Of a DNA stretch of 64,000 nucleotides, positions 1 to 64,000 are shown piece after piece (the stretch's first letter is position 1; every line of letters begins with the position of its first letter). Made by a program: the position numbers and the translations under genes. The notes below the pieces were generated by a model that did no database searches, was not told the DNA's origin, and saw only the letters and a program-made list of their open reading frames with translations. The stretch spans positions 1 through 64,000 of the forward strand of contig NZ_ADKM02000091.1 in assembly GCF_000178155.2 (NCBI RefSeq), given 5' to 3'. This DNA comes from Hominimerdicola alba 8 (GTDB lineage Bacteria > Bacillota > Clostridia > Oscillospirales > Ruminococcaceae).

Positions 1-11
1 GGTTAGGTATG

Positions 12-46
12 ACAAAAGGCACCTCCGCAATAAAGCAGAGGTGCCC
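12..46 (-). terminator. Intrinsic terminator of the ABC/FtsX operon
   Basis: On the minus strand an 8-bp GC-rich stem (GGCACCTC/GAGGTGCC) is followed by TTTTG. It lies 35 bp past the stop codon of the FtsX-type permease and so closes that operon. Confidence 0.75.
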
Positions 47-80
47 GAACTATTTTAGCGTCAGTGAGTGCTGACTGTAT

Positions 81-2333
81 TTATTCCGCATTTTTCAGCG
101 CTTCCGCAAGAGGTATCTTCTTTACGCCGCGATTGAGTACGAATGCCACCAGCGAATAGGATATAACGCCTGTGATAAAACATTTCACCATTACGGTCAG
201 GTCTGTTTCATAGGCAAAATAGCCCGAATAACTCATAAACACCATCTTGAATATAGCGCCGATAAGGAAATCTACCAGCGGCAGTGTCACCAGCATCGAA
301 AGCAGTGCAACTATGGTGGTGGTGTGTACGTAAAGCCCGTTTATCTCGCGGTTGGAGTAACCCAGTATCTTCGTCATGGAGATGGACTGCGCGTTCTTGT
401 CGATTATCAGCTTTGCCAGCAGGTAAATGACCATTACGAACATGACAACGCCGAACCACTTGAATACTGTCATTATGCCGCTCATCGACCTGGTCATCTG
501 TCTTGAAGTCTTTGTCAGGTCGTCTTCGGTTATTTTGCTCATTATCAGCTTTTCGTCGATGTCCTCTATCTTCTCGTCGGCAAAGTATATGTTGAAATAT
601 CCCTCGTCCATATCGAAAGTTTCGCAGAAGTCATCTATATCCATGAATACCGCGATGGTAGAAGGGTAGTCGTAGAAGCCCGTTATCTCGAACTCGTAAT
701 CCTTTTCGCCGTACTTCTCGGTCAGGGTGATGCTGTCGCCCTTTTTAAGACCGTACTTGTTCATGAATGCGGTGGAGATGGTCACGCCGCCATTGTGGTC
801 TATCTTCACATATCTGCTGTTTTCGGATATTCCGTAGACCGAAACATCCTCAGCCTTATATTTCTCAAAAGTGGTCTCAAGCGATGTCATAGCCGCTTTT
901 TCGGCAGATGCGGCATCTGTTTCGGCGGGCATTCGCAGTACATATATGCTGTCAGCTATCATGTTGTTTACAGTTTCTTCCTTGAAATTATCCAGCATCG
1001 GCTCAAACATAAGCCCGAAGAACAGTATCGAATAGCCAAGTATTATGCCGAAGATTATCACGATATAGCCCGAAATGTTCTGGAAGAATATCCTCAGCCT
1101 GAAACGTGTCATTATGCCTATTTTGGTATTCAGGCGGAAAGCCTTTTTCTTCTGACCGCGCGTAAGGTCGCGGCGCAGGAATTTCAGCGGTGAAAGCGTC
1201 AGCTTGCGTGTCAGCGCCGCAAGGTTTATCACGAACATTATCACAAAGGGTATCAGCGTTGTCAGCACAAAAGCGTCCGCACTAAAGCTGACCGAGTAGG
1301 TGGTCAGGCTGTAGCTTCCAAGATATGCCGCCGCCATGTACTTCTCCATAAGCGTGTAGCCCACGATATTGCCGACTATCGCGCCCGCCGTCAGCGTATA
1401 CATGGGAAGCTTCATGTAGTGCCTTACTATCTCGCCGCGCGTGTAGCCCGAAGCCCTCAGCGTGCCGATGACTGCGGCTTCCTTAGCGATGGTGCTTTCT
1501 GTCGTCACCACAAAGATGAATGCCAGTATCACCATAGTGATGTACAGAAAGACCAGAATGCTTGTGCGGTCGTTGTGCAGGTCGTTGCCCGCGAAGTGTA
1601 TCGCCTGATTTGAATAGGCGGGTATGAAGTTTTGCAGCATCGCTTTTTCGGCAACGGTCTTCATCAGTTCTTCCGACATCTCCTGCGCCTGCACATCGCC
1701 ATCGGGCGACTTGTCGTACAGCCACGAATAATTGTAATGCAGGTGGTCATCATTGAAGGAATCAAATCCTGAATCTGTCACAGCGCCCACGCCGAACATG
1801 TCATTGTCGAACATCAGGTCTGATGGGCTTTCGTACAGCGCCGAATAGTCGGTGAATGCCACTATTCCGCAGACATTCAGAGTCCTGCCCGAAACTTCAA
1901 AGCTGCTGCCCACTTTCAGGTCGTGGTTCTGTGCGTACAGCCTGTCAAGTGCGATGTCGTCATCAGCTGACGGGAATTCGCCCTCCCACAGGCAAAGCCT
2001 GTCTATCTCATCACGCTCGCCGTAGATGCGCAGTGTGCTGTCAAAGCTGTCAGTTTCTTCGTCTTTATAGAAGTTTTCGTACAGCTTTATGCCGCCGTCC
2101 TTTTCTATATCTTCTATGGTATCCTTGTCGGGGTCGAGAGTGAATTCGAGGTTGCCGTCTTCGATGTTATACTTTTCAAAGCTCTCGTTGTAGGCGTTTA
2201 TCATGCCCGTGTCAGATATTATGAAGCCCGATACCGCGCCTATCATCATTACAAAAAACAGGAAGATTATCACATACTTGCCAAGCTCTTCCCGAAGCTG
2301 TCTGCCAAGCCGTTTGTTAAGAGGGTCACGCAT
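81..2333 (-). CDS. FtsX/MacB-type ABC transporter permease
   Basis: Predicted integral membrane permease of an FtsX-family ABC system; such systems export peptides, lipids or antimicrobials or act in resistance, and the substrate here is unknown. A first membrane segment near the N-terminus is followed by a large extracytoplasmic domain. Then come three membrane segments (starting around IVFLYITMVILAF), a further segment, a second extracytoplasmic domain and three C-terminal segments, the usual duplicated FtsX layout. I chose the ATG at 2333 because AAGGGGG lies just upstream; an in-frame ATG 18 bp earlier overlaps the ATPase stop and lacks a site. The gene follows its ATPase with about 11 bp between them. 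No regulator lies beside it. The substrate cannot be inferred. Confidence 0.85.
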   Translation of the reverse strand: MRDPLNKRLGRQLREELGKYVIIFLFFVMMIGAVSGFIISDTGMINAYNESFEKYNIEDGNLEFTLDPDKDTIEDIEKDGGIKLYENFYKDEETDSFDSTLRIYGERDEIDRLCLWEGEFPSADDDIALDRLYAQNHDLKVGSSFEVSGRTLNVCGIVAFTDYSALYESPSDLMFDNDMFGVGAVTDSGFDSFNDDHLHYNYSWLYDKSPDGDVQAQEMSEELMKTVAEKAMLQNFIPAYSNQAIHFAGNDLHNDRTSILVFLYITMVILAFIFVVTTESTIAKEAAVIGTLRASGYTRGEIVRHYMKLPMYTLTAGAIVGNIVGYTLMEKYMAAAYLGSYSLTTYSVSFSADAFVLTTLIPFVIMFVINLAALTRKLTLSPLKFLRRDLTRGQKKKAFRLNTKIGIMTRFRLRIFFQNISGYIVIIFGIILGYSILFFGLMFEPMLDNFKEETVNNMIADSIYVLRMPAETDAASAEKAAMTSLETTFEKYKAEDVSVYGISENSRYVKIDHNGGVTISTAFMNKYGLKKGDSITLTEKYGEKDYEFEITGFYDYPSTIAVFMDIDDFCETFDMDEGYFNIYFADEKIEDIDEKLIMSKITEDDLTKTSRQMTRSMSGIMTVFKWFGVVMFVMVIYLLAKLIIDKNAQSISMTKILGYSNREINGLYVHTTTIVALLSMLVTLPLVDFLIGAIFKMVFMSYSGYFAYETDLTVMVKCFITGVISYSLVAFVLNRGVKKIPLAEALKNAE

Positions 2334-2344
2334 ATTTATCCCCC

Positions 2345-3043
2345 TTACCATTCAAGCTCGTCAACAGTGAGCTTAGTTTCGTTGAGATAGTTCTTGCGTA
2401 TCATGCCGTCGCGCAGGCTGACCACACGGTCTGCCATATTTTTGATGGCATCGTTGTGCGTTACCATGACCACAGTTGTGCCGTACTTGTTGTGAACATC
2501 ATTGATAAGCGCCAGTATCTCCTTTGAGGTCTTGTAATCAAGCGCACCCGTAGGCTCGTCACAAAGAAGTATATCAGGGTTCTTGACCAGTGCCCTGCCG
2601 ATGGCGGTGCGCTGCTGCTGACCGCCCGAAAGCTGATTGGGCAGTTTGTGGCGGTGCTCGTAAAGTCCCAGTGTTTTCAGCAGTTCATCTACCTCCAGCG
2701 GTGAATCGCTGAGATATGCGCCGACCTCAACATTCTCCTTGATGTTCAGGTTCGGTATCAGGTTGTACATCTGGAAAATGTACCCCAGATGCTTGCGCCT
2801 GTATTTTGTCAGCGCTTTTTCGTTCATGTCGGCGGTCTTTTCGCCGTTTATGGAGATGTACCCGCTGTCGGCAGTGTCGATGCCGCCGATGATGTTCAGC
2901 AGTGTTGACTTGCCCGAACCCGATGGTCCGAGCAGTACGCAGAATTCGCCCTTTTCAATTTGCAGGTCGATGCCTTTCAGCACCTCCACCCTGCTTTCGC
3001 CCTCACCGAAAGCGCGCTTTATCTGACTAAGTTCAAGAAACAT
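2345..3043 (-). CDS. ABC transporter ATP-binding protein (LolD/MacB type)
   Basis: Cytoplasmic ATPase that would power the adjacent FtsX-type permease. The 232-residue protein has a Walker A GPSGSGKST near residue 40, the signature LSGGQQQR near 138 and a Walker B with DEPTGALD, which is typical of the LolD/MacB/FtsE branch. It is the first gene of a two-gene minus-strand operon and has a strong GGGAGGAG ribosome site before its ATG. A second, separate ATPase/permease pair of the same type lies at 38.6-42.0 kb, so the strain carries paralogous systems. Confidence 0.9.
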   Translation of the reverse strand: MFLELSQIKRAFGEGESRVEVLKGIDLQIEKGEFCVLLGPSGSGKSTLLNIIGGIDTADSGYISINGEKTADMNEKALTKYRRKHLGYIFQMYNLIPNLNIKENVEVGAYLSDSPLEVDELLKTLGLYEHRHKLPNQLSGGQQQRTAIGRALVKNPDILLCDEPTGALDYKTSKEILALINDVHNKYGTTVVMVTHNDAIKNMADRVVSLRDGMIRKNYLNETKLTVDELEW

Positions 3044-3116
3044 TTTATTCTCCTCCCGCTATGTCGTTTTTCTTTCTTTTGTGATATGCTTTTTTACGCC
3101 GCGTGTTAGCTTATAC

Positions 3117-3219
3117 TATAGCAATCCGCCTTAAAATTCAGACAAAATCCAGTCACAAAACCCATAAATCCCAGCTTTTGCGACTGGATTTTGTGAATTT
3201 AAAAAGTTGGATTGCTATA
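3117..3219 (+). mobile_element. MITE-A copy 1 (103 bp palindromic element)
   Basis: A 103-bp near-complete palindrome bounded by the terminal inverted repeat TATAGCAATCC. The arms fold on each other around a loop of about 25 nt; an inner stem pairs CAAAATCCAGTC with GACTGGATTTTG. There is no reading frame of note. Six further copies of exactly the same length occur in this window. It sits about 75 bp upstream of the start of the ABC ATPase gene, within the intergenic region. Confidence 0.85.
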
Positions 3220-3570
3220 ATTATATCGCATGGTCGTTCACAATTCAACCAACCATTGTTGGCAATTTCGCAACAAAAGCAGGCAATCACAAAAGATACA
3301 TTTGAACCACTGTTCATATGTTCATTATATCACTGATGTTGAATTAAGTCAATAGCGGCGGCGCAAAAACATAAACGAAGTTAGTTCTTGCAAACCGAAT
3401 TGATTTGTGTATTTCCGACTATTCAAAAAAATCATAGCCGAATGCCATGTTTTAGCCCGAATGTGAAATCGCAAAAATACCGCCTGCTGAATATGTGACC
3501 ATGCCGACGGCGTTTTTTCCATAATGCACCGCCCATTTCAACAGCCGATATTTTGAGGTCTTTCAGCTAT
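3220..3570. other. AT-rich intergenic stretch
   Basis: Between the two mobile elements I see no reading frame with a ribosome site, no hairpin terminator and no recognisable RNA gene. Confidence 0.5.
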
Positions 3571-3794
3571 ATGACTATCCCTTTAGCACACCAGCTGAAA
3601 ATGCTGTAAACAAAAGGATAATTGAGCACCATACGCCAACCGCCTTATAGCAATCCGCCTTAAAATTCAGACAAAATCCAGTCACAAAACCCATAAATCC
3701 CAGCTTTTGCGACTGGATTTTGTGAATTTAAAAAGTTGGATTGCTATAAGTTCTGTAAAACCGCCGTTTTGGTGGTGTGTCAGCGGAATAACCA
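3571..3794. mobile_element. MITE-B copy 1, interrupted by MITE-A
   Basis: The ends are imperfect inverted repeats: ATGACTATCCCTTTAGCACA on the left and the complement of TGGTTATTCCGCTGACACAC on the right. Removing the nested 99-bp core plus the duplicated TA leaves 123 bp, the same length as the uninterrupted copy at 22.1 kb, with clear alignment along the whole length. Nine of 11 flanking bases (around TTCAGCTA) are repeated on both sides, consistent with a target-site duplication. Confidence 0.75.
3646..3748 (+). mobile_element. MITE-A copy 2, nested in MITE-B
   Basis: This 103-bp copy is inserted inside a MITE-B element. Compared with the uninterrupted MITE-B at 22109-22231 (reverse orientation), the empty site reads CCTTAAGTTCTG and the filled site CCT-TA-[element]-TA-AGTTCTG. 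The target dinucleotide TA is therefore duplicated and the element proper is the 99 bp from 3648 to 3746. Confidence 0.88.
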
Positions 3795-3907
3795 CGTTCA
3801 GCTAAGCAGGCATTCTTTGCGTCGGCCGTACCTCAAATATCGTGAGCCGTGAAAACTGTAGTCATAAAATGTTCCCAAAACAGACTTACGCAGTCTTCGG
3901 CTTTTGC

Positions 3908-3936
3908 TTGACAAAACAGCATTTATACTGTATAAT
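3908..3936 (+). promoter_or_regulatory. SigA-type promoter of the secreted repeat protein
   Basis: TTGACA, 17-bp spacer, TATAAT: a perfect consensus promoter about 100 bp upstream of the start codon at 4036. Confidence 0.8.
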
Positions 3937-4035
3937 GTAAGATGTACAAAAATATTCAAATCAAAGAACCGATATTAACATTTACGCTGGCGGCACTGCC
4001 GCACACGGTAAGACCTCATAAAGGAGAGAGTGATA

Positions 4036-6765
4036 ATGAAACACAATATGATAAAGCGCACCTTAGCGGGTGTAATGGCTGTACTGACGGTTGCGGGCAC
4101 TGTTCCTGCAAACTTCGTATCTTTCCCGCTTTTCGGGCTGACTGCTTCGGCTGAGAGCACAGCTGATGCCGCAGTAAATGCCGAAAATGTCAAGGAAAAA
4201 GAAGCTGAAAGCAAGAAGACCGTAGTTGTCAGCAGTGAAGAAGAGTTCAAAGCGGCTGTCGAAAAGGGCGGCAAATTCGCGATAGGCAAGGATATCAAAC
4301 TCACAGAAGAGTACATAATAAAGTCAGATGCAGAGATAGACCTCAAAGGCTGTAAGCTGACAACTGCAAGAGAGTTCATCGTTGAAGGCTCACTGACCAT
4401 AAACGATACGGTCGGCGGCGGTAAGGTGACTTCTGAAAGCAAGTACGGCGCTGTTGTGATAAATGATGCAACAGATAAGAAAGCATCTTTCACTTTTGCA
4501 GGCGGCACTGTAGAAGCAACTAAGGCTATCGACAAGTTTGGTGCGGTAAGCGTTGCTGAGGGTGCAGTCTTCGAGATGACAGGCGGTACACTGAAAAGCA
4601 ACGACATTGCAGTTTTCTGCGAAAGACCCGGCGGCAAGACCACTATTTCGGGCGGTGTTGTTATAGGCAAGTTCGGTTTCAGTGAGGAGAACAAGGTCGG
4701 CAGTGAAGCCCTTTCCATCAAGGGCGGCAGATTTACCGCAGACCCCGCAAAGTATCTTTCTAAGGAAAGCAAGGCTTCCAAAAAGACTCTCTACTGGTCG
4801 GTAAGACCTGCCGATGACACCATTGCGGTCGGCAAGGAGTTCAGCGTGGGCGACACTATCACCCTGAAAGACCAGTGGGTGTATCTTGAAGAAGATATAA
4901 AAGATGTCAAGCAGAGCGTTTCGGGCACTTTCACTCTGCCTGCTCCCGAATTTTACGACGGTGAGAACACAGAGAGAAAATATATAAAGCTGACGGACGC
5001 TTTCGGTGAGTCTTACAGCCTCTACCTCAAGCCCGACAGCAGGTTCGACAAAAAGAACTATGACGGCGTGAAGATAGTCAGCGGTGAGGGTACAGAGAAG
5101 TCGCCTTTCGTCATCGCTTCGCTCTATGATGAGAGTTATGTGAAGACCGCCGCAAAAGAACCCGATTGCGAGAACGACGGCAATATGGAGTACTACACCG
5201 CTATCGACGGCAAGTACTATCACGTTGAAGAGGATAAGTTCATCGAGGAAGAAAGGCAGGAGATCCCTGTTATACCCGCACTTGGTCACCGCTGGGGCAC
5301 ACCTGAGTGGACATGGACAGGCTCAGACTCAGCTAAGGCGGCTTTCACCTGCGAAAGAGATGAAGAGCATAAAAAGGAACTTGAAGCAAAGGTGAGCGTA
5401 AAGCTGACTGCAAGCGGCGAAATGGTATTCACTGCCACTGTTGAACTTGACGGCGTTGAGTATACCGATACCCGCACCGCTGATGCTCCTGCCATCACCT
5501 TTGAGAAAGTCGAAGCTGTTGAAGCCGCATGCGGCAAGGCAGGCAACATAGAGTATTACAAGGGTTCTGACGGCAAGAACTATGTATTCAAGGACGGCGG
5601 CTATGCGGAAGTTTCGGCAGATGATGTTGTGATACCTGCGGCTGAACATGTTTATGGTGAGCCGACATGGGAGTGGAACAATGCAAAGTCTGAAGCTGTG
5701 GCTGTTTTTGAGTGCAAAAACAAGGACGACAAGCAGACCGTCAATGCAAAGGTGACTTCTAAGCAGACTGTTTATGCTACCTATTTAAACGAGGGCAAGA
5801 TAGTATATACTGCAACCGCGACCTTTGAGGGCAAGGAGTATACCGACACTGTTGAGGTCACTGTTCCCAAGAATACTCTGTCACATGTTGAAGCTGTAGA
5901 ACCTACCTGCACTAAGGACGGCAACATGGAATACTGGTGGGATCTGATGACACTCAGATTCTATGAGGATCCTGAGTGCAAGACCGAAACTACTATCTTT
6001 AAGATGACACTGCCGAAGACAGGTCACAAGGGCAGCGATCCGGAGTTTATCTGGAACGAGGACAACACGGCAGATATCAAGTATACCTGTGAGGTATGCG
6101 GCGAGGTCATCACTGATGATGCTGAGGTAACTGCGAAAAAGACTGCGCCAAGCTATTCTGCTGACGGCAAGGTAGTTTACACTGCAACTGCAAAGCTGGA
6201 CGGCAAGAACTACACCGACACTAAGGAAGTCACTGTAAGCAAGCCTGAACCTGTAGATGTTACCTACCACGCAGGCAGCAAGTGCGTACAGCTGAACTGG
6301 AATGCTGTCGAGGGCGCTGACAAGTACGCTGTATGCAGCATAGTAAAGGGCAAGTGGCAGATAATCACTGAGGGCTACGGCACTTCTTATCTGCTCAAGG
6401 GTCTTGAAGCAGGTCAGGAGTATCAGGTGGCTGTTATACCGAAGGTCGGCGGCATGTGGTGCAAAGACTTTACCCATGCGGCGACTGTTGCGGCTGCACC
6501 CGAAGTTCCCACAGTGAACGCACAGGTAAGAGATGGTCGTATACAGCTGGAGTGGAGTGCTGTAAAGGGCGCAGAGAAGTTCGGCGTGGCAGTTTACCGT
6601 TCGGGCAAGTGGGTGATAATGGGTTCTGTTGATGCAGAAGAAACTTCCTACATCTCACCCGAAATAAGAAACGGCAAGTACAAGATGGTCGTTTGCGCAA
6701 AGGTAAACGGCAAGTGGGACACCAGAAACCTCAATGACAGGGCTTTTGAGATAACTGTAAAATAA
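4036..6765 (+). CDS. Large secreted protein with internal repeats and C-terminal Fn3-like domains
   Basis: A 909-residue exported protein. The first 40 residues form a signal peptide (KR, hydrophobic core, LTASAES). Residues about 50-260 resemble a parallel beta-helix-like region with many GG turns (for example FTFAGGTVEAT, FEMTGGTLKS). From about residue 370 there are three related modules, each starting with a cysteine-containing block (DCENDGNMEYY, ACGKAGNIEYY, TCTKDGNMEYW) and followed by a beta-rich W-E-W/F-I-W segment. The C-terminus has two fibronectin-III-like domains (about 735-815 and 820-905). There is no sortase motif or dockerin. The ATG at 4036 is preferred over a GTG 6 bp earlier because AAGGAG is 9 bp upstream. 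I infer a cell-surface or extracellular binding role, but the function is unknown. Confidence 0.8.
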   Translation: MKHNMIKRTLAGVMAVLTVAGTVPANFVSFPLFGLTASAESTADAAVNAENVKEKEAESKKTVVVSSEEEFKAAVEKGGKFAIGKDIKLTEEYIIKSDAEIDLKGCKLTTAREFIVEGSLTINDTVGGGKVTSESKYGAVVINDATDKKASFTFAGGTVEATKAIDKFGAVSVAEGAVFEMTGGTLKSNDIAVFCERPGGKTTISGGVVIGKFGFSEENKVGSEALSIKGGRFTADPAKYLSKESKASKKTLYWSVRPADDTIAVGKEFSVGDTITLKDQWVYLEEDIKDVKQSVSGTFTLPAPEFYDGENTERKYIKLTDAFGESYSLYLKPDSRFDKKNYDGVKIVSGEGTEKSPFVIASLYDESYVKTAAKEPDCENDGNMEYYTAIDGKYYHVEEDKFIEEERQEIPVIPALGHRWGTPEWTWTGSDSAKAAFTCERDEEHKKELEAKVSVKLTASGEMVFTATVELDGVEYTDTRTADAPAITFEKVEAVEAACGKAGNIEYYKGSDGKNYVFKDGGYAEVSADDVVIPAAEHVYGEPTWEWNNAKSEAVAVFECKNKDDKQTVNAKVTSKQTVYATYLNEGKIVYTATATFEGKEYTDTVEVTVPKNTLSHVEAVEPTCTKDGNMEYWWDLMTLRFYEDPECKTETTIFKMTLPKTGHKGSDPEFIWNEDNTADIKYTCEVCGEVITDDAEVTAKKTAPSYSADGKVVYTATAKLDGKNYTDTKEVTVSKPEPVDVTYHAGSKCVQLNWNAVEGADKYAVCSIVKGKWQIITEGYGTSYLLKGLEAGQEYQVAVIPKVGGMWCKDFTHAATVAAAPEVPTVNAQVRDGRIQLEWSAVKGAEKFGVAVYRSGKWVIMGSVDAEETSYISPEIRNGKYKMVVCAKVNGKWDTRNLNDRAFEITVK

Positions 6766-6778
6766 ACTGATATAATGA

Positions 6779-6812
6779 AGACCGATGTACATGAGTGCAT
6801 CGGTCTTTTTTT
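6779..6812 (+). terminator. Intrinsic terminator after the secreted repeat protein
   Basis: A GACCGATG/CATCGGTC stem is followed by seven Ts, 13 bp past the stop codon. Confidence 0.85.
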
Positions 6813-6844
6813 GCTGATACTGATAGAATAGGCAGGAGCCGCAT

Positions 6845-6883
6845 GCAAAATATCCCCCGATGCACAACACATCGGGGGATATC
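6845..6883 (-). terminator. Intrinsic terminator of cooS
   Basis: On the minus strand ATATCCCCCGATG pairs with CATCGGGGGATAT and is followed by TTTTG, just past the cooS stop codon. Confidence 0.85.
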
Positions 6884-6897
6884 GTATCATATTTCGC

Positions 6898-9051
6898 TCA
6901 GTCCCAGCCCAGCGCTTTGCGCTTTGCTTTCATGTCAGCAACTATCTTCTCGCCCAGCTTCACAGGGTCGGTGTCAACGTTCATAGACGAACCGAGTGTT
7001 TCCAGTGTGCCGTATTTCAGGAACTCTATGACGTTTTTCGAGCCGTATATCTGCGCTTCAACGCAGTGGTAGGAACTTATACCGTTCAGGCGGAAGCCCA
7101 GCGCGGCATCTATGCCCTTTTCGTTGCCCCATTCGGGGGAAGAGAACGCAAAAGGCATCTCATACAGCTTGTGACCCAGCGCATTTGCTATGCCTGCGAA
7201 AATACCTGTCGAGCGGGTGTTGTCTATGCACTCGCCCACATGCCATACAGGGGGCAGGTCGGGTTCAAGGAACTCGCGCAGAGTGTCACCCGCTTTTTCC
7301 TTGCCCGATATCGCGCAGTAGCCCAGCTTCATCAGCGGGAACGACGCACAGCCGTTGGAGATTATCAGCACGTTGTTTTTCAGCAGGACATCTGCCACAT
7401 CTATTATGCACTTTTCGTAAAGGACTTTCGGGTTGTTGCACCCGACCATGTTGACAACGCCGAGAATGCGCCCGTCTTTGATGGCATCGGCAAGGGGCTG
7501 CATGCTGCCGAAACGCTTGTGTATGTACTCCACCGAGAAGCCCACCTCAGCTTCGACTTCATAGGGCGGTATGTAGACGGGTATGCCCTTTCTCGCCTCA
7601 AAACTCTCAATGGCGCGACAGACTATCTTCTCAGCCAGTGCCTTTGTTTCGGCAATGTTAGAATGGTGGTGGTCGTATTCGTATCTTTCAGCACCGGGCA
7701 GTCTTGCAGACTCGCTGGTGGTGACAACGGTGGTCTTGAAACAGTGTGCAACTTCCATGATGGAGGGGAAAACGTCCTGCACATCAGCCACCCACAGGTC
7801 AAGTGCGCCTGTACCCAGCACCAGTTCGGCAGATACCGCATTTGACAGCGGCACTACTCCCGCATATCTGTACATGGCAGACAGACCCGAACAGCATATA
7901 CCATAGAAGCGTATTCCCTTAGCGCCTTTCGACTTTGCCAGTTCTATCAGGTCCTCGCGCTTGCCCGCCTCAACTATCTGACTGACCAGAAATGGCAGAT
8001 GTCCGTGGACTGCTATGTTTACATAGCCCTTTTCCAGTGCGCCGATGTTGACTTTTGAAGTCACCCTGTCACCCACACCGAAAAGGCTGTCAGTTGCAAT
8101 GGAAGCGCCCACAACGCCCGAAAAAGTGAAAGCCAGTCCGCAGCGCAAAAACTGCTGCATCACCGAGCGCCAGTCGCCGTCAGTGGCACAGCCCGACTTG
8201 TGGTATGCTTCAAATACTTCGTGATATGCGCTTATGGGCAATATGTCAAGGTCTTTCCACACCTGCTGTCTTTCGGGCAGTGCGCAGGCTGAAATGGTCT
8301 TGTACTCGTCGGGAACAGTGCGCGAAAGGTCATCAAGCAGTGCATCTGCAAGGTCTTTTGCCACATTTTTCAGCTGACGGTTCTTTTGCTTTATTCCGAA
8401 TGCTTCTGCTGTTGCACGAATTTTCTGCTCGCCCAGTATAGGCACATCGAGTTTGCCCTCAGCCGCCCATTTCAGCGCCAGCATCACTTCGCGGGCGTGC
8501 ATGCCGTGCTGTGCCGCACCTGCCGCCGCCGAGCGCAGAAGATTTCGCGCCACGATGAGGTCGGCATCAGCGCCGCAGACACCTTTCGGAGCTTTGGCGG
8601 TTATGCGGCAGGGACCCATGTTGCATATCTTACAGCAGATGCCCGCCAGACCGAAATTACACTGGGGCTTCTGCTTGTCAAAGCGGTCGAAAGCGGTGTC
8701 GATGCCCAGCTGTTCCATTCGCAGGAGCATCTCGCGCACAGCGGGGTCGGGGGTCTGTTCGATAACGTCCTGCTTTGTGGGGAAAGTCTTGCGGTACTCC
8801 GAAACTGCGTTCATGTAGTCCTTGATGAACGCCTGCGGGTCGCCCTCTTCGCCCTCGCCGTGACTTGCTTTGAGTATGACGGTGGGAATGCCGTGTTCGT
8901 CAAAGCCGATTATGTTTCTGTGTGAATGTATGTGCGCAGGTGAATGGTCGTGGTCATGCTCATGTTCGTGATGGTGGTGATGTTCATGTTCGTGATGGTG
9001 GTCATGCTCATGTTCGTGATGGTGATGATGTTCATGTTCGTGCTTGCTCAT
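6898..9051 (-). CDS. cooS: Ni-Fe carbon monoxide dehydrogenase catalytic subunit, His-rich N-terminus, variant C-cluster
   Basis: Anaerobic CODH interconverts CO and CO2 at a Ni-4Fe-4S C-cluster, with electrons leaving through B- and D-clusters. The 717-residue protein has the D/B-cluster cysteines (C131, C139, C140, C143, C148, C159), the His motif HGHLP near 349, C386/C387, C538 in GCNNPK, C568 in NGCAS, C608 in GECIDNTR and the catalytic lysine K645. Two features are odd. The position expected to hold the C-cluster cysteine of DVQC (Cys333 in C. hydrogenoformans CODH-II numbering, from memory) is Asp426. The first 44 residues hold 25 histidines, resembling nickel-storage tails of HypB or CooJ. 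No acetyl-CoA synthase, cooF or cooC lies nearby. An ABC importer with a related promoter palindrome is next door. GGGAG precedes the ATG. Confidence 0.9.
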   Translation of the reverse strand: MSKHEHEHHHHHEHEHDHHHEHEHHHHHEHEHDHDHSPAHIHSHRNIIGFDEHGIPTVILKASHGEGEEGDPQAFIKDYMNAVSEYRKTFPTKQDVIEQTPDPAVREMLLRMEQLGIDTAFDRFDKQKPQCNFGLAGICCKICNMGPCRITAKAPKGVCGADADLIVARNLLRSAAAGAAQHGMHAREVMLALKWAAEGKLDVPILGEQKIRATAEAFGIKQKNRQLKNVAKDLADALLDDLSRTVPDEYKTISACALPERQQVWKDLDILPISAYHEVFEAYHKSGCATDGDWRSVMQQFLRCGLAFTFSGVVGASIATDSLFGVGDRVTSKVNIGALEKGYVNIAVHGHLPFLVSQIVEAGKREDLIELAKSKGAKGIRFYGICCSGLSAMYRYAGVVPLSNAVSAELVLGTGALDLWVADVQDVFPSIMEVAHCFKTTVVTTSESARLPGAERYEYDHHHSNIAETKALAEKIVCRAIESFEARKGIPVYIPPYEVEAEVGFSVEYIHKRFGSMQPLADAIKDGRILGVVNMVGCNNPKVLYEKCIIDVADVLLKNNVLIISNGCASFPLMKLGYCAISGKEKAGDTLREFLEPDLPPVWHVGECIDNTRSTGIFAGIANALGHKLYEMPFAFSSPEWGNEKGIDAALGFRLNGISSYHCVEAQIYGSKNVIEFLKYGTLETLGSSMNVDTDPVKLGEKIVADMKAKRKALGWD

Positions 9052-9116
9052 AATAACAACTCCCGATATAGATTTTTCTGCCGCCTGTCTGTGCGGACAG
9101 GCTTCAAGTTAACTAT

Positions 9117-9145
9117 ATTATACTACTGTGATATGATAATTTCAA
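9117..9145 (-). promoter_or_regulatory. Promoter of cooS
   Basis: Minus strand: TTGAAA, 17-bp spacer, TATAAT, about 65 bp upstream of the cooS start codon. Confidence 0.7.
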
Positions 9146-9160
9146 TAAGCTGTAACAAAT

Positions 9161-9177
9161 CTTACTAGAATAGTAGG
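9161..9177. promoter_or_regulatory. Operator-like palindrome upstream of cooS
   Basis: CTTACTAGAATAGTAGG, an imperfect palindrome built on TACTA-N3-TAGTA (minus-strand reading), lies 15 bp upstream of the -35 box. Related half-sites (CTTACTAGG and CCTACTTG) surround the promoter of the neighbouring ABC importer at 11.86-11.91 kb. Confidence 0.5.
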
Positions 9178-9327
9178 AGTTTGTTCATAAAATCAGACTC
9201 CCTATTTTGACGTGTATTGCTGATACACCGCACCAAACAGCCTTTCAGCAGGTATTAACGATAGTCGGCGGTCATCTTTTCCACGTCTGCGGCGGGGGAA
9301 AGCGATAAACGACCAAATCGGGACAGA

Positions 9328-10098
9328 TCAGATATTGTATTCGATATAGTCATCGACCTTCATGTTGAACAGCTCGAAAATTTTGTCGCGCACATACAGG
9401 AAATCGTCGTTCGTCCTGTCGCGGTGTGTGCCTAGAGGTACTTTCACTATACTTTTGATGCGTCCGGGGTCTGCCATCATAACAACTATCCTGTCAGCGA
9501 GGAATACCGCTTCTTCGATGTCGTGGGTAACGAATATGATGGTCTTTTTCTCCTCGCGGGATATGCGCAGTATATCCTCCTGCAATTTCATACGGGTGAT
9601 GGCATCAAGCGCACCGAAAGGTTCGTCCATGAAGATGATATCGGGGTCTACCGCCAGCCCCCTTGCTATGGCAACACGCTGCTGCTGACCGCCCGAAAGC
9701 TGTTTGGGGTGGCGTTCCTCATACCCCGAAAGTCCCACAAGGGCGAGGTATTTCTTAGCGGTCTTTTCGCGCTCTTCTTTGGGAATTTTTTTCGACTCCA
9801 GCCCCAGTTCGACATTTTTCAGCACATTTCGCCAGGGGAGCAGACCGTAATTCTGGAAAATGGTTATGTTGTTTATGGATGGCGCTGTGACTTCCTTGCC
9901 GTCTATCTTCACACTGCCGCTGTTGACTTTCTCAACCCCCGCAAGGGCATTGAGCAACGTGCTTTTGCCGCACCCCGACGGTCCCAGCAGGCAGATGAAT
10001 TCGCCTTTTTCTATGTCCAGCGAAACGTGGTCAAGGGCGGTGAACTCTCTGCCGTCCTGCACGTAGTTCTTGCATGCGTCTTTTACTTCAATGTACAT
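9328..10098 (-). CDS. NitT/TauT-family ABC transporter ATP-binding protein
   Basis: Cytoplasmic ATPase of an importer of the nitrate/sulfonate/taurine class. The 256 residues include Walker A GPSGCGKST, signature LSGGQQQR, Walker B IIFMDEPFGALD and the H-loop VTHDIEEAVFLADRI typical of SsuB/TauB. It is the third gene of a binding protein-permease-ATPase operon; its ATG overlaps the permease stop by one base (TGATG). The substrate is not evident. The position beside cooS and the shared promoter palindrome suggest a link to CO dehydrogenase, perhaps supply of an anion or metal-related compound, which is inference. Confidence 0.88.
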   Translation of the reverse strand: MYIEVKDACKNYVQDGREFTALDHVSLDIEKGEFICLLGPSGCGKSTLLNALAGVEKVNSGSVKIDGKEVTAPSINNITIFQNYGLLPWRNVLKNVELGLESKKIPKEEREKTAKKYLALVGLSGYEERHPKQLSGGQQQRVAIARGLAVDPDIIFMDEPFGALDAITRMKLQEDILRISREEKKTIIFVTHDIEEAVFLADRIVVMMADPGRIKSIVKVPLGTHRDRTNDDFLYVRDKIFELFNMKVDDYIEYNI

Positions 10099-10859
10099 CA
10101 GTCAGCACCTCCCCACGATTTTAGTATCAGTTTTTCTATCAGTTTCAGCAGACCGTCAAGCAGTATGCCGATAATGCCTATCACAAGTATGGTGGCAAGC
10201 AGTATATCGGCGCGAATGTTGTTTCGTGCATCGATTATCTGGTAGCCCAGACCCGACTGTGCGCCCACCATCTCGCCTGCCACAAGGAATATCCATGCAG
10301 TGCCCAGCGCCAGATGTATGCCGTTCGCTATCTGGGGGAATGCCGCAGGGAAGATGACTTTCCATGTCAGCGCGGGCTGAGAGATGCCGAAATTCTTCGA
10401 CACTTTCAGGTATATGGGGTCGATGTTTCCCACCGCCGCAACAGTCGAGAGCAGTACGGGGAAGAATGCCGCGATGAAGATTATCACCACCGCAGGCACA
10501 TCACCGATGCCGAAAAGCAGTACTATAAAGGGCATCCAAGCGGTAGGGGAAATGGGTCTTAAAAGCTGGAGGGCGGGGTTGACATACTGAAAGACTTTCG
10601 GCAGTCTGCCGAGTATCAGTCCCAGAAGCACCGCGACTGTCACGGAAGTCAGGTAGCCCGCCGCAAAACGGTACATGCTGGTGCTTATGTTCTCAAAAAG
10701 TTTTCCGTTCTCTATCATCTCGACAAGCGCATCCAGCGCCATTTTCGGTGACGGGAACAGCGCCGCATCATAGTTGCTGACAGTAAACAATATCTGCCAG
10801 ATGATAATAAGTATCGCTATGGATATCACTACATTTTTAAGTGCCAACAGTTTCTTCAT
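10098..10859 (-). CDS. NitT/TauT-family ABC transporter permease
   Basis: Integral membrane permease of the importer, about 253 residues, with at least five hydrophobic segments and the BPD_transp_1 EAA-like loop (region LGTAWIFLVAGEMVGAQSGL), typical of SsuC/TauC proteins. I chose the ATG at 10859 because AAGG lies at a suitable distance; the GTG three codons earlier is almost on top of it. It lies 15 bp after the binding-protein gene and overlaps the ATPase start by one base, so the three are translationally coupled. Confidence 0.87.
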   Translation of the reverse strand: MKKLLALKNVVISIAILIIIWQILFTVSNYDAALFPSPKMALDALVEMIENGKLFENISTSMYRFAAGYLTSVTVAVLLGLILGRLPKVFQYVNPALQLLRPISPTAWMPFIVLLFGIGDVPAVVIIFIAAFFPVLLSTVAAVGNIDPIYLKVSKNFGISQPALTWKVIFPAAFPQIANGIHLALGTAWIFLVAGEMVGAQSGLGYQIIDARNNIRADILLATILVIGIIGILLDGLLKLIEKLILKSWGGAD

Positions 10860-10874
10860 CGGTATCACGCCTTA

Positions 10875-11804
10875 TCAAAAATCATTCTTTACAAAGTCTT
10901 CGTATGCGGGTGGGTTATCTGAAAGCCCGTATTCTTTCACCTTTTCAGCGAGGGTGTTGTATATATCTTCGGTTATTTCGAGGTCGCTGTAGGATATCCA
11001 CTGGAGCGATATATCCAGCACCTCATCAGACTGGCTGAGGTATTTTTTCGCCAATTCTTTCGCCTTTTCCTTGTCAAGGGCGTTGCCTGCCGCCTTGTAG
11101 CTGTCAACGAACTCCTTAGCATCATCGGGGCGTTCGTCTATAAACTTGTCAGTCAGCACCAGTCCGCAGCAGAGTGAGTTTTCCCACAGTTCTTCCGAAC
11201 GGAACAGCACCTTGCCCGCCCCAAGCGAAACGCCCATAGCGCCGAAAGGTTCAGCCACGCAGTAGCCGTCTATCTGTTCGCTTGCCAGTGCTGACGGCAT
11301 CTCGGTGGGGGCAAGTTCGGTTATATTCAGGTCATCAGTGGTAAGCCCCGCAGTGGCAAGTGCATCGTTCAGCAGTATGTTGTGCGAGGACTGCCTGTGA
11401 GGTATCGCAAAAGTCTTGCCCTTTAAGTCGGCGGCAGAACCGATGTCGTTTGAAACGACTATCACGTTGCCGTCCCTGTGACCCAGCGCAACAGCCTTAA
11501 GCCCGATGCCCTCCTGCTTTGATTTCATTGCCAGTTCTATCAGCACCGATGCGCCGTCAACGCGGTTGGAATTGAGTGCATCGAGCAGTTCAGCCCATGA
11601 ACCGTACTTGACAAGTTCTACCTTTACGCCCGACTTTTCTTCCAGTTCTTCGGCTTCCTCCAGCACCGCCAGCGAGTGGGTGATGGGCAGGTAAGCTATC
11701 TTGACGGTGTTGCCGTCATCGCCGCCCTTGTCCGATTTCCCGCAGGAAACGGCGGAAAATGCCAGTGTCAGCGCAAGTATCGAGGATAAAAATTTTTTCT
11801 TCAT
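10875..11804 (-). CDS. NitT/TauT-type substrate-binding lipoprotein
   Basis: Extracytoplasmic solute receptor anchored as a lipoprotein: the signal peptide ends in the lipobox AVSC at about residue 21. The fold signature of NMT1/SsuA-like proteins is visible (KIAYLPITHSLAV near the start, DLKGKTFAIPHRQSSH in the middle, QIDGYCVAEPFGA around residue 200). The IPHRQSSH and CVAEPFGA motifs occur in NrtA/CmpA-like oxyanion receptors, so an anion substrate is plausible but unproven. It is the first gene of the operon, with a perfect promoter carrying a 17-bp palindrome over its -35 box. Confidence 0.87.
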   Translation of the reverse strand: MKKKFLSSILALTLAFSAVSCGKSDKGGDDGNTVKIAYLPITHSLAVLEEAEELEEKSGVKVELVKYGSWAELLDALNSNRVDGASVLIELAMKSKQEGIGLKAVALGHRDGNVIVVSNDIGSAADLKGKTFAIPHRQSSHNILLNDALATAGLTTDDLNITELAPTEMPSALASEQIDGYCVAEPFGAMGVSLGAGKVLFRSEELWENSLCCGLVLTDKFIDERPDDAKEFVDSYKAAGNALDKEKAKELAKKYLSQSDEVLDISLQWISYSDLEITEDIYNTLAEKVKEYGLSDNPPAYEDFVKNDF

Positions 11805-11875
11805 ATAAGATCTTCCTTTCGTTATCTGATAGGCTCTGAAATTAATAAGAAAACATATCGTCTTACTAGGATATG

Positions 11876-11904
11876 ATTATACACTATAAACTCCTACTTG
11901 TCAA
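11876..11904 (-). promoter_or_regulatory. Promoter of the NitT/TauT-type importer operon
   Basis: Minus strand: TTGACA, 17-bp spacer, TATAAT. The -35 box lies inside the palindrome at 11893-11909. Confidence 0.85.
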
Positions 11905-11909
11905 GTAGG
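11893..11909. promoter_or_regulatory. 17-bp operator palindrome over the -35 box
   Basis: CCTACTTG and CAAGTAGG are perfect 8-bp arms around one central base. The palindrome covers the -35 hexamer of the importer promoter, a typical repressor position. A further CTTACTAGG half-site lies at 11862-11870, near the expected transcription start. Similar sequence lies upstream of cooS. Confidence 0.7.
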
Positions 11910-12058
11910 TTTACCATGAAATTTTCCAAATCGGGAAATTTGACCATTTGTTTCCACAAATCGGACTGCGCTTTGTGCAAGATCATTGAAAGGGTGCTGA
12001 AAGTACACAGCGTTCGGTGGTGTGGCTGAAATATCCCGATAAATTTGCATTTTCAGGA

Positions 12059-12087
12059 TTGAAAATTGATTTTGGATATGTTATAAT
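12059..12087 (+). promoter_or_regulatory. Promoter of the GH9 cellulase gene
   Basis: TTGAAA, 17-bp spacer, TATAAT, leaving a leader of about 130 nt before the start codon at 12222. I recognise no riboswitch in the leader. Confidence 0.75.
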
Positions 12088-12221
12088 ATATAACAGCGTG
12101 TTTTTTTAGGGTAAAAAGCCTTGTTTATTATGAGGCAGTCTGTATACGGTTTTCGCTTTCACGGCTGAATGTTTTGGCGGGGAAGTGTGTGCTGTTTGAT
12201 TTGAGTAAGGAGAGTAATATC

Positions 12222-14960
12222 ATGTCAAAAGGAATATTAAAGCGCGTCCTTTCTGCGGCGGCAGCGGCGGTGCTGACTATGAACAGTACTGCGGCGCTGG
12301 GCGTTTTTGCGGGTCAGCAGTTGGGGCAGACGGATTTTGATGACGGCGTGGGTCTGCCCTGGCACATCTGCGAGTCTACCACAGGCGAGATGGATTTCGA
12401 TATCGCTGACGGCAAGTACAAGATAACCATAGTCAATCCGGGCGGCGCTTCCAACGGCGGTGAGGACAGGTGGGACTGTCAGTTCCGCCACCGGGGACTC
12501 AAGATAGTTTCCGGTCACCAGTACAAGGTGTCATACGAGATAACACCGTCAAACAGCGGCAAATACTACACTAAAATAGGCAACCTTGACGGCGACGTTG
12601 AGGTGTGGCACAACATGTCCAACGGCTATGACCTTGACAGCACATGGGATCCGATACCCATCGGCGCAAATGAAACCAAGAAAGTCGAGGTGACTTTCAC
12701 CGCTTCACAGAATATCGATGTGGCAGAGTGGGCTTTCCATCTGGGCGGTGATGGTCAGTATACTCCGGGCGGCTGTTTTCCTGCGGGTACTGTCATCACC
12801 TTTGACAACATGTCGCTTATCGACCTTACAAGTGATGAGAACGACTACGTTTTCCCCGAAGTGTGGCAGAGGGCGGATATCCTGACAAATCAGGTGGGCT
12901 ATTTTGCTGAACGTGAGAAGAAAGCGACCCTGCTGTGTACCGACAAGGACGAGGTCGGCTTTGAACTTATAGACGAGTCGGGCGACAGTGTCTACGAGGG
13001 CAAGAGCGAGTATTTCGGCTATGACGAGGATTCGGAGGACACTGTGCATATCCTCGATTTTTCGGATTTTGACGGCAGCGGCACTTTTCATATCGAAGCC
13101 GACAACGGCGCTGTCAGCCGTGATTTCAAGGTGTTCGCAAAGGACGAAGTCAGCGACTATTCGGCTATGCTTTATGATTCGCTCAACTATTTTTACCAGA
13201 ATCGAAGCGGCATCGAAATAAAGGAAGAGTATATCAGTTCGGGCGACAAGTCCTCATTGGCGCGTGCGGCGGGTCACACCACCGATAATGCCGAAATACA
13301 GCAGACATGGGGCTACAGCGGCACAAGCGGCACTGTAGATGTGACAGGCGGCTGGTACGATGCGGGCGATCACGGCAAGTACACAGTCAACGGCGGTCTT
13401 TCACTGTGGATGCTTCAGGATCTCTACGAATTTTTTGTGTACACAGGCAACGAAAAGATCTTCGCTGACGGCTCGATGATAATACCCGAAAGCGGCAACG
13501 GCTTCCCCGACCTGCTTGACGAAGCGAGGTGGGAGATGGAATGGATGCTGAAAATGCAGATAGACGGCGGCGACTATTCGGGCATGGCTTACCACAAAGC
13601 CCATGACGAAACATGGACAGGTCTGGGCGTAGCCCCCGCCGATGACGATAAAAAGCGTATAATCAAGCCCCAAACGACTGCCGCTACTCTGAACCTCGCG
13701 GCTTGTGCGGCGCAGTCGGCAAGGCTGTGGGAAGACCTTGACAAGGAGTTTTCCGACAAGTGCCTCGATGCCGCAGAAAAGGCATATGAAGCCGCCAAAA
13801 AGCACCCAGACATGTACGCACCCCTCGATGAGAGCGTAGGCGGCGGCGCTTACGGCGACAACGATGTTACAGATGAATTCTATTGGGCGGCTATGGAACT
13901 TTATGTGTCAACAGGCAAGGATAACTACCTCAAAGATGCTGAAAAGTCCGATTTTTACATGACAGTTCCCGTAACGCTGGGCGGCGGTGAGAGCGTTGAC
14001 ACGGTTGGTACTTTTGACTGGGGCAACACTGCGGCTCTGGGTACTTTCACCGCTCTGCTGAACTTTGAAAGTTTCGATGATGTCAAAAAGGCTGAAAAGT
14101 CACTGAAAGAAGCGGCTGACCACTACCTTGATACAGAGAACGCACAGGGCTTCGGTCTGCCGTATGGTCAGAGCACCCTCAGCTATAACGACAAGGACAA
14201 GGGCTACCTCTGGGGCTCAAATTCATTCGTGGCAGACAATGCCATCGTGCTGGCTTTTGCCGCTGTCATGAACGAAGATGACAGCTATACCGATGGTGCT
14301 TTGCAGGGTCTTGACTACCTGCTGGGCAGAAATGCTATGGACTATTCTTATGTTACAGGCTACGGCACGCACACCACTGAAAATCCCCACCACCGCTGGT
14401 GGTCGAACCAGATAGATGACGCATTCCCGAAAGCGCCCTGCGGCGTGCTTTCAGGCGGACCAAACTCAGGCATGCAGGACCCGTGGGTCAGGGGCATGGG
14501 CTGGAAAAAGGGCGAGATAGCTCCCCAGAAGTGCTATGTTGACCACGTTGAGGCTTGGTGCGTCAACGAGTGTACTATAAACTGGAATGCTTCTCTCGCA
14601 TGGCTGACTGCTTTCTCGGCGCTGAATGCCGAAATTAAACCGGGTGAGGGCGGCAAGGATATAGGTGTCGAAAATGACGGCGGCGGTGCTTCAAGTACCG
14701 AAAAGACCACATATGACGAGGAAAAGGCAGAAGAGAACGCGGCTAAGTCGGGCAAGTCTGCCAAGTCAAGGTCTTCCGCAAAGGACGCTGATGATGAAAA
14801 TGGCGAGGGCATCAGCAGTACAAAGCTGGTGGTCATAATCGTGGCGGCTGTGGCGGTCATCATACTTATCATCGCGACATATGTGTTCATTTTCGAGATG
14901 ACAAAGCTGAACCGCCAGAGTCAGAACAACAATAACGGCAATAACGGCGACGATAAATAA
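12222..14960 (+). CDS. GH9 endoglucanase, membrane-anchored, with CBM4-like and Ig-like modules
   Basis: A 912-residue exported cellulase hydrolysing beta-1,4-glucan. Order of parts: signal peptide (residues 1-33); a CBM4/9-like carbohydrate-binding domain (about 35-200); the Ig-like CelD_N domain (about 215-310, starting ILTNQVGYF); and the GH9 catalytic domain (about 315-815). The catalytic-base motif DAGDH is at about 380-384, NPHHRWW lies near the active site, and the general-acid Glu is in VNECTINWNA at about 782. A Ser/Lys/Asp-rich linker and one transmembrane helix (about 862-884) with a short Asn-rich tail follow. The C-terminal helix suggests cell-surface anchoring rather than release or dockerin attachment. 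The ATG at 12222 follows AAGGAGAG; an upstream in-frame start lacks a site and would precede the signal peptide. Confidence 0.92.
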   Translation: MSKGILKRVLSAAAAAVLTMNSTAALGVFAGQQLGQTDFDDGVGLPWHICESTTGEMDFDIADGKYKITIVNPGGASNGGEDRWDCQFRHRGLKIVSGHQYKVSYEITPSNSGKYYTKIGNLDGDVEVWHNMSNGYDLDSTWDPIPIGANETKKVEVTFTASQNIDVAEWAFHLGGDGQYTPGGCFPAGTVITFDNMSLIDLTSDENDYVFPEVWQRADILTNQVGYFAEREKKATLLCTDKDEVGFELIDESGDSVYEGKSEYFGYDEDSEDTVHILDFSDFDGSGTFHIEADNGAVSRDFKVFAKDEVSDYSAMLYDSLNYFYQNRSGIEIKEEYISSGDKSSLARAAGHTTDNAEIQQTWGYSGTSGTVDVTGGWYDAGDHGKYTVNGGLSLWMLQDLYEFFVYTGNEKIFADGSMIIPESGNGFPDLLDEARWEMEWMLKMQIDGGDYSGMAYHKAHDETWTGLGVAPADDDKKRIIKPQTTAATLNLAACAAQSARLWEDLDKEFSDKCLDAAEKAYEAAKKHPDMYAPLDESVGGGAYGDNDVTDEFYWAAMELYVSTGKDNYLKDAEKSDFYMTVPVTLGGGESVDTVGTFDWGNTAALGTFTALLNFESFDDVKKAEKSLKEAADHYLDTENAQGFGLPYGQSTLSYNDKDKGYLWGSNSFVADNAIVLAFAAVMNEDDSYTDGALQGLDYLLGRNAMDYSYVTGYGTHTTENPHHRWWSNQIDDAFPKAPCGVLSGGPNSGMQDPWVRGMGWKKGEIAPQKCYVDHVEAWCVNECTINWNASLAWLTAFSALNAEIKPGEGGKDIGVENDGGGASSTEKTTYDEEKAEENAAKSGKSAKSRSSAKDADDENGEGISSTKLVVIIVAAVAVIILIIATYVFIFEMTKLNRQSQNNNNGNNGDDK

Positions 14961-15000
14961 CGTGGTCATCACGCTGAAAAAACAGCGATAACAACGCAAA

Positions 15001-15037
15001 AGGCAGCACCCGCAGATATCGGGGTGCTGCCTTTCGG
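15001..15037. terminator. Bidirectional terminator between GH9 and the ABC operon
   Basis: AAAGGCAGCACCC pairs with GGGTGCTGCCTTT; T-runs occur on both sides, serving the convergent GH9 and ABC genes. Confidence 0.75.
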
Positions 15038-15094
15038 TTTTTGGAATGTATTTTTTGAAGTATAAGCTATGTTTACAATAAGCGGGAGCGCTTG

Positions 15095-16828
15095 TTATAA
15101 TCTCCAGGAAGCCGCTTCGCGCCTGTTTTCGACAAAGCTGCGGTAGATTCCGCCTGCTGCCATAAGCTGTTCGTGAGTGCCCTGCTGGGCTATCTTTCCG
15201 CCGCTGATGACCAGTATGTTGTCAGCACTGCGGACAGTCTTTAACCTGTGGGCTATCATAATTATGGTCTTTTCCTTTGTCAGCGCTTCGACCGCTTTCA
15301 TAAGTTCAGCTTCGTTTTCGGGGTCAACGTTGGCAGTGGCTTCGTCAAGTACTATTATCGGCGCATCTTTCATGATGGCGCGTGCTATGGATATCCTCTG
15401 CTTCTCGCCGCCCGAAAGTGAAGCGCCGCCCTCACCGATGACCGTGTCGTAGCCATCGGGCAGCTGCATTATGAAATCGTGGCAGCAGGCTTTTTTTGCC
15501 GCTTCTATGACCTTCTCCATCGGCGCATCGGGCTGACCGAAGCGTATGTTGTTGGCGATGGTGTCAGCAAACAGGTACACCCGCTGGAACACGAAGCTGT
15601 AGTTTTTCATCAGTGCGTCCATGCTGTAGTCGCGTACATCTCTGCCATCAAGGGTGACCTTTCCCGTGTCAACGTCCCAGAATCGCGACAGCAGGGAAGT
15701 CAGCGTTGTCTTGCCGCCGCCCGAAGGTCCTACTATGGCGGTGGTGGTGCGCTGTGGTATATCGAGGGATATGCCGTCTATTATCTTTCTCTTTTCGTAT
15801 GCAAAGCTGATGTTCTCAGCCTTTATGGAGAAGTGTGCGGGGGCGATATCCTCGCCCGAAATATCCATCTGCGGGGTGTCGAGTATCTCCTGCGCCTGCG
15901 AAACGCAGACATCTACAGTTCTCAGCATAGCCGAGTAGTTGCCCGCAGTGTCAAGCTGTGCATAGATAAGGTAAGAACTGATTATCATTATTATGGTGGT
16001 CAGCAAGTCCATGCTGCCGTTTATGTGCAGCAGTACCGATGCCAGTACGATGACAGTGCCCACCGCTTTCAGCCAGAAACTCTGCATGGTCATGAAAGGT
16101 ATCAGCTTTAATTCCATAGCGGAGTTAGCATTCTCGTTCTCGTCTATGGCAACGTTCAGTTCGCGGCTGCGGCTTCCTGTCAGATTGAAAGTCTTTACCT
16201 CAAAAATGCCCTGAATGTATTCGATGACTTTCGCTACCAGCGCCGCGTCCTTTTTCTGCTTTTCCTTTGCCATACCTGCCGAAACTTTCATCATGCCGCT
16301 GTTTATCATAAAGAACACGACCAGTCCGCCGCAGAGTATCAGCCCGATGCGCCAGTCATAGAATAACAGCATCAGCGTTATCACAGCAGTTGCCAGCAGT
16401 CCCGAGCAAACCAGCATGACAACTCGTGTGGCTACATTTTCAAGGTTCTGCATTGTGTTGGTGGTCACAGACATTATCTGCCCCAGACTGTTGTCATTGT
16501 AGTAACCCATCGGCAGATATCTCAGGTGTTCGGCTATCTGCATGCGCTTGTCGGCACATGTGCTGTAGCCGCCCTCAGTTTGCAGCATGGTGCTTTTTGA
16601 TTTGAATATGCCCGAACCGATAACGCTCACAAGCATTATCCCAAGACAGGTCAGGCAGGTCTTTTTTGTGACATTCCCCTCCAGCAGTGCCTTTATCATG
16701 CAGGATATGGCAGGTATCTTGAGTGCTTCAAATATCGCCTGAAAGAGGTTCAGCACTATGGATATGTAAAAGCGCTTTCTGTCCTCCTCGTTGCAGAAAT
16801 CAAAGAAGTTTTTCAGTATCTTAAACAT
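15095..16828 (-). CDS. ABC transporter, fused membrane/ATP-binding protein (second of a pair)
   Basis: A half-transporter of 577 residues: six membrane helices in the first 320 residues, then a nucleotide-binding domain with Walker A GPSGGGKTT, signature LSGGEKQR and Walker B IIVLDEATANVDPENE. The best start is the ATG at 16828 (MFKILKNFF), which overlaps the preceding gene by 8 bp; the frame is open 36 codons further upstream but that stretch lies over the preceding gene. With its partner it probably forms a heterodimer of the YbtP/YbtQ-IrtAB type, a group with importers of siderophores despite the exporter fold. The substrate is inferred only from this resemblance. Confidence 0.85.
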   Translation of the reverse strand: MFKILKNFFDFCNEEDRKRFYISIVLNLFQAIFEALKIPAISCMIKALLEGNVTKKTCLTCLGIMLVSVIGSGIFKSKSTMLQTEGGYSTCADKRMQIAEHLRYLPMGYYNDNSLGQIMSVTTNTMQNLENVATRVVMLVCSGLLATAVITLMLLFYDWRIGLILCGGLVVFFMINSGMMKVSAGMAKEKQKKDAALVAKVIEYIQGIFEVKTFNLTGSRSRELNVAIDENENANSAMELKLIPFMTMQSFWLKAVGTVIVLASVLLHINGSMDLLTTIIMIISSYLIYAQLDTAGNYSAMLRTVDVCVSQAQEILDTPQMDISGEDIAPAHFSIKAENISFAYEKRKIIDGISLDIPQRTTTAIVGPSGGGKTTLTSLLSRFWDVDTGKVTLDGRDVRDYSMDALMKNYSFVFQRVYLFADTIANNIRFGQPDAPMEKVIEAAKKACCHDFIMQLPDGYDTVIGEGGASLSGGEKQRISIARAIMKDAPIIVLDEATANVDPENEAELMKAVEALTKEKTIIMIAHRLKTVRSADNILVISGGKIAQQGTHEQLMAAGGIYRSFVENRREAASWRL

Positions 16829-18572
16829 CTTCTTCACCGTCCTTTGCCGAGATGTGTGCCGCCCACATCGAACTGTACAGCCCGCCCTTTGACAGCAGTT
16901 CATCATGTGTGCCCTGTTCCGCGATATTGCCGTCATTTATCACGTAAAGTCTGTCAGCGTTCTTTACGGTAGAAAGCCTGTGTGCTATGACGATAAGTGT
17001 CTTGCCCTCGACCAGCTTTGCCACACTGCGCTGTATCACCGCTTCGTTTTCGGGGTCGGTGTAGGCAGTGGCTTCATCAAGTATGACGATATCTGCGTTT
17101 TTCAGCATTGCCCTCGCGATGGAGATGCGCTGGCGCTCGCCGCCCGAAAGGTGTCCGCCCGATGTGCCGACCACTGTGTCGTAGCCGTTTTCAAGCCCCA
17201 TTATGAAGTCGTGACAACCGCACTTTTTAGCGGCTTCTTCGACTTCCTTATCGGTGGCTGTACGGTCGCCCAGCCTTATGTTCTCGCGCACCGTCAGGTC
17301 AAACAGGAAATTATCCTGCGAAACATAAGCTATGCGCTTGTTGTATTCATCAAAGGGGATATCTTTTATATCGACTCCGCCCAGTGAGATACTGCCGCTG
17401 TCAACGTCCCAGAGGCTCGCTATAAGCCTTGCAACGGTTGATTTGCCGCTTCCCGACGGTCCGACGAATGCGGCAAATCCGCCGCCGTGTATCGTCATAG
17501 ATATGCCGTGAAGTATCTCCTTGTCAGAGTAGGAGAAATGCACGTTGTCAAGCACTATGTCGCCGCCCTTGATGGTCTTTGTCAGCTTTTCGGGGCGAAC
17601 CATCTCAGGGGCATCGATTATGTTCCTGACCTCTGTCACGATGGTGTCCATCTGTGCTATGTCGTCAGAGTATGACATAACGCCGATAAGTGGTTCGATA
17701 AGCCCGACCGTCAGTATGATGACGGTGATGAAGTCTGTATTGCTTATGGTGCCGCGCATTGCCATTATACCGCCTATCGGCAGTACCGAAAGCATGGTAG
17801 CTGGCATTATGCACATGGCAAACGTCATGTATACGTTGCACTTGCGCATCCAGTCAACGAAGCTGGCTGCACTCTCTTTTGCGGCGGCGGCGAACTTCTC
17901 GTAGCTTGACTGTGCCTTGCCGAACACCTTTATCACCTCAATGCCGTTGATGTACTCGGTGGTAACAGCGTTGAGGGCTTTTGTCGCCCTTACCGTCCTG
18001 CCGTAGTTCTCCTCATAGCCGAACATCATAAGTGCATAGCAGACAAGTCCCAGCGGAACGGTTATCAGCGCCGCAAGACCCAGCTTCCAGCTGATGGTAA
18101 AGGCGTAGATGAGTATTATTATCGGTGCGCCGATGCCTGTGGTAAATTCGGGCAGTATGTGCGCGAGAGTAGTTTCGATGCTGTCTATGCGCTCAACTAT
18201 GGTGCTTTTCAGTGCGCCCGACGGCTGACTGATAACATCGCCCAGCGGCATCTTAGCCAGCTTGTCAAGTGCTTTCTTGCGTATTACCGCCAGCGTGTGG
18301 AAGGTGGCAAGGTGAGAATTTGCAGTACTCAGTGCATGGAACAGCGAACGCCCCAGCCAGAGCACCAGTATTATCACACAGTCGGTGATGTATGCGCCCT
18401 TGTCAGTGCTGCCCGCCAGCAGTGCCTTTACTATCCTTGCGATGAAGTAGTACGGCACTATGCCGCATAATGTGCTGACTGCCGCAAGTATCACACTCAG
18501 CACGAATTTTCCTTTTCGCTCGCCCGACTGACCCAGCAGCCACCCGAAAGAGCCGTTTTTGTCCTTTCCCAC
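16821..18572 (-). CDS. ABC transporter, fused membrane/ATP-binding protein (first of a pair)
   Basis: A half-transporter of 583 residues with an N-terminal six-helix domain and a C-terminal ATPase (Walker A GPSGSGKST, signature LSGGERQR, Walker B IVILDEATAYTDPENE). It starts with GTG at 18572, preceded by GGAGG, and this codon overlaps the TAG stop of the AraC gene by one base, so translation is coupled. It pairs with the next gene. The operon order is S component, AraC regulator, ABC1, ABC2. A metal-box-like palindrome lies upstream of the operon, fitting an iron- or siderophore-related role, which remains inference. Confidence 0.85.
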   Translation of the reverse strand: MGKDKNGSFGWLLGQSGERKGKFVLSVILAAVSTLCGIVPYYFIARIVKALLAGSTDKGAYITDCVIILVLWLGRSLFHALSTANSHLATFHTLAVIRKKALDKLAKMPLGDVISQPSGALKSTIVERIDSIETTLAHILPEFTTGIGAPIIILIYAFTISWKLGLAALITVPLGLVCYALMMFGYEENYGRTVRATKALNAVTTEYINGIEVIKVFGKAQSSYEKFAAAAKESAASFVDWMRKCNVYMTFAMCIMPATMLSVLPIGGIMAMRGTISNTDFITVIILTVGLIEPLIGVMSYSDDIAQMDTIVTEVRNIIDAPEMVRPEKLTKTIKGGDIVLDNVHFSYSDKEILHGISMTIHGGGFAAFVGPSGSGKSTVARLIASLWDVDSGSISLGGVDIKDIPFDEYNKRIAYVSQDNFLFDLTVRENIRLGDRTATDKEVEEAAKKCGCHDFIMGLENGYDTVVGTSGGHLSGGERQRISIARAMLKNADIVILDEATAYTDPENEAVIQRSVAKLVEGKTLIVIAHRLSTVKNADRLYVINDGNIAEQGTHDELLSKGGLYSSMWAAHISAKDGEEDV

Positions 18573-19546
18573 TAGATATCCTCCTGTCTTTTCCTGTAAT
18601 TCTGCGGCGTGACACCCATGATGTCACGGAAAGCTGCCGCGAATTTTGATGCGTTGTCGTAGCCCAGCCGCTGTGATATCTCCGAAACTGTAAGTCCCTC
18701 AGATATCAGCATCGCAGCCGCCGCCTTCATTTTGTAACCCTTTATATAACGGTATATCGGTACACCGTACACCGCTTTGAAGACCTTTCTGAGGGTCGCG
18801 GGCGGCATGCCCGATATCTCCGAAAGTTCCTCGGCCGTGAAAGTCTTTTCAAGACTGCCCGTGATAAGGCTGTGTATCTCCTTGACCTTGTCGGTCTGCC
18901 CCGCAGGGAAATACTGCCGCTGTACAGTCTGTGCGGCGGGGTCTGTAGTTTCAAGCAGCAGAAGAAGTTCTGCTATCTTCACCCTGTAATAGTCCAGCCG
19001 TATGCTTTTGGGCGCATGATACAGCTGTGAGAACAGCAGGTTGAGCGGTTCGTTGGTGCGCAGAAGAAATTCCTTGCTGTCGGGGCAGAATTTCTGCGCC
19101 AGCTTATCAAGGTCGATATTCAGCGAGGGCATCTCGCGCTTGATGGAACGCTGTGCAGGTTCGTTCATAAAGCCGATGGTCATGCCGTGATAGTGTGCCA
19201 GCGGAAGTTCTACTTTGCCCGAATGGTGTACCCTCCTGTCGATGCGCAGGTCGCCCGCTTCCATATAGTACCTGCCGCCCAGCTTGTTTTCATGCTCTAT
19301 GCGCCCCTCGCGGCAGTGGTCGATGCAGAGCACCGTTTCGGCATTCTGATACTCCGAAATGCACGAGCGCAGATGGAAGTCGTTGTACATAAGGTAAATG
19401 CCGTCAAAGACGCGGTACATGGTCATGAAAGCCTCGCCCGAACTGTTATCCAGCCGCAGTACTCTGCATTCGCCCTCAGCCGCTATCTCATGTACGTTCG
19501 ACCCGAAGCCCGCATCGTCAAGCTGGTCAAAAAGGTCACTGCTCAT
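18572..19546 (-). CDS. AraC-family transcriptional regulator within the ABC operon
   Basis: A 324-residue regulator with two helix-turn-helix motifs at the C-terminus (TAEELSEISGMPPATLRKVFKA-like segment, then SEISQRLGYDNASKFAAAFR) and the closing GVTPQNYRK. The N-terminal part is a ligand-sensing domain of uncertain fold. Its ATG at 19546 overlaps the S-component stop (ATGA); the frame is open 35 codons further but those lie inside the upstream gene. AraC proteins are often encoded with YbtPQ-like transporters and respond to the imported compound, which fits this context. Confidence 0.87.
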   Translation of the reverse strand: MSSDLFDQLDDAGFGSNVHEIAAEGECRVLRLDNSSGEAFMTMYRVFDGIYLMYNDFHLRSCISEYQNAETVLCIDHCREGRIEHENKLGGRYYMEAGDLRIDRRVHHSGKVELPLAHYHGMTIGFMNEPAQRSIKREMPSLNIDLDKLAQKFCPDSKEFLLRTNEPLNLLFSQLYHAPKSIRLDYYRVKIAELLLLLETTDPAAQTVQRQYFPAGQTDKVKEIHSLITGSLEKTFTAEELSEISGMPPATLRKVFKAVYGVPIYRYIKGYKMKAAAAMLISEGLTVSEISQRLGYDNASKFAAAFRDIMGVTPQNYRKRQEDI

Positions 19547-20109
19547 GCCATGCCTGCCTTTCGGAAGTGTTTCTTCAGCAGTTTTTTGCCTGCCGGCGCA
19601 CCTATTATCCCGCATATGAATGCCGCCGCGAACAGTACGGGACACATCCATGCAGGCATCAGCTTTGTAACGCTGTCGATGTATTCTTTGCCGAAATTCT
19701 GTCTTGAAGCCCAGTACTTCTCAGCGGCAAAGAACAGCGGCAGATAGTTCGCCGCCACCCACATGCTGAACACGCCGCAGGTCAGCACAGCTTTTGAAGT
19801 GCTCTTGTATCTGCCGCTTCTGTAGATAAGTTCGGCTAACAGCCCTGTCACCGCAGATACAGCCAGCGGCGGCCAGCTCATGCCTGTCAGCAGCATCATG
19901 ATACCCATGATGACGCTCATTATCCATATCATGCCGAATGTTTTTACCTTAGTCAGAAAAAGCATGAACGGCACACCTCCGAGAAGCGGCACGAGCACCG
20001 CCAGCAAAGGCAGAAATATTGGTATGAACCCCAGCATGGCTATCACTGTGGTGATAACAAAATAGATCGCTGAAAAAATACCGATGTTGATAAGGTCTTT
20101 GACTTTCAT
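19543..20109 (-). CDS. MptD-family putative ECF transporter S component
   Basis: A 188-residue membrane protein with about five to six hydrophobic helices (IGIFSAIYFVITTVIAMLG, FIPIFLPLLAVLVPLLGG, IWIMSVIMGIMMLLTGM and later ones) and a basic C-terminus. The sequence resembles the MptD/Trep_Strep S-component family of energy-coupling-factor uptake systems. No EcfA or EcfT genes are adjacent, so it either shares modules encoded elsewhere or works with the two ABC half-transporters downstream. GGGAGG precedes the ATG. It is the first gene of a four-gene operon. Confidence 0.75.
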   Translation of the reverse strand: MKVKDLINIGIFSAIYFVITTVIAMLGFIPIFLPLLAVLVPLLGGVPFMLFLTKVKTFGMIWIMSVIMGIMMLLTGMSWPPLAVSAVTGLLAELIYRSGRYKSTSKAVLTCGVFSMWVAANYLPLFFAAEKYWASRQNFGKEYIDSVTKLMPAWMCPVLFAAAFICGIIGAPAGKKLLKKHFRKAGMA

Positions 20110-20122
20110 GTTTACCTCCCGA

Positions 20123-20142
20123 AAATTAGCTGCAACTAACTT
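20123..20142. promoter_or_regulatory. Operator-like palindrome AAGTTAG-N6-CTAATTT
   Basis: Read on the minus strand: AAGTTAG, six bases, CTAATTT, just upstream of the ribosome site of the S-component operon. A near-identical, more perfect element lies before the ABC ATPase at 38.6 kb. The TTAG/CTAA spacing recalls DtxR/IdeR-type metal-repressor boxes, but I cannot confirm this. Confidence 0.5.
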
Positions 20143-20348
20143 ACCCCTATAAATATTGTTCTCAGCTTTGCCATATCAAACGAAACAGATCTTTATGCCG
20201 TTCAATATATCTTTCTCCGAGAACGTTATATATTATAGCACAGCGAAAACGTTTTTTCAACTCCGTTTTGTTCCCGATACTCCATTATGAAAATTATTTC
20301 GCGCTTCTTATGCTCCGTTCCATATACAGCTTCCGAATATCATAACAG

Positions 20349-20391
20349 CAAAAGCGTGCCCTACAGGAAAATATATCCCGCAAAGCACGCA
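20349..20391 (-). terminator. Probable terminator of the radical SAM operon
   Basis: On the minus strand GCGTGC pairs with GCACGC across a 25-nt partly structured loop and is followed by TTTTGC, 20 bp past the stop codon. Confidence 0.5.
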
Positions 20392-20411
20392 TGACCGATA
20401 TTTTGCATTTA

Positions 20412-21512
20412 TCATATTGAGTTTTTCGCCATCAGTGCCTCGACCAACTCTCGCTTTTCGTAGAGTACACAGCCGCCCTCATGGTCATCAAGAAGTATCT
20501 CACCGCTCCTCAGCGCCGTGAAAAGGGGAGAGTGCAGTGCATCTCTCAGCGAAGTGTCCCTGATATTCACATCAGAATAGGGCGAAAAAGGACATGGTTC
20601 AGCGCCGCCGTGTGAATTGATGTGGAAGAACCCTCTGCCTGCCGCCACACATCCTCCCGAACTTTTCTCGTCACCGGGAAAAGAGATATAAACCATTTCG
20701 GGGCGTTTTTCGCGTAAGCGCTGTATCTCTTCAGTGATATACTCACGCTCGCTGTCAGTGGGCGCAAGGTCTTTGCTGCCTTCCGAAACAGGCACATATT
20801 CCACAAAAATGACCGCCTTGCAGCCTCTTTCCGACAAGTTGTCAAGAAACTCCTGCGAGGTGACTTCCCTGTAGTTTTTTGTGGTCACTGTCACCGATGC
20901 CCCGAATATCAGCCCGCGACGCTTGAATTCGTCCATGTTGGCTGTCAGCTTGTCGTATATGCCAGCACCGCGCCTTGTGTCGGTGGTATCGCGATTGCCC
21001 TCTATACTCATTATGGGCACAAGGTTGCGGCAGCTGTCAAACAGCGAGAAATAGCGGTCGTCAATATAAGTGCCGTTGGTGAATATGGGGAAGAGTATGT
21101 TCTGCTTTCTGCCTGCCGCTTCGATGATATCCCGCCGCAGCATCGGTTCGCCGCCTGCCAGCAGTATAAAGCTGATGCCCAGCACGTCGGCTTCATCGAA
21201 TATCCTCAGCCAGTCTTCGGCGGATAACTGCTTCACAGGTTCAGCGTCATTGGTGGCGTTGCTGCATCGCGAATAGCACCCCGCACAGTGCAGGTTACAC
21301 TTGCTTGTGATGCTTGCTATCAGAAACGGCGGGATATGTTCGCCGCTGTCCTCTGCGGTGCGGCGCTTTTTTGATGCCGAGCGGCTTGCCGCCGCAAATT
21401 TAACCATGAATGCGCTCTCGCGGGGATTTTTCAGCGTAGCCTTGACAGCTTCCGCCACCACGCGCTCAACACCCTTTGTCATATAGCTTTGCAGGTCAAA
21501 ACTTCCGTTCAT
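20412..21512 (-). CDS. Radical SAM protein
   Basis: A 366-residue radical SAM enzyme. The cluster motif CNLHCAGC (CxxxCxxC) is at about residues 71-78 and the SAM-contacting GGEP motif at about 119. A C-terminal segment with cysteines (CVAAGRGFFHINSHGG, then CPF, and a further Cys near the end) could bind an auxiliary cluster as in SPASM/twitch proteins. The substrate is unknown. Its ATG overlaps the stop of the OhrR-like regulator (ATGA), so the two are translationally coupled and probably act in one pathway, possibly a peroxide or redox response. Confidence 0.85.
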   Translation of the reverse strand: MNGSFDLQSYMTKGVERVVAEAVKATLKNPRESAFMVKFAAASRSASKKRRTAEDSGEHIPPFLIASITSKCNLHCAGCYSRCSNATNDAEPVKQLSAEDWLRIFDEADVLGISFILLAGGEPMLRRDIIEAAGRKQNILFPIFTNGTYIDDRYFSLFDSCRNLVPIMSIEGNRDTTDTRRGAGIYDKLTANMDEFKRRGLIFGASVTVTTKNYREVTSQEFLDNLSERGCKAVIFVEYVPVSEGSKDLAPTDSEREYITEEIQRLREKRPEMVYISFPGDEKSSGGCVAAGRGFFHINSHGGAEPCPFSPYSDVNIRDTSLRDALHSPLFTALRSGEILLDDHEGGCVLYEKRELVEALMAKNSI

Positions 21513-21970
21513 GACTTTCTGTCCTCCATTCCGCTCAGTGCCTTGTCAAGCAGGCATTTTAGCTGTATAAGTTCATCGGTATCCAGCGCGATGCACCCCT
21601 GCATCGACATCGGTACCTCCACTGCCTTTTCTTTAAGTGCTTCGCCCTCATCAGTCAGTGTGATGGAGAGTTTGCGCTCGTTTTCTGCATGCCTTGCCCT
21701 GTTTATCAGTCCTTGCTTCTCAAGTCTTTTCAGCAGAGGTGCCAGCGTCCCCGAATCGAGGTGTACCAGCCTGCCAAGTTCGCCCTCACACATGCCGCCG
21801 TGTTCCCACAGCACCATCATCACCACATACTGTGTGTAGGTCAGCCCCAGCGCTTCCAGCGGCTTGCGGTACTGCCGCACGACTTCCTTCGCGCAGGCGT
21901 AAAGTGGAAAGCATATCTGATTTTCAAGCCTTATGCAGTCATATTTTGTGAATTTCTTTTCGTCTTCCAT
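21509..21970 (-). CDS. OhrR/MarR-family redox-sensing regulator
   Basis: A 153-residue winged-helix MarR protein. The start of the core, LENQICFPLYACAKEV followed by LTYTQYVVMMVLWE, closely resembles OhrR, in which the cysteine of the LENQ-CF motif reacts with organic hydroperoxides; that cysteine is present here. The wing and DNA-recognition segment is LDSGTLAPLLKRLEKQGL. OhrR normally controls the peroxidase gene ohr; no ohr is in this window and the partner is a radical SAM gene instead. The ATG at 21970 follows GAAAGG; an in-frame ATG 48 bp earlier lacks a site. A palindrome at 21996-22020 near the transcription start probably mediates autoregulation. Confidence 0.82.
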   Translation of the reverse strand: MEDEKKFTKYDCIRLENQICFPLYACAKEVVRQYRKPLEALGLTYTQYVVMMVLWEHGGMCEGELGRLVHLDSGTLAPLLKRLEKQGLINRARHAENERKLSITLTDEGEALKEKAVEVPMSMQGCIALDTDELIQLKCLLDKALSGMEDRKS

Positions 21971-21995
21971 GATACAGCCTTTCATAGTCGAAATA

Positions 21996-22020
21996 TTGTG
22001 TGCTGTCATATTGCGCACAA
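21996..22020. promoter_or_regulatory. Palindromic operator at the OhrR-like promoter
   Basis: TTGTGTGC and GCGCACAA flank nine bases, just downstream of a minus-strand TATAAT box (22032-22037). The position fits repression by the OhrR-like product. Confidence 0.5.
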
Positions 22021-22108
22021 CCTTTAATGATATTATACACCTTTTGCAAAGGATTGCAATATAAACTTTTGAATATACATAGTGATATTATATTGTCATT
22101 CCAAAATG

Positions 22109-22231
22109 TGGTTATCCCGCTGACACACCACAAAAACAGCGGCTATACAGAACTTAAGGTTTTTGGCGTATGGTGCTCAATTATCCTTTTGTTTACCGCA
22201 TTTTTAATTGGTGTACTAAAGGGATAGTCAT
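22109..22231. mobile_element. MITE-B copy 2, uninterrupted
   Basis: A 123-bp element with imperfect inverted ends (TGGTTATCCCGCTGACACAC and, inverted, ATGACTATCCCTTTAGTACA). It is flanked on both sides by the identical 11-mer ATTCCAAAATG, direct evidence of insertion with an 11-bp target-site duplication. It provides the empty-site reference for the nested MITE-A at 3.6 kb. Confidence 0.85.
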
Positions 22232-22356
22232 ATTCCAAAATGCCCGGCATGCCAACTGTTTCAAAGTTACAAAATAACATCATTATTGTGGCGTGTCAGC
22301 AGGCTGACCGCATAATACCATACTTTTGCACAAAAAAGTGTCTTCCGATACTATAT

Positions 22357-22459
22357 TATAGCAATCCGCCTTAAAATTCAGACAAAATCCGGTCACAAAA
22401 CCCATAGATCCCAGCTTTTGCGACCGGATTTAGTGAATTTAAAAAGTTGGATCGCTATA
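22357..22459 (+). mobile_element. MITE-A copy 3 with compensatory stem changes
   Basis: Another 103-bp copy. Relative to the other copies the stem has CCGGTC in place of CCAGTC and, on the opposite arm, GACCGG in place of GACTGG, so an A-T pair has become G-C with pairing kept. The right terminus has one unpaired change (GATCGC). Confidence 0.85.
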
Positions 22460-22568
22460 ATAAGCGGCGCTCCGTGATATGCTTTCGGCGGGGCAGCGGG
22501 TGCAAAGCGGACATCATCAACGGTCTGCTGCGGTGATAGATCATTCGTTTTACCGCCTGCTTTGTAAA

Positions 22569-22607
22569 AACGGCTGATGCGCAGTATAACGCATCAGCCG
22601 TTTTTGT
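22569..22607. terminator. Terminator of the NifX-MBL operon
   Basis: AAAACGGCTGATGCG pairs with CGCATCAGCCGTTTT, with T-runs in both directions; it lies directly beyond the stop codon of the MBL-fold gene. Confidence 0.8.
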
Positions 22608-22608
22608 G

Positions 22609-23421
22609 TCATAACGAAACTTCCTCGCCGCTGTGCAGCGCTCTCAGCTTGTCGCCCATGACTTCTTTCATCATCTCAAATGCGGGTATGCCTGTGCAGT
22701 GCCCGCTGAAAAATATCGTGTCCAGCTTCACAAGTTCTTTTGCGGTCTGTATTATGACAGCTTTTTCCTCATCGGTGTGCTCGCCGTCATTCTTCATCAT
22801 GTGAAACCCGCTGAGCACATAGTCAGGCACATTGCCGAATATCTCTTTGTACCTGTCGAGTATATTGAGTATGCCGTTGTGCGCACAGCCTGATAAGAGC
22901 CAGTGTTTGCCGCTCTGTGTAATGACAAGGCACTGCTCATGCACGAAATCATCAGGCACTTTCATGCCGTCCTTTTCGCAGGTGAGTTTTTTGTTGCCCT
23001 GAGGGTAGCATCGTCTGCCCGTTATGCCGCTGAACAGAAAAAGTTCATCGTCAAGCTGAACATCGCCCTCTATCAGACTGACATTCGGCAGACCGAGTAT
23101 GTCTTTGTCGATGCCGATGTACCTTTCGCCGTTGAAATGCGGCTCAGGTGCCGACTTCTGCATGAATATCCGCGCGGTCTTGTTTATCTGCGAGAACGGC
23201 ATTATGCCGCCTGAGTGGTCGTAATGACCATGACTGAGTATCACCGTGTCGATCGCAGTAAGGTCAATGCCCAAAATCTGTGCATTTTTGATGACAGCAT
23301 CGGTCTGACCGCTGTCCAGCAGGAGCCTGTGCTTCTCTGTTTCGATATAGATGCAAAGCCCGTGTTCGGCAATGCAGTCTTCATTTGCGCGGCTGTTTTC
23401 AACAAGCGTAACTATCCTCAT
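22609..23421 (-). CDS. Metallo-beta-lactamase-fold metallohydrolase
   Basis: A 270-residue cytoplasmic MBL-fold protein. The metal motif LSHGHYDHSGG (HxHxDH) is near residue 60 and further likely ligands are in LSGCAHNGILN. This pattern matches the group annotated as dihydropterin/RFAP-synthase-like MBL proteins (related to archaeal enzymes), whose bacterial function is unclear. The ATG at 23421 is one base after the stop of the upstream NifX-domain gene; the frame is open for 42 more codons but those lie over that gene. The pairing with a NifX/NifB-domain protein is recurrent in anaerobes and suggests Fe-S or metal-cofactor metabolism. Confidence 0.83.
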   Translation of the reverse strand: MRIVTLVENSRANEDCIAEHGLCIYIETEKHRLLLDSGQTDAVIKNAQILGIDLTAIDTVILSHGHYDHSGGIMPFSQINKTARIFMQKSAPEPHFNGERYIGIDKDILGLPNVSLIEGDVQLDDELFLFSGITGRRCYPQGNKKLTCEKDGMKVPDDFVHEQCLVITQSGKHWLLSGCAHNGILNILDRYKEIFGNVPDYVLSGFHMMKNDGEHTDEEKAVIIQTAKELVKLDTIFFSGHCTGIPAFEMMKEVMGDKLRALHSGEEVSL

Positions 23422-23422
23422 A

Positions 23423-23806
23423 TCATTCACCGCACTTGTGACCGCAGGAATGACCTGCGCCGTGTTCGTGACTGTGGTGGTCGCAGGTGGGGGACTCATT
23501 CTGTACCAGCGCATTTGCGAGATAAGCTGCAACAGCGTCATCAGCACTTCCCGAATTTCCGCCGAAGAGGGCTATACCCGCCTCTTTCACAGCCATCTGC
23601 GCACCGCCGCCGATACCTCCGCAGATAAGGACATCAGCGCCCATCACCTTAAGAAAGCCCGCAAGAGCACCATGCCCCGCGCCGTTAGTGCCGAGCACCT
23701 GTTCGCTGATGACCTTGCCGCCCTCTACCTCATAGAACTTGAACTGTTCAGTTTTGCCAAAATGCTGGAATATCTGTCCGTTTTCGTAAGTTACTGCTAT
23801 TTTCAT
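23423..23806 (-). CDS. NifX/NifB-type dinitrogenase cofactor domain protein with His/Cys-rich tail
   Basis: A 127-residue protein of the NifX/NifB-C/VnfX fold that binds Fe-S or Fe-Mo cofactor precursors. The core shows KIAVTYENGQIFQHFGKTEQF and the glycine-rich VLICGGIGGGAQ. The last 20 residues are rich in His and Cys (CDHHSHEHG, then SCGHKCGE), an apparent metal-binding tail. The ATG at 23806 follows AAAGGA. No nitrogenase genes are nearby, so a general metal or Fe-S trafficking role is more likely. It is the first gene of a two-gene operon. Confidence 0.82.
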   Translation of the reverse strand: MKIAVTYENGQIFQHFGKTEQFKFYEVEGGKVISEQVLGTNGAGHGALAGFLKVMGADVLICGGIGGGAQMAVKEAGIALFGGNSGSADDAVAAYLANALVQNESPTCDHHSHEHGAGHSCGHKCGE

Positions 23807-23840
23807 ATTATCTGTTCCTTTCATGACCGAGATATATTAT

Positions 23841-23998
23841 ATGACTATCCCTTTAGCACACCAACTAAAAATGCGGTAAACAAAAGGATAATTGATCGCA
23901 GGATATCTTTCCCCCGCCTGCGGCTGGGGGAAGATATCCGCCAACCACTTTAAGTTCTGCTAGATCGCTTTTTGGGTGGTGTATCAGCGGGATAACCA
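23841..23998. mobile_element. MITE-B copy 3 with GC-rich hairpin module
   Basis: The ends match the family. Compared with copies 1 and 2 the internal segment (GAGCACCATACG region) is replaced by a strong hairpin at 23901-23939, GGATATCTTTCCCCC pairing with GGGGGAAGATATCC around a CGCCTGCGGCT loop region. An 8-bp direct repeat, TATATTAT, adjoins both ends. Confidence 0.7.
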
Positions 23999-24204
23999 TA
24001 TATTATATTGTAGCACTATTTACATCAGGTGTCAACAAGTGATGGGGCGTGGAAGAATACACAAAAATACAGTCACGTTTTGTCAAAATCAATTTCCGTG
24101 GACGGGCATATTTATCATTTTAACAACTCTCAAATATTTCACAAACATCTTCCGAACAATGGTGCGTTATGATACGTACATACCAAAGCGGAGGAGGAAT
24201 AGAA

Positions 24205-24288
24205 ATGAACGTGATATTTTCGGCAGCGGCGATGCTTATAGGTGCGCTGATAACTGTAGCACTGAAAGACCGTCATGGCATGAGATGA
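24205..24288 (+). CDS. Candidate 27-residue membrane peptide upstream of rnpB
   Basis: A short frame with an unusually strong ribosome site, GGAGGAGG, 7 bp before the ATG. The predicted peptide is MNVIFSAAAMLIGALITVAL followed by a charged tail (KDRHGMR): a single hydrophobic helix with a basic end, as in many small membrane proteins. It ends 15 bp before the rnpB -35 box. No function can be given. It could instead be fortuitous; the ribosome site and codon composition are the main support. Confidence 0.45.
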   Translation: MNVIFSAAAMLIGALITVALKDRHGMR

Positions 24289-24302
24289 CAGATGCTTTGC
24301 GA

Positions 24303-24331
24303 TTGACAAACCCGAAAAAATATGTTATTAT
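24303..24331 (+). promoter_or_regulatory. Promoter of RNase P RNA
   Basis: TTGACA, 17-bp spacer, TATTAT, ending 6-7 bp before the predicted 5' end of the RNA. Confidence 0.8.
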
Positions 24332-24337
24332 AAACAG

Positions 24338-24681
24338 GTGAGCATGCCATACGGTAGCGGCAGCGGTCATACGCTGATGAGGAAAGTCCGAGCATCAACG
24401 AGCAGGATAGCTGATAACGTCAGCCGAGGGTGACCTCCGAGCTAGTGCAACAGAGATATACCGCCGCAGAGATGCGGTAAGGGTGGAAAGGCGGGGTAAG
24501 AGCCCACCGGAGCGGCAGAGATGCCGCTGCCATGTAAACCTTATCCGATGCAACACCAATGGCAGCCGAAAGGTCAATGCGCTCGTCAGACCCCAGGTTG
24601 TAGGTGGCTTGAGCTGTGGGGCGACCCACAGCCTAGATAGATTACCGTACAAGACAAAACTCGGCTTACAGACAGGCTCAC
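24338..24681 (+). ncRNA. rnpB: RNase P RNA, bacterial class A
   Basis: Catalytic RNA of ribonuclease P, which matures tRNA 5' ends. Conserved elements are seen in order: GAGGAAAGTCCGAGC near the 5' end, AGGGTGACCTCCGAGC, ACAGAGA, the GGTAAGGGTGGAAAGGCGGG region and GGCTTACAG near the 3' end. The ends pair as GTGAGC (24338-24343) with GCTCAC (24676-24681), forming P1. The 344-nt length is normal for the class. It has its own promoter and a strong terminator directly after it. Confidence 0.95.
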
Positions 24682-24711
24682 GCTCGCCCCGTTCACGCGG
24701 GGCGATTTTTT
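24682..24711 (+). terminator. Terminator of rnpB
   Basis: GCTCGCCCCG pairs with CGGGGCGA and is followed by six Ts. Confidence 0.85.
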
Positions 24712-24899
24712 GTGCTGTTCTATGCTTTGGAGCGATGGACGAACGGCGGGCTTTGTGTGCATCTTATTTGCTTTGCGAACTTGCGATTAACGGCTGGTGG
24801 TTTTCTTTTTATGGGGCGGCTGCCCGCCCACCCGCAGCGCCTTGTTTTGTGTGCTCTTGCTGCTTTGCCGACGATAATTATGAATTTTTATTCTATTGC
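24712..24899. other. Intergenic stretch without recognised features
   Basis: Between the rnpB terminator and the next promoter there is a 63-codon frame without a ribosome site; I see no supported gene or RNA. Confidence 0.4.
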
Positions 24900-24928
24900 T
24901 TGACAATCGGCTAAAAATGTGCTATATT
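24900..24928 (+). promoter_or_regulatory. Promoter upstream of the DUF4317 gene
   Basis: TTGACA, 17-bp spacer, TATATT. Confidence 0.75.
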
Positions 24929-24934
24929 TATTGT

Positions 24935-25020
24935 TGGCGGAGTTCATTGGGCGAATGAACTTTTGGCGACGAGGACAAATTATAGGAAAGAGGGCTGCTG
25001 CGTGGCGGCCCTCTTTTCTC
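24935..25020 (+). ncRNA. Short leader RNA ending in an intrinsic terminator
   Basis: Starting about 7 bp after the -10 box, the transcript would be about 86 nt. It has a small hairpin (GTTCATT/AATGAAC), then a conserved-looking GGCGACGAGGACAAAT segment, then a terminator hairpin (GAAAGAGGGC pairing with GCCCTCTTTTC). The DUF4317 ribosome site is 13 bp further on. This is the architecture of an attenuator, riboswitch or stand-alone small RNA. I do not recognise the class. Confidence 0.45.
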
Positions 25021-25048
25021 TTAAAGAATGTATACGGAGGTAATAACA

Positions 25049-26287
25049 ATGAATAAAAAGGAAATTGCCGAGATAAAAAAGTATTTTTCCGAAGACAGCG
25101 ATCTTCTCACAATAAACCGCGTTGTCACTGCTTTTGTCGATGCGGAAAAAAATGTCAAATGCAAGACCAACAGGTTATATAATGTTATCCCGCAGGACGA
25201 GAGCGAACTTATCCTCGCGATGCTCAAAAAGACCCTCAGCGGCAGGATAGGCGCTAATCTTCTTGAATATGCTTTCCCGAAAGATGCCATACTGGAGGGC
25301 GGTCAGCAGCAATTCTTGTGGGCTGTGCTGAAAGACAAGTTCACCACCGATGAAACTGTTGACAGCCTTATAAATGCCATTGTTGAAAAGGTGGAATATG
25401 TGTCCACATACAGCATTTTTTCGGCACACTGCACCTACTCGGTACTTAAAAAGAACAAGATGGACGAGATAACCGATGATGCCGAAGCAGATACCAACTA
25501 TAATTTTATCATAACAGCCATCTGCCCCGTAAACCTGCGCATCGACGGTCTTATATATAATGAGGAGCAGAACGCCATAGCCAAAAAGGAAGACTCTGAC
25601 AGGATAGTTGAGATGCCCACCGATGGTTTCCTCTTCCCGCTGTTCAATGACCGCGCACCCGATGTCAATGGGGTCATGTATTATACAAAAAATGCCAAAA
25701 AGCCCAATACCAGCGTTATAGAAGAATTTCTCGGCTGTGAGTTCTCGATGACAGGACCCAGCGAAAAGGAAGTTTTCCACGCTATTCTGGGCAATGTTGT
25801 GGGCGAAGAGCTTGACCTCGACATGATGACTAAGGTCAATGAGAAGATACAGAATTTTGTTGACCAGACCGCCAACGATACCGAAGTTGCCACCATCGAC
25901 AGCGCAAAGCTGAACAATATCCTCTGGGAATCGGGCGTGAGTCAGGAAAAACTTGGCGAACTGAACAAGGTCTTCGAGCATGCGACCGACAACAAGCCGC
26001 TGACAGCGGTAAATCTGGTGGAGAAGAAAACTGTCGTGACAGTGCCCAGCGTTACCGTAAATATAGGCAAGGGCGGCGCTGATAAGGTGAGGACACAGGT
26101 GATAGGCGGCAGAAAGTGCCTTGTCATCGCCCTTGATGACCCCGAAGTCACCATAAACGGCATGGAACTGAAAATGATAGGCAAACAGCCCGCTGTTCCC
26201 GCAAACACCGAAATGGTGCAGATAGCCCCCGATGAGGACGAAGGACCTGTACATACTTCGTTTGAGGACGGCACAGCGCCGTTCTGA
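25049..26287 (+). CDS. DUF4317-family protein
   Basis: A 412-residue soluble protein matching, from memory, the DUF4317 family common in Clostridia; the function is unknown. Recognisable parts are the N-terminal KKEIAEIKKYFSEDSDLLTINRV and the middle PTDGFLFPLFNDRAPDVNGVMYYTK. No signal peptide or membrane helix is present. The start codon at 25049 follows GGAGG at a good distance; an in-frame ATG 21 bp earlier lies ahead of that site. It is monocistronic with its own terminator and is preceded by a leader containing a terminator hairpin, so its expression is probably controlled by attenuation. Confidence 0.85.
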   Translation: MNKKEIAEIKKYFSEDSDLLTINRVVTAFVDAEKNVKCKTNRLYNVIPQDESELILAMLKKTLSGRIGANLLEYAFPKDAILEGGQQQFLWAVLKDKFTTDETVDSLINAIVEKVEYVSTYSIFSAHCTYSVLKKNKMDEITDDAEADTNYNFIITAICPVNLRIDGLIYNEEQNAIAKKEDSDRIVEMPTDGFLFPLFNDRAPDVNGVMYYTKNAKKPNTSVIEEFLGCEFSMTGPSEKEVFHAILGNVVGEELDLDMMTKVNEKIQNFVDQTANDTEVATIDSAKLNNILWESGVSQEKLGELNKVFEHATDNKPLTAVNLVEKKTVVTVPSVTVNIGKGGADKVRTQVIGGRKCLVIALDDPEVTINGMELKMIGKQPAVPANTEMVQIAPDEDEGPVHTSFEDGTAPF

Positions 26288-26302
26288 CGGAACAGATATC
26301 AT

Positions 26303-26335
26303 AAAGAACAGTCCTGCGCGGCTGTTCTTTTTTGC
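26303..26335 (+). terminator. Terminator of the DUF4317 gene
   Basis: AAAGAACAG pairs with CTGTTCTTT, with six Ts. Confidence 0.8.
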
Positions 26336-26649
26336 TGTGTGCGAATGATGCAGGATAAACAACACTATATTATTATATAGAAAGGATAATTTTGCACTTA
26401 ACATAGCTTTTCGCACAGGTTTATTTCGGAACGTACATTTAGGTTTGCACAGACTAAAATGTGAACGAACATGTAATTGCATTGGTTTTTGCAATGGATA
26501 AAACTGCGAAAACGTTTGCGCAAAGTCGTTGACCCTTGTATAAACTGCTCAATTCGCAAGCGAAAAAGGTAATATACGGTTAATACGACCAGTTTAATTG
26601 TTGAGATTTTGTGAAAGCTCACAAAAGTAAAAAAATATAAAAAAACCTA
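26336..26649. other. AT-rich intergenic stretch before the pilin genes
   Basis: No frame with a ribosome site, no repeat family member and no terminator is seen. It may hold upstream control sites for the pilin promoter. Confidence 0.4.
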
Positions 26650-26678
26650 TTGACAAATGCAAGGTTATGAGTTATAAT
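26650..26678 (+). promoter_or_regulatory. Promoter of pilin gene 1
   Basis: TTGACA, 17-bp spacer, TATAAT: perfect consensus, giving a leader of about 135 nt with a small CCGC/GCGG hairpin near 26773-26790. Confidence 0.85.
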
Positions 26679-26819
26679 ATAGACACAGTAAGGGAAACGA
26701 AAACAACATGAAGCTTCAAACGATCGATCGATGCGAGGTTTTCACCCTTAAATGAACAACTTAAGTAAGTACCCGCGAACGGCGGTTACTAATAGAAATT
26801 TATTATGGAGGGATTTTCT

Positions 26820-27329
26820 ATGAAAAATTCAAACAAGAAGGGCTTTACACTGGTTGAGCTCGTAGTAGTTATTGCGATCATCGGCGTGCTCGCAGCTATT
26901 CTCGTACCTAGCATGATGGGTTATGTTAAGAAGTCTAGACTGAAGACTGCTAACGGCAATGCTAAGACTGCTTACAATACCGCAGCTGGCGCACTGGCAG
27001 ATCTGGAAACCAACGGTATCCAGCTTGAGACAATTGATATCACTCAGAACTGCACAACTCCTGCTGCAAGTGTTCCTGACCTTGATGGTGATACTGTTGA
27101 TGGCGTTGCATATGTAACTGCTATTGTTCAGAACGCACTTGCTGCTAACGGCAATGACGGCGGCGAGGTATACATCAATGGTAATACCACTGCTACAGGT
27201 GTATGGGGCGCACAGTGGCACAGAAAGTCTGGCGATAAGATCGTTGGTCAGTATCCTGAGGCTCCTTCTACCGTAGAAAAGGCTGAGGCTATGAAATTCG
27301 GTGAGCTGAAGCTGAAGAACAAGGCTTAA
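26820..27329 (+). CDS. Type IV-like pilin 1 (R. albus PilA/GP25-like)
   Basis: A 169-residue prepilin. A short basic leader, KKG, precedes the class III cleavage site and the hydrophobic helix FTLVELVVVIAIIGVLAAIL with the invariant Glu at mature position 5. The C-terminal domain is short and contains one Cys. From established knowledge, R. albus carries tandem pilA genes whose product, GP25/CbpC, is linked to cellulose adhesion, and this gene looks like that protein. GGAGG precedes the ATG at 26820. A strong promoter, long leader and private terminator suggest high expression. No pilus assembly genes are in the window. Confidence 0.88.
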   Translation: MKNSNKKGFTLVELVVVIAIIGVLAAILVPSMMGYVKKSRLKTANGNAKTAYNTAAGALADLETNGIQLETIDITQNCTTPAASVPDLDGDTVDGVAYVTAIVQNALAANGNDGGEVYINGNTTATGVWGAQWHRKSGDKIVGQYPEAPSTVEKAEAMKFGELKLKNKA

Positions 27330-27361
27330 TCTTTAGTATATAGCTTTATCAAATGATAAGT

Positions 27362-27394
27362 TGGCGGCGGTTCGTATGAACCGCCGCTTTTTTG
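27362..27394 (+). terminator. Terminator of pilin gene 1
   Basis: GGCGGCGGTTC pairs with GAACCGCCGC, followed by six Ts. Confidence 0.88.
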
Positions 27395-27404
27395 CGTAAA
27401 TGTA

Positions 27405-27433
27405 TTGACAAACAGGCGACTTTGTGTTATAAT
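27405..27433 (+). promoter_or_regulatory. Promoter of pilin gene 2
   Basis: TTGACA, 17-bp spacer, TATAAT; the second pilin is thus transcribed independently. Confidence 0.85.
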
Positions 27434-27506
27434 TAGGTTGGTAAAATATATCCGCAGTTTGGGGCGCGGGTAGGTTTTTATGTATGTCAATACGGAGGGA
27501 AAACAA

Positions 27507-27974
27507 ATGAAAAACAAGAAGGGCTTTACACTCGTGGAGCTCGTCATTGTCATAGCTATTGTGGGCGTACTTGCTGCCATACTGGTGCCGATGATGATGG
27601 GCTATGTCAGAAAAGCGCGTCTGCGTCAGTGCAACGCCAACGCCAAAGTCGCCTATAATGTTGTGACTGGCGTTCAGGGTCAGAAGATGATCGACGGCGA
27701 AGATTATGCTATCAGTGATATCGTCATCGACTGTCGCGGCGATGAACCTGTGCCGAATGATGAACTGGGGCGAATGGTCTATAATTCAATCGCCGCCAAT
27801 GCCAAAAATTCGGGCATAATGTACATCGGCACGCGCGGCAAGGACGACAACGGCGATGACCTGCTGTATGTTCAGTGGATAATGAAGCCGGGCGATACTA
27901 TGGTAGGTCAGTATCCCAATGCTTCCAACAGCGTAGATAATGTTCCCACATGGAAAACTTATAAAGCAGACTGA
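27507..27974 (+). CDS. Type IV-like pilin 2
   Basis: A 155-residue prepilin with leader MKNKKG and the helix FTLVELVIVIAIVGVLAAIL. It is a paralogue of pilin 1: the first 50 residues are nearly the same (MGYVRKARLRQCNANAKVAYN against MGYVKKSRLKTANGNAKTAYN, written here only for comparison) and both share the late motif DxxVGQYP. The middle differs. The ATG at 27507 follows GGAGGG. It has its own promoter and terminator, so the ratio of the two pilins can vary. Confidence 0.87.
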   Translation: MKNKKGFTLVELVIVIAIVGVLAAILVPMMMGYVRKARLRQCNANAKVAYNVVTGVQGQKMIDGEDYAISDIVIDCRGDEPVPNDELGRMVYNSIAANAKNSGIMYIGTRGKDDNGDDLLYVQWIMKPGDTMVGQYPNASNSVDNVPTWKTYKAD

Positions 27975-27978
27975 TATT

Positions 27979-28012
27979 TGCGAAGACCCCACAGCGGGTC
28001 TTCGCTTTTTTT
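27979..28012 (+). terminator. Terminator of pilin gene 2
   Basis: GCGAAGACCC pairs with GGGTCTTCGC, followed by seven Ts. Confidence 0.88.
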
Positions 28013-28032
28013 GACAAAATTCTCAAAACCTA

Positions 28033-28061
28033 TTGACTTTTGGGGCAAAAAGTTATATAAT
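28033..28061 (+). promoter_or_regulatory. Promoter of secDF
   Basis: TTGACT, 17-bp spacer, TATAAT. Confidence 0.8.
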
Positions 28062-28144
28062 GTATAGGTGAATGTGCTTATTAAAGCGGCAGAACTATCT
28101 GCGGCTTTTCTGAAAGCGTAAAAATTTTGTTAGGAGGACTTTTA

Positions 28145-29551
28145 GTGCGGAAAATTACTAAACCTGTCTTTTTCATCGTGCTTATCCTTATCCTCGGTTT
28201 CGCTTACCTGACATACGCGGGTATACATACCTATTACGGCGATATCAGGCACAGCGCTATCAAGGGCGTTGATGAGATACGCTGGGGTATCGATATTCAG
28301 GGCGGCGTCAATGCCACTTTCGAGCCTGAACTTGAAAACGAGGATCAGAAGATAACCGAAAACGACATGGACGCGGCTAAGGCTGTTATCGAACAGCGAC
28401 TCGTCAGCCTGAACATCACTGACAGTGAGGTTTATGCGGACTACACAAAACATCGTATCATGGTGTCATTCCCCTGGCAGTCGGGCGAAGAGGATTTCGA
28501 CCCCGCAGAGGCTATCTCTGAACTGGGCGACACTGCACAGCTCATATTCGTCAAGGGTACGACAAAGCCCGAAAACCTTGAAGACGAAACTGTCGTGCTG
28601 ACAGGTAATGATGTTAAAAAGGCTGAGGCAGGTCAGTATCAGGATCAGAACACGGGTGAGACCACATGGGTGGTCAGCCTTGAACTGAACGAGTCGGGCA
28701 AACAGGCTTTTGCTGACGCTACTACCGAACTTTCAGGCAGCGGTCAGATCTCCATCTGGATGGACGAAAATATGATCTCTGCGCCAAATGTTAACGAGCC
28801 TATCACTGACGGCAAGTGCCAGATCTCAGGTAACTTCACCTACGAGAGCGCTAAGTCGCTGGCTGATAAGATCAATGCAGGCGCACTGCCTTTCAACCTG
28901 AGATCCACCAGCACCAACATAATCTCGGCTACTCTCGGTGAGGGCGCTAAAACTGCCATGACCATCGCAGGCATAATTGCGTTCATCATGGTCGCTATCT
29001 ACATGATCATCATTTACAGACTGCCCGGCTTCGTGGCTTCCATCGCTCTGCTGGGTCAGGCTGCGGGCACTCTCGCCTGCATAAGCGGCTTCTTCGGCAA
29101 TATCGAGAGTTTCACTCTGACAATACCAGGTATCGCAGGTATCATTCTTGCGATAGGTATGGGCGTTGACGCTAACGTTATCGTTTCCGAGCGTATCAAG
29201 GAAGAACTCAACAACGGCAAGACCCTTAACGGCGCTATCGAACTTGGCTATAAGCGCGCATGGGCTGCTGTTTTCGACGGCAATATCACCGTTGTGTTCG
29301 TTGCTATCATACTGATGGGCGCATTCGGCCCTACCGACAGCGTTTTCGGCACTCTGCTGAAACCCCTGTTCATGGCATTCGGTGCATCTACCGCAGGTAC
29401 TATCTACTCGCTGGGTTACACTCTGCTGGTCGGCATCGTGCTGAACTTCTTCTTCGGTATCTTCTGTTCAAGACTGATGCTTTCGTCACTTTCAAAGTTC
29501 AAAGCATTCAAGAAACGCAAGCTGTACGGAGGTGTTGAGAACAATGGCTAA
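28145..29551 (+). CDS. secD: Protein translocase subunit SecD
   Basis: Inner subunit of the SecDF complex, an RND-type membrane protein that uses the proton or sodium gradient to pull proteins through SecYEG. The protein has about 468 residues: an N-terminal helix, the family motif WGIDIQGGVN near residue 45, a large extracytoplasmic domain and five C-terminal helices with GVDANVIVSERIKEE and the following helices. It starts with GTG at 28145, 7 bp after TAGGAGG; open frame upstream of that overlaps the ribosome site itself. It overlaps secF by 8 bp. Confidence 0.92.
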   Translation: MRKITKPVFFIVLILILGFAYLTYAGIHTYYGDIRHSAIKGVDEIRWGIDIQGGVNATFEPELENEDQKITENDMDAAKAVIEQRLVSLNITDSEVYADYTKHRIMVSFPWQSGEEDFDPAEAISELGDTAQLIFVKGTTKPENLEDETVVLTGNDVKKAEAGQYQDQNTGETTWVVSLELNESGKQAFADATTELSGSGQISIWMDENMISAPNVNEPITDGKCQISGNFTYESAKSLADKINAGALPFNLRSTSTNIISATLGEGAKTAMTIAGIIAFIMVAIYMIIIYRLPGFVASIALLGQAAGTLACISGFFGNIESFTLTIPGIAGIILAIGMGVDANVIVSERIKEELNNGKTLNGAIELGYKRAWAAVFDGNITVVFVAIILMGAFGPTDSVFGTLLKPLFMAFGASTAGTIYSLGYTLLVGIVLNFFFGIFCSRLMLSSLSKFKAFKKRKLYGGVENNG

Positions 29552-30518
29552 GGAAAAGAAAATTCTCAACGTCGTGGGAAAACGCAAGGTGTTTTACAGC
29601 ATCTCCTGCGGACTTATCGCGCTGTTCATCATACTGACTTTCGTGCTGGGTCTGAACGTTGACATAATGTTCAAGGGCGGTACTATACTGACTTACAGCT
29701 ACACGGGCGACATCGATACCAACGGCGTACAGTCTGTAGTTACCGATGTTCTGGGGCAGAAATCGACTGTAACTAAGGGCGAGAACACTGCCACAAAACA
29801 GTCTACCGTTAAGATACAGCTGTCCTCCACAGGCGGCATCAACGAGGTAAAGCAGAACGAACTTCAGGTCGCACTTGAAGAAAAGTTCGCTGACAATGAA
29901 CTCGCACTGTTTGAGTCCAGTGACGTTAAAGCCTCAAACGGTCTTGACTTCTTCCTGAAATGTATGGTAGCCGTTATATTTGCGGCTGTCGTTACCATAA
30001 TCTACATCGGTTTCCGTTTCAGAAAGATAGGCGGTATCTCGGCAGGTATATTCTCTGTTGTGGCACTGCTGCACGACCTCTGCATGGTATACGGCTGCTT
30101 CGTTATTTGCAGATTTGACATCAATGCAAACTTCATGGCAGTTCTGCTGACCATACTGGGTTACTCCATCAACGCGACTATCATAATCTACGACCGTATC
30201 CGTGAGAACCAGAACCTCAAGGGCAGCAAACTCGAACTTGAAGAACTGGTGAACCTCTCGGTAACACAGACTCTCGGCAGATCGATCCACACTACCGTAA
30301 CTACCGTTATGGCTATGGCTGTTGTCTGCGTCGTTTGCACCATCTACGGCGTAAGTTCGATAATCAGCTTCGCATTCCCTCTGATAATCGGTATGCTGGC
30401 AGGTGTGTATTCTTCTAACTGCATCGCACCGACACTCTGGGTAATGTGGAGAAGACACGCTGAAAAGAACCCCAAGAAGAGCAAGTCTGCTGCTTCAAAG
30501 AACAGCGGCAGAAGATAA
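29544..30518 (+). CDS. secF: Protein translocase subunit SecF
   Basis: Partner of SecD, about 324 residues. There is a first helix, then the FKGGT-containing segment (VDIMFKGGTILTYSYTG), an extracytoplasmic domain and five C-terminal helices with the conserved GYSINATIIIYDRIREN. The tail is Lys/Ser-rich. The ATG at 29544 follows GGAGGTG and overlaps the end of secD, so the two are translationally coupled. Separate SecD and SecF are common in Firmicutes, alongside fused forms. Confidence 0.92.
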   Translation: MAKEKKILNVVGKRKVFYSISCGLIALFIILTFVLGLNVDIMFKGGTILTYSYTGDIDTNGVQSVVTDVLGQKSTVTKGENTATKQSTVKIQLSSTGGINEVKQNELQVALEEKFADNELALFESSDVKASNGLDFFLKCMVAVIFAAVVTIIYIGFRFRKIGGISAGIFSVVALLHDLCMVYGCFVICRFDINANFMAVLLTILGYSINATIIIYDRIRENQNLKGSKLELEELVNLSVTQTLGRSIHTTVTTVMAMAVVCVVCTIYGVSSIISFAFPLIIGMLAGVYSSNCIAPTLWVMWRRHAEKNPKKSKSAASKNSGRR

Positions 30519-30529
30519 TTCTATCGTAA

Positions 30530-30575
30530 ATAAAGCTGCTCTGCGCGTTAACATAACGTGTGGGCAGCTTTTATA
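30530..30575 (+). terminator. Terminator of secDF
   Basis: AAAGCTGCTC pairs with GGGCAGCTTTT across a loop that itself contains a GTTAAC-type palindrome. Confidence 0.7.
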
Positions 30576-30584
30576 TCGTTAAGC

Positions 30585-30620
30585 TGAAAACCGCCGCAAG
30601 TCCCACGACCTGCGGCGGTG
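30585..30620 (-). terminator. Terminator of the double-HTH regulator
   Basis: Minus strand: CCGCCGCAG pairs with CTTGCGGCGG, followed by TTTT, directly beyond the stop codon at 30623. Confidence 0.8.
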
Positions 30621-30622
30621 TT

Positions 30623-31996
30623 TTATGTGTTATCTTCAATGCTGTCAGCAAAACTCCGAAAAGCCCGACACATCGGGGCGTATGTAAAGGTGAATGCCTT
30701 TTGTGGTGCATCAAGTTTGTTGACTGTCACGCTGTTTTCGCTGATGACAAGCTGAACGTTGCCGATGCTGTATACCTCAGCATCCGCCTGCGGTTCGCTG
30801 ACAGTATCTATCGTGACCAGCGGACGGCATCTGGCAAGCAGTGCATCAAAATAACGGCAGGTTTTCTCCAGTTTTTGAGGCGAGGTTATGTAGCTGTATT
30901 CCTCATCGTCAGCCATGTCGCGCACACCGAAACTGCCCACGCAGGCATTCTCAGGGTCAAGGAATATCGTGCAGGTGAATCTCTCGCCCGCGGGTCTGGT
31001 GGAATAGTATGGCTCGACAAGACCCGTCATGTATAGGGGCAGCCAGCTGATTATAGCCTGTATCATCTCACTTACGCTGCGGTCAACGTTGTGTATTATC
31101 TTGATGCGTGTGCCGTTCCGCAGACAGGCAGCCATAAGCCCCGACCACAGTGCCTTGAAATCTCCTGTCATCCAGTTTATGCCGTTGTCGGAGTACAGCC
31201 GCAGTTCGCTGCTGTGATTATTTATGACGCTGCTGAGAAATCTCACCACTGCCTGCTGAAGCCCCTTGTCGCCCGTATAGTAGTCCTCGTTCGGTATTTC
31301 GGGAATTACCGGCAGCGGTATAAGGCTCACATCGGTCGTGGGCATATTCTTCATCTGTTCGATAAAAACCCTGACTGCCTGCACATTTGCGGGCATGCCG
31401 CGTGCGTACAGCCACACGAAGATCGACTCAGCGACATTACCCGACCTCAGCGGTGTACCCATAATGTCGCTGAGATCGCGCAGCTTGTTGCGGGAAGCTA
31501 TCTGTTCTGCCAGCACAGCCGAAAGCCGCATCATCAAGCCTGTGCTTTTGCGTGGTATGCGCAGACCGCTGCGCATTCGGCTGACATATGAAGCATCGAT
31601 ACCCAGCATTTTGCTAAGATTGCTGTTTGAAAGACGCGCCAGCTTCATCAAAGCTGCCAGCTTTTTTCCGAACTGCTTGGCACTATCTGTTTCGATGCTG
31701 TCTTCGGGCAGACTGTTTTCTTCAAAAAGCCAGTTCAGCAGCATTTCATTCAGCGGGTGTTCTTCCTCCTGCTGAATGCCGAGTATGCGGCATAGTTCAT
31801 CTGTCTTGCCATTGTCGCGGCAATAACTGTATACGCCGTCAGCAAATTTCCTTACCGTAGTGCTGTTTTCGCTGTAATTGCGCGAACCGCTTTTCAGTCG
31901 GCAGAAATTTGCGGGCGAACAGCCTGCATATCCCGCGATAATGCTGTTTTCTACATCAAGGTTTTTGAGAAGATAGGTTATCTTTTCTGATAACAT
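30623..31996 (-). CDS. Putative regulator with two HTH_XRE-like domains and a large C-terminal sensor
   Basis: A 457-residue protein that I place only loosely. Residues about 5-65 and about 105-165 each look like a lambda-repressor-type helix-turn-helix (first: SIIAGYAGCSPANFCRLKSG; second: NLSKMLGIDASYVSRMRSG). The remaining 290 residues form an uncharacterised domain with KIIHNVDRSVSEMIQAIISW and PLYMTGLVEPYYS, a pattern I associate with clostridial XRE proteins of unknown role. The ATG at 31996 follows AAAGGA; open frame upstream runs into MITE-A copy 4, which sits 63 bp before this start and so forms part of the promoter region. Confidence 0.65.
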   Translation of the reverse strand: MLSEKITYLLKNLDVENSIIAGYAGCSPANFCRLKSGSRNYSENSTTVRKFADGVYSYCRDNGKTDELCRILGIQQEEEHPLNEMLLNWLFEENSLPEDSIETDSAKQFGKKLAALMKLARLSNSNLSKMLGIDASYVSRMRSGLRIPRKSTGLMMRLSAVLAEQIASRNKLRDLSDIMGTPLRSGNVAESIFVWLYARGMPANVQAVRVFIEQMKNMPTTDVSLIPLPVIPEIPNEDYYTGDKGLQQAVVRFLSSVINNHSSELRLYSDNGINWMTGDFKALWSGLMAACLRNGTRIKIIHNVDRSVSEMIQAIISWLPLYMTGLVEPYYSTRPAGERFTCTIFLDPENACVGSFGVRDMADDEEYSYITSPQKLEKTCRYFDALLARCRPLVTIDTVSEPQADAEVYSIGNVQLVISENSVTVNKLDAPQKAFTFTYAPMCRAFRSFADSIEDNT

Positions 31997-32058
31997 TGGC
32001 GCAAAGTCCTTTCTTTTATAGCGACCCGAATTTTTAGTCTGATCGCCATAGTTGATTT

Positions 32059-32161
32059 TATAGCAATCCAACTTTTTAAATTCACAAAATCCAGTCGCAA
32101 AAGCTGGGATTTATGGGTTTTGTGACTGGATTTTGTCTGAATTATAAGGCGGATTGCTATA
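32059..32161 (-). mobile_element. MITE-A copy 4 in the promoter region of the double-HTH gene
   Basis: A 103-bp copy in reverse orientation, with one change (AATTATAAGG instead of AATTTTAAGG). It is 63 bp upstream of the start codon at 31996, so it either carries or has displaced the promoter. Confidence 0.85.
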
Positions 32162-32560
32162 AATGTCTGTATTGTTAATATTATATCACGATTTACAAGA
32201 AAATACAATATCCATACTGGCAATATCATATTTTCATTAAATTAGCGGAAAAATAGAGATGCAGGCACTTATCCGCTCTGCGACAGCTGATGGGCATGAA
32301 CTATTTTGTTCATATCACCAAAACTTAGATATCCATTTTCTGGCATTAAAACACCTGTAAAGGTTGTTGTGCAATCTGCAAAAAGCGACAGACCTTTTTT
32401 TGTGTAAAAAAAAGCGTTGGGGCGCTTTACTTTTCGGAAAATGTATGTTACAATTAACTTAATTGCTTTTGTGCTTTACAGCTTTTATACTTTCATAGGC
32501 TAAAGCATATTTACAGAACGCGGGCTTTCACCGCAATAAATCTGAAAGGATAGTTAAAGA
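32162..32560. other. Intergenic control region of the acyl-CoA ligase gene
   Basis: The only structure I see is a perfect AAAGCG-N6-CGCTTT palindrome at 32411-32428. It overlaps a modest promoter (TTTACT at 32426-32431, 17 bp, TACAAT at 32449-32454), leaving about 100 nt of leader before the ligase start. The palindrome could be an operator. Confidence 0.45.
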
Positions 32561-34192
32561 ATGCCAATAACAGAATTTCTTGAAAGAAACGCAGCAAAAT
32601 TCCCTGATAAGACGGCTCTTGTCGAACTCAACCCCGAAATACGCGAAAAGCGCATAACATGGAAAGAGTACGAACTTATCGAACCCACAGCAGATGTTCC
32701 CTACAGGCGCGAGATAAGCTGGTCTGTCTTCAACGAGAAGGCTAACCGCTTTGCTAATCTGCTTATATCACGCGGCGTCAAAAAGGACGATAAGGTCGGC
32801 ATACTGCTGATGAACTGCCTTGAATGGCTGCCCATCTACTTCGGTATACTCAAAACAGGTGCGCTGGCTGTGCCGCTGAATTTTCGCTACACTGCTGATG
32901 AGATAAAGTATTGCGTTGAACTGGCTGAGGTCGATATACTCGTTTTCGGTCCCGAATTTATCGGCAGGGTAGAGGAGATAGTCGATGATATCAGCAAGAA
33001 CAGACTGCTGTTCTACGTTGGTGAGGGATGTCCCACTTTCGCAGAGCATTATGACCGTCTGGCGGCTAACTGCTCCAGCGTAAGCCCCGATATCAAGCTG
33101 ACTGATGAAGACAATGCAGCTATTTATTTCTCATCGGGCACTACAGGCTTCCCGAAGGCGATACTGCACAACCACGAGAGTCTTGTTCACGCGGCTAAGG
33201 TCGAGCAGAAACATCACGGTCAGACTGAGGACGATGTTTTCCTCTGCATACCACCCCTTTACCACACAGGCGCTAAGATGCACTGGTTCGGCAGCCTTAT
33301 TTCAGGCGGCAAGGCGGTCATTCTTAAGGGCGTTAAGCCTAAGTTCGTGCTGGAGGCTGTTTCAAGCGAGCACTGCACCATCGTGTGGCTGCTGGTGCCG
33401 TGGGCGCAGGATATTCTCGATGCTGTTGACAGAGGCGATATCGACCTTTCGCAGTATCAGCTCGACCAGTGGAGACTCATGCACATCGGCGCACAGCCCG
33501 TTCCGCCCTCACTTATCGCAAGGTGGAAGAAGCTGTTCCCCAAGCACCAGTATGACACCAACTACGGTCTTAGCGAGAGCATCGGACCGGGCTGTGTACA
33601 TCTGGGCGTTGAAAATATCCATAAGGTAGGTGCTATCGGTAAGGCAGGCTACGGCTGGGAGGTAAAGATAGTTGACGAACGCGGCGAAACTGTTAAGCGC
33701 GGCGAAGTCGGCGAACTTTGCGTAAAAGGTCCCGGTGTCATGACCTGCTATTACCGCGACCCTAAGGCGACCGCTGAAACACTTAAGGACGGCTGGCTGT
33801 TCACAGGCGATATGGCTCAGGAAGACGAGGACGGCTTCATTTTCCTCGTTGACCGCAAGAAGGATGTTATCATCAGCGGTGGCGAGAACCTCTATCCTGT
33901 GCAGATAGAAGACTTCCTGAGGGCGCACCCCGCCATCAAGGATGTTGCTGTCATCGGTCTGCCCGATAAGCGTCTGGGCGAGATAGCAGCAGCGATAATC
34001 TCCATCAAGGACGGCATGACCTGCACTGAGGAGGATATCAACGACTTCTGCCATAAACTGCCGCGCTATAAGCGTCCCCACAAGATAATCTTCGCAGATG
34101 TCCCCAGAAACCCCACAGGCAAGATAGAAAAGCCTGTTCTCAGAAAGATATACTGCGGCGAGTCTGTTGTGGCTAAGCAGAACAATTCATAA
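32561..34192 (+). CDS. AMP-forming acyl-CoA synthetase (class I adenylate-forming enzyme)
   Basis: Activates a carboxylic acid with ATP to the acyl-adenylate and transfers it to CoA. The 543 residues include the P-loop-like AMP motif YFSSGTTGFPK near 192, the A5-type motif NYGLSES, the A7 motif WLFTGDMA and the C-terminal hinge and lysine motifs DRKKDVIISGGENLYP and PTGKIEKP. There is no signal peptide. The substrate chain cannot be read from the sequence; medium-chain or aromatic acids are possible. It is monocistronic, with GAAAGGA before its ATG and a clear terminator after. Confidence 0.88.
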   Translation: MPITEFLERNAAKFPDKTALVELNPEIREKRITWKEYELIEPTADVPYRREISWSVFNEKANRFANLLISRGVKKDDKVGILLMNCLEWLPIYFGILKTGALAVPLNFRYTADEIKYCVELAEVDILVFGPEFIGRVEEIVDDISKNRLLFYVGEGCPTFAEHYDRLAANCSSVSPDIKLTDEDNAAIYFSSGTTGFPKAILHNHESLVHAAKVEQKHHGQTEDDVFLCIPPLYHTGAKMHWFGSLISGGKAVILKGVKPKFVLEAVSSEHCTIVWLLVPWAQDILDAVDRGDIDLSQYQLDQWRLMHIGAQPVPPSLIARWKKLFPKHQYDTNYGLSESIGPGCVHLGVENIHKVGAIGKAGYGWEVKIVDERGETVKRGEVGELCVKGPGVMTCYYRDPKATAETLKDGWLFTGDMAQEDEDGFIFLVDRKKDVIISGGENLYPVQIEDFLRAHPAIKDVAVIGLPDKRLGEIAAAIISIKDGMTCTEEDINDFCHKLPRYKRPHKIIFADVPRNPTGKIEKPVLRKIYCGESVVAKQNNS

Positions 34193-34199
34193 GAAAACG

Positions 34200-34236
34200 A
34201 AAAGCCTTTTCCGAACATCGGGAAAGGCTTTTTTGA
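34200..34236 (+). terminator. Terminator of the acyl-CoA synthetase gene
   Basis: AAAAGCCTTTTCC pairs with GGAAAGGCTTTTTT. Confidence 0.85.
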
Positions 34237-34307
34237 ACAATATAATTTCAAACAAAAACGCATACTATCGTTCGTGTCAATAATTATGAATTACTGAAAT
34301 GCTGTAA

Positions 34308-34343
34308 CAGAAAATGCCGAGATGTCAGCACCTCGGCATTTTG
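34308..34343 (-). terminator. Terminator of pilin gene 3
   Basis: AAAATGCCGAG pairs with CTCGGCATTTT, with T-runs in both orientations; it lies about 45 bp past the pilin 3 stop. Confidence 0.75.
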
Positions 34344-34387
34344 TTATTATTGTTTTTTCAGACATCTGCCCGCGAAACGTATGTCGC

Positions 34388-35119
34388 TTAATACCAGCCG
34401 CCCATTTTTCCGTCACTGCCTATCTGCTGATTTGACAGATTTATGTTGTAGCAGTTTTCGGGAGATTTCTTCTTGCTGTCAGTATATATCTTGTCCCATG
34501 TGCCTGACCCGATAAAGTGGGCATCTTTCTCCATGTTGACGATATACTGACCACCGATGAATGTTACCAGTATGCCCTTGCGGTAAAGCTGTATCATGCG
34601 AACTTCGCCTGTGTCGTTGTACACAACAACAAGCCCGAAGTTTGTTTTGCAGTCCTTAAGGTATTTGCTGCAATTCTTTGAAGATGTATTGTATCCCAGC
34701 GGGTTGACTCTGCTGCCTGTCTTCCATGTTTCCGAAAAAGTAGCATCAAGTGCGCCGGCTATTACTCTGTCAACTGCCTGTGAACCGGTAGAAGTGCCCG
34801 GCTTGGTCGTTTTGTAGATATTCCAGCTGTAGTTTGTGAATGCGCCGACTCTTTCAAATTTTCTGTTTTTTCCACCCTGTTCAAGGTAAAGCACCTTGTT
34901 GAAGGCAGCATTCGTATCTTGTTCACTGAGTATAAGGTAGTCTGTCAAAGCTGCTTCTATCGATGTCTTGATGACTTTGGTATCCGCAACAGCAGCAGCG
35001 ACCCTTGCTTTTCTTACATACCCGATCAAGCTGGGTATAAGCAATGTGGCAAGAATCCCGACTATGGCAATAACAATAGCTAATTCAACTAATGTGAAAC
35101 CTTTCTTATTATTTTTCAT
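34388..35119 (-). CDS. Type IV-like pilin 3 (larger pseudopilin-like protein)
   Basis: A 243-residue prepilin with leader MKNNKKG and helix FTLVELAIVIAIVGILATLL, then GYVRKARVAAAVADTKVIKT. The N-terminus is close to pilins 1 and 2, but the C-terminal domain is about 80 residues longer and has no obvious relation. It contains four Cys-free beta-like stretches and two Cys near 156 and 163. AAAGGG precedes the ATG. It stands alone 7 kb from the pilin pair with no assembly genes near, so it may be a minor pilin or a separate adhesin. Confidence 0.83.
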   Translation of the reverse strand: MKNNKKGFTLVELAIVIAIVGILATLLIPSLIGYVRKARVAAAVADTKVIKTSIEAALTDYLILSEQDTNAAFNKVLYLEQGGKNRKFERVGAFTNYSWNIYKTTKPGTSTGSQAVDRVIAGALDATFSETWKTGSRVNPLGYNTSSKNCSKYLKDCKTNFGLVVVYNDTGEVRMIQLYRKGILVTFIGGQYIVNMEKDAHFIGSGTWDKIYTDSKKKSPENCYNINLSNQQIGSDGKMGGWY

Positions 35120-35452
35120 AAGATCATCCCTTTCAATCGTATCGCAATTACCACTAAAAAAATATATCTACCAATTTATTTGTTGCCTATATTATATCAC
35201 AATTTTACAAAACAGTCAACTAAATTAATCTAAATTTGTATATGTACATAAAAACCAAGCATATAGTTTCGCTAGATTGACCAAATCACAAGTTGACTAA
35301 TTTTACAAATTAAAAGCATTCAGCATGGTTTTAAATAAATAGGAAATAATTTTTGTTTCTAAATTTTAACTAATAATTTTCCCGATGTCAAGCCAAAAGT
35401 TCCATAACTGGATTTTGTGGTTAATAAAATATCAATATATAACCCTGACATC
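35120..35452. other. AT-rich intergenic stretch
   Basis: Very AT-rich sequence upstream of pilin 3; no reading frame with a ribosome site and no element family member. It probably holds the pilin 3 promoter. Confidence 0.4.
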
Positions 35453-35490
35453 AAAAAAAGGACTGCCCGATCTCAGGCAGTCCCTTTTTG
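35453..35490 (-). terminator. Terminator of prfC
   Basis: GGGACTGCC pairs with GGCAGTCC on the minus strand, followed by seven Ts. Confidence 0.8.
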
Positions 35491-35568
35491 AACACTATTA
35501 ATGAGCAGTCTTTTGATAAGACTGCATACTCGCGTCCATGTCAATAATTATGAATTATGAATTATGAA

Positions 35569-37173
35569 TTACTGAAGCGCTCCTCTGTTGAATTCGCTGA
35601 GTTCCAAGCCCTCGTTTTTCTCAAGCGCCCAGCGTATGTTCCACTCGCTGGTGAACAACAGCAGATAGTTCCCGCGGAAATCCTGTACCAGCTTGGTATC
35701 ACTGGAGAGTTTCAGCTTCTTCACATCGATGTCCTTGTTGTCTATCCACCTGATGTGGCTGTACGAAAGGCTCTCCTTGAACAATTCAACATTGTATTCG
35801 TTCTTCATGCGGTACTCGAAAACTTCCAGCTGAAGAACGCCCACAACGCCGATGATGACCTCTTCCATACCCGTTTCAGGCTCCTGGAATATCTGTATCG
35901 CACCTTCCTGCGCTATCTGGGTAGCACCCTTTACGAACTGCTTGCGCTTGAGAGTGTCTTTCTGGCGCACACGCATGAAGTGTTCGGGCGCAAAAGTCGG
36001 TATCGGCTCAAACTCAAACTTGCGCTTTGGCGAACAGATCGTGTCACCGATGGCGAATATACCGGGGTCGAACACGCCTATGATGTCGCCCGCATACGCT
36101 TCATCGATTATCTCACGCTCCTGCGCCATTATCTGCTGTGGCTGTGAAAGTCGCATTTTCTTGTTGCCCTGAACGTGCAGTACGTCCATTTCTTTGTCGA
36201 ATTTGCCCGAGCATACGCGCAGGAAAGTTATCCTGTCGCGGTGTGCCTTGTTCATGTTAGCCTGTATCTTGAATACAAAAGCCGAGAAATCAGGGTCAAA
36301 CGGGTCAATGACACCCTCACTGCTGACACGCGGCGTAGGCGAAGTGGTCATCTCCAGAAATCTTTCAAGGAAAGGCTCAACACCGAAGTTTGTCAGCGCC
36401 GAACCGAAGAATACAGGCGAAAGCTGACCTTTTCTGACCTTTTCGAGGTCAAATTCGTCACTTGCACCATCGAGAAGTTCAATGTCGTCAGAAAGCGTCT
36501 GATGCAGATGTTCGCCCAGCATGCTGTCAAGGGCAGGGTCGGAAAGTTCAACTTCCTCCATAGCTACCTTGTGTTTGCCGAACGCCATCTCGGAATCGCT
36601 GGAAAATGCGATGATGTGGCGCTTGTCGCGGTCATACACGCCCTTGAATTCCTTGCCGCAGCCGATGGGCCAGTTTACTGGGTATGTCTGTATACCCAGT
36701 TCGTTCTCTATCTGGTCGATTAGGTCGAAAGGGTTGCGCGCCTCTCTGTCCATCTTGTTGATGAAAGTGAATATCGGTATATGGCGCATGACGCAGACCT
36801 TGAACAGCTTTCTTGTCTGGTTCTCAACGCCCTTTGAAGCATCTATCACCATTACAGCCGAGTCAGCCGCCATAAGTGTGCGGTAGGTGTCCTCAGAGAA
36901 ATCCTGATGTCCCGGAGTGTCAAGGATATTTATGCAGTAGCCGCCATACTGGAACTGCATGACCGATGATGTTACCGAGATACCTCTCTGTTTTTCTATC
37001 TCCATCCAGTCAGAAACTGCATGGCGGGAATTTTTCTTGCCCTTTACTGCGCCCGCCTGTGCGATAGCGCCGCCGTAGAGCAGGAATTTTTCAGTAAGTG
37101 TGGTCTTACCCGCATCGGGGTGGGAGATTATGGCGAAAGTTCGCCTGCGGTTTATTTCTTCTTTTAAGCCCAT
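35569..37173 (-). CDS. prfC: Peptide chain release factor 3
   Basis: GTPase that recycles release factors RF1/RF2 from the ribosome. The 534 residues begin with the G1 motif SHPDAGKTTLTE, then GISVTSSVMQF (switch I), DTPGHQDFSEDTYR (G3) and NKMDREARNP (G4), as in RF3 rather than EF-G. Length and domain order are normal. GGAGG precedes the ATG. MITE-A copy 5 lies about 70 bp upstream of the start. Confidence 0.95.
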   Translation of the reverse strand: MGLKEEINRRRTFAIISHPDAGKTTLTEKFLLYGGAIAQAGAVKGKKNSRHAVSDWMEIEKQRGISVTSSVMQFQYGGYCINILDTPGHQDFSEDTYRTLMAADSAVMVIDASKGVENQTRKLFKVCVMRHIPIFTFINKMDREARNPFDLIDQIENELGIQTYPVNWPIGCGKEFKGVYDRDKRHIIAFSSDSEMAFGKHKVAMEEVELSDPALDSMLGEHLHQTLSDDIELLDGASDEFDLEKVRKGQLSPVFFGSALTNFGVEPFLERFLEMTTSPTPRVSSEGVIDPFDPDFSAFVFKIQANMNKAHRDRITFLRVCSGKFDKEMDVLHVQGNKKMRLSQPQQIMAQEREIIDEAYAGDIIGVFDPGIFAIGDTICSPKRKFEFEPIPTFAPEHFMRVRQKDTLKRKQFVKGATQIAQEGAIQIFQEPETGMEEVIIGVVGVLQLEVFEYRMKNEYNVELFKESLSYSHIRWIDNKDIDVKKLKLSSDTKLVQDFRGNYLLLFTSEWNIRWALEKNEGLELSEFNRGALQ

Positions 37174-37239
37174 TGTTTTCCTCCGTTGTATATGTCAGAC
37201 CTGCCTGTGCGGGCGGGTCAGATAATGTTATATTTAAAC

Positions 37240-37342
37240 TATAGCAATCCAACTTTTTAAATTCACAAAATCCAGTCGCAAAAGCTGGGATTTATGGGTT
37301 TTGTGACTGGATTTTGTCTGAATTTTAAGGCGGATTGCTATA
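37240..37342 (-). mobile_element. MITE-A copy 5 upstream of prfC
   Basis: A 103-bp reverse-orientation copy, 67 bp before the prfC start codon, between prfC and the TetR gene. Confidence 0.85.
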
Positions 37343-37554
37343 ATGATACAAATATCACATCATGTCCGTCCTCCAATACTGCTATCGAATTTCGCATACT
37401 TCTTTATTATACCATGAAATCCCGCGATTTACAAGCGGCATATTCCCAAAATACAGCCGCTTTACATGACCGCGCCTTTAGTTAAGCTGACAGTTCGCGC
37501 CCTTTGCGTTAAGAAACACTTTCGGCGCTCACAGTCGGGTGAAGAGCCTGACGG

Positions 37555-37597
37555 TTACATAACGCTGTTATGTAACACGAACATAACGCCGTTATGT
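37555..37597. promoter_or_regulatory. Operator cluster upstream of the TetR gene, distal pair
   Basis: Two palindromes of the same design: TTACATAAC-N3-GTTATGTAA at 37555-37575 and ACATAAC-N3-GTTATGT at 37581-37597. Both are perfect inverted repeats centred on GCN. Confidence 0.75.
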
Positions 37598-37643
37598 AAA
37601 ATACGGAGATATTGTGCAGTCCTACAAAAAGTCCGTCAACCCC

Positions 37644-37672
37644 TTGACGAATGCAGAAAAATATAGTAAGAT
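37644..37672 (+). promoter_or_regulatory. Probable promoter of the TetR gene
   Basis: TTGACG, 17-bp spacer, TAAGAT; the proximal operator pair begins in the -10 box. Confidence 0.55.
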
Positions 37673-37696
37673 AACACTGTTACGTAACACCGTTAT
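37671..37696. promoter_or_regulatory. Operator cluster, proximal pair
   Basis: Two abutting sites, ATAAC-N3-GTTAC and GTAAC-N3-GTTAT, lie between the -10 box and the start codon and match the core of the distal pair, giving four sites in 140 bp. This placement predicts autorepression by the TetR protein. Confidence 0.65.
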
Positions 37697-37711
37697 CCGA
37701 AAGGAGATACT

Positions 37712-38332
37712 ATGGCAGAAAAGAATACAGACAATAACGAGAGCCGCAAAAGGCTGATAGAATGCGCGAAAAAGGAGTTCCTTGAAAAGGGTTTTGCGAA
37801 AGCCTCACTGAGGAAGATAGCCGCAGATGCAGGCGTGACCACAGGGGCGGTATACTTCTTTTTCAAGGACAAGGACGGACTGCTGGGCGGTGTGACCGAA
37901 GCCGCACTGACTAGCCTGATGGGGGTGCTGGAAAAGCATTTTGCTGAGGACACCGAAACCGATCTTAAAAGCTACCAACAGCAGGACGGCGACCACGATG
38001 AGTTCGCGGAAGAACTTGTCAACGTGATATACGACAATTTCGATGAAATGACCATACTGCTTGACAAGTCAGCAGGTTCAAGGTTTGAGGGCATTGTCGA
38101 AGAGGTGATAGACAGGCTTGACACCTCTTATATGGCGCTGGCTGAACAGTATGCCGCCGCAATGCCCGGCAAGCGTGTCAACCGCGATATGCTGCACTGG
38201 CTTACTCATGTGCAGGTGGACGCATTTATCCACATGATGAACCATTTCCCCGACAGGGAAGATGCTATGCGCTTCATCAAGCCCGTAATGGATTACCTGA
38301 TAAAGGGCTGGATAACATATGCGCTTTTATAA
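37712..38332 (+). CDS. TetR-family transcriptional repressor
   Basis: A 206-residue repressor. The N-terminal helix-turn-helix is typical (AKKEFLEKGFAKASLRKIA, then GVTTGAVYFFFKDKDGLL). The C-terminal ligand domain is unassigned. AAAGGAG precedes the ATG. Four copies of an NTAAC-N3-GTTAN palindrome lie directly upstream. The next genes encode an ABC ATPase and an FtsX-type permease on the same strand, the likely target system, although MITE-A copy 6 now separates the regulator from them. Confidence 0.9.
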   Translation: MAEKNTDNNESRKRLIECAKKEFLEKGFAKASLRKIAADAGVTTGAVYFFFKDKDGLLGGVTEAALTSLMGVLEKHFAEDTETDLKSYQQQDGDHDEFAEELVNVIYDNFDEMTILLDKSAGSRFEGIVEEVIDRLDTSYMALAEQYAAAMPGKRVNRDMLHWLTHVQVDAFIHMMNHFPDREDAMRFIKPVMDYLIKGWITYALL

Positions 38333-38393
38333 TTCACAATTCATAATGCATAATTCATAATTATTGACATGGTCGGAAGAATGGCGCACTTCC

Positions 38394-38496
38394 TATAGCA
38401 ATCCAACTATTTAAATTCACAAAATCCAGTCGCAAAAGCTGGGATTTATGGGTTTTGTGACTGGATTTTGTCTGAATTTTAAGGCGGATTGCTATA
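38394..38496 (-). mobile_element. MITE-A copy 6 between TetR and the ABC/FtsX genes
   Basis: A 103-bp reverse-orientation copy with one change (ACTATTTAAATTC instead of ACTTTTTAAATTC). Confidence 0.85.
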
Positions 38497-38553
38497 GTGG
38501 GGGAGTGCCCGCGCTGAAAAGCGGGATAACATGTTTTGGTTTGATATAGGGTG

Positions 38554-38573
38554 AAGTTAGCTAAATCTAACTT
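38554..38573. promoter_or_regulatory. Operator palindrome AAGTTAG-N6-CTAACTT
   Basis: Perfect 7-bp arms, 30 bp before the ABC ATPase start codon. Same arms and spacing as the element upstream of the S-component operon at 20.12 kb. Confidence 0.6.
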
Positions 38574-38602
38574 TTTTTAAAAAAATGAACGGAGGTCACA
38601 GC

Positions 38603-39304
38603 ATGTACTTAGAAGTAAGGGACGTAAAGAAAAGCTACGGCAAGGACACCAGCTACATACAGGTGTTAAAGGGTGTCAGCACAAGTGTCGAAAGGGGACA
38701 GATGTGCGTTATACAGGGTACCAGCGGTTCGGGCAAATCCACGCTGCTGAACTGCATCGGCGGGCTTGACACTATGGACAGCGGTTCGGTGATAGTTGAC
38801 GGCAAGGAGATCTTCGGGCTTAAGCCTGCCGAACTTTCAGACTACAGGCGCGACTATCTGGGATTTATCTTCCAGTTTTACAACCTTGTGCCAAATCTGA
38901 CTGTCAAGGAGAACATTCAGGTGTGCAGTTACCTGACAGATGACCCGCTTGATATGGAAGAACTGCTGGACACTCTGGGGCTTACCGAGCATCAGAACAA
39001 GTTTCCCGCACAGCTTTCGGGCGGTCAGCAGCAGAGGTGTGCCATAGCAAGGGCACTCATCAAGAACCCGAAACTTCTGCTTTGTGATGAACCCACAGGT
39101 GCGCTTGACTCGAAAACTTCCCGCGACATACTGATACTTCTGGAGAAGATAAACGCGAAATACGGCACTACCATGCTGATAGTCACCCACAACAACTCCA
39201 TCAAGGACATGGTGCACAAGGTGATAATCGTCAAGGACGGTCTTATCCGCAAGGACTACGAGAATGAAACCAGAGTTCCCGCCGCCGAACTGGAGGACTT
39301 GTGA
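38603..39304 (+). CDS. ABC transporter ATP-binding protein (second MacB/LolD-type system)
   Basis: Cytoplasmic ATPase, 233 residues, with Walker A GTSGSGKST, signature LSGGQQQR and Walker B LLLCDEPTGALDSKTS. It is clearly paralogous to the ATPase at 2345-3043. GGAGG precedes the ATG at 38603; an earlier in-frame ATG lies before that site. Its stop overlaps the permease start (TGATG). Control is probably by the TetR protein and by the AAGTTAG palindrome. Confidence 0.9.
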   Translation: MYLEVRDVKKSYGKDTSYIQVLKGVSTSVERGQMCVIQGTSGSGKSTLLNCIGGLDTMDSGSVIVDGKEIFGLKPAELSDYRRDYLGFIFQFYNLVPNLTVKENIQVCSYLTDDPLDMEELLDTLGLTEHQNKFPAQLSGGQQQRCAIARALIKNPKLLLCDEPTGALDSKTSRDILILLEKINAKYGTTMLIVTHNNSIKDMVHKVIIVKDGLIRKDYENETRVPAAELEDL

Positions 39305-42018
39305 TGAGAAGAGTACTGAGAAAGCGCCTGCCCCGCGACTTAAAGGCAGGCATCGGGCGGTATCTGGCGCTGGTGCTGGTCATCGCGATGGGCATATATC
39401 TGGTGATAGGCATAGTTGGTTCGGCGGAAACTGTGCTTCACGGCACTGAGGAAAAGCGCAGTAAGTTCAACACTGAGGACGGTTTTTTCACTGTATTTCT
39501 GCCGCTGACTGATGATGAACTGGCAGAAATATCAGCAGGCGGCACCGAGATACAGGCAGAGTTCTACACCGACCTCGCGGTGGACGAGAACACCCGCCTG
39601 CGCATGTTCAAAAACCGTCAGCGGATAGATAAGGTGATACTCGATGAGGGCAGGCTTGCCGAAAATGACAGCGAATGTGTCATAGAAAAGCGCTATGCGG
39701 CAGAAAATAACATCTCGCTCGGTGATAAGATACAGGCAGGCGGTGCAGAGTTCACTGTATGCGGCATCGGCTGTGTACCCGATTACGACCAGCCTAAGGC
39801 TAAATTTTCTGACACTGCGGTGCAGTCGAAGTATTTCGGACTTATCTTTGTGACCGATGAGTGCTACGATAACGTAAGGCGCACCACCAGCCAGAAAGCT
39901 GAGGAATATGTGTATGCCTACACTCTTGGTGATGGTGTCACCGATGATGACCTGAAAGGGCGCATAAAAGAACTTGATCTCGACTACACAAAGGTCGAGG
40001 ACAAGTATTTCCGTGAAACGATCGACGATATTCTTGCCGACAGGAAAGACCTTGAAGACGGTGTTGATGAGTTGTATGACGGTACAGCTGAACTGTCTGA
40101 CGGCATGAAGGACATGACCGCCCACAACGATGAACTGAACGATGCGGCGCAGGCTATGGTGGACAGTTTCTTTGCGCAGGCAAATTCCGAGCCGCACCTG
40201 ATGCTGGCATCGGTAAAGCTGACAGAAGAAAACTACGAAAAAGAACTTGATGAACTTATTGAAGCCACAAAGTCGCAGGACTTGAAAGACCTCAAAGAGG
40301 GTCTGGCAGGCGTGATAGCATTCCGTGACGGACTGCGGGATTACACCGATGGCGCGCAGGAAGCCTCTGACGGTTCAGACGAACTGAAAGACGGCGTTTC
40401 TAAACTGCGTGACGGCATCGGTGAAATGCTTGACGAAGTCTTCGATATCGACATAGACAACCTTATCTCATATGTGGCGGAAGGCGACAACGAACGCATA
40501 GAGGCGGCGGCAGGCGATGTGGTCATGGACAGGAACGCAGGTCTGGTAGCAGGCATCATAGTGCTGATACTGTTCGGCTATGTCATCTCGGTATTCGTGG
40601 TACACCGTGTCGAGAGTGAGGCAAGCGTTATTGGTGCGCTGTATGCGCTGGGTGTCAAAAAGAAAGACTTGCTGGGTCACTACATCACCCTGCCGACGAT
40701 AGTTGCATTTCTCGGCGGACTGGCAGGCACAGCGCTGGGCTTTTCGCCTGTCGGTATAGGCACACAGTTACAGGACAGCTACGGCTACTTCTCACTGCCG
40801 CAGTATGATATCTACTATGCGCCCTATCTGCTGGTGTATGGGCTTATCCTTCCGCCTGTCATAGCGGATGTAGTGAATGCGCTGGTCATCAACAAAAAGC
40901 TGTCACGCACAGCACTTTCGCTCATAAAGAACGAACAGGGCGCGTCAAGCTACAAGCAGTTCAACATACGCACAAAGAGTTTCCCGACCATGTTCCGCAT
41001 AAGGCAGATGCTTCGCGAGGTGCGCTCTGCTGCGGCGGTCGTGCTGGGCATGCTGGTGTCGCTGATGGTCATAATGCTGGGTCTTGACTGCTATGTGATG
41101 TGTCAGGCAGTAAAGCACGACAACGTGGCTGATACCGACTATCAGTACATGTACCTCTACAAATACCCCGAAGAGAACGTTCCCGCAGGCGGCGAGGGTG
41201 CTTATGTGGAAACACTCAGCACCGACTGTATGGGCTACACCCTTGATGTGACGGTGATAGGACTCAACGAGAACAGCAAGTACTTCGATGCACGCCCCGA
41301 AAAGGGCAAGAACCGCGCAGTCATCAACAACTCGCTGGTGCAGAGGTACGGTTACAAGATCGGTGACAGGGTTACCTTCACCGACATGGCGAACGATACT
41401 GACTACAGTTTCACCGTTACCGATGTGGCTGAATATTCGCCCGGCTTCACTATCTTCATGGATATCGACAGCATGCGCGAACTTTTCGGTGAGGAAGATG
41501 ACTACTTCAACGCGGTATATTCCGACAAAGCTCTCGACATCGAACAGGGCAGGCTTTACAGCGTGACAAGCAAGGCAGACATCGAAAAGAGTGCGGGCGT
41601 GTATGTTGAGCAGATGGCATCGCTGGTATGGACGCTTATCATCGCGGGAACAGTCATTTTCATAGTTGTAATGTACCTTATGATGGGCGTTATGATAGAC
41701 CGCAGTTCATTCGGCATAGCGCTGATAAAGATATTCGGCTACCGTCCCCGCGAAGTGAGGAGCCTGTACCTCAACGGCAACCTTATGGTGGTGGCGGTGG
41801 GCGCACTGGTGTGCATACCGCTGTCAAAATTCCTGATGGACTGCATCTATCCGAGTTTTATCCCGAATGTGGCTTGCTCGATGGTGCTGGAATTTCCGCC
41901 GTACTTATACCTTATCATATATGTGATGGTGCTGGCGGTGTACTTTGTGAGCAGTGCTCTCCTCACAAGAAAACTGAGCAGGATAACCCCTGCGGAGGTG
42001 CTGAAAAACAGAGAGTAA
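39304..42018 (+). CDS. FtsX-type ABC permease with coiled-coil extracytoplasmic domain
   Basis: A 904-residue permease. There is one N-terminal helix (YLALVLVIAMGIYLVIGIV), a long extracytoplasmic region containing a heptad-rich part with repeated DG spacing (ELYDGTAELSDGMKDM and later ASDGSDELKDGVSKLRDG), three helices around residues 400-520, a second extracytoplasmic domain and three final helices. The DG-repeat stretch recalls the extended arms of YhgE/Pip-type and some FtsX exporters. The ATG at 39304 is coupled to the ATPase stop. The substrate is unknown; exporter or resistance roles are usual for TetR-linked systems. Confidence 0.85.
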   Translation: MRRVLRKRLPRDLKAGIGRYLALVLVIAMGIYLVIGIVGSAETVLHGTEEKRSKFNTEDGFFTVFLPLTDDELAEISAGGTEIQAEFYTDLAVDENTRLRMFKNRQRIDKVILDEGRLAENDSECVIEKRYAAENNISLGDKIQAGGAEFTVCGIGCVPDYDQPKAKFSDTAVQSKYFGLIFVTDECYDNVRRTTSQKAEEYVYAYTLGDGVTDDDLKGRIKELDLDYTKVEDKYFRETIDDILADRKDLEDGVDELYDGTAELSDGMKDMTAHNDELNDAAQAMVDSFFAQANSEPHLMLASVKLTEENYEKELDELIEATKSQDLKDLKEGLAGVIAFRDGLRDYTDGAQEASDGSDELKDGVSKLRDGIGEMLDEVFDIDIDNLISYVAEGDNERIEAAAGDVVMDRNAGLVAGIIVLILFGYVISVFVVHRVESEASVIGALYALGVKKKDLLGHYITLPTIVAFLGGLAGTALGFSPVGIGTQLQDSYGYFSLPQYDIYYAPYLLVYGLILPPVIADVVNALVINKKLSRTALSLIKNEQGASSYKQFNIRTKSFPTMFRIRQMLREVRSAAAVVLGMLVSLMVIMLGLDCYVMCQAVKHDNVADTDYQYMYLYKYPEENVPAGGEGAYVETLSTDCMGYTLDVTVIGLNENSKYFDARPEKGKNRAVINNSLVQRYGYKIGDRVTFTDMANDTDYSFTVTDVAEYSPGFTIFMDIDSMRELFGEEDDYFNAVYSDKALDIEQGRLYSVTSKADIEKSAGVYVEQMASLVWTLIIAGTVIFIVVMYLMMGVMIDRSSFGIALIKIFGYRPREVRSLYLNGNLMVVAVGALVCIPLSKFLMDCIYPSFIPNVACSMVLEFPPYLYLIIYVMVLAVYFVSSALLTRKLSRITPAEVLKNRE

Positions 42019-42087
42019 CGACCCTTGCCATGCGTAAGGTGACGAATGTAAAACATCAGAACATGATGCAAACAAAAGAAAGAGCAA

Positions 42088-42128
42088 CAAAAAAGCCGAG
42101 CGGAAAACTCCGTTCGGCTTTATTATTG
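42088..42128. terminator. Bidirectional terminator between FtsX and the SH3 protein
   Basis: AAGCCGAGCGGA pairs with TCCGTTCGGCTT; A- and T-runs flank it and the genes on both sides converge on it. Confidence 0.8.
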
Positions 42129-42131
42129 TTA

Positions 42132-42728
42132 TCAGTTTTCGACAGGTGCAGTGAAGTAGTTGCCCCACGCATAACCCTGTTTGCCGTTGTATTCAACGAA
42201 GAACCAGTTGTTCTCATTGCGGTAGAACTTGACTTCTGCCCCCGCAGGTATCGTGTCAATGGTAGAAGAACTTGAAGTAGGCTCAGGGTGAAGCAGAACG
42301 GCGCCTGTACACTTGATCGTCTGTGTATTCTCGTCCTCTTCTTCTTCCTCTTCTTCGGTCTTGGTGGTCTTCTTCTTGCTTGCCTTTGTGGTGTCTGTAC
42401 GTTCGGTCGCGGTCTTGGTCTCAGGCGGTATATACTCGGTAGAAGTGATAACACCTGTTTCTTTTTTGCCTGTTTCAGCGCCTGTGAACAGATTTTTCCA
42501 GAAAAGCATTATAACGATGACAACTATCAGGAAAGTCACCATAATGGCGATTATACCCTTGACTGCTGAACTCAGCGCAGCTTCTTTCTCGCGCTGACGC
42601 TTTGTTTTTCTCGGTGTCTGCCTGCCCGCGCCCTGACGCTGCTGCTGCGGGTAGGGTCTTGTGCGGTTCGGCTGACCCTGCTGCGGGCGCTGAGTGTGAT
42701 TGTTTCTATACTGATTATTCTCGGGCAT
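42132..42728 (-). CDS. Membrane-anchored SH3b-domain protein
   Basis: A 198-residue protein. Residues 1-55 are Gln/Arg/Pro-rich and basic (cytoplasmic), residues about 57-77 form one transmembrane helix (IIAIMVTFLIVVIVIMLFW), then a Thr/Lys/Glu linker and a C-terminal bacterial SH3 domain (GAVLLHPEPTSSSSTID through YNGKQGYAWGNYF). SH3b domains often bind cell-wall peptides, so a wall-associated role is likely. No enzymatic domain is present. Confidence 0.8.
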   Translation of the reverse strand: MPENNQYRNNHTQRPQQGQPNRTRPYPQQQRQGAGRQTPRKTKRQREKEAALSSAVKGIIAIMVTFLIVVIVIMLFWKNLFTGAETGKKETGVITSTEYIPPETKTATERTDTTKASKKKTTKTEEEEEEEDENTQTIKCTGAVLLHPEPTSSSSTIDTIPAGAEVKFYRNENNWFFVEYNGKQGYAWGNYFTAPVEN

Positions 42729-42857
42729 CTGCCTGTCTTCCTTTCATAAAAAATGCGTCTTGCATCGATTTCAAATATTTTCACCTTATTATTATACAAT
42801 TTTACGCGCAAAATGTCAATTAAAATTCGGTTACAGTAACTCTTAAGGATTTCTTAA

Positions 42858-42949
42858 AGTAAACGACATTAAAAATTACGCATATACCGCAGATATGGCG
42901 ATAATTGCAGCTGTGAGCGGGGTATGTATGATTTTTAATGTTGTTTGCT
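42858..42949. repeat. Long imperfect inverted repeat (single copy)
   Basis: Two arms of about 33 bp, beginning AGTAAACGACATTAAAAAT and, on the other side, the complement of AGCAAACAACATTAAAAAT, surround a loop of about 26 nt. The two differences in these outer 19 bases become G-U pairs in plus-strand RNA. Only one copy is present here, so it may be a third miniature element or a transcribed hairpin. Confidence 0.5.
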
Positions 42950-43017
42950 GTATATTCATTATATACTAATTTGCCCAAAAATTGCGCTGGATATGCGCCA
43001 AAACAGCAGTATTTTGT

Positions 43018-43046
43018 TTGACTTTCCGCCTGTTTGGTGATATCAT
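43018..43046 (+). promoter_or_regulatory. Promoter of the 43.1-kb membrane protein
   Basis: TTGACT, 17-bp spacer, TATCAT, 30 bp before the start codon. Confidence 0.6.
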
Positions 43047-43075
43047 TTAATCTATAGATCATTGGAGGTATTACC

Positions 43076-43747
43076 ATGAAAAAATTTCTCGCTATTGTTT
43101 TTGCAGCGGCATCTGCTGTAGTTTTCCCGCTGACCGCCTCAGCCGCCACCCACTACGACCCTGCCGAAGCTGTCATATCTTACCAAAACGCCCCCGCTGA
43201 TACCGCCTATCTGGATATTCTTGTAAAAATGTCCCCCGATGACGAGAACTATGTGGATTTCACTCAGCCTCCGCAGTCGGCAGACCTTGATATCACCCCC
43301 GAAAGTGAGATAGCAAAGTACAGTGACGGCGGCTATGTCAGCCTCAGCCTGCACCACAAGAAAGCCAATGCGCTTGAAATTGGCGGCGGGGAAGTGTTGA
43401 CCATGCACTCGACCGCGCAGGTTTCCTGTGATTTTATCGACCTCAGTATAGCTTACGGCGATTTTAAAGCTGCTTATGTTGATAAGTCTGGCAACATACT
43501 CTCGGTCACCGAACCGTCTGTGACGAAGTACTCCACCAAGACCCCCTACGGCTTTTCAGCTGACGGCAGTGCGCTGATATTTCAGCGACACGGCGCACAC
43601 CCCGCAGTGATAGCGGCGATCTTCGCAGCAGTTGCTCTTATTCTCATATCTCTGCCGATAGTCATAGCAGTGATCTACCGCCGCCGCACCAAAAAAGTCA
43701 CCGCCAATGATCTTGAAAAAACGGCAAGGAAAAACCTGAAAAAATAA
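43076..43747 (+). CDS. Exported membrane-anchored protein of unknown function
   Basis: A 223-residue protein that I do not recognise. Residues 1-23 form a signal peptide (LAIVFAAASAVVFPLTASA). The extracytoplasmic part is beta-rich with an acidic stretch around MSPDDENYVDF. Residues about 178-202 form a transmembrane helix (VIAAIFAAVALILISLPIVIAV) followed by a strongly basic tail ending in KK. This signal-ectodomain-helix-basic-tail layout is typical of type I anchored surface proteins. TTGGAGG precedes the ATG. It converges on the small-RNA-like array that follows. Confidence 0.75.
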   Translation: MKKFLAIVFAAASAVVFPLTASAATHYDPAEAVISYQNAPADTAYLDILVKMSPDDENYVDFTQPPQSADLDITPESEIAKYSDGGYVSLSLHHKKANALEIGGGEVLTMHSTAQVSCDFIDLSIAYGDFKAAYVDKSGNILSVTEPSVTKYSTKTPYGFSADGSALIFQRHGAHPAVIAAIFAAVALILISLPIVIAVIYRRRTKKVTANDLEKTARKNLKK

Positions 43748-43750
43748 AAA

Positions 43751-43786
43751 ACGCGGTACTTTCATGAACAGTACCGTGTTTTCGGG
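43751..43786 (+). terminator. Terminator of the 43.1-kb gene
   Basis: CGGTACT pairs with AGTACCG, followed by TGTTTTC. The right half (TACCGTGTTTTCGGGC) is almost the start of each 282-bp tandem unit, so the array seems to have grown from this junction. Confidence 0.65.
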
Positions 43787-43789
43787 CAA

Positions 43790-43966
43790 AAAAAAATTAA
43801 CGCCCACTTCTGATTCGGCGTGAAATGAGCATTAATTTTCTTATAGAATTATGAAAGGGATTTGATGATTGGCAAAACCTGCATCGGCGTTTGTAGACTC
43901 TGCCAATCACCAATAGGTAGGAAAAAGAAAGGTTTGGAGGGACTTTCTTGTCATTTCCTTTACTGT
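43790..43966 (-). ncRNA. Candidate small RNA, unit 1
   Basis: Minus-strand reading: a conserved upstream block (CATGTTCGGTTCA, then GTGTTATCATATA), then about 177 nt. The body holds a stem GATTGGCA/TGCCAATC around a 27-nt loop. The 3' end is a 14-bp stem (TTAATGCTCATTTC with GAAGTGGGCGTTAA, three G-U pairs) followed by a run of at least seven Ts, an intrinsic terminator. The plus strand cannot form these G-U pairs. A plus-strand 63-codon frame overlaps. Confidence 0.45.
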
Positions 43967-44071
43967 ATCTATATGATAACACGCCTGTGTGAACCGAACA
44001 TGAATTTTAGGGCAGATTTTTTGGATTTCCTCAAAAAAATTTCAAACGATTGAGATACCGTATTTTCGGGC

Positions 44072-44248
44072 AAAAAAATTAACGCCCACTTCTGATTCGG
44101 CGTGAAATGAGCATTAATTTTCTTATAGAATTATGAAAGGGATTTGATGATTGGCAAAACCTGCATCGGCGTTTGTAGACTCTGCCAATCACCAATAGGT
44201 AGGAAAAAGAAAGGTTTGGAGGGACTTTCTTGTCATTTCCTTTACTGT
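44072..44248 (-). ncRNA. Candidate small RNA, unit 2
   Basis: Essentially identical to unit 1 apart from the length of the terminal T-run. Confidence 0.45.
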
Positions 44249-44353
44249 ATCTATATGATAACACGCCTGTGTGAACCGAACATGAATTTTAGGGCAGATT
44301 TTTTGGATTTCCTCAAAAAAATTTCAAACGATTGAGATACCGTATTTTCGGGC

Positions 44354-44530
44354 AAAAAAATTAACGCCCACTTCTGATTCGGCGTGAAATGAGCATTAAT
44401 TTTCTTATAGAATTATGAAAGGGATTTGATGATTGGCAAAACCTGCATCGGCGTTTGTAGACTTTGCCAATCACCAATAGGTAGGAAAAAGAAAGGTTTG
44501 GAGGGACTTTCTTGTCATTTCCTTTACTGT
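44354..44530 (-). ncRNA. Candidate small RNA, unit 3
   Basis: As unit 1, but the base next to the GATTGGCA stem changes from G to A on the minus strand, turning a G-U into an A-U pair and so keeping the stem. In the plus-strand frame the same change is synonymous (CTC to CTT). Confidence 0.45.
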
Positions 44531-44636
44531 ATCTATATGATAACACGCCTGTGTGAACCGAACATGAATTTTCGGGCAGATTTTTTGGATTTTCTCAAAA
44601 AAATTTCAAACGATTGAGATGCCGTATTTTCGGGCA

Positions 44637-44813
44637 AAAAAAATTAACGCTCACTTCTGATTCGGCGTGAAATGAGCATTAATTTTCTTATAGAATTATG
44701 AAAGGGATTTGATGATTGGCAAAACCTGCATCGGCGTTTGTAGACTTTGCCAATCACCAATAGGTAGGAAAAAGAAAGGTTTGGAGGGACTTTCTTGTCA
44801 TTTCCTTTACTGT
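44637..44813 (-). ncRNA. Candidate small RNA, unit 4
   Basis: As unit 3, with one further change in the terminator stem that converts a G-U into an A-U pair on the minus strand. The overlapping plus-strand frame gains two amino-acid changes here (Arg to Leu, Phe to Leu). Confidence 0.45.
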
Positions 44814-44918
44814 ATCTATATGATAACACTCCTGTGTGAACCGAACATGAATTTTCGGGCAGATCTTTTGGATTTTCTCAAAAAAATTTCAAACGATTGA
44901 GATACCGTAATTTCGGGC

Positions 44919-45130
44919 AAAAAAAATTAACGCCCACTTCTGATTCGGCGTGAAATGAGCATTAATTTTCTTATAGAATTATGAAAGGGATTTGATTTGG
45001 AAAAACGGTAAAACCTAATGTCATTGAAGTGCGACTTGGGGGATCGCGCGAGGGAAAACTTCTAAATTCATAGAGTTGGGGTTTCAACGGACACTAGGCT
45101 TTACCGCTTCGCCAAACCCTTTTTTTAGTT
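44919..45130 (-). ncRNA. Candidate small RNA, divergent unit 5 with long stem
   Basis: Same terminator and similar promoter-like block as units 1-4, but a different body of about 125 nt. Its outer stem pairs CGGTAAAGCCTAGTGTC plus CGTTGAA (complement of 45083-45106) with TTCAATGACATTAGGTTTTA and CCG (complement of 45006-45028). This is a near-continuous helix of 22-23 bp in which two mismatches on the plus strand become G-U pairs on the minus strand. The loop includes GTTGAAACCCCAAC and CCCTCGCGCGATCCCCC. No plus-strand peptide like that of units 1-4 is kept. Class unknown. Confidence 0.5.
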
Positions 45131-45387
45131 CGGTTATATAATAACACCCCAATATGAACCGAACATGAACTGTCGGAAGTATTTCCAAATCGGAAAGTAT
45201 TTTGTCATTATGTACAAAACATAGCGCAGGAATTTGTTTGTTTGGTCGATGAAATATCCGTTTTGTCATTATAAAATCAAGTTTTTTATGAACTTGTGCA
45301 TGATATAATTTTAACAAGTGATCCTTTCTTGTGTGAATTACGATATGTGCAAACTTGTAAATGTTTTGTGAACAGTGTTGAAAGCGT

Positions 45388-45416
45388 TTGCAATGTATGG
45401 AAATTTGGAGTATAAT
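45388..45416 (+). promoter_or_regulatory. Promoter of the two-component operon
   Basis: TTGCAA, 17-bp spacer, TATAAT, about 65 bp upstream of the response-regulator start. Confidence 0.75.
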
Positions 45417-45480
45417 CTAAAGTGGGAGAACTTTTATTGTACCTTTTGTGATTTATAGAATTTGAAAGGATCGTGACACT

Positions 45481-46155
45481 ATGTTTCAGATACTTGTTGT
45501 TGAGGACGATGCCAGCCTGCGCAGACTTATGAGTGCTGCACTCAAACAGAACGGCTATCAGCCCTTTACCGCCAATGACGGCGTAGAGGCGCTGGATATG
45601 CTTGAAAAGACAAATATCGACCTGATAATATCAGATATAATGATGCCTAATATGGACGGCTATGAACTGACCAGACAGCTGAGAAACGCCGATTTCCAGA
45701 TACCTATCATAATGGTGACGGCTAAGGAGAGTTTCGAGGACAAGAAAGAAGGCTTCGGTGCGGGTGCTGATGACTATATGGTCAAGCCCATCGACATAAA
45801 TGAAATGATACTGAGAGTAGGCGCACTGCTCAAACGCTCGAAATTAGCCAGTGAACATACCATGACGGTGGGCAGCTGCGTGCTTGATTACGATGCGCAG
45901 ACAGTTTCCATCGATGGCGGCGCGGGTGAAACTATACCGCAGATGGAATTCAAACTGTTGTTCAAACTGCTGTCATACCCCAACAAGATATTCACCCGCC
46001 GCCAGCTGTTGGACGAACTGTGGGGCATGGACAAGGACGTTGATGAGAGAACTGTCGATGTGCATATCAAGCGTCTGCGTGAACGCTACGGCAGTACTGA
46101 TGATTTCTCGATAGTAACGGTGAGAGGGCTTGGCTATAAGGCGGTAAAGAAGTGA
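45481..46155 (+). CDS. OmpR/PhoB-family response regulator
   Basis: A 224-residue two-domain regulator. The receiver domain has the acidic pair EDD near residue 8, the phosphoacceptor Asp in IISDIMMPN near 54, the switch Thr in MVTAKE and Lys in MVKPID. The winged-helix domain ends with VDVHIKRLRERYG and VRGLGYKAVKK. Its stop codon overlaps the GTG start of the kinase gene. The target genes are not obvious from the neighbours. Confidence 0.92.
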   Translation: MFQILVVEDDASLRRLMSAALKQNGYQPFTANDGVEALDMLEKTNIDLIISDIMMPNMDGYELTRQLRNADFQIPIIMVTAKESFEDKKEGFGAGADDYMVKPIDINEMILRVGALLKRSKLASEHTMTVGSCVLDYDAQTVSIDGGAGETIPQMEFKLLFKLLSYPNKIFTRRQLLDELWGMDKDVDERTVDVHIKRLRERYGSTDDFSIVTVRGLGYKAVKK

Positions 46156-47519
46156 AAAGACAGGTAAAGAACACGGTAAACAAGGCGGTGCAGAACTTAA
46201 AGCACCCCCAGACCCAGAGAATGACCATGCAGTTCAAGCTGGCGATGATGTTCTTCATCGTCATGTTCATATCGGCAAGTATATCGGTCAGTGTGCTGCT
46301 GCTGATATTCAGCCCGATAATGCGCGAAAATTCAAAGACACAGCTGGTGTCCTTTGCAAATTCCGCAACTTCGCTTGAACGTGAGCATTTTAATTATGAA
46401 ACGATAATCAGTCTGCTGAACACGCCGTCTTACGAGATAAGACAGCTGTCGCCCGAAAATTCGCTGGTCAAAGACCACGAAGAGGAACTGGAAAAGGAAG
46501 GCTATGTCATCAATACCGAAGGCATAGTGCCGCGTGCGGAGATGCTGACGATCATAGACGGTCAGTATGTGCTGATAAATTCTTTCAACAGTGAAAATGT
46601 CTACTGGGTGGTGAATTTTGTCACCATAGTGGGATTTATCTCCAGTATACTGCTGGGTACTATAATCACGACTTTTGTGGGCAGGACGATGCTCCAGCCG
46701 ATACACGACCTGAGTATGGCGACATCTGAGGTCGCGAGGGGCAATTTCTCGGTAAGGGTGCGCGAGAACGGTGCGGACGAATATGGCATTCTTCAGCGCA
46801 ACTTCAACAAGATGGCGCAGGAACTTTCGGGTATAGAAACACTGAGGGGCGATTTCATTTCCAACGTTTCCCACGAGTTCAAAACGCCGCTGGCATCTAT
46901 ACAGGGCTTTGCAAAACTTTTGCAGGATCCTCTGCTCTCGTCTGCTGACAGGGCTGAGTACACGCAGATAATAATTGATGAAACATCAAGGCTTTCAAAG
47001 CTGTCATCGAACATACTCAGCCTGACAAAACTTGAGAACCAGACCACTATCGGCAAGAAGAAGCGTTTCCGCATAGATGAACAGATACGCAAGATAATAC
47101 TCATGCTTGAGCCTGAATGGTCGAAAAAAGATATCGATATGGATATCGACTTAGAGGACATAATCTATGTGGGCAACGAAGACCTTATGGGGCAGATATG
47201 GCAGAATATAATAAACAACGCCATAAAGTTCACGCCGCAGAACGGCATCATAAAGGTGAACCTGTTTCGCGGCGGCAACGGTATAGTCACTAAAATATGG
47301 GATAACGGTCCGCAGATACCTGCCGACAAGAAGGATAAGATATTCGAGAAATTTTATCAGGGTGACCGTTCGCGTGCCACTGAGGGAAACGGTCTTGGGC
47401 TGGCGCTGGTCAAGAGGATAGTAGACCTTGCAGACGGCAAGATAAGCGTAGACAATCCCTTTGAGGGCGGTGTGGTATTCACGGTCGAACTCCCTTACCA
47501 GACTGAGGAAATGATGTGA
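46152..47519 (+). CDS. Sensor histidine kinase
   Basis: A 455-residue membrane kinase and partner of the preceding regulator. Transmembrane helices lie at about 28-55 and 155-178, enclosing an extracellular sensor of about 100 residues. A HAMP domain follows (about 178-230), then HisKA with the phosphoacceptor in NVSHEFKTPL and the ATPase domain with the N box NIINNAIKFTP, G1 WDNGPQIP and G2 GNGLGLAL. The start is a GTG overlapping the previous stop; AAGGCGG lies upstream. The stimulus is unknown. Confidence 0.92.
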   Translation: MKRQVKNTVNKAVQNLKHPQTQRMTMQFKLAMMFFIVMFISASISVSVLLLIFSPIMRENSKTQLVSFANSATSLEREHFNYETIISLLNTPSYEIRQLSPENSLVKDHEEELEKEGYVINTEGIVPRAEMLTIIDGQYVLINSFNSENVYWVVNFVTIVGFISSILLGTIITTFVGRTMLQPIHDLSMATSEVARGNFSVRVRENGADEYGILQRNFNKMAQELSGIETLRGDFISNVSHEFKTPLASIQGFAKLLQDPLLSSADRAEYTQIIIDETSRLSKLSSNILSLTKLENQTTIGKKKRFRIDEQIRKIILMLEPEWSKKDIDMDIDLEDIIYVGNEDLMGQIWQNIINNAIKFTPQNGIIKVNLFRGGNGIVTKIWDNGPQIPADKKDKIFEKFYQGDRSRATEGNGLGLALVKRIVDLADGKISVDNPFEGGVVFTVELPYQTEEMM

Positions 47520-47565
47520 ATATTCAAAGCAGTCACAACTGATAGTCTGTTATTTACATAAGGCA

Positions 47566-47606
47566 TAAATATCCCCGCAGGAAGATGTTTCCTGCGGGGA
47601 TATTGT
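47566..47606. terminator. Bidirectional terminator
   Basis: AATATCCCCGCAGGAA pairs with TTCCTGCGGGGATATT between the convergent kinase and AraC genes. Confidence 0.8.
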
Positions 47607-47611
47607 TTGTG

Positions 47612-48466
47612 TCAGTCACCTGTCACATTAGTCAGCTTGTACAGCTTGCGGAACTCGGTAGGTGTGCAGCCCTTTATCTCGCGGAATACACGGTTGAAAG
47701 TGGTCAGGCTGGAGAAGCCCACCTGCATCGCCGCTTCGGTCACGGAAATGTTCTCGTCCAACAGCAGCATCTCTGCCGCCTTTATACGCCTGTGATTGAG
47801 GAAGCTGATGAAAGTGGTGCGGCTGTATTTCTTGAAGATGCGCGAGAAATGGTATTTGCTGTAGCCCGCCATCTTCGCCAGATCGTCAAGGGTGATGTTG
47901 TACATATAATTCTGCTCGATATATTTTATGATACTGCCAAATTTTTCCATGTACTTCTCATCATCGTACTTTACAGCGCTTATCTGGTTCTCTTTGATGC
48001 GCGCCAGCAGTGTCAGCAGTTTGATATAGATGTATACCTCTGACAGCACATCGAAGTTGCTGTACAGCGTGTATATCTCCTTTATGAGATTGCCCAGCGA
48101 TACCCGAAGTTCTTCATCAAAGTCATCACCTATCATCACAGGCGATTTCAGCACCGAGTAAAGGTCATACAGCGCAGGGTTGGAACTTATACTGCGGTTG
48201 TCGAACAGCATTATCAGCCTTCTGCCGGGCTGGGCTTTCATGGCGTGCAGAGTGCCTGCGGGCACTATGAGTATATCCCTCTCCTTCAATTCATATGTCC
48301 TGCCATCGCATATCATCGTGTAGCTGTTGGTCAGCGGCATGACTATCTCGATGGCGTTGTGCCAGTGTATAGGATACTCTTCATTATCCACATTGTCGTA
48401 TATCAGCACGCTTCGGTTCTCGATATAATCGACTGTTTCAAAATCACCGTCAAGATGAACTATCAT
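47612..48466 (-). CDS. AraC-family regulator with cupin sensor, divergent to glycosidase genes
   Basis: About 284 residues. The N-terminal cupin-like sensor shows PIHWHNAIEIVMPL and RDILIVPAGTLHAM. The C-terminal DNA-binding domain has NITLDDLAKMAGYSKYHFSRIFK and SVTEAAMQVGFSSLTTFNRVF, ending GCTPTEFRKLY. I chose the ATG at 48466 because GGGGGAT lies 7 bp upstream; a GTG 39 bp earlier has a poor site. It is divergent from a putative sugar-pathway operon (48.8-51.9 kb), which it probably controls in response to a sugar. Confidence 0.87.
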   Translation of the reverse strand: MIVHLDGDFETVDYIENRSVLIYDNVDNEEYPIHWHNAIEIVMPLTNSYTMICDGRTYELKERDILIVPAGTLHAMKAQPGRRLIMLFDNRSISSNPALYDLYSVLKSPVMIGDDFDEELRVSLGNLIKEIYTLYSNFDVLSEVYIYIKLLTLLARIKENQISAVKYDDEKYMEKFGSIIKYIEQNYMYNITLDDLAKMAGYSKYHFSRIFKKYSRTTFISFLNHRRIKAAEMLLLDENISVTEAAMQVGFSSLTTFNRVFREIKGCTPTEFRKLYKLTNVTGD

Positions 48467-48691
48467 AACTATATCCCCCGTTTTCTGCCGCGTAATATTT
48501 TCCACCTTTGCGGCATTTGATGAAATATAAAAATCGCAATTTTTGCTTTAGAAGAAAAATTGCTGTACCCTACAACATATTATAGCACAACCGCGCAGAT
48601 TTTTCAATATATTAGACAGAGTTTTTCGTAATAAGACACAATTTTTTTATATAAATAAGCAATATTTGTACCCGATAACGCAAAAAATGTG

Positions 48692-48720
48692 TTGCAAAAT
48701 TTGTAAAGATAGTGTATAAT
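48692..48720 (+). promoter_or_regulatory. Promoter of the GH3 operon
   Basis: TTGCAA, 17-bp spacer, TATAAT, about 80 bp before the first start codon; it lies in the divergent region shared with the AraC gene. Confidence 0.75.
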
Positions 48721-48803
48721 TGTTAACGTGGAATATGAAGCCGTCCGCTGTTGGCAGGGCGGCAGGGTAAAAAATAAAATGAAATTTTTTCGGAGGTGCT
48801 TTT

Positions 48804-49703
48804 ATGAGCGTTAAAGTCACAGAAAAAGAGTATGAGGGTTACGGCAAGTGCGTGTTTATCGAGAATGATGCCTGCACACTGGCTGTTACCATAGAATTTG
48901 GTCCGAGAGTGATATATTTTGCACGCAAGGGCAGAAAGAACGTTATGCTGGAGGACAGAGATGGTCTGTTCACTGTTGATGTTGAGGGCTATGGCACATG
49001 GCGAAATCGCGGCGGTCACAGACTGTGGGTAGCGCCTGAACTTCTGCCCGAAACTTATTACCCCGACAATGCACCCGTTGCATACAAGGCTGAGGGCGAC
49101 ACTGTAACATTCACTCCGCCTGTGACACCTTTTGCAAAGCAGCTTGAAACCGTTATAAAGCTGGACGCTGACAAAGCTGTTGCAGAAGTCACCCAGCGCA
49201 TCACAAACGTTGGCGACAAGGAGGCTGATTTCGCACTGTGGTCGATAACAGGTCTTACCGACGGCGGTACCGCTGTTATACCGATGTGTACCAGAAAAGC
49301 AGGATATCTGCCTAACAGAGTAATGAGCCTGTGGGATTATTCCGACATAAATGACCCCCGCTTCAAACTGACAAACGAGTATGCGCGCATCAGACAGGAT
49401 AAGTTCCTGCCATCGCCTTTCAAGGCAGGCTTCAATGTTGAGGACGGCTTTGCGGCTTACGCTGTAAATGAACAGATATTCGTAAAGTGCTTCGGTGACT
49501 ATCAGTTCGTTGAGTACCCCGATTATTCCTGCAACTTTGAGATGTACACCAACTACAAGTTCCTTGAATGTGAGATACTGGGCGAAAAGAGAAAATATCA
49601 GCCGGGTGAGAGCACAGAAGTCACCGAAACATGGCACCTGCTCGACAACGAGGGCGACAAGGAGCCTGAACTGGACAAGATAAGAACTGCGGTTGGCAAA
49701 TGA
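48804..49703 (+). CDS. Mutarotase-fold-like protein of unknown function (DUF4380-like)
   Basis: A 299-residue cytoplasmic protein. The beginning (LAVTIEFGPRVIYFARKGRKN) and the middle (YGTWRNRGGHRLWVAPE) resemble the beta-sandwich of galactose-mutarotase-like and DUF4380 proteins, which bind carbohydrates; the assignment is from memory. No catalytic residues can be named with confidence. It is the first gene after the operon promoter, with GGAGG before the ATG, and is followed by a GH3 glycosidase. A role in sugar or oligosaccharide processing is therefore likely. Confidence 0.6.
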   Translation: MSVKVTEKEYEGYGKCVFIENDACTLAVTIEFGPRVIYFARKGRKNVMLEDRDGLFTVDVEGYGTWRNRGGHRLWVAPELLPETYYPDNAPVAYKAEGDTVTFTPPVTPFAKQLETVIKLDADKAVAEVTQRITNVGDKEADFALWSITGLTDGGTAVIPMCTRKAGYLPNRVMSLWDYSDINDPRFKLTNEYARIRQDKFLPSPFKAGFNVEDGFAAYAVNEQIFVKCFGDYQFVEYPDYSCNFEMYTNYKFLECEILGEKRKYQPGESTEVTETWHLLDNEGDKEPELDKIRTAVGK

Positions 49704-49746
49704 TATGTAATATCTGACATTGCCGAAATCTTTGTACGCTGATGAC

Positions 49747-49767
49747 GGGCGGGGGATACCCCCTGCC
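49747..49767. other. Intercistronic GC hairpin
   Basis: GGGCGGGGG pairs with CCCCCTGCC around ATA, with no T-run after it. It lies between the mutarotase-like and GH3 genes and may act as an mRNA-processing or stabilising element rather than a terminator. Confidence 0.45.
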
Positions 49768-49825
49768 TGTTAACTATACATTTATTATAAAATCGGATAA
49801 AAGATGATGATCCAGGAGGAGATCC

Positions 49826-51901
49826 ATGAAAAAATATTTAGACGAGTCGCTTTCGGCTGAGGAGAGAGCAGAAGCCCTCACCGATGAGATGACCACTGAG
49901 GAACAGGCAAGCCAGCTGAGATATGATGCACCTGCCATCGAAAGGCTGGGCATACCTGCCTATAACTGGTGGAATGAGGGCATACACGGTCTGGCAAGGT
50001 CTGGTGTGGCTACTATGTTCCCGCAGGCTATAGGTCTTGCAGCTATGTTCGATGATGAACTGACAAAGCGCACTGCCGAAATAACTTCCGAAGAAGCAAG
50101 GGCGAAGTACAACGCCTACACTGTCGAGGGTGACCGCGACATATACAAGGGTCTGACCCTCTGGGCACCCAATATAAACATCTTCCGCGACCCGCGCTGG
50201 GGCAGGGGTCACGAAACTTTCGGTGAAGACCCATACCTCACCGCACAGAACGGCAAGGCTGTCGTAAGGGGCTTGCAGGGTGACGGCAAGGTGATGAAAG
50301 CGGCGGCATGTGCAAAGCACTTTGCAGTACACAGCGGTCCTGAGGCACTGCGCCATTCTTTTGATGCCAAAGCTGATGCTAAGGATATGGAAGAAACATA
50401 TCTGCCCGCTTTCGAGGCACTGGTAAAAGAGGCTAAGGTGGAGAGCGTCATGGGCGCGTACAACCGCGTCAACGGTGAACCCGCCTGCGCCAGCGACTAC
50501 CTGATGGAAAAGCTGAAAGAGTGGGAGTTTGACGGCTATTTCGTTTCTGACTGCTGGGCTATCAGGGATTTCCATGAGCATCATATGGTAACTGCGAACG
50601 CTGTTGAAAGTGCGGCTATGGCACTGAAAGCGGGCTGTGATGTCAACTGCGGCTGTACTTACCAGAATTTGCTGGCGGCGCTGGACAAGGGGCTTATCAC
50701 TAAAGAACAGATACGCACCGCATGCGTACACCTGATGAGGACACGCATAAGGCTGGGTATGTTCGATAAGCATACTGATTTCGATGACATACCCTACAGC
50801 AAGGTGGCTTGCGCTGAACACAAGGCGGTATCGCTGGAGTGCGCTGAGAAGTCACTGGTACTGCTGAAGAACAACGGCATTCTGCCGCTGGACGATAAGA
50901 AGTACAAGACCATCGCGGTGATAGGTCCTAATGCTGACAGCAGGACCGCTCTGGAGGGCAACTACAACGGTCTTTCTGACAGATACACCACTTTCCTTAA
51001 CGGCATTCAGGACAGATTTGAGGGCAGAGTGATATTCGCTGAGGGCTGTCACCTCTACAAGAAGAGCATTTCGGGTCTGGCACAGGCAGGTGACCGCTAT
51101 GCGGAAGCTGTTGCCGCCGCAAAGAACGCCGATCTGGTCATCATGTGTGTTGGTCTTGATGCCACCATCGAGGGTGAAGAGGGCGATACAGGCAACGAGT
51201 TCTCATCGGGTGACAAGAACGGTCTGACACTGCCCCCTCCACAGAAAATACTGGTGGAGAAGATAATGTCAGTGGGCAAGCCGGTTGTCACGGTGGTATG
51301 CGCAGGTTCTGCCATAAACACCGAATCTCAGCCTGATGCGCTGATACATGCTTTCTATCCCGGTGCAGAGGGCAGCAAGGCGCTGGCAGAAGTGCTGTTC
51401 GGTGATGTTTCGCCATCGGGCAAACTGCCTGTGACTTTCTACGAGGACACCGACAAACTGCCTGAGTTCACCGATTATTCCATGAAGGGCAGAACTTATC
51501 GCTACACCACCGACAATATCCTGTTCCCATTCGGCTACGGTCTTACCTACGGCGGCGTTAAGGTGAACGCTGTAGAGTACAAGGACGGCAAGGCTGTTGT
51601 ATCGGTAGAAAACAGCGGCAGAGCCACTGAAGATGTTATCGAGCTGTACCTCAAAGACTACTGCGAGCAGGCTGTGCCAAACGTAAGTCTGTGCGGCTTC
51701 AAGCGCGTAAAGCTGGGCGAGGGCGAGAAAGCCACCGTCGAGATAGCGATACCCGAAAAGGCATTCACCGCAGTTGACAACAACGGCGTTAGAAAGGTCT
51801 TTGGAAGCAAGTTCACTCTTCTTGCGGGCACACATCAGCCCGATGCGCTCAGCGAAAAGCTGACAGGCGCAAAGTGCGTAAGCACCGAGATAAACAAGTG
51901 A
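49826..51901 (+). CDS. GH3 beta-glucosidase/beta-xylosidase
   Basis: A 691-residue cytoplasmic glycoside hydrolase that would cleave beta-glucosides or xylo-oligosaccharides. The N-terminal TIM-barrel domain shows YNWWNEGIHGLARSG, DPRWGRGHETFGEDPYLT, CAKHFAVHSGPE and the nucleophile Asp in FDGYFVSDCWAI at about residue 240. The alpha/beta sandwich domain follows (LLKNNGILPLD near 350) and a C-terminal fibronectin-III-like domain closes it. The WWNEGIHG motif is frequent in xylosidase-type GH3 enzymes. There is no signal peptide, so substrates must be imported. AGGAGG precedes the ATG. Confidence 0.92.
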   Translation: MKKYLDESLSAEERAEALTDEMTTEEQASQLRYDAPAIERLGIPAYNWWNEGIHGLARSGVATMFPQAIGLAAMFDDELTKRTAEITSEEARAKYNAYTVEGDRDIYKGLTLWAPNINIFRDPRWGRGHETFGEDPYLTAQNGKAVVRGLQGDGKVMKAAACAKHFAVHSGPEALRHSFDAKADAKDMEETYLPAFEALVKEAKVESVMGAYNRVNGEPACASDYLMEKLKEWEFDGYFVSDCWAIRDFHEHHMVTANAVESAAMALKAGCDVNCGCTYQNLLAALDKGLITKEQIRTACVHLMRTRIRLGMFDKHTDFDDIPYSKVACAEHKAVSLECAEKSLVLLKNNGILPLDDKKYKTIAVIGPNADSRTALEGNYNGLSDRYTTFLNGIQDRFEGRVIFAEGCHLYKKSISGLAQAGDRYAEAVAAAKNADLVIMCVGLDATIEGEEGDTGNEFSSGDKNGLTLPPPQKILVEKIMSVGKPVVTVVCAGSAINTESQPDALIHAFYPGAEGSKALAEVLFGDVSPSGKLPVTFYEDTDKLPEFTDYSMKGRTYRYTTDNILFPFGYGLTYGGVKVNAVEYKDGKAVVSVENSGRATEDVIELYLKDYCEQAVPNVSLCGFKRVKLGEGEKATVEIAIPEKAFTAVDNNGVRKVFGSKFTLLAGTHQPDALSEKLTGAKCVSTEINK

Positions 51902-51910
51902 TAAAACACA

Positions 51911-51947
51911 ATGCCCCGAAGCGTTCATAACGTTTCGGGGCAAATTT
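51911..51947 (+). terminator. Terminator of the GH3 operon
   Basis: TGCCCCGAAGCG pairs with CGTTTCGGGGCA, followed by AAATTTT. Confidence 0.7.
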
Positions 51948-51965
51948 TCTGTATTTATATTATTG

Positions 51966-52126
51966 TGGTTATCCCGCTGACACACCAAAATAAACGATGT
52001 TATATTGGGAACTGAATATAGTTGGCGTTTATCTTTCCCCCCGCCTGCGGCGGGGGAAAGATAACATCAACTCAGTATTTCCTTGTTATAAGGGTATTTT
52101 TTGGTGGTGTGCTAAAGGGATAGTCA
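51966..52126. mobile_element. MITE-B copy 4 with GC-rich hairpin module
   Basis: The ends are TGGTTATCCCGCTGACACAC and, inverted, ATGACTATCCCTTTAGCACA. It contains a hairpin module at 52030-52063 (TATCTTTCCCCCCGCC pairing with GGCGGGGGAAAGATA) like copy 3. A 9-bp direct repeat, TATATTATT, lies at both flanks. It ends 11 bp from the pncB stop codon. Confidence 0.75.
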
Positions 52127-52136
52127 TATATATTAT

Positions 52137-53576
52137 TTATCTGTCAGCGTTCAGCAAATCGTTTTTGATGTTCCACAACTTCTGCGAAAGGTCAACATAG
52201 TAGTTGTGCGGGTTCTCAAATCGTGTGACTTCGTCCCACAAACTTTCCACCTCTGTTTTGGCATAAGCGACTATATCCTTGTAGGCGGGCTTTTTGTAGA
52301 CCAGCCTGCCGCCCTCGAATATCGGTACCAGTAGTTCGCGCGCCTCAAAGTCTGTAACTGTCTTTTTCTTCCATGTGTAGTTGGGGTCAAAGAGAGTCAG
52401 CGGCTTGCTTTCGTCAGGCTTTTCATCGTGTACGCACAGCAGGTCAGCGATGGCTTTGTGGTTCTCCCTGTCGTATATGCGGTAGACTTTCTTGAAGTGC
52501 GGGTTGGTTATCTTCACCACGTTCTCGCTTATCTTTATCTTCGGGGTGATGTTACCGCTCTCGTCCTCAACAGCCACCAGCTTGTAAACGCCGCCGAAAA
52601 CAGGCTCGCTTCTGGCAGTTATGAGCCTTTCGCCCACGCCGAAGCCGTCAACCTCAGCCCCTTGAAATATCATATCGCGGATTATATACTCGTCCAGCGA
52701 ATTTGATGCGATTATCTTGCAGTCGGGGTATCCCGCATCGTCCAGCATTTTTCTCGCCTTTTTGGAAAGGTATGTGATGTCGCCCGAATCAAGCCTTACC
52801 CCCAGCGGACGCTTGCCAAGCGGCTTGAGCACATCGTCAAAAGCCTTTATCGCGTTGGGTATACCGCTTTTCAGTACGTTGAAAGTGTCAACAAGCAGTA
52901 CGGTACTGTCGGGATAGCATTTGCAGTATGCCGCGAAAGCGTCATACTCGCTGTCGAACATCTGCACCCATGAATGCGCCATCGTGCCCGTAGCAGGGAA
53001 GCCGTAAAGCTGGTCAGTGATGGTGCAGGCAGTGTTCAGCACGCCGCCGATACCTGCCGCCCTTGCGCCCAGTATAGCCGCATCAGCACCATGCGCCCTT
53101 CGCGAACCGAATTCGCTCACCGCCCGACCCTGTGCCGCCCGCGCGATGCGGTTAGCTTTTGTGGCGATAAGTGACTGGTGGTTGATGCACAGCAAAAGGT
53201 AAGTTTCTATCAGCTGTGCCTGTATAGCGGGTGCGCGTACCGTTATTATCGGTTCATTCGGGAAAACAACCGTACCCTCAGGCACAGCCCACACATCGCC
53301 CGTGAATTTGAAATCTTTCAGATACGCGAGAAATTCCTCGCTGAAAACGCCCTTGCCCCTGAGAAACTCGATATCAGCTTCAGAAAAGTGCAGGTCTTCA
53401 ATGTAGTCGATAATCGGTTCAAGCCCGCATGCCACAGCAAAGCCGCCTTCATCGGGCACACGGCGGAAGAACAGGTCGAAATATGCTGTCTTCTTGTCCA
53501 TTCCGCTGAGCAGGTAGCCGTTGCCCATAGTCAACTCATAAAAGTCACAGAGCATAGTGTAGTTAAGTTCAGTCAT
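52137..53576 (-). CDS. pncB: Nicotinate phosphoribosyltransferase
   Basis: Converts nicotinate, PRPP and ATP to nicotinate mononucleotide in NAD salvage. The 479 residues show the N-terminal LNYTMLCDFYELTMGNGYL, the catalytic and nicotinate-binding EFGSRRAHGADAAILGARA, VDTFNVLKSG and VRLDSGDITYLSKKAR, all typical of the family. Length is normal. It is downstream of a lipoprotein gene with a hairpin between, so it may have its own promoter. A MITE-B element lies directly behind its stop. Confidence 0.95.
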   Translation of the reverse strand: MTELNYTMLCDFYELTMGNGYLLSGMDKKTAYFDLFFRRVPDEGGFAVACGLEPIIDYIEDLHFSEADIEFLRGKGVFSEEFLAYLKDFKFTGDVWAVPEGTVVFPNEPIITVRAPAIQAQLIETYLLLCINHQSLIATKANRIARAAQGRAVSEFGSRRAHGADAAILGARAAGIGGVLNTACTITDQLYGFPATGTMAHSWVQMFDSEYDAFAAYCKCYPDSTVLLVDTFNVLKSGIPNAIKAFDDVLKPLGKRPLGVRLDSGDITYLSKKARKMLDDAGYPDCKIIASNSLDEYIIRDMIFQGAEVDGFGVGERLITARSEPVFGGVYKLVAVEDESGNITPKIKISENVVKITNPHFKKVYRIYDRENHKAIADLLCVHDEKPDESKPLTLFDPNYTWKKKTVTDFEARELLVPIFEGGRLVYKKPAYKDIVAYAKTEVESLWDEVTRFENPHNYYVDLSQKLWNIKNDLLNADR

Positions 53577-53605
53577 GTTGTTTACCTCTTTTCTGTAAAA
53601 TTTAA

Positions 53606-53648
53606 GGGGAAACGCCCTCTACGCAAAGAGCGTGAGCATTTCCCCTTT
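53606..53648. terminator. Hairpin between the lipoprotein gene and pncB
   Basis: GGGGAAA pairs with TTTCCCC with an inner CTC/GAG stem. The better T-run is on the plus strand, so termination of the minus-strand lipoprotein gene is uncertain. Confidence 0.45.
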
Positions 53649-53662
53649 TTGTTTGCCGTCGA

Positions 53663-54283
53663 TCAGCCCATGTCTTCCGCAGTTGCCGTTATCTCCAGAC
53701 CTATATAGCTGTCGATCTTGCCGCCGCGCACGAAGAACATGTCATAGTCGCCCTCACTTGATATATCCGATGCCACGCACATACCGCCGATATCTCCGTA
53801 ATACTCCCTGTCGGGGGTATTGCCCAGCCTGTTCGAGCAGCCGTCCTGCTCACTCAGCTGATACAGCTTATCCTCGTCCAGCGTGGTCATATCCAGTTCG
53901 TCGTCATGGCGTATTATGTAGACGTTCCAGCCGTCCTCGACCTCAGTGTCTATATACATCTCAAATACTTCGTCCAGTTCAAATGTGTACAGCGGCGGCT
54001 CTTTGGTGAAGCCCTTTTCCGCCATCGTGTCGATGGTGTCCACATTTTTCCACCCCGACTGTGACTCAAGTATCAGCCCGTTTATGACAGAAGGTTCAGC
54101 CTCATCAAAGTCCTCCAGCACGCCCACCGTGTAGAATTCTTCTTCGCCGTCGGTGGTGATATCAGTGCTGCTTTCAGACTTGTCATTGGTCTTGGGCTTT
54201 TTCTTCTTGTCTTTATGCCCGCAGCCTGCCAGCACCGAAACGGTCAGCAGCGCTGCGATAACTATCGCAAATTCTTTTTTCAT
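53663..54283 (-). CDS. Lipoprotein of unknown function
   Basis: A 206-residue lipoprotein with a signal peptide ending in the lipobox LAGC at about residue 21, then a Lys-rich and Ser/Thr-rich linker. The remainder is acidic and has no motif that I recognise; it includes two Cys near residues 150 and 169. AAGGAG precedes the ATG. It is downstream of the L,D-transpeptidase on the same strand, which hints at an envelope role. Confidence 0.8.
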   Translation of the reverse strand: MKKEFAIVIAALLTVSVLAGCGHKDKKKKPKTNDKSESSTDITTDGEEEFYTVGVLEDFDEAEPSVINGLILESQSGWKNVDTIDTMAEKGFTKEPPLYTFELDEVFEMYIDTEVEDGWNVYIIRHDDELDMTTLDEDKLYQLSEQDGCSNRLGNTPDREYYGDIGGMCVASDISSEGDYDMFFVRGGKIDSYIGLEITATAEDMG

Positions 54284-54406
54284 AGTTGACTCCTTATCAG
54301 ATATAAGCAGTTTTATATTAAAAAACTAAGCTGAAAGAACTGCTATTAATTAATATAGTATGACCCGTCCCTGCCGAAATATATCACAGCGGGACTCAGC
54401 TTCTTT

Positions 54407-56218
54407 TTACCAGTATGCGAACACAGGCACATCATATGCCACATTGTTGTATATGTATTCAGCTGCATCATATGGCAGGTTTATACAGCCGTGACTGCCC
54501 CATGTTGCTGACTGATACTTAGTTCCGCCGAACACGCCGTTCTGCCATGAAGCATCGTGGAAACCTATACCAATGGTGCTTATGTAGTTCCAGAATTCAA
54601 CGTATGAAGCGTATGACTGCCCGTCAGAACTGCCCACCAGCGTTTTGCCGCGCTCTTTCAGCCACAGCTTGTATACGCCTGCCGGTGTGTTCCTCGACTC
54701 GCTGGGGTAGCCCGAAACGAAGTCACTCTCCATCTTCATCTCGCCGTTTTCATAATACCATAGATGCTGTGCACTCAGGTCAACATCGAAGTAAGTGTCC
54801 CCGAAATCCTTTGTGGAAGTCAGCCAGTCGGGGTTGCAGGTGTAGCTGTAAGTCGAATCGGGGTTCACATACCATATTGGGTCTGTGCTGACCGACTCGC
54901 CCTCTTCTATGCAGTTGACGATGAAATTGGTCATGCCCTTCTGGTCGAGCCACCAGCCATAGCAGCCCTGACCCTGCGGTACAGTTATAACGCCCCTGCT
55001 GGTCGATTTGAACTCTCTGTCCTTGCCGAAAGTGTCGTACTTGTCTGCCAGCAGTTCAACATAATGCTCTATCGCATCGCGGTCTATCTCCAGCGTTTCA
55101 ACGGGTGCATCTTCGTCAAATGATACCCATTCCATCACCTGTTCGCCGTCTATCAGTTCATTGCCGATGATAAAATCAAAGCTGATCTGCATATTGTGAA
55201 GATTGTTGAGTTTCTGACACTCCTCTGACAGTTCTTCTGCCTTTACCTTAGCGGTCTTGTAGCAGTCCAGTGAACCGATGGCGATGTCGAAATTCATCTT
55301 GTCAAGTTCGCTCTCCACATGGTCATATAGAAGCTGTATCTTGTTCTCATCGATGGTATCGCCGTCTGATTCGCCCACAACGCTGAAACTTCCGTTGTCG
55401 TTGCGGGTGATGTAAGCGTCCTTTGGTGCAGTGGCTCTCTGGTCTTTCAGAAGTTTGTGTGCCAGCAGTTCTTCCAGCTTTTTCTTGTCATAGTGGAAAT
55501 CGTTGGTCAGGTCGAACTCTTCCTTGTCGAACTTTGCATCCAGCCATTTGCCGCGATCCTGCTCATCATACAGTTTGCCGACAGCTTCTTCGGTATTGTC
55601 AACATAACCGATATCAGCCAGTTTTATGCTCAGTGCCGAGCCGTCCTTTTTGGTTATTACGAAAGTTTCAGGCACAACAGCTTTCTTTTTAAGTTCAGCC
55701 ACAGCCTGTTCCTTGTCCATGCCGCCCACATCAACGCCTGCAACGTAGGTGTTGTCGAGGAAAGCATCTTCATATGACTTTTTGCCGATGAAATAAATGC
55801 CCACTGATGCTATGGCACCCACCAGTACCACGCTTGTGCAGATAAGTGCCACCTGTGTGCCCGACATGCCTTTTTTCTTTTTCTTCTTTTTCTTTTTTGA
55901 AGCGGTGCTGCCCTTAGCCGCAGCAGAGGTCTTCTTGCCGCTGCCCGACTTTTTTGTGCCGCTGCTCTTCTTTTTGCCCGAAGAACTGCCGCTCTTTGAT
56001 GAGCCGCTCTTTCTCTGACCGCTCCTTGAAGTGCCGCCCGAAGTGCTCCTCCTCGCAGTTCTGACCCCGCCTGCTGTGCTTGCGTAGGCGTAGTCATCAA
56101 ATGCGTCCTCACCGAAATCGGTAACGCCCGAAGCCATCACAGGAACACTGTCCGTATCCTCTGCAAGCGACATGTTTCGCGCTATCATCTTAGCAAGGTC
56201 TTCTTTTCTGTTCTCCAT
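54407..56218 (-). CDS. L,D-transpeptidase (YkuD) with long Ser/Gly/Lys-rich N-terminus
   Basis: Forms 3-3 cross-links in peptidoglycan or attaches proteins to it. The 603-residue protein has a low-complexity region of about 115 residues rich in Ser, Gly and Lys that ends in a run of nine or more lysines. One transmembrane helix follows (about 122-143, VALICTSVVLVGAIASVGIYFI), then a long extracytoplasmic part with a PG_binding_4-like region (about 225-345) and a C-terminal YkuD domain. The catalytic motif SHGCINLP is near residue 575, preceded by the usual His/Gly segment (IGFHDA). The basic tail would stay in the cytoplasm. The ribosome site (GGAGG) lies rather far from the ATG. Confidence 0.88.
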   Translation of the reverse strand: MENRKEDLAKMIARNMSLAEDTDSVPVMASGVTDFGEDAFDDYAYASTAGGVRTARRSTSGGTSRSGQRKSGSSKSGSSSGKKKSSGTKKSGSGKKTSAAAKGSTASKKKKKKKKKGMSGTQVALICTSVVLVGAIASVGIYFIGKKSYEDAFLDNTYVAGVDVGGMDKEQAVAELKKKAVVPETFVITKKDGSALSIKLADIGYVDNTEEAVGKLYDEQDRGKWLDAKFDKEEFDLTNDFHYDKKKLEELLAHKLLKDQRATAPKDAYITRNDNGSFSVVGESDGDTIDENKIQLLYDHVESELDKMNFDIAIGSLDCYKTAKVKAEELSEECQKLNNLHNMQISFDFIIGNELIDGEQVMEWVSFDEDAPVETLEIDRDAIEHYVELLADKYDTFGKDREFKSTSRGVITVPQGQGCYGWWLDQKGMTNFIVNCIEEGESVSTDPIWYVNPDSTYSYTCNPDWLTSTKDFGDTYFDVDLSAQHLWYYENGEMKMESDFVSGYPSESRNTPAGVYKLWLKERGKTLVGSSDGQSYASYVEFWNYISTIGIGFHDASWQNGVFGGTKYQSATWGSHGCINLPYDAAEYIYNNVAYDVPVFAYW

Positions 56219-56565
56219 TTAATAATAACGATCCTCCTGAAAATAATACCTAAATACACGTTATTTCTCCAAAGGTCAGTCTATGCAAATGACCCCATTT
56301 TCTATTATACAACATTCCCGCCTTTTTTTCAAGGACTTTTTGCATATTTTTTTCGACTGTTCCCGCCGCCGTTCAAACACCGACTGCGCACTGAAAGAAT
56401 GGGAGTTTTATCGCATTTTCTGTCCATTCCTGCCGCAGAGGTCTTGCAACATGCAAACGCTGGTTATCCCTGTCTTGTTTATCAATGTTCTGTGAAGTAC
56501 CACAATTGTACATGATAAATAAGTTTGAACAGTATTAGCCGCCATTCATTCTAAAGGGCAGTCAA
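56219..56565. other. Divergent intergenic region
   Basis: Between the L,D-transpeptidase gene and the promoter of the Na/Pi cotransporter I see no gene, element copy or recognised RNA. Confidence 0.4.
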
Positions 56566-56594
56566 TTGACAAGCATTTGTTTTTAAGTTATAAT
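56566..56594 (+). promoter_or_regulatory. Promoter of the Na/Pi cotransporter gene
   Basis: TTGACA, 17-bp spacer, TATAAT. Confidence 0.85.
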
Positions 56595-56672
56595 TTATGG
56601 TGTGAGAGTATAATAAGGTCAGGATAAGGCAGTCAGGTGGCTGTCAGGAGGAAAGTAACAAGGAGTAAAAAT

Positions 56673-58472
56673 ATGTCAAATCTATTCAGTGTGCTGGTCG
56701 CTGTGGGCGGTCTTGCAATGTTCATGTTCGGTATGAACACACTCAGTTCGGGTCTTGAAAAGACAGCGGGCGGTCTTATGGAAAAGGTGCTTGCCAAAGT
56801 TTCGGGCAACATCTTCACAAGCGTGCTGTTCGGCGCTATCGTGACGGCGGCAGTGCAGTCCTCAACGGCTACTACGGTCATCGTCATCGGTCTGGTAAAC
56901 GCAGGTCAGCTTAAGCTGCGCGGCGCTGTCGGTATAATCATGGGCGCAAATATAGGTACTACTATGACAGCGCAGATACTAAGGCTGGCGGGCATCGGTG
57001 AGTCGGAGAACTTCTTCGTCAACCTTATAAACCCCACCAATCTTTCAGCGATACTCGCCATCGCGGGCATACTGTTCATAATGTTCTCGAAGAAGAACAA
57101 GTACAAGACCATCGGTGAGATACTTATCGGCGTGTCGATACTTTTCACAGGCATCAACACCATGCGCGGCGCCATAACTCCCATGATAGAGGGCAGTGAC
57201 AGAGTTAAGTCCATATTCGCAGTCCTCCAGAACCCCGCACTGGGCATTCTGGTGGGCATCATAATCACCATATGCACTCAGTCAAGTGCGGCGGCAGTCG
57301 GTCTTTTGCAGGTCATCGCAGGCGGAAGCGGTACGGACGGCGCGGTGCTTTTCGCATCGGCATTTCCTATCATCATGGGCACCAACATCGGTACCTGTGC
57401 CACACCTCTGATATCTTCACTGAAATCCTCTAAAAACGCAAAAAGAGCGGCACTGCTTCACTTCTACTTCAACCTTATCGGTACGATACTGTTCCTCATA
57501 GTTATCTACGCTGTTCAGCTGACTGTTGGCTGGAGTTTCTGGGATAAGCCTTTCACAATGGATCATATAGCTAATTTCCACACCATATTCAACGTGACTG
57601 TAACAGCCATCTTCATACCATTTGCAGGTCTGCTTGAAAAACTTGCCTGCATCACTGTACGTGATAAGCCCGGTGAGGAAGATGACGTTTTCTCAAAGGA
57701 AGACCTTCTGGACGAGCGCTTTCTTGTCACTCCCAACGTGGCTATCGCGCAGTGCAAAGAGGCTGTTGTGCAGATGGGTATCTATGCAAAGAAGAATTTT
57801 GAGGCAGTCTGCGGACTGTTCGATAAATATGACCTCAAAGAGGTCGAGAAAGTCAATGAGCGTGAGGAATTGCTGGACAGACTGGAGGACAGAGTCGGTC
57901 AGTATCTTATAAAACTCAATGACTGCGGTCTTAACGAGGACGAGGGACGCATGGTCACCACACTGTTCCACCTGATAAGCGAGTTTGAGCGTATAGGTGA
58001 CTACTCGGTGAATATCAGCGAAACTGCGGGCGTTCTCTATGAAGAGGAAGCAAGATTTTCCGACCGCGCCAACAGTGAACTTGAAGTCGTGAACGGCGCT
58101 ATCGCTGAGATAATCGACCTTGCGATAGAAGCCACAAAAACTATGGATATGACCGTCCTCACCGAGATAGAACCCCTCGAAGAGGTGGTAGACCGTCTGG
58201 TGGAAGAACTCAAAGCTGTGCATATCGACCGTTCAAAGAAGGGTCTGTGCGCTATCGATGTGGGCATTCATTTCCTCGATATCCTCACCAATGTCGAGAG
58301 GATATCCGACCACTGCTCGAATATCGCGGTGTACCTCATCTCTTCAAAACAGCAGTATGAAACTCTTAAAAAGCATGAATACCTCGATGACCTGCATAAG
58401 CATGGCACAGCGGTGTATGAGAATAAGCTGAAAGAGTATACCGAAAAGTACTCACTCAAAGCATTGGCATAA
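56673..58472 (+). CDS. Na+/phosphate cotransporter with PhoU-like domain
   Basis: About 599 residues. The membrane part contains the duplicated QSS signature of the NaPi family (AAVQSSTATTVIVIG and CTQSSAAAVGLLQVI) with GANIGTT and GTNIGTC, over about eight helices. The last 220 residues form a helical PhoU-like domain (VVQMGIYAKKNFEAV, then HLISEFERIGDYSVNI and LDILTNVERISDHCSNIAVY). The ATG at 56673 follows AAGGAG; the GTG 36 bp earlier lacks a site. It imports phosphate or a related anion using sodium, from family knowledge. Confidence 0.9.
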   Translation: MSNLFSVLVAVGGLAMFMFGMNTLSSGLEKTAGGLMEKVLAKVSGNIFTSVLFGAIVTAAVQSSTATTVIVIGLVNAGQLKLRGAVGIIMGANIGTTMTAQILRLAGIGESENFFVNLINPTNLSAILAIAGILFIMFSKKNKYKTIGEILIGVSILFTGINTMRGAITPMIEGSDRVKSIFAVLQNPALGILVGIIITICTQSSAAAVGLLQVIAGGSGTDGAVLFASAFPIIMGTNIGTCATPLISSLKSSKNAKRAALLHFYFNLIGTILFLIVIYAVQLTVGWSFWDKPFTMDHIANFHTIFNVTVTAIFIPFAGLLEKLACITVRDKPGEEDDVFSKEDLLDERFLVTPNVAIAQCKEAVVQMGIYAKKNFEAVCGLFDKYDLKEVEKVNEREELLDRLEDRVGQYLIKLNDCGLNEDEGRMVTTLFHLISEFERIGDYSVNISETAGVLYEEEARFSDRANSELEVVNGAIAEIIDLAIEATKTMDMTVLTEIEPLEEVVDRLVEELKAVHIDRSKKGLCAIDVGIHFLDILTNVERISDHCSNIAVYLISSKQQYETLKKHEYLDDLHKHGTAVYENKLKEYTEKYSLKALA

Positions 58473-58580
58473 AAAATTCAGGCGGGCGATGTCAGCATCG
58501 TTCCGCCTTGTTTTGATGAAAAAGCGCAAACCGTCAAGGCGGCTGAAACCGAATATTTTAACCACAGAAAGGTGATATAT

Positions 58581-59039
58581 ATGAAAAAAATACTTGTTAT
58601 CCACGGTCCTAACCTCAATCTTCTGGGCGAAAGAGAACCGGGTGTCTACGGTACGGATACCTTTGAGAGCATCAATGACGAGATAGTTTCCCACGCACTT
58701 AGCTACGGCATGCACTGTGAGGTCTTTCAGTCGAACCACGAGGGCGAGATCATCGATGAACTACACCTCGCGCGTAAAAAGTTTGACGGCGTTGTGCTGA
58801 ATGCGGGCGCTTATACCCATTACAGCTACGCTATCAGAGATGCCATAGCCGCCATCAAGATACCCGTTGTGGAAGTCCACCTCAGCAATATCCACGCCCG
58901 CGATGCGTTCCGCGAGAAAAGCGTTATCGCACCTGTATGTGTGGGTCAGATAAGCGGCTTCGGCAAGTACAGCTACCTTATGGCAGTCGATGCCCTCAAT
59001 TACAGATGGAAAGCGAGTGAGGAAAATGAACAGGCTTGA
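58581..59039 (+). CDS. aroQ: 3-dehydroquinate dehydratase, type II
   Basis: Third step of the shikimate pathway. The 152 residues are typical of the small dodecameric type II enzyme: HGPNLNLLGEREPGVYG with the active-site Tyr, QSNHEGEIIDELH, LNAGAYTHYSYAIRDA and EVHLSNIHARDAFREKS with the catalytic His region, then ISGFGKYSY. The ATG at 58581 follows GAAAGGTG; a GTG 9 bp earlier is too near the site. It overlaps the following peptidase gene by 14 bp, an arrangement seen in many Firmicutes. Confidence 0.94.
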   Translation: MKKILVIHGPNLNLLGEREPGVYGTDTFESINDEIVSHALSYGMHCEVFQSNHEGEIIDELHLARKKFDGVVLNAGAYTHYSYAIRDAIAAIKIPVVEVHLSNIHARDAFREKSVIAPVCVGQISGFGKYSYLMAVDALNYRWKASEENEQA

Positions 59040-60099
59040 AAAATTACAGTCGCGCATAAAAGAAGCCGCTGACTGCGGCATCATCACAGATGAAGTCAAC
59101 AGACGCTACTTCACAGGCATGAAGTCAAGCGCGGGTACTGTCCTTGTTTTCCCTGAGGAAAGCTATCTTATAATTGACTTCCGCTATATCGAAAAGGCGA
59201 GAAATACCGTCAGGGACTGCACTGTTCTGCTGGAAGAGAACGGCGCTGGAAAATATGCCCAGCTGAATGAGCTTATCGAGAAACACGGCGCAAAGACTAT
59301 CGCCATAGACAGCCAGACCTGCACCGTCAGCGACCTTGCCGCCTACCGCAAACAGCTGAAAGCAGAGATACCCGCAGACGGAAAATTCGGGGTCATCATT
59401 CGTCAGCTGAGGATGGTCAAGACCTCTGACGAAACTGACAAGATGATAGCCGCTCAGCGCATAGCTGAGGCAGGACTGGAGCATATGCTGGATTTCATCA
59501 AGGTCGGCAGGACTGAAAAGGAGATACAGCTGGAACTTGACTACTACATGCTGTCACACGGCGCAGAAGCCCTCAGCTTCGATACCATCGCCCTCAGCGG
59601 TCCGAATACTTCTCTGCCGCATGGTGTGCCTTCCGAAAGAAAGGTGCAGAGCGGCGAGTTCGTGCTGATGGATTTCGGCGCAGTCGTTGACGGCTACCAC
59701 AGCGATATGACCAGAACTGTCTGTGTCGGTGAACCTACCGAAAAAATGCGCAAAGTCTATGATATCGTACTTCGCGCACAGCAGGCGGGTCTTGATGCGG
59801 TGAAAGCAGGTATTTCGGGCAAAGACCTCGATGCCGCCGCAAGAGATCTTATCGCCGCAGAGGGCTACGGCGACGCTTTCGGACACTCGCTCGGTCACGG
59901 CGTCGGCATGGAGATACACGAACAGCCCTACGCTTCACCGTCATCAAAGTTCGTTCTGCCCGAAAATTCCATCATAACCGTTGAGCCGGGCATCTACCTT
60001 GAAGGTGAGTTCGGCGTGCGCATAGAGGACTTTGTCATCGTCAAAGCAGGCGGCTGTGAGAACATGACCCTTGCAGGAAAAGAACTTATCTGCATATAA
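59026..60099 (+). CDS. M24 Xaa-Pro aminopeptidase
   Basis: A metallopeptidase of the pita-bread fold, 357 residues, that removes N-terminal residues before proline. The creatinase-like N-terminal domain covers residues 1-125. In the catalytic domain the metal ligands are in MDFGAVVDGYHSDMTRT (two Asp), FGHSLGHGVGMEIHE (His), VEPGIYLEG (Glu) and GVRIEDF (Glu). The ATG at 59026 overlaps the aroQ end, so the genes are cotranscribed. In other Firmicutes this gene often stands between aroQ and efp; here efp is 1.9 kb further on. Confidence 0.92.
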   Translation: MNRLEKLQSRIKEAADCGIITDEVNRRYFTGMKSSAGTVLVFPEESYLIIDFRYIEKARNTVRDCTVLLEENGAGKYAQLNELIEKHGAKTIAIDSQTCTVSDLAAYRKQLKAEIPADGKFGVIIRQLRMVKTSDETDKMIAAQRIAEAGLEHMLDFIKVGRTEKEIQLELDYYMLSHGAEALSFDTIALSGPNTSLPHGVPSERKVQSGEFVLMDFGAVVDGYHSDMTRTVCVGEPTEKMRKVYDIVLRAQQAGLDAVKAGISGKDLDAAARDLIAAEGYGDAFGHSLGHGVGMEIHEQPYASPSSKFVLPENSIITVEPGIYLEGEFGVRIEDFVIVKAGGCENMTLAGKELICI

Positions 60100-60121
60100 A
60101 ATGCCTGCCAAAAGGCATTAT

Positions 60122-60160
60122 GACCGCTCCGAACAATGCTGTTCGGGGCGGTTTGCTATA
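60122..60160 (+). terminator. Terminator of the aroQ-peptidase operon
   Basis: CCGCTCCGAACA pairs with TGTTCGGGGCGG, followed by TTTGCT. Confidence 0.7.
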
Positions 60161-60177
60161 AATTATACCTTAAAAAG

Positions 60178-60369
60178 GTTATCCCTTTAGCACACCGTCT
60201 GAAAATGCGGTAAACAAAAGGATAATTATAGCAATCCGCCTTAAAATTCAGACAAAATCCAGTCACAAAATCCATATATCCGAGCTTTTGCGACTGGATT
60301 TTGTGAATTTAAATAGTTGGATTGCTATAAGCGTTGTATATATTTCTCCCGCCGCAGGCGTGATAACCA
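60178..60369. mobile_element. MITE-B copy 5, degenerate and interrupted by MITE-A
   Basis: The left part matches the family (CTATCCC-like end, GCACACC, then AAAATGCGGTAAACAAAAGG) up to the MITE-A insertion. The right part keeps only a CCCGCCGCAGGCG segment and a GATAACCA end; the TGGTGTG block is missing. Confidence 0.55.
60227..60329 (+). mobile_element. MITE-A copy 7, nested in MITE-B copy 5
   Basis: A 103-bp copy with four or so substitutions. It is the second example of this element lying within a MITE-B. Confidence 0.82.
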
Positions 60370-60375
60370 TAATAA

Positions 60376-60416
60376 AAATGCCCCTGAGCGTTCACCGCAA
60401 CACTCAGGGGCATGAT
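60376..60416 (-). terminator. Terminator of the phosphofructokinase gene
   Basis: Minus strand: ATGCCCCTGAG pairs with CTCAGGGGCAT, followed by TTTTATT. Confidence 0.8.
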
Positions 60417-60431
60417 ATTTATATCCGATCC

Positions 60432-61634
60432 TTATTTCAGCTTGAAATGAACAGGCATGCCGTTCTTCATGGCGATCTTTACTTCGCCCTGTATCAGCGG
60501 CAGGAAGTACTTCTCCGCTTCGGGCAGAATGTCGTTCTGCGCATCGTTTATCCAGCGGCGCGGGAAGAATTTTTCCTTGTTTGCCACCGCAGAAGCCTCA
60601 GCGCTTTCAATAGTGATAACGTAAGGTACATCGCTCAGGCGCTTGTAGACCATCATCTTGCCCGTTTCGCCCGCAAGCGCGCGCTTTACGCCCTCACTGC
60701 CGATAAGTTCAGCTTCGTCAATGTCGGTCTTCGAGCAGATGTGCGATGAACAGCGCTGCATAACGTTCAGTTCTATCGAACGCACCTTGCACCCGATGTG
60801 GTCTTTGACCAGCTGTTCAAGGCTCTTGCCGATGCCCGAAAGGTATTCGTGACCGAAATTGTCCACTGCCACAGGTCTTTTGCTGTCCTGCGGGAGTTTA
60901 ACACCCTCCGACACAGCCACAATGACCGCCTTGTGCTTAGCCTGCATACTGCGAACATCTTCTAAAAACTTCTCAGCCGAGAAATTGCACTCGGGCAGGT
61001 AGATAAGGTGAGGCGCTATCTCGTCATTCGCCCTTAAAACACAGGTCGAAGCCGTCAGCCAGCCCGCATGTCTGCCCATTATCTCAACTATGGTGACTGA
61101 TTCTATCGAATAAACCGAACTGTCGCGGATTATCTCCTGTACAGTAGCCGCCACGTACTTAGCCGCCGAACCGAAACCGGGTGTGTGGTCGGTAACAGGC
61201 AGGTCGTTGTCGATGGTCTTCGGTATGCCGATGACCTTTATATCAGAACCCACCGATTTGAGATAAGCTGACAGCTTGTCCACCGTGTCCATCGAATCGT
61301 TGCCGCCGATGTAGAAAAAAGCCTCGATGCGGTGCTTTGTGAGGTTCTCGTGTATCTTCTTGTAAACTTCATCGTCTGTTTCAACTGCGGGCAGCTTGTA
61401 CCTGCACGAACCCAGAACCGTCGATGGGGTCTGCCTGAGAAGTTCCATGTCCTCGTTGGTGCGTATGACCAGCTTAAGGTCCATAAGTTCGTCCTTTATC
61501 ATACCCTCGATACCGTTGATAGAGCCGAAAACAGCGTCTATCTCAGGGGTTTTCAGCGCTTCCTTGAATACCCCTACCAAAGAAGCGTTGATGGCGCAGG
61601 TCGGTCCGCCCGACTGAGCAACTGCAATGTTCAT
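60432..61634 (-). CDS. pfp: 6-phosphofructokinase, probably pyrophosphate-dependent
   Basis: Phosphorylates fructose 6-phosphate in glycolysis. The 400 residues belong to the PfkA superfamily: QSGGPTCAINASLVG at the start, then GGNDSMDTV in place of the ATP-type GGDGS, and PKTIDNDLPVTDHTPGFGSA in place of PGTIDND. The Lys after Pro in PKTIDND and the changed glycine site are hallmarks of PPi-dependent enzymes, so I expect pyrophosphate as phosphoryl donor and a reversible reaction. EIMGRHAGWL and QRCSSH are also present. GGAGG precedes the ATG. It is monocistronic. Confidence 0.85.
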   Translation of the reverse strand: MNIAVAQSGGPTCAINASLVGVFKEALKTPEIDAVFGSINGIEGMIKDELMDLKLVIRTNEDMELLRQTPSTVLGSCRYKLPAVETDDEVYKKIHENLTKHRIEAFFYIGGNDSMDTVDKLSAYLKSVGSDIKVIGIPKTIDNDLPVTDHTPGFGSAAKYVAATVQEIIRDSSVYSIESVTIVEIMGRHAGWLTASTCVLRANDEIAPHLIYLPECNFSAEKFLEDVRSMQAKHKAVIVAVSEGVKLPQDSKRPVAVDNFGHEYLSGIGKSLEQLVKDHIGCKVRSIELNVMQRCSSHICSKTDIDEAELIGSEGVKRALAGETGKMMVYKRLSDVPYVITIESAEASAVANKEKFFPRRWINDAQNDILPEAEKYFLPLIQGEVKIAMKNGMPVHFKLK

Positions 61635-61908
61635 TTGATTATCCTCCGTTTGATAAAATATTTCATATTATATTCGCTTCGTCTGCGCACCTGCGTCAGA
61701 TATATTTGTACTTCTCTTAAATTCTCACAAAGCCTATTATAGCACAACTGACTTTCAAATTAAAGAGGTATATTCAAATATTAATAATCTTTTCCCTTTT
61801 TCACAAAAAGTTGTATTGCCTTTAACCGCGAAAGTGTCAATCATGGGGAATTTACACGCAAGGTATCAGAAAGAATGATAATAAATTTTAAAAAGTTTTT
61901 TAAAAGAC

Positions 61909-61937
61909 TTGAAATGTAAGGTGAAATGTGGTATGAT
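61909..61937 (+). promoter_or_regulatory. Promoter of efp
   Basis: TTGAAA, 17-bp spacer, TATGAT. Confidence 0.7.
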
Positions 61938-62006
61938 TATCATATGTAAATGTGCAAATTCGATTTGGACAGGAAATTTTGAGAATATTATGGAGGTACT
62001 AATAAT

Positions 62007-62564
62007 ATGGTAACAGCCGGCGATTTCAGAAATGGTATGACGTTCGAGGAGGACGGCAATGTAATGCAGATAGTTGAGTTCCAGCACGTAAAACCTGGTA
62101 AGGGCGCTGCGTTCGTAAGGGCTAAGGTAAAGAACGTTATAACAGGTTCCATCAACGAAAAGACTTACAACCCCACCGCAAAGTTCCCTACCGCTTACGT
62201 GGAGAGAAAGGATATGGAGTATTCATACAGCGACGGTGATCTGTATTACTTCATGGATTCCGAAACTTATGAGCTTATCCCTGTAAACAAGAGCGAGCTT
62301 TCCGATAACTTCAAGTTCGTTAAGGAGAACATGGTCTGCAAGATACTGTCCTACAAGGGTCAGGTATTCGGCGTTGAGCCTCCTTTCTTCGTAGATCTGG
62401 AAGTTACCGAGACCGAGCCGGGCGAGAAGGGCAACACAGCTACCAACGCTACCAAGCCTGCAACTGTTGAAACAGGCGCTGAGATCAGAGTTCCTCTGTT
62501 CATCAACACAGGTGACAGGATCAGGATCGACACACGTACCTGCGAGTACATGGAGCGTGCATAA
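62007..62564 (+). CDS. efp: Elongation factor P
   Basis: Relieves ribosome stalling at polyproline. The 185 residues have the normal length and three-domain order, with the loop [10 protein letters not shown] carrying the Lys expected at the tip of domain [21 protein letters not shown], and the C-terminal [22 protein letters not shown] precedes the ATG. It is followed after 38 bp by a small zinc-ribbon protein gene, possibly cotranscribed. Confidence 0.96.
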
Positions 62565-62602
62565 GATTTTAACTGACTTCTTTGAGTTAGGAGGTTGCTA
62601 TT

Positions 62603-63010
62603 ATGGAACTGAGCAATAAGGCGGCTTATATAAAGGGTCTTATGGAAGGCATGAAGATCGACGAGAGCACCGATCAGGGCAAGGTCTTAAAGGCTATGGC
62701 TGAACTGATGGAAGAGATGGCTAAGGCTATCGAGGATGTCACTGTTCTGGCTGACGAAACTGTTGATGTTGTTGACAGCCTCAGTGATGATCTGTCTGAT
62801 CTGGAAGACGACTTCTATGAAGAGTACTACGATGATGAAGACGATGACGATGATGTTTTCGATGATGATACTCTGTATGAGTGTGTATGTCCTTCATGCG
62901 GTGAAACTATCGTTATGGACGACAAGATGGTCGAAAACGGTTCGATAGAGTGCCCAAACTGCGGCGAGAGCCTTGAGTTCGATTTCTCTGACGATGATAC
63001 TGAGGAATAA
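62603..63010 (+). CDS. Small acidic zinc-ribbon protein (CD1247-like)
   Basis: A 135-residue protein. Residues 1-60 form a helical region (YIKGLMEGMKIDESTDQGKVL) matching, from memory, the CD1247-type N-terminal domain found next to efp in Clostridia. A run of Asp/Glu follows (about 65-93), then a zinc ribbon CPSCGETIV-N13-CPNCGESLEF with two CxxC pairs and an acidic tail. The biochemical role is unknown. AGGAGG precedes the ATG. The steady association with efp suggests a translation-linked function, which is inference. Confidence 0.85.
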   Translation: MELSNKAAYIKGLMEGMKIDESTDQGKVLKAMAELMEEMAKAIEDVTVLADETVDVVDSLSDDLSDLEDDFYEEYYDDEDDDDDVFDDDTLYECVCPSCGETIVMDDKMVENGSIECPNCGESLEFDFSDDDTEE

Positions 63011-63039
63011 TTTTCCGCATCGCAGATAGATAATATGTT

Positions 63040-63171
63040 TCAGGGGTGGTGTGATTCCACACCGGAGGTGATCGCGGCAAGCTGACCGCGTAAGTCCTCG
63101 ACCGCACAAAAGTGCGCTGATCGGGTGAGATTCCCGAACCGACGGTAAGAGTCCGGATGGAAGAAACGACA
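63040..63171 (+). promoter_or_regulatory. FMN riboswitch (RFN element)
   Basis: The conserved RFN order is visible: CAGGGGTGGTGTGATTCC, CACCGGAGGT, then after a variable stem TAAGTCC, a second variable stem, GGGTGAGATTCCCGAACCGACGGT and AGAGTCCGGATGGAAGAAAC at the end. It binds FMN and turns off the downstream gene. It is followed by an intrinsic terminator and a riboflavin transporter gene, as expected. Confidence 0.95.
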
Positions 63172-63183
63172 TTTTTTCGCAAA

Positions 63184-63218
63184 CAAAGCCCCCGAGTGCA
63201 TGCTTGGGGGCTTTCTAT
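63184..63218 (+). terminator. Regulatory terminator of the FMN riboswitch
   Basis: AAGCCCCCGAG pairs with TTGGGGGCTTT, followed by CTATCGTTTC. The early T-run makes it a transcription-termination expression platform. Confidence 0.75.
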
Positions 63219-63260
63219 CGTTTCTCCCGAATATTTATGTATTATTTGGAGGAATAAGTT

Positions 63261-63884
63261 ATGTCAAATACTGTCACAGCAAAGAAAACACCTTTTTTTA
63301 CCACTCGCAAGCTGGTGGTCATGGCAATGCTCAGTGCCATCGCGACTGTGGTGTACTACCTTGATTTCCCTGTGCCGCTGATGCCTGACTTCATCAAGAT
63401 GGATCTTTCCAATGTCATCTCGCTGCTGGCAAGTTTTGCACTGGGTCCCGTTGAGGGCGTGGTCGTATGCCTGATAAAGAATGTGGTGCAGCTTATGATA
63501 AAGGGCGCAGGCACTACAATGGGTATAGGTAATATCTTCGATTTTGTGACCTCTGCGGCGTTCTGCCTGACAGCGGGTCTTATCTACAAAAACCACAGGA
63601 CCAGAAAATATGCTGTTATCGCATGCGTTGTCGGTGCGCTGGTGTTCACAGTCATCAGCCTGCCGCTGAACTACTTCATCGTTTACCCGATATATTTCAA
63701 GGCTTTCGGCGGCGAAGCTGCTATACTGGGCATGTACCGTCAGCTCAATGCAAATGTTGAGAGCACTTTTCAGGCGCTTTGCATGTTCAACCTGCCTTTC
63801 ACATTCGTAAAGGGTGTTCTCTGTGCTGTGGTGACGATGGTCATCTACAAACCGCTGTCACCTGTACTTAAGGGCAAAAACTGA
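63261..63884 (+). CDS. ribU: Riboflavin transporter RibU (ECF S component)
   Basis: Substrate-binding membrane subunit of the energy-coupling-factor riboflavin importer; 207 residues with about six helices. The N-terminal LVVMAMLSAIATVVYYLDFPVP and DFIKMDLSNVISLLASFALGPVEG, followed by KNVVQLMIKGAGTTMGIGNIF, match RibU. The FMN riboswitch upstream confirms the substrate. GGAGG precedes the ATG. The EcfA/EcfT energising subunits are not in the window. Confidence 0.94.
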   Translation: MSNTVTAKKTPFFTTRKLVVMAMLSAIATVVYYLDFPVPLMPDFIKMDLSNVISLLASFALGPVEGVVVCLIKNVVQLMIKGAGTTMGIGNIFDFVTSAAFCLTAGLIYKNHRTRKYAVIACVVGALVFTVISLPLNYFIVYPIYFKAFGGEAAILGMYRQLNANVESTFQALCMFNLPFTFVKGVLCAVVTMVIYKPLSPVLKGKN

Positions 63885-63896
63885 ATGATATCTGCT

Positions 63897-63930
63897 GACC
63901 GACTGTCCTGCATGGCAGTCGGTTTTTTTG
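63897..63930 (+). terminator. Terminator of ribU
   Basis: ACCGACTG pairs with CAGTCGGT, followed by seven Ts. Confidence 0.85.
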
Positions 63931-63938
63931 TCGCCGCG

Positions 63939-64000
63939 CTATTTCTTTACCATATTTCTGCTGCCGCAAACAGGGCATACGACTATCTGCCGCCCGCTGC
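63939..64000 (-). CDS. C-terminal fragment of a zinc-ribbon protein (runs off the window)
   Basis: Only the last 20 or so codons are visible on the minus strand: GRQIVVCPVCGSRNMVKK and a TAG stop at 63939-63941. The CPVCG motif indicates half of a zinc ribbon. The start lies beyond the right edge, so neither length nor family can be given. Confidence 0.5.
   Translation of the reverse strand, partial: SGRQIVVCPVCGSRNMVKK

Follow-up and report, generated by a model that had tools for sequence, protein, structure and literature searches.

A tandem array on the minus strand of the window (the whole 64,000-nt stretch of DNA that we analyzed) is a predicted small-RNA family that is absent from Rfam 15. 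We regard the family as new, within a kind of function that is already known. Weighing the sequence comparisons described below, we lean toward a model in which a response regulator activates sibling small RNAs that would block ribosome-binding sites, with the mRNA of a type IV pilin as their main conserved target. The link to a two-component system and the candidate targets go beyond the interpretation given in the first-pass annotation of this DNA, which had recognized the array itself.

The array contains five units, four of 282/283 bp and a fifth with a different core, in agreement with that annotation. A 299-nt stretch was present in four copies (96-100% identity to the reference copy; spacing 282, 282, and 283 bp), and an 87-nt terminator end and a 42-nt promoter end were each present in five copies, indicating that unit 5 has only its ends in common with units 1-4. 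Units 1-4 are type A and are at 43787-44004, 44069-44286, 44351-44568 (unit 3, used for folding), and 44634-44851, all on the minus strand. Unit 5 (44917-45169, minus strand) has a type B core between promoter and terminator ends that are the same as those of the other units. In unit 1, the promoter box is at 43990-44004 and the terminator is at the low end. Judging from the promoter and terminator, the predicted RNAs are roughly 175-215 nt long. The array had no match near any family's own cut-off in Rfam 15, at gathering thresholds or at E up to 5, and the first-pass annotation likewise knew of no described family with this design. Rfam did identify RNase P RNA (class A) and an FMN riboswitch elsewhere in the window (24339-24684 and 63032-63172).

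The common block ahead of the units is a predicted promoter. The consensus is TTCAT(A/G)TTCGGTTCACA, followed by TGnTATTATATA, that is, a direct repeat with an 11-bp period and an extended -10. The unit 1 promoter (43972-44004, minus strand) has the repeat TTCATG-N5-TTCACA and the -10 TATCAT, and the promoters of units 2-5 are at 44254-44286, 44536-44568, 44819-44851, and 45137-45169, also on the minus strand. We tested a pattern that permits 9-12 nt from box to -10 on 55 distinct unit sequences and found that 47 fit; the distance was 11 nt in all 40 distinct promoters of these units. The other eight fell outside the pattern because a box half or the -10 departs from it. Searching the 29 genomes of the genus for a strict box plus -10 gave 34 sites, spread over 21 of them; the other eight had no strict site, and the reversed pattern had none at all. 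By coordinates, 33 of the 34 were close to a match of the covariance model described below, on the same contig, and the last (in genome G026) was on a locus with the regulator gene. In the genome that contains the window, the only strict sites were those of the five units. Allowing up to two mismatches in the box gave 126 sites there, compared to 47 for the reversed pattern, and the five exact ones were those of the array. Among the exact and one-mismatch box sites of this genome, we saw no sign of a wider direct regulon: none of the eight sites with one mismatch had a -10 at 9-12 nt.

The two-component system next door probably switches the array on. The presumed activator is a response regulator of the OmpR/PhoB type (45481-46155, plus strand) that is divergent from the array, and its gene is followed by that of a histidine kinase with HAMP, HisKA, and HATPase_c domains (46152-47519, plus strand). 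We left the system unnamed because neither protein reached an NCBIfam equivalog cut-off among the matches listed. Using the regulator as a query, we recovered 80 loci. The same promoters were present at 16 of these (L008-L022 and L033, titled Ruminococcus, uncultured Clostridiales, or Clostridia), where the regulator was 71-99% identical; at the other 64, the matches listed all had E above 0.5. At one of the 16 (L009), the promoter is present and the contig ends before the linker. The same response-regulator gene was also found at 37 of 49 loci that we opened (L129-L177), and some of the 12 where it was not seen are long arrays or contig ends. This synteny, together with the exclusive promoter box, suggests that the regulator binds the box. 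At two loci (L016 and L017), an extra strict promoter nearer the regulator gene precedes a short hairpin that has no linker.

A covariance-model search of Ruminococcaceae genomes, which the first-pass annotation had proposed, found the family throughout the genus and in few genomes elsewhere. The model was built on the 3' module. In the genome that contains the window (4.05 Mb), it matched the five places of the array at E of about 1e-13, and the only other match (E 0.76) was to the plus strand of unit 4; a DNA search of the same genome found one further match, of 27 bp (L007). The model matched 28 of 29 genomes of the genus, including 20/20 of high quality (the miss, G006, is 80% complete), and 27 of 396 genomes in 5 of 126 genera of the family, counts that do not represent independent events because the genomes are related. 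We set aside the match in genus g14 (G041, 41.8 bits) as probably false, as the part of its locus (L175) that we read had no linker or promoter, and its removal reduces the number of genera from five to four.

The part of the RNA that presumably pairs with targets is a linker, AUCCCUUUCAUAAUUCUAUA, that is nearly invariant, predicted to be largely single-stranded, and common to the units. In unit 1 it is AAAUCCCUUUCAUAAUUCUAUA (43842-43863, minus strand), and in units 2-5 it begins at 44124, 44406, 44689, and 44972 (minus strand). We hybridized the linker with 353 heuristic translation starts from the window plus 400 kb, about a tenth of the genome. The leader of the regulator itself ranked first (-18.7 kcal/mol; mean -8.4, sd 2.7), compared to rank 271 with the reversed linker, and none of 3000 shuffles of either kind matched this pairing. 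The complementary region, with one bulge, is the ribosome-binding region of the regulator mRNA (45454-45471, plus strand). The pattern ATAGAATTN0-3TGAAAGG occurred six times in the genome, in the five array copies and in the regulator leader, and there was no other 20-nt linker target with up to three mismatches in this genome.

Pairing with the regulator leader was not a general rule. Among 42 distinct regulator leaders, the mean was -11.3 with the linker and -10.8 with the reversed linker, and we rejected the rule because the control was nearly as good. When the regulator was at least 92% identical (ten leaders), values split evenly, with five at -15.3 to -20.0 and five at -7.8 to -11.1, and two leaders with an 80%-identical regulator were at -17.7. 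Of four other matches to the linker complement outside arrays in the genus, two were 11 nt (L189) and 16 nt (L183) ahead of a long frame; that at L354 had only frames of 8 and 14 codons downstream, and that at L355 had no frame within 20 nt.

The candidate conserved target is the block TTATGGAGGGATTT (26803-26816, plus strand) in the ribosome-binding region of a type IV pilin mRNA. The gene (26820-27329, plus strand) is pilA1/cbpC-like by position and prepilin motif, and we infer the name pilA1 from the literature. A second pilin gene (27507-27974, plus strand) has a leader, CGGAGGGA, that is complementary to the UCCCUCC loop found in unit 1 (43936-43942, minus strand) and once in each of units 2-4. 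Pfam N_methyl confirmed both as pilins, and the gene at 35119 was judged to be one from its N-terminus. Pilin-like genes in the window ranked third and fifth among the 353 leaders, seven of which contain GGAGGGA. The predicted duplex between the block and AAAUCCCUUUCAUAA spans 14 nt and has one bulge, and GGAGGGA is complementary to UCCCUCC. For linker variants from other genera, pairing was at -12.8 to -17.7 kcal/mol. Compared to shuffled linkers, pairing with the pilin leader had p values of 0.019 (dinucleotide) and 0.0007 (mononucleotide), and pairing with the block alone had p values of 0.057 and 0.003, respectively.

The block was conserved ahead of pilin genes in the genus. Pilins of this kind were present in 29/29 genomes, and 28 of these had the block, at 29 sites; the reversed pattern was absent except for one site in G023. 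All but one of the 29 sites were ahead of a pilin start, the exception being the second site of G012. The distance from block to start varies by single bases, so the block does not extend the pilin in frame, and by eye the leader diverges outside the block. Genome G006 has the block without a model match and G014 has a model match without the block, and both count against the model. In G014 the linker is altered (CCCAUUC): of the two pilin leaders opened in this genome, one was at -15.1 with this linker and at -18.0 with the standard one, and the other paired weakly. There is thus no sign of compensation between linker and leader in this genome, as its own linker pairs worse than the standard one.

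The block and the small RNA also occurred together in the family. With the g14 match left out, 25 of 26 genomes with the small RNA had the block, compared to 28 of 369 others (Fisher p about 1e-23, a value that ignores kinship). We opened 23 of these 25 (leaving out G376 and G398) and found a pilin in all of them; in the one small-RNA genome without the block (G384), the pilin is cut off at a contig end. We opened 15 of the 28 genomes that have the block without a detected small RNA, and the block preceded pilins in four and was not at a pilin in the other 11. Among 16 genomes taken to be free of the small RNA (including G041), seven had a pilin match, and the leaders that we read at six of these seven loci lacked the block. 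The four pilins with the block are from genus g126, in 4/4 of the genomes sampled, and count against pilin targeting unless a diverged small RNA was missed there, which may be so because the model was run on the family genomes with stricter filters.

It is possible, and in our judgment rather unlikely, that the small RNAs are real and driven by the regulator, that the pilin block is kept for efficient translation or for some other factor, and that the linker acts on other mRNAs. The block contains GGAGGG, which is a good Shine-Dalgarno sequence and might be conserved simply because translation requires it, genus g126 keeps it with no small RNA detected, and the support for pairing from shuffled linkers is modest. 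However, the flanks of the Shine-Dalgarno core (TTAT upstream, ATTT downstream) are likewise conserved in all but one of the 29 genus genomes, and both are within the predicted duplex, whereas at the same loci the leaders of the regulator show free variation.

The putative transcript start TATAGnYACAGTAARGGAA is common to the pilin gene (26678, plus strand), units 1-4 (43973, 44255, 44537, and 44820, minus strand), and a gene for a VFILDRSGSM protein (L007, about 1509), and there was no further site within two substitutions in the window plus the 400 kb sampled. In genus g60, the block TTATGGAGGGATTT is ahead of a VFILDRSGSM gene (L359 and L360), in two genomes without a detected small RNA; the gene downstream of the L007 match in the genome that contains the window has an N-terminus similar to this one. 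In genus g71 (L364, genome G098), an exact TTCATATTCGGTTCA box without a fitting -10 is at about 765, ahead of a pilin gene that has the block, and direct control of this pilin by the regulator is possible.

The predicted RNAs have conserved structure that favors the minus strand, in line with the first-pass annotation. Minus-strand folds were far below dinucleotide shuffles (z -6.25 for unit 3 and -9.10 for unit 5), and plus-strand folds were at z -2.47 and -2.38. In unit 3, the UCCCUCC loop and all but the final two bases of the linker were predicted to be unpaired at 0.96 or more, apart from the U that opens the loop (0.80). In unit 5, by contrast, the linker was predicted to be paired at CCCUU. 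We read 36 linker-terminator modules, five of them from the window, and 27 were used in alignment A1. The terminator stem reported earlier is present (unit 1, 43788-43838, minus strand, with a U-tract), and the stated length of 14 bp was too short: there are 17 pairs over the alignment and 21-22 in single folds. In A1, 96.9% of cells were paired, compared to 38-57% in slid controls, and 10 pairs changed on both sides, a number reached by 1 of 500 shuffles; the covariation score was reached by none. The two changes from G-U to A-U that had been noticed also exist, GTGAGCG for GTGGGCG in unit 4 and an alternation of GGCAGAG and GGCAAAG (columns 42/84 of alignment A1 and 62/94 of alignment A2).

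The cores are exchangeable modules between a conserved promoter and a conserved linker and terminator, which bears out the idea of a multiplied regulatory RNA family with an exchanged core: cores are swapped, combined, or missing, and units in other genomes include some with B and A modules in series and some with no core. The type A core (units 1-4) has a hairpin with the invariant UCCCUCC loop and then a second hairpin with an ACGCCGA loop. The type B core (unit 5) has a long hairpin containing UUCCCUC, accompanied in most members by a small hairpin with a CCCC loop. For type B, 94.4% of cells were paired and two-sided changes were seen at 10 of the 22 pairs (12/500 shuffles), with a covariation score reached by 0/500. 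Support from covariation is less clear for type A, in which pairing was 96.7% for the second helix and 72% for the UCCCUCC helix, and five pairs in the two helices changed on both sides versus 3.8 in shuffles (125/500; covariation score 3/500). Alignment A5, 18 sequences chosen by a motif filter, replaced A3/A4, whose references (L138; L135-L137, L140) were shifted or cut. The conservation and covariation in other genomes exclude a chance origin of the array pattern.

GCCGA is in the loops of two different hairpins, those of the terminator and of type A (e.g., 43812-43820, minus strand). It is improbable, in our view, that the RNAs mainly sequester a protein through the GCCGA loops of the terminator and the second type A hairpin, in the manner of RsmY/RsmZ. 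The array is multicopy, and there is next to no variation in the ACGCCGA of the type A loop or the GCCGA of the terminator loop, but sequestration leaves unexplained the linker, which is equally conserved and predicted to be unpaired.

That the units are short protein genes on either strand is very improbable. Both frames are open in units 1-4, and we evaluated the 63-aa plus-strand and 61-aa minus-strand frames as genes. Some plus-frame matches in homologues were uninterrupted, but among the 10 homologous loci examined, other matches were often broken by stops or covered part of the frame, some units in other genomes have no core, and there was no Pfam match. The stems covary, and we did not find conservation of the plus frame in place of the stems, which had been named as evidence against an RNA. 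We rejected a mobile or spreading functionless repeat, which the near identity of the tandem copies might suggest, as scarcely credible: there is a single locus in this genome, other species have the array at the same place beside the regulator, and the stems covary.

In the CiaRH regulon of Streptococcus, several related csRNAs are under one two-component system, as proposed for the array, with a direct repeat of the form hexamer-N5-hexamer some 10 nt upstream of the -10 and a conserved unpaired stretch between stem-loops that is complementary to Shine-Dalgarno sequences (PMC3091779). The unit 3 linker is predicted to have this character, and the unit 5 linker to be partly paired. The array repeat, TTCATA/G-N5-TTCACA, agrees with that given for the csRNAs, (N/T)TTAAG-N5-TTTAAG, in the N5 spacing alone, and the window regulator has TVDVHIKRLRERY in the region of the CiaR recognition helix, VVEVYVSKVRKKL, suggesting by eye that it is not CiaR (PMC3091779). 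Unlike the csRNAs as described there, the units are in a tandem array beside the regulator and have exchanged cores, and by eye the linker is not built for a Shine-Dalgarno sequence and start codon in that order.

LhrC is included in Rfam. LhrC1-5 has a different target from that proposed for the array, and the array has no Rfam 15 match at or near gathering. In Listeria monocytogenes, there are also five copies of LhrC, expression needs the two-component system LisRK, and redundant UCCC motifs are in a loop and a single-stranded stretch; the described target is an adhesin whose translation is impeded (PMC4132741). LhrC also has UCCC in its terminator loop (PMC4132741), where the array has GCCGA; UCCC in the array is found in a loop and in the linker. 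From the account of other UCCC-motif small RNAs of low-GC bacteria (RNAIII, RsaE, SprD, and FsrA), C-rich loops or linkers are expected to pair with ribosome-binding sites, as proposed here (PMC4132741), and no Rfam family reached threshold in the array. As these sources describe them, csRNAs and LhrC act in the manner that we propose, and the array lacks sequence features that define them.

Based on these comparisons, we lean toward the view that the response regulator would bind repeats of the TTCATA-N5-TTCACA type and activate all copies of the array, giving five sibling small RNAs, each with its own promoter, C-rich loops or linker, and intrinsic terminator. These would pair through AUCCCUUUCAUAA (and in type A also through UCCCUCC) with ribosome-binding sites and block translation, chiefly that of type IV pilin mRNA. 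The ribosome-binding site of the regulator mRNA would be covered by the linker as well in some members of the R. albus clade, which could amount to negative feedback. More tentatively, and at somewhat less than even chances, we suggest that a two-component system with no strict sites other than the promoters of a small-RNA array mainly sets pilin translation and attachment, through pairing conserved in four genera, that the interchangeable C-rich hairpins bring in additional targets, and that there is feedback on the regulator in part of the R. albus clade.

Our searches of the open-licence literature gave no report of small RNAs of this kind in Ruminococcus. Pilin-like proteins have been implicated in adhesion of R. 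albus to cellulose (PMC4300822, PMC3672088), and transcription of pilin-like genes in R. albus 7 was described as unchanged on cellulose (PMC4300822), which would fit translational control. Ruminococcus includes primary fiber degraders, and since a nearly fixed stretch of the array fits the region where translation of a pilus gene starts, the array may control the attachment of these bacteria. If true, attachment could be approached directly and testably through the array, and the pairing of a small RNA with its target would be an example of one conserved over four genera.
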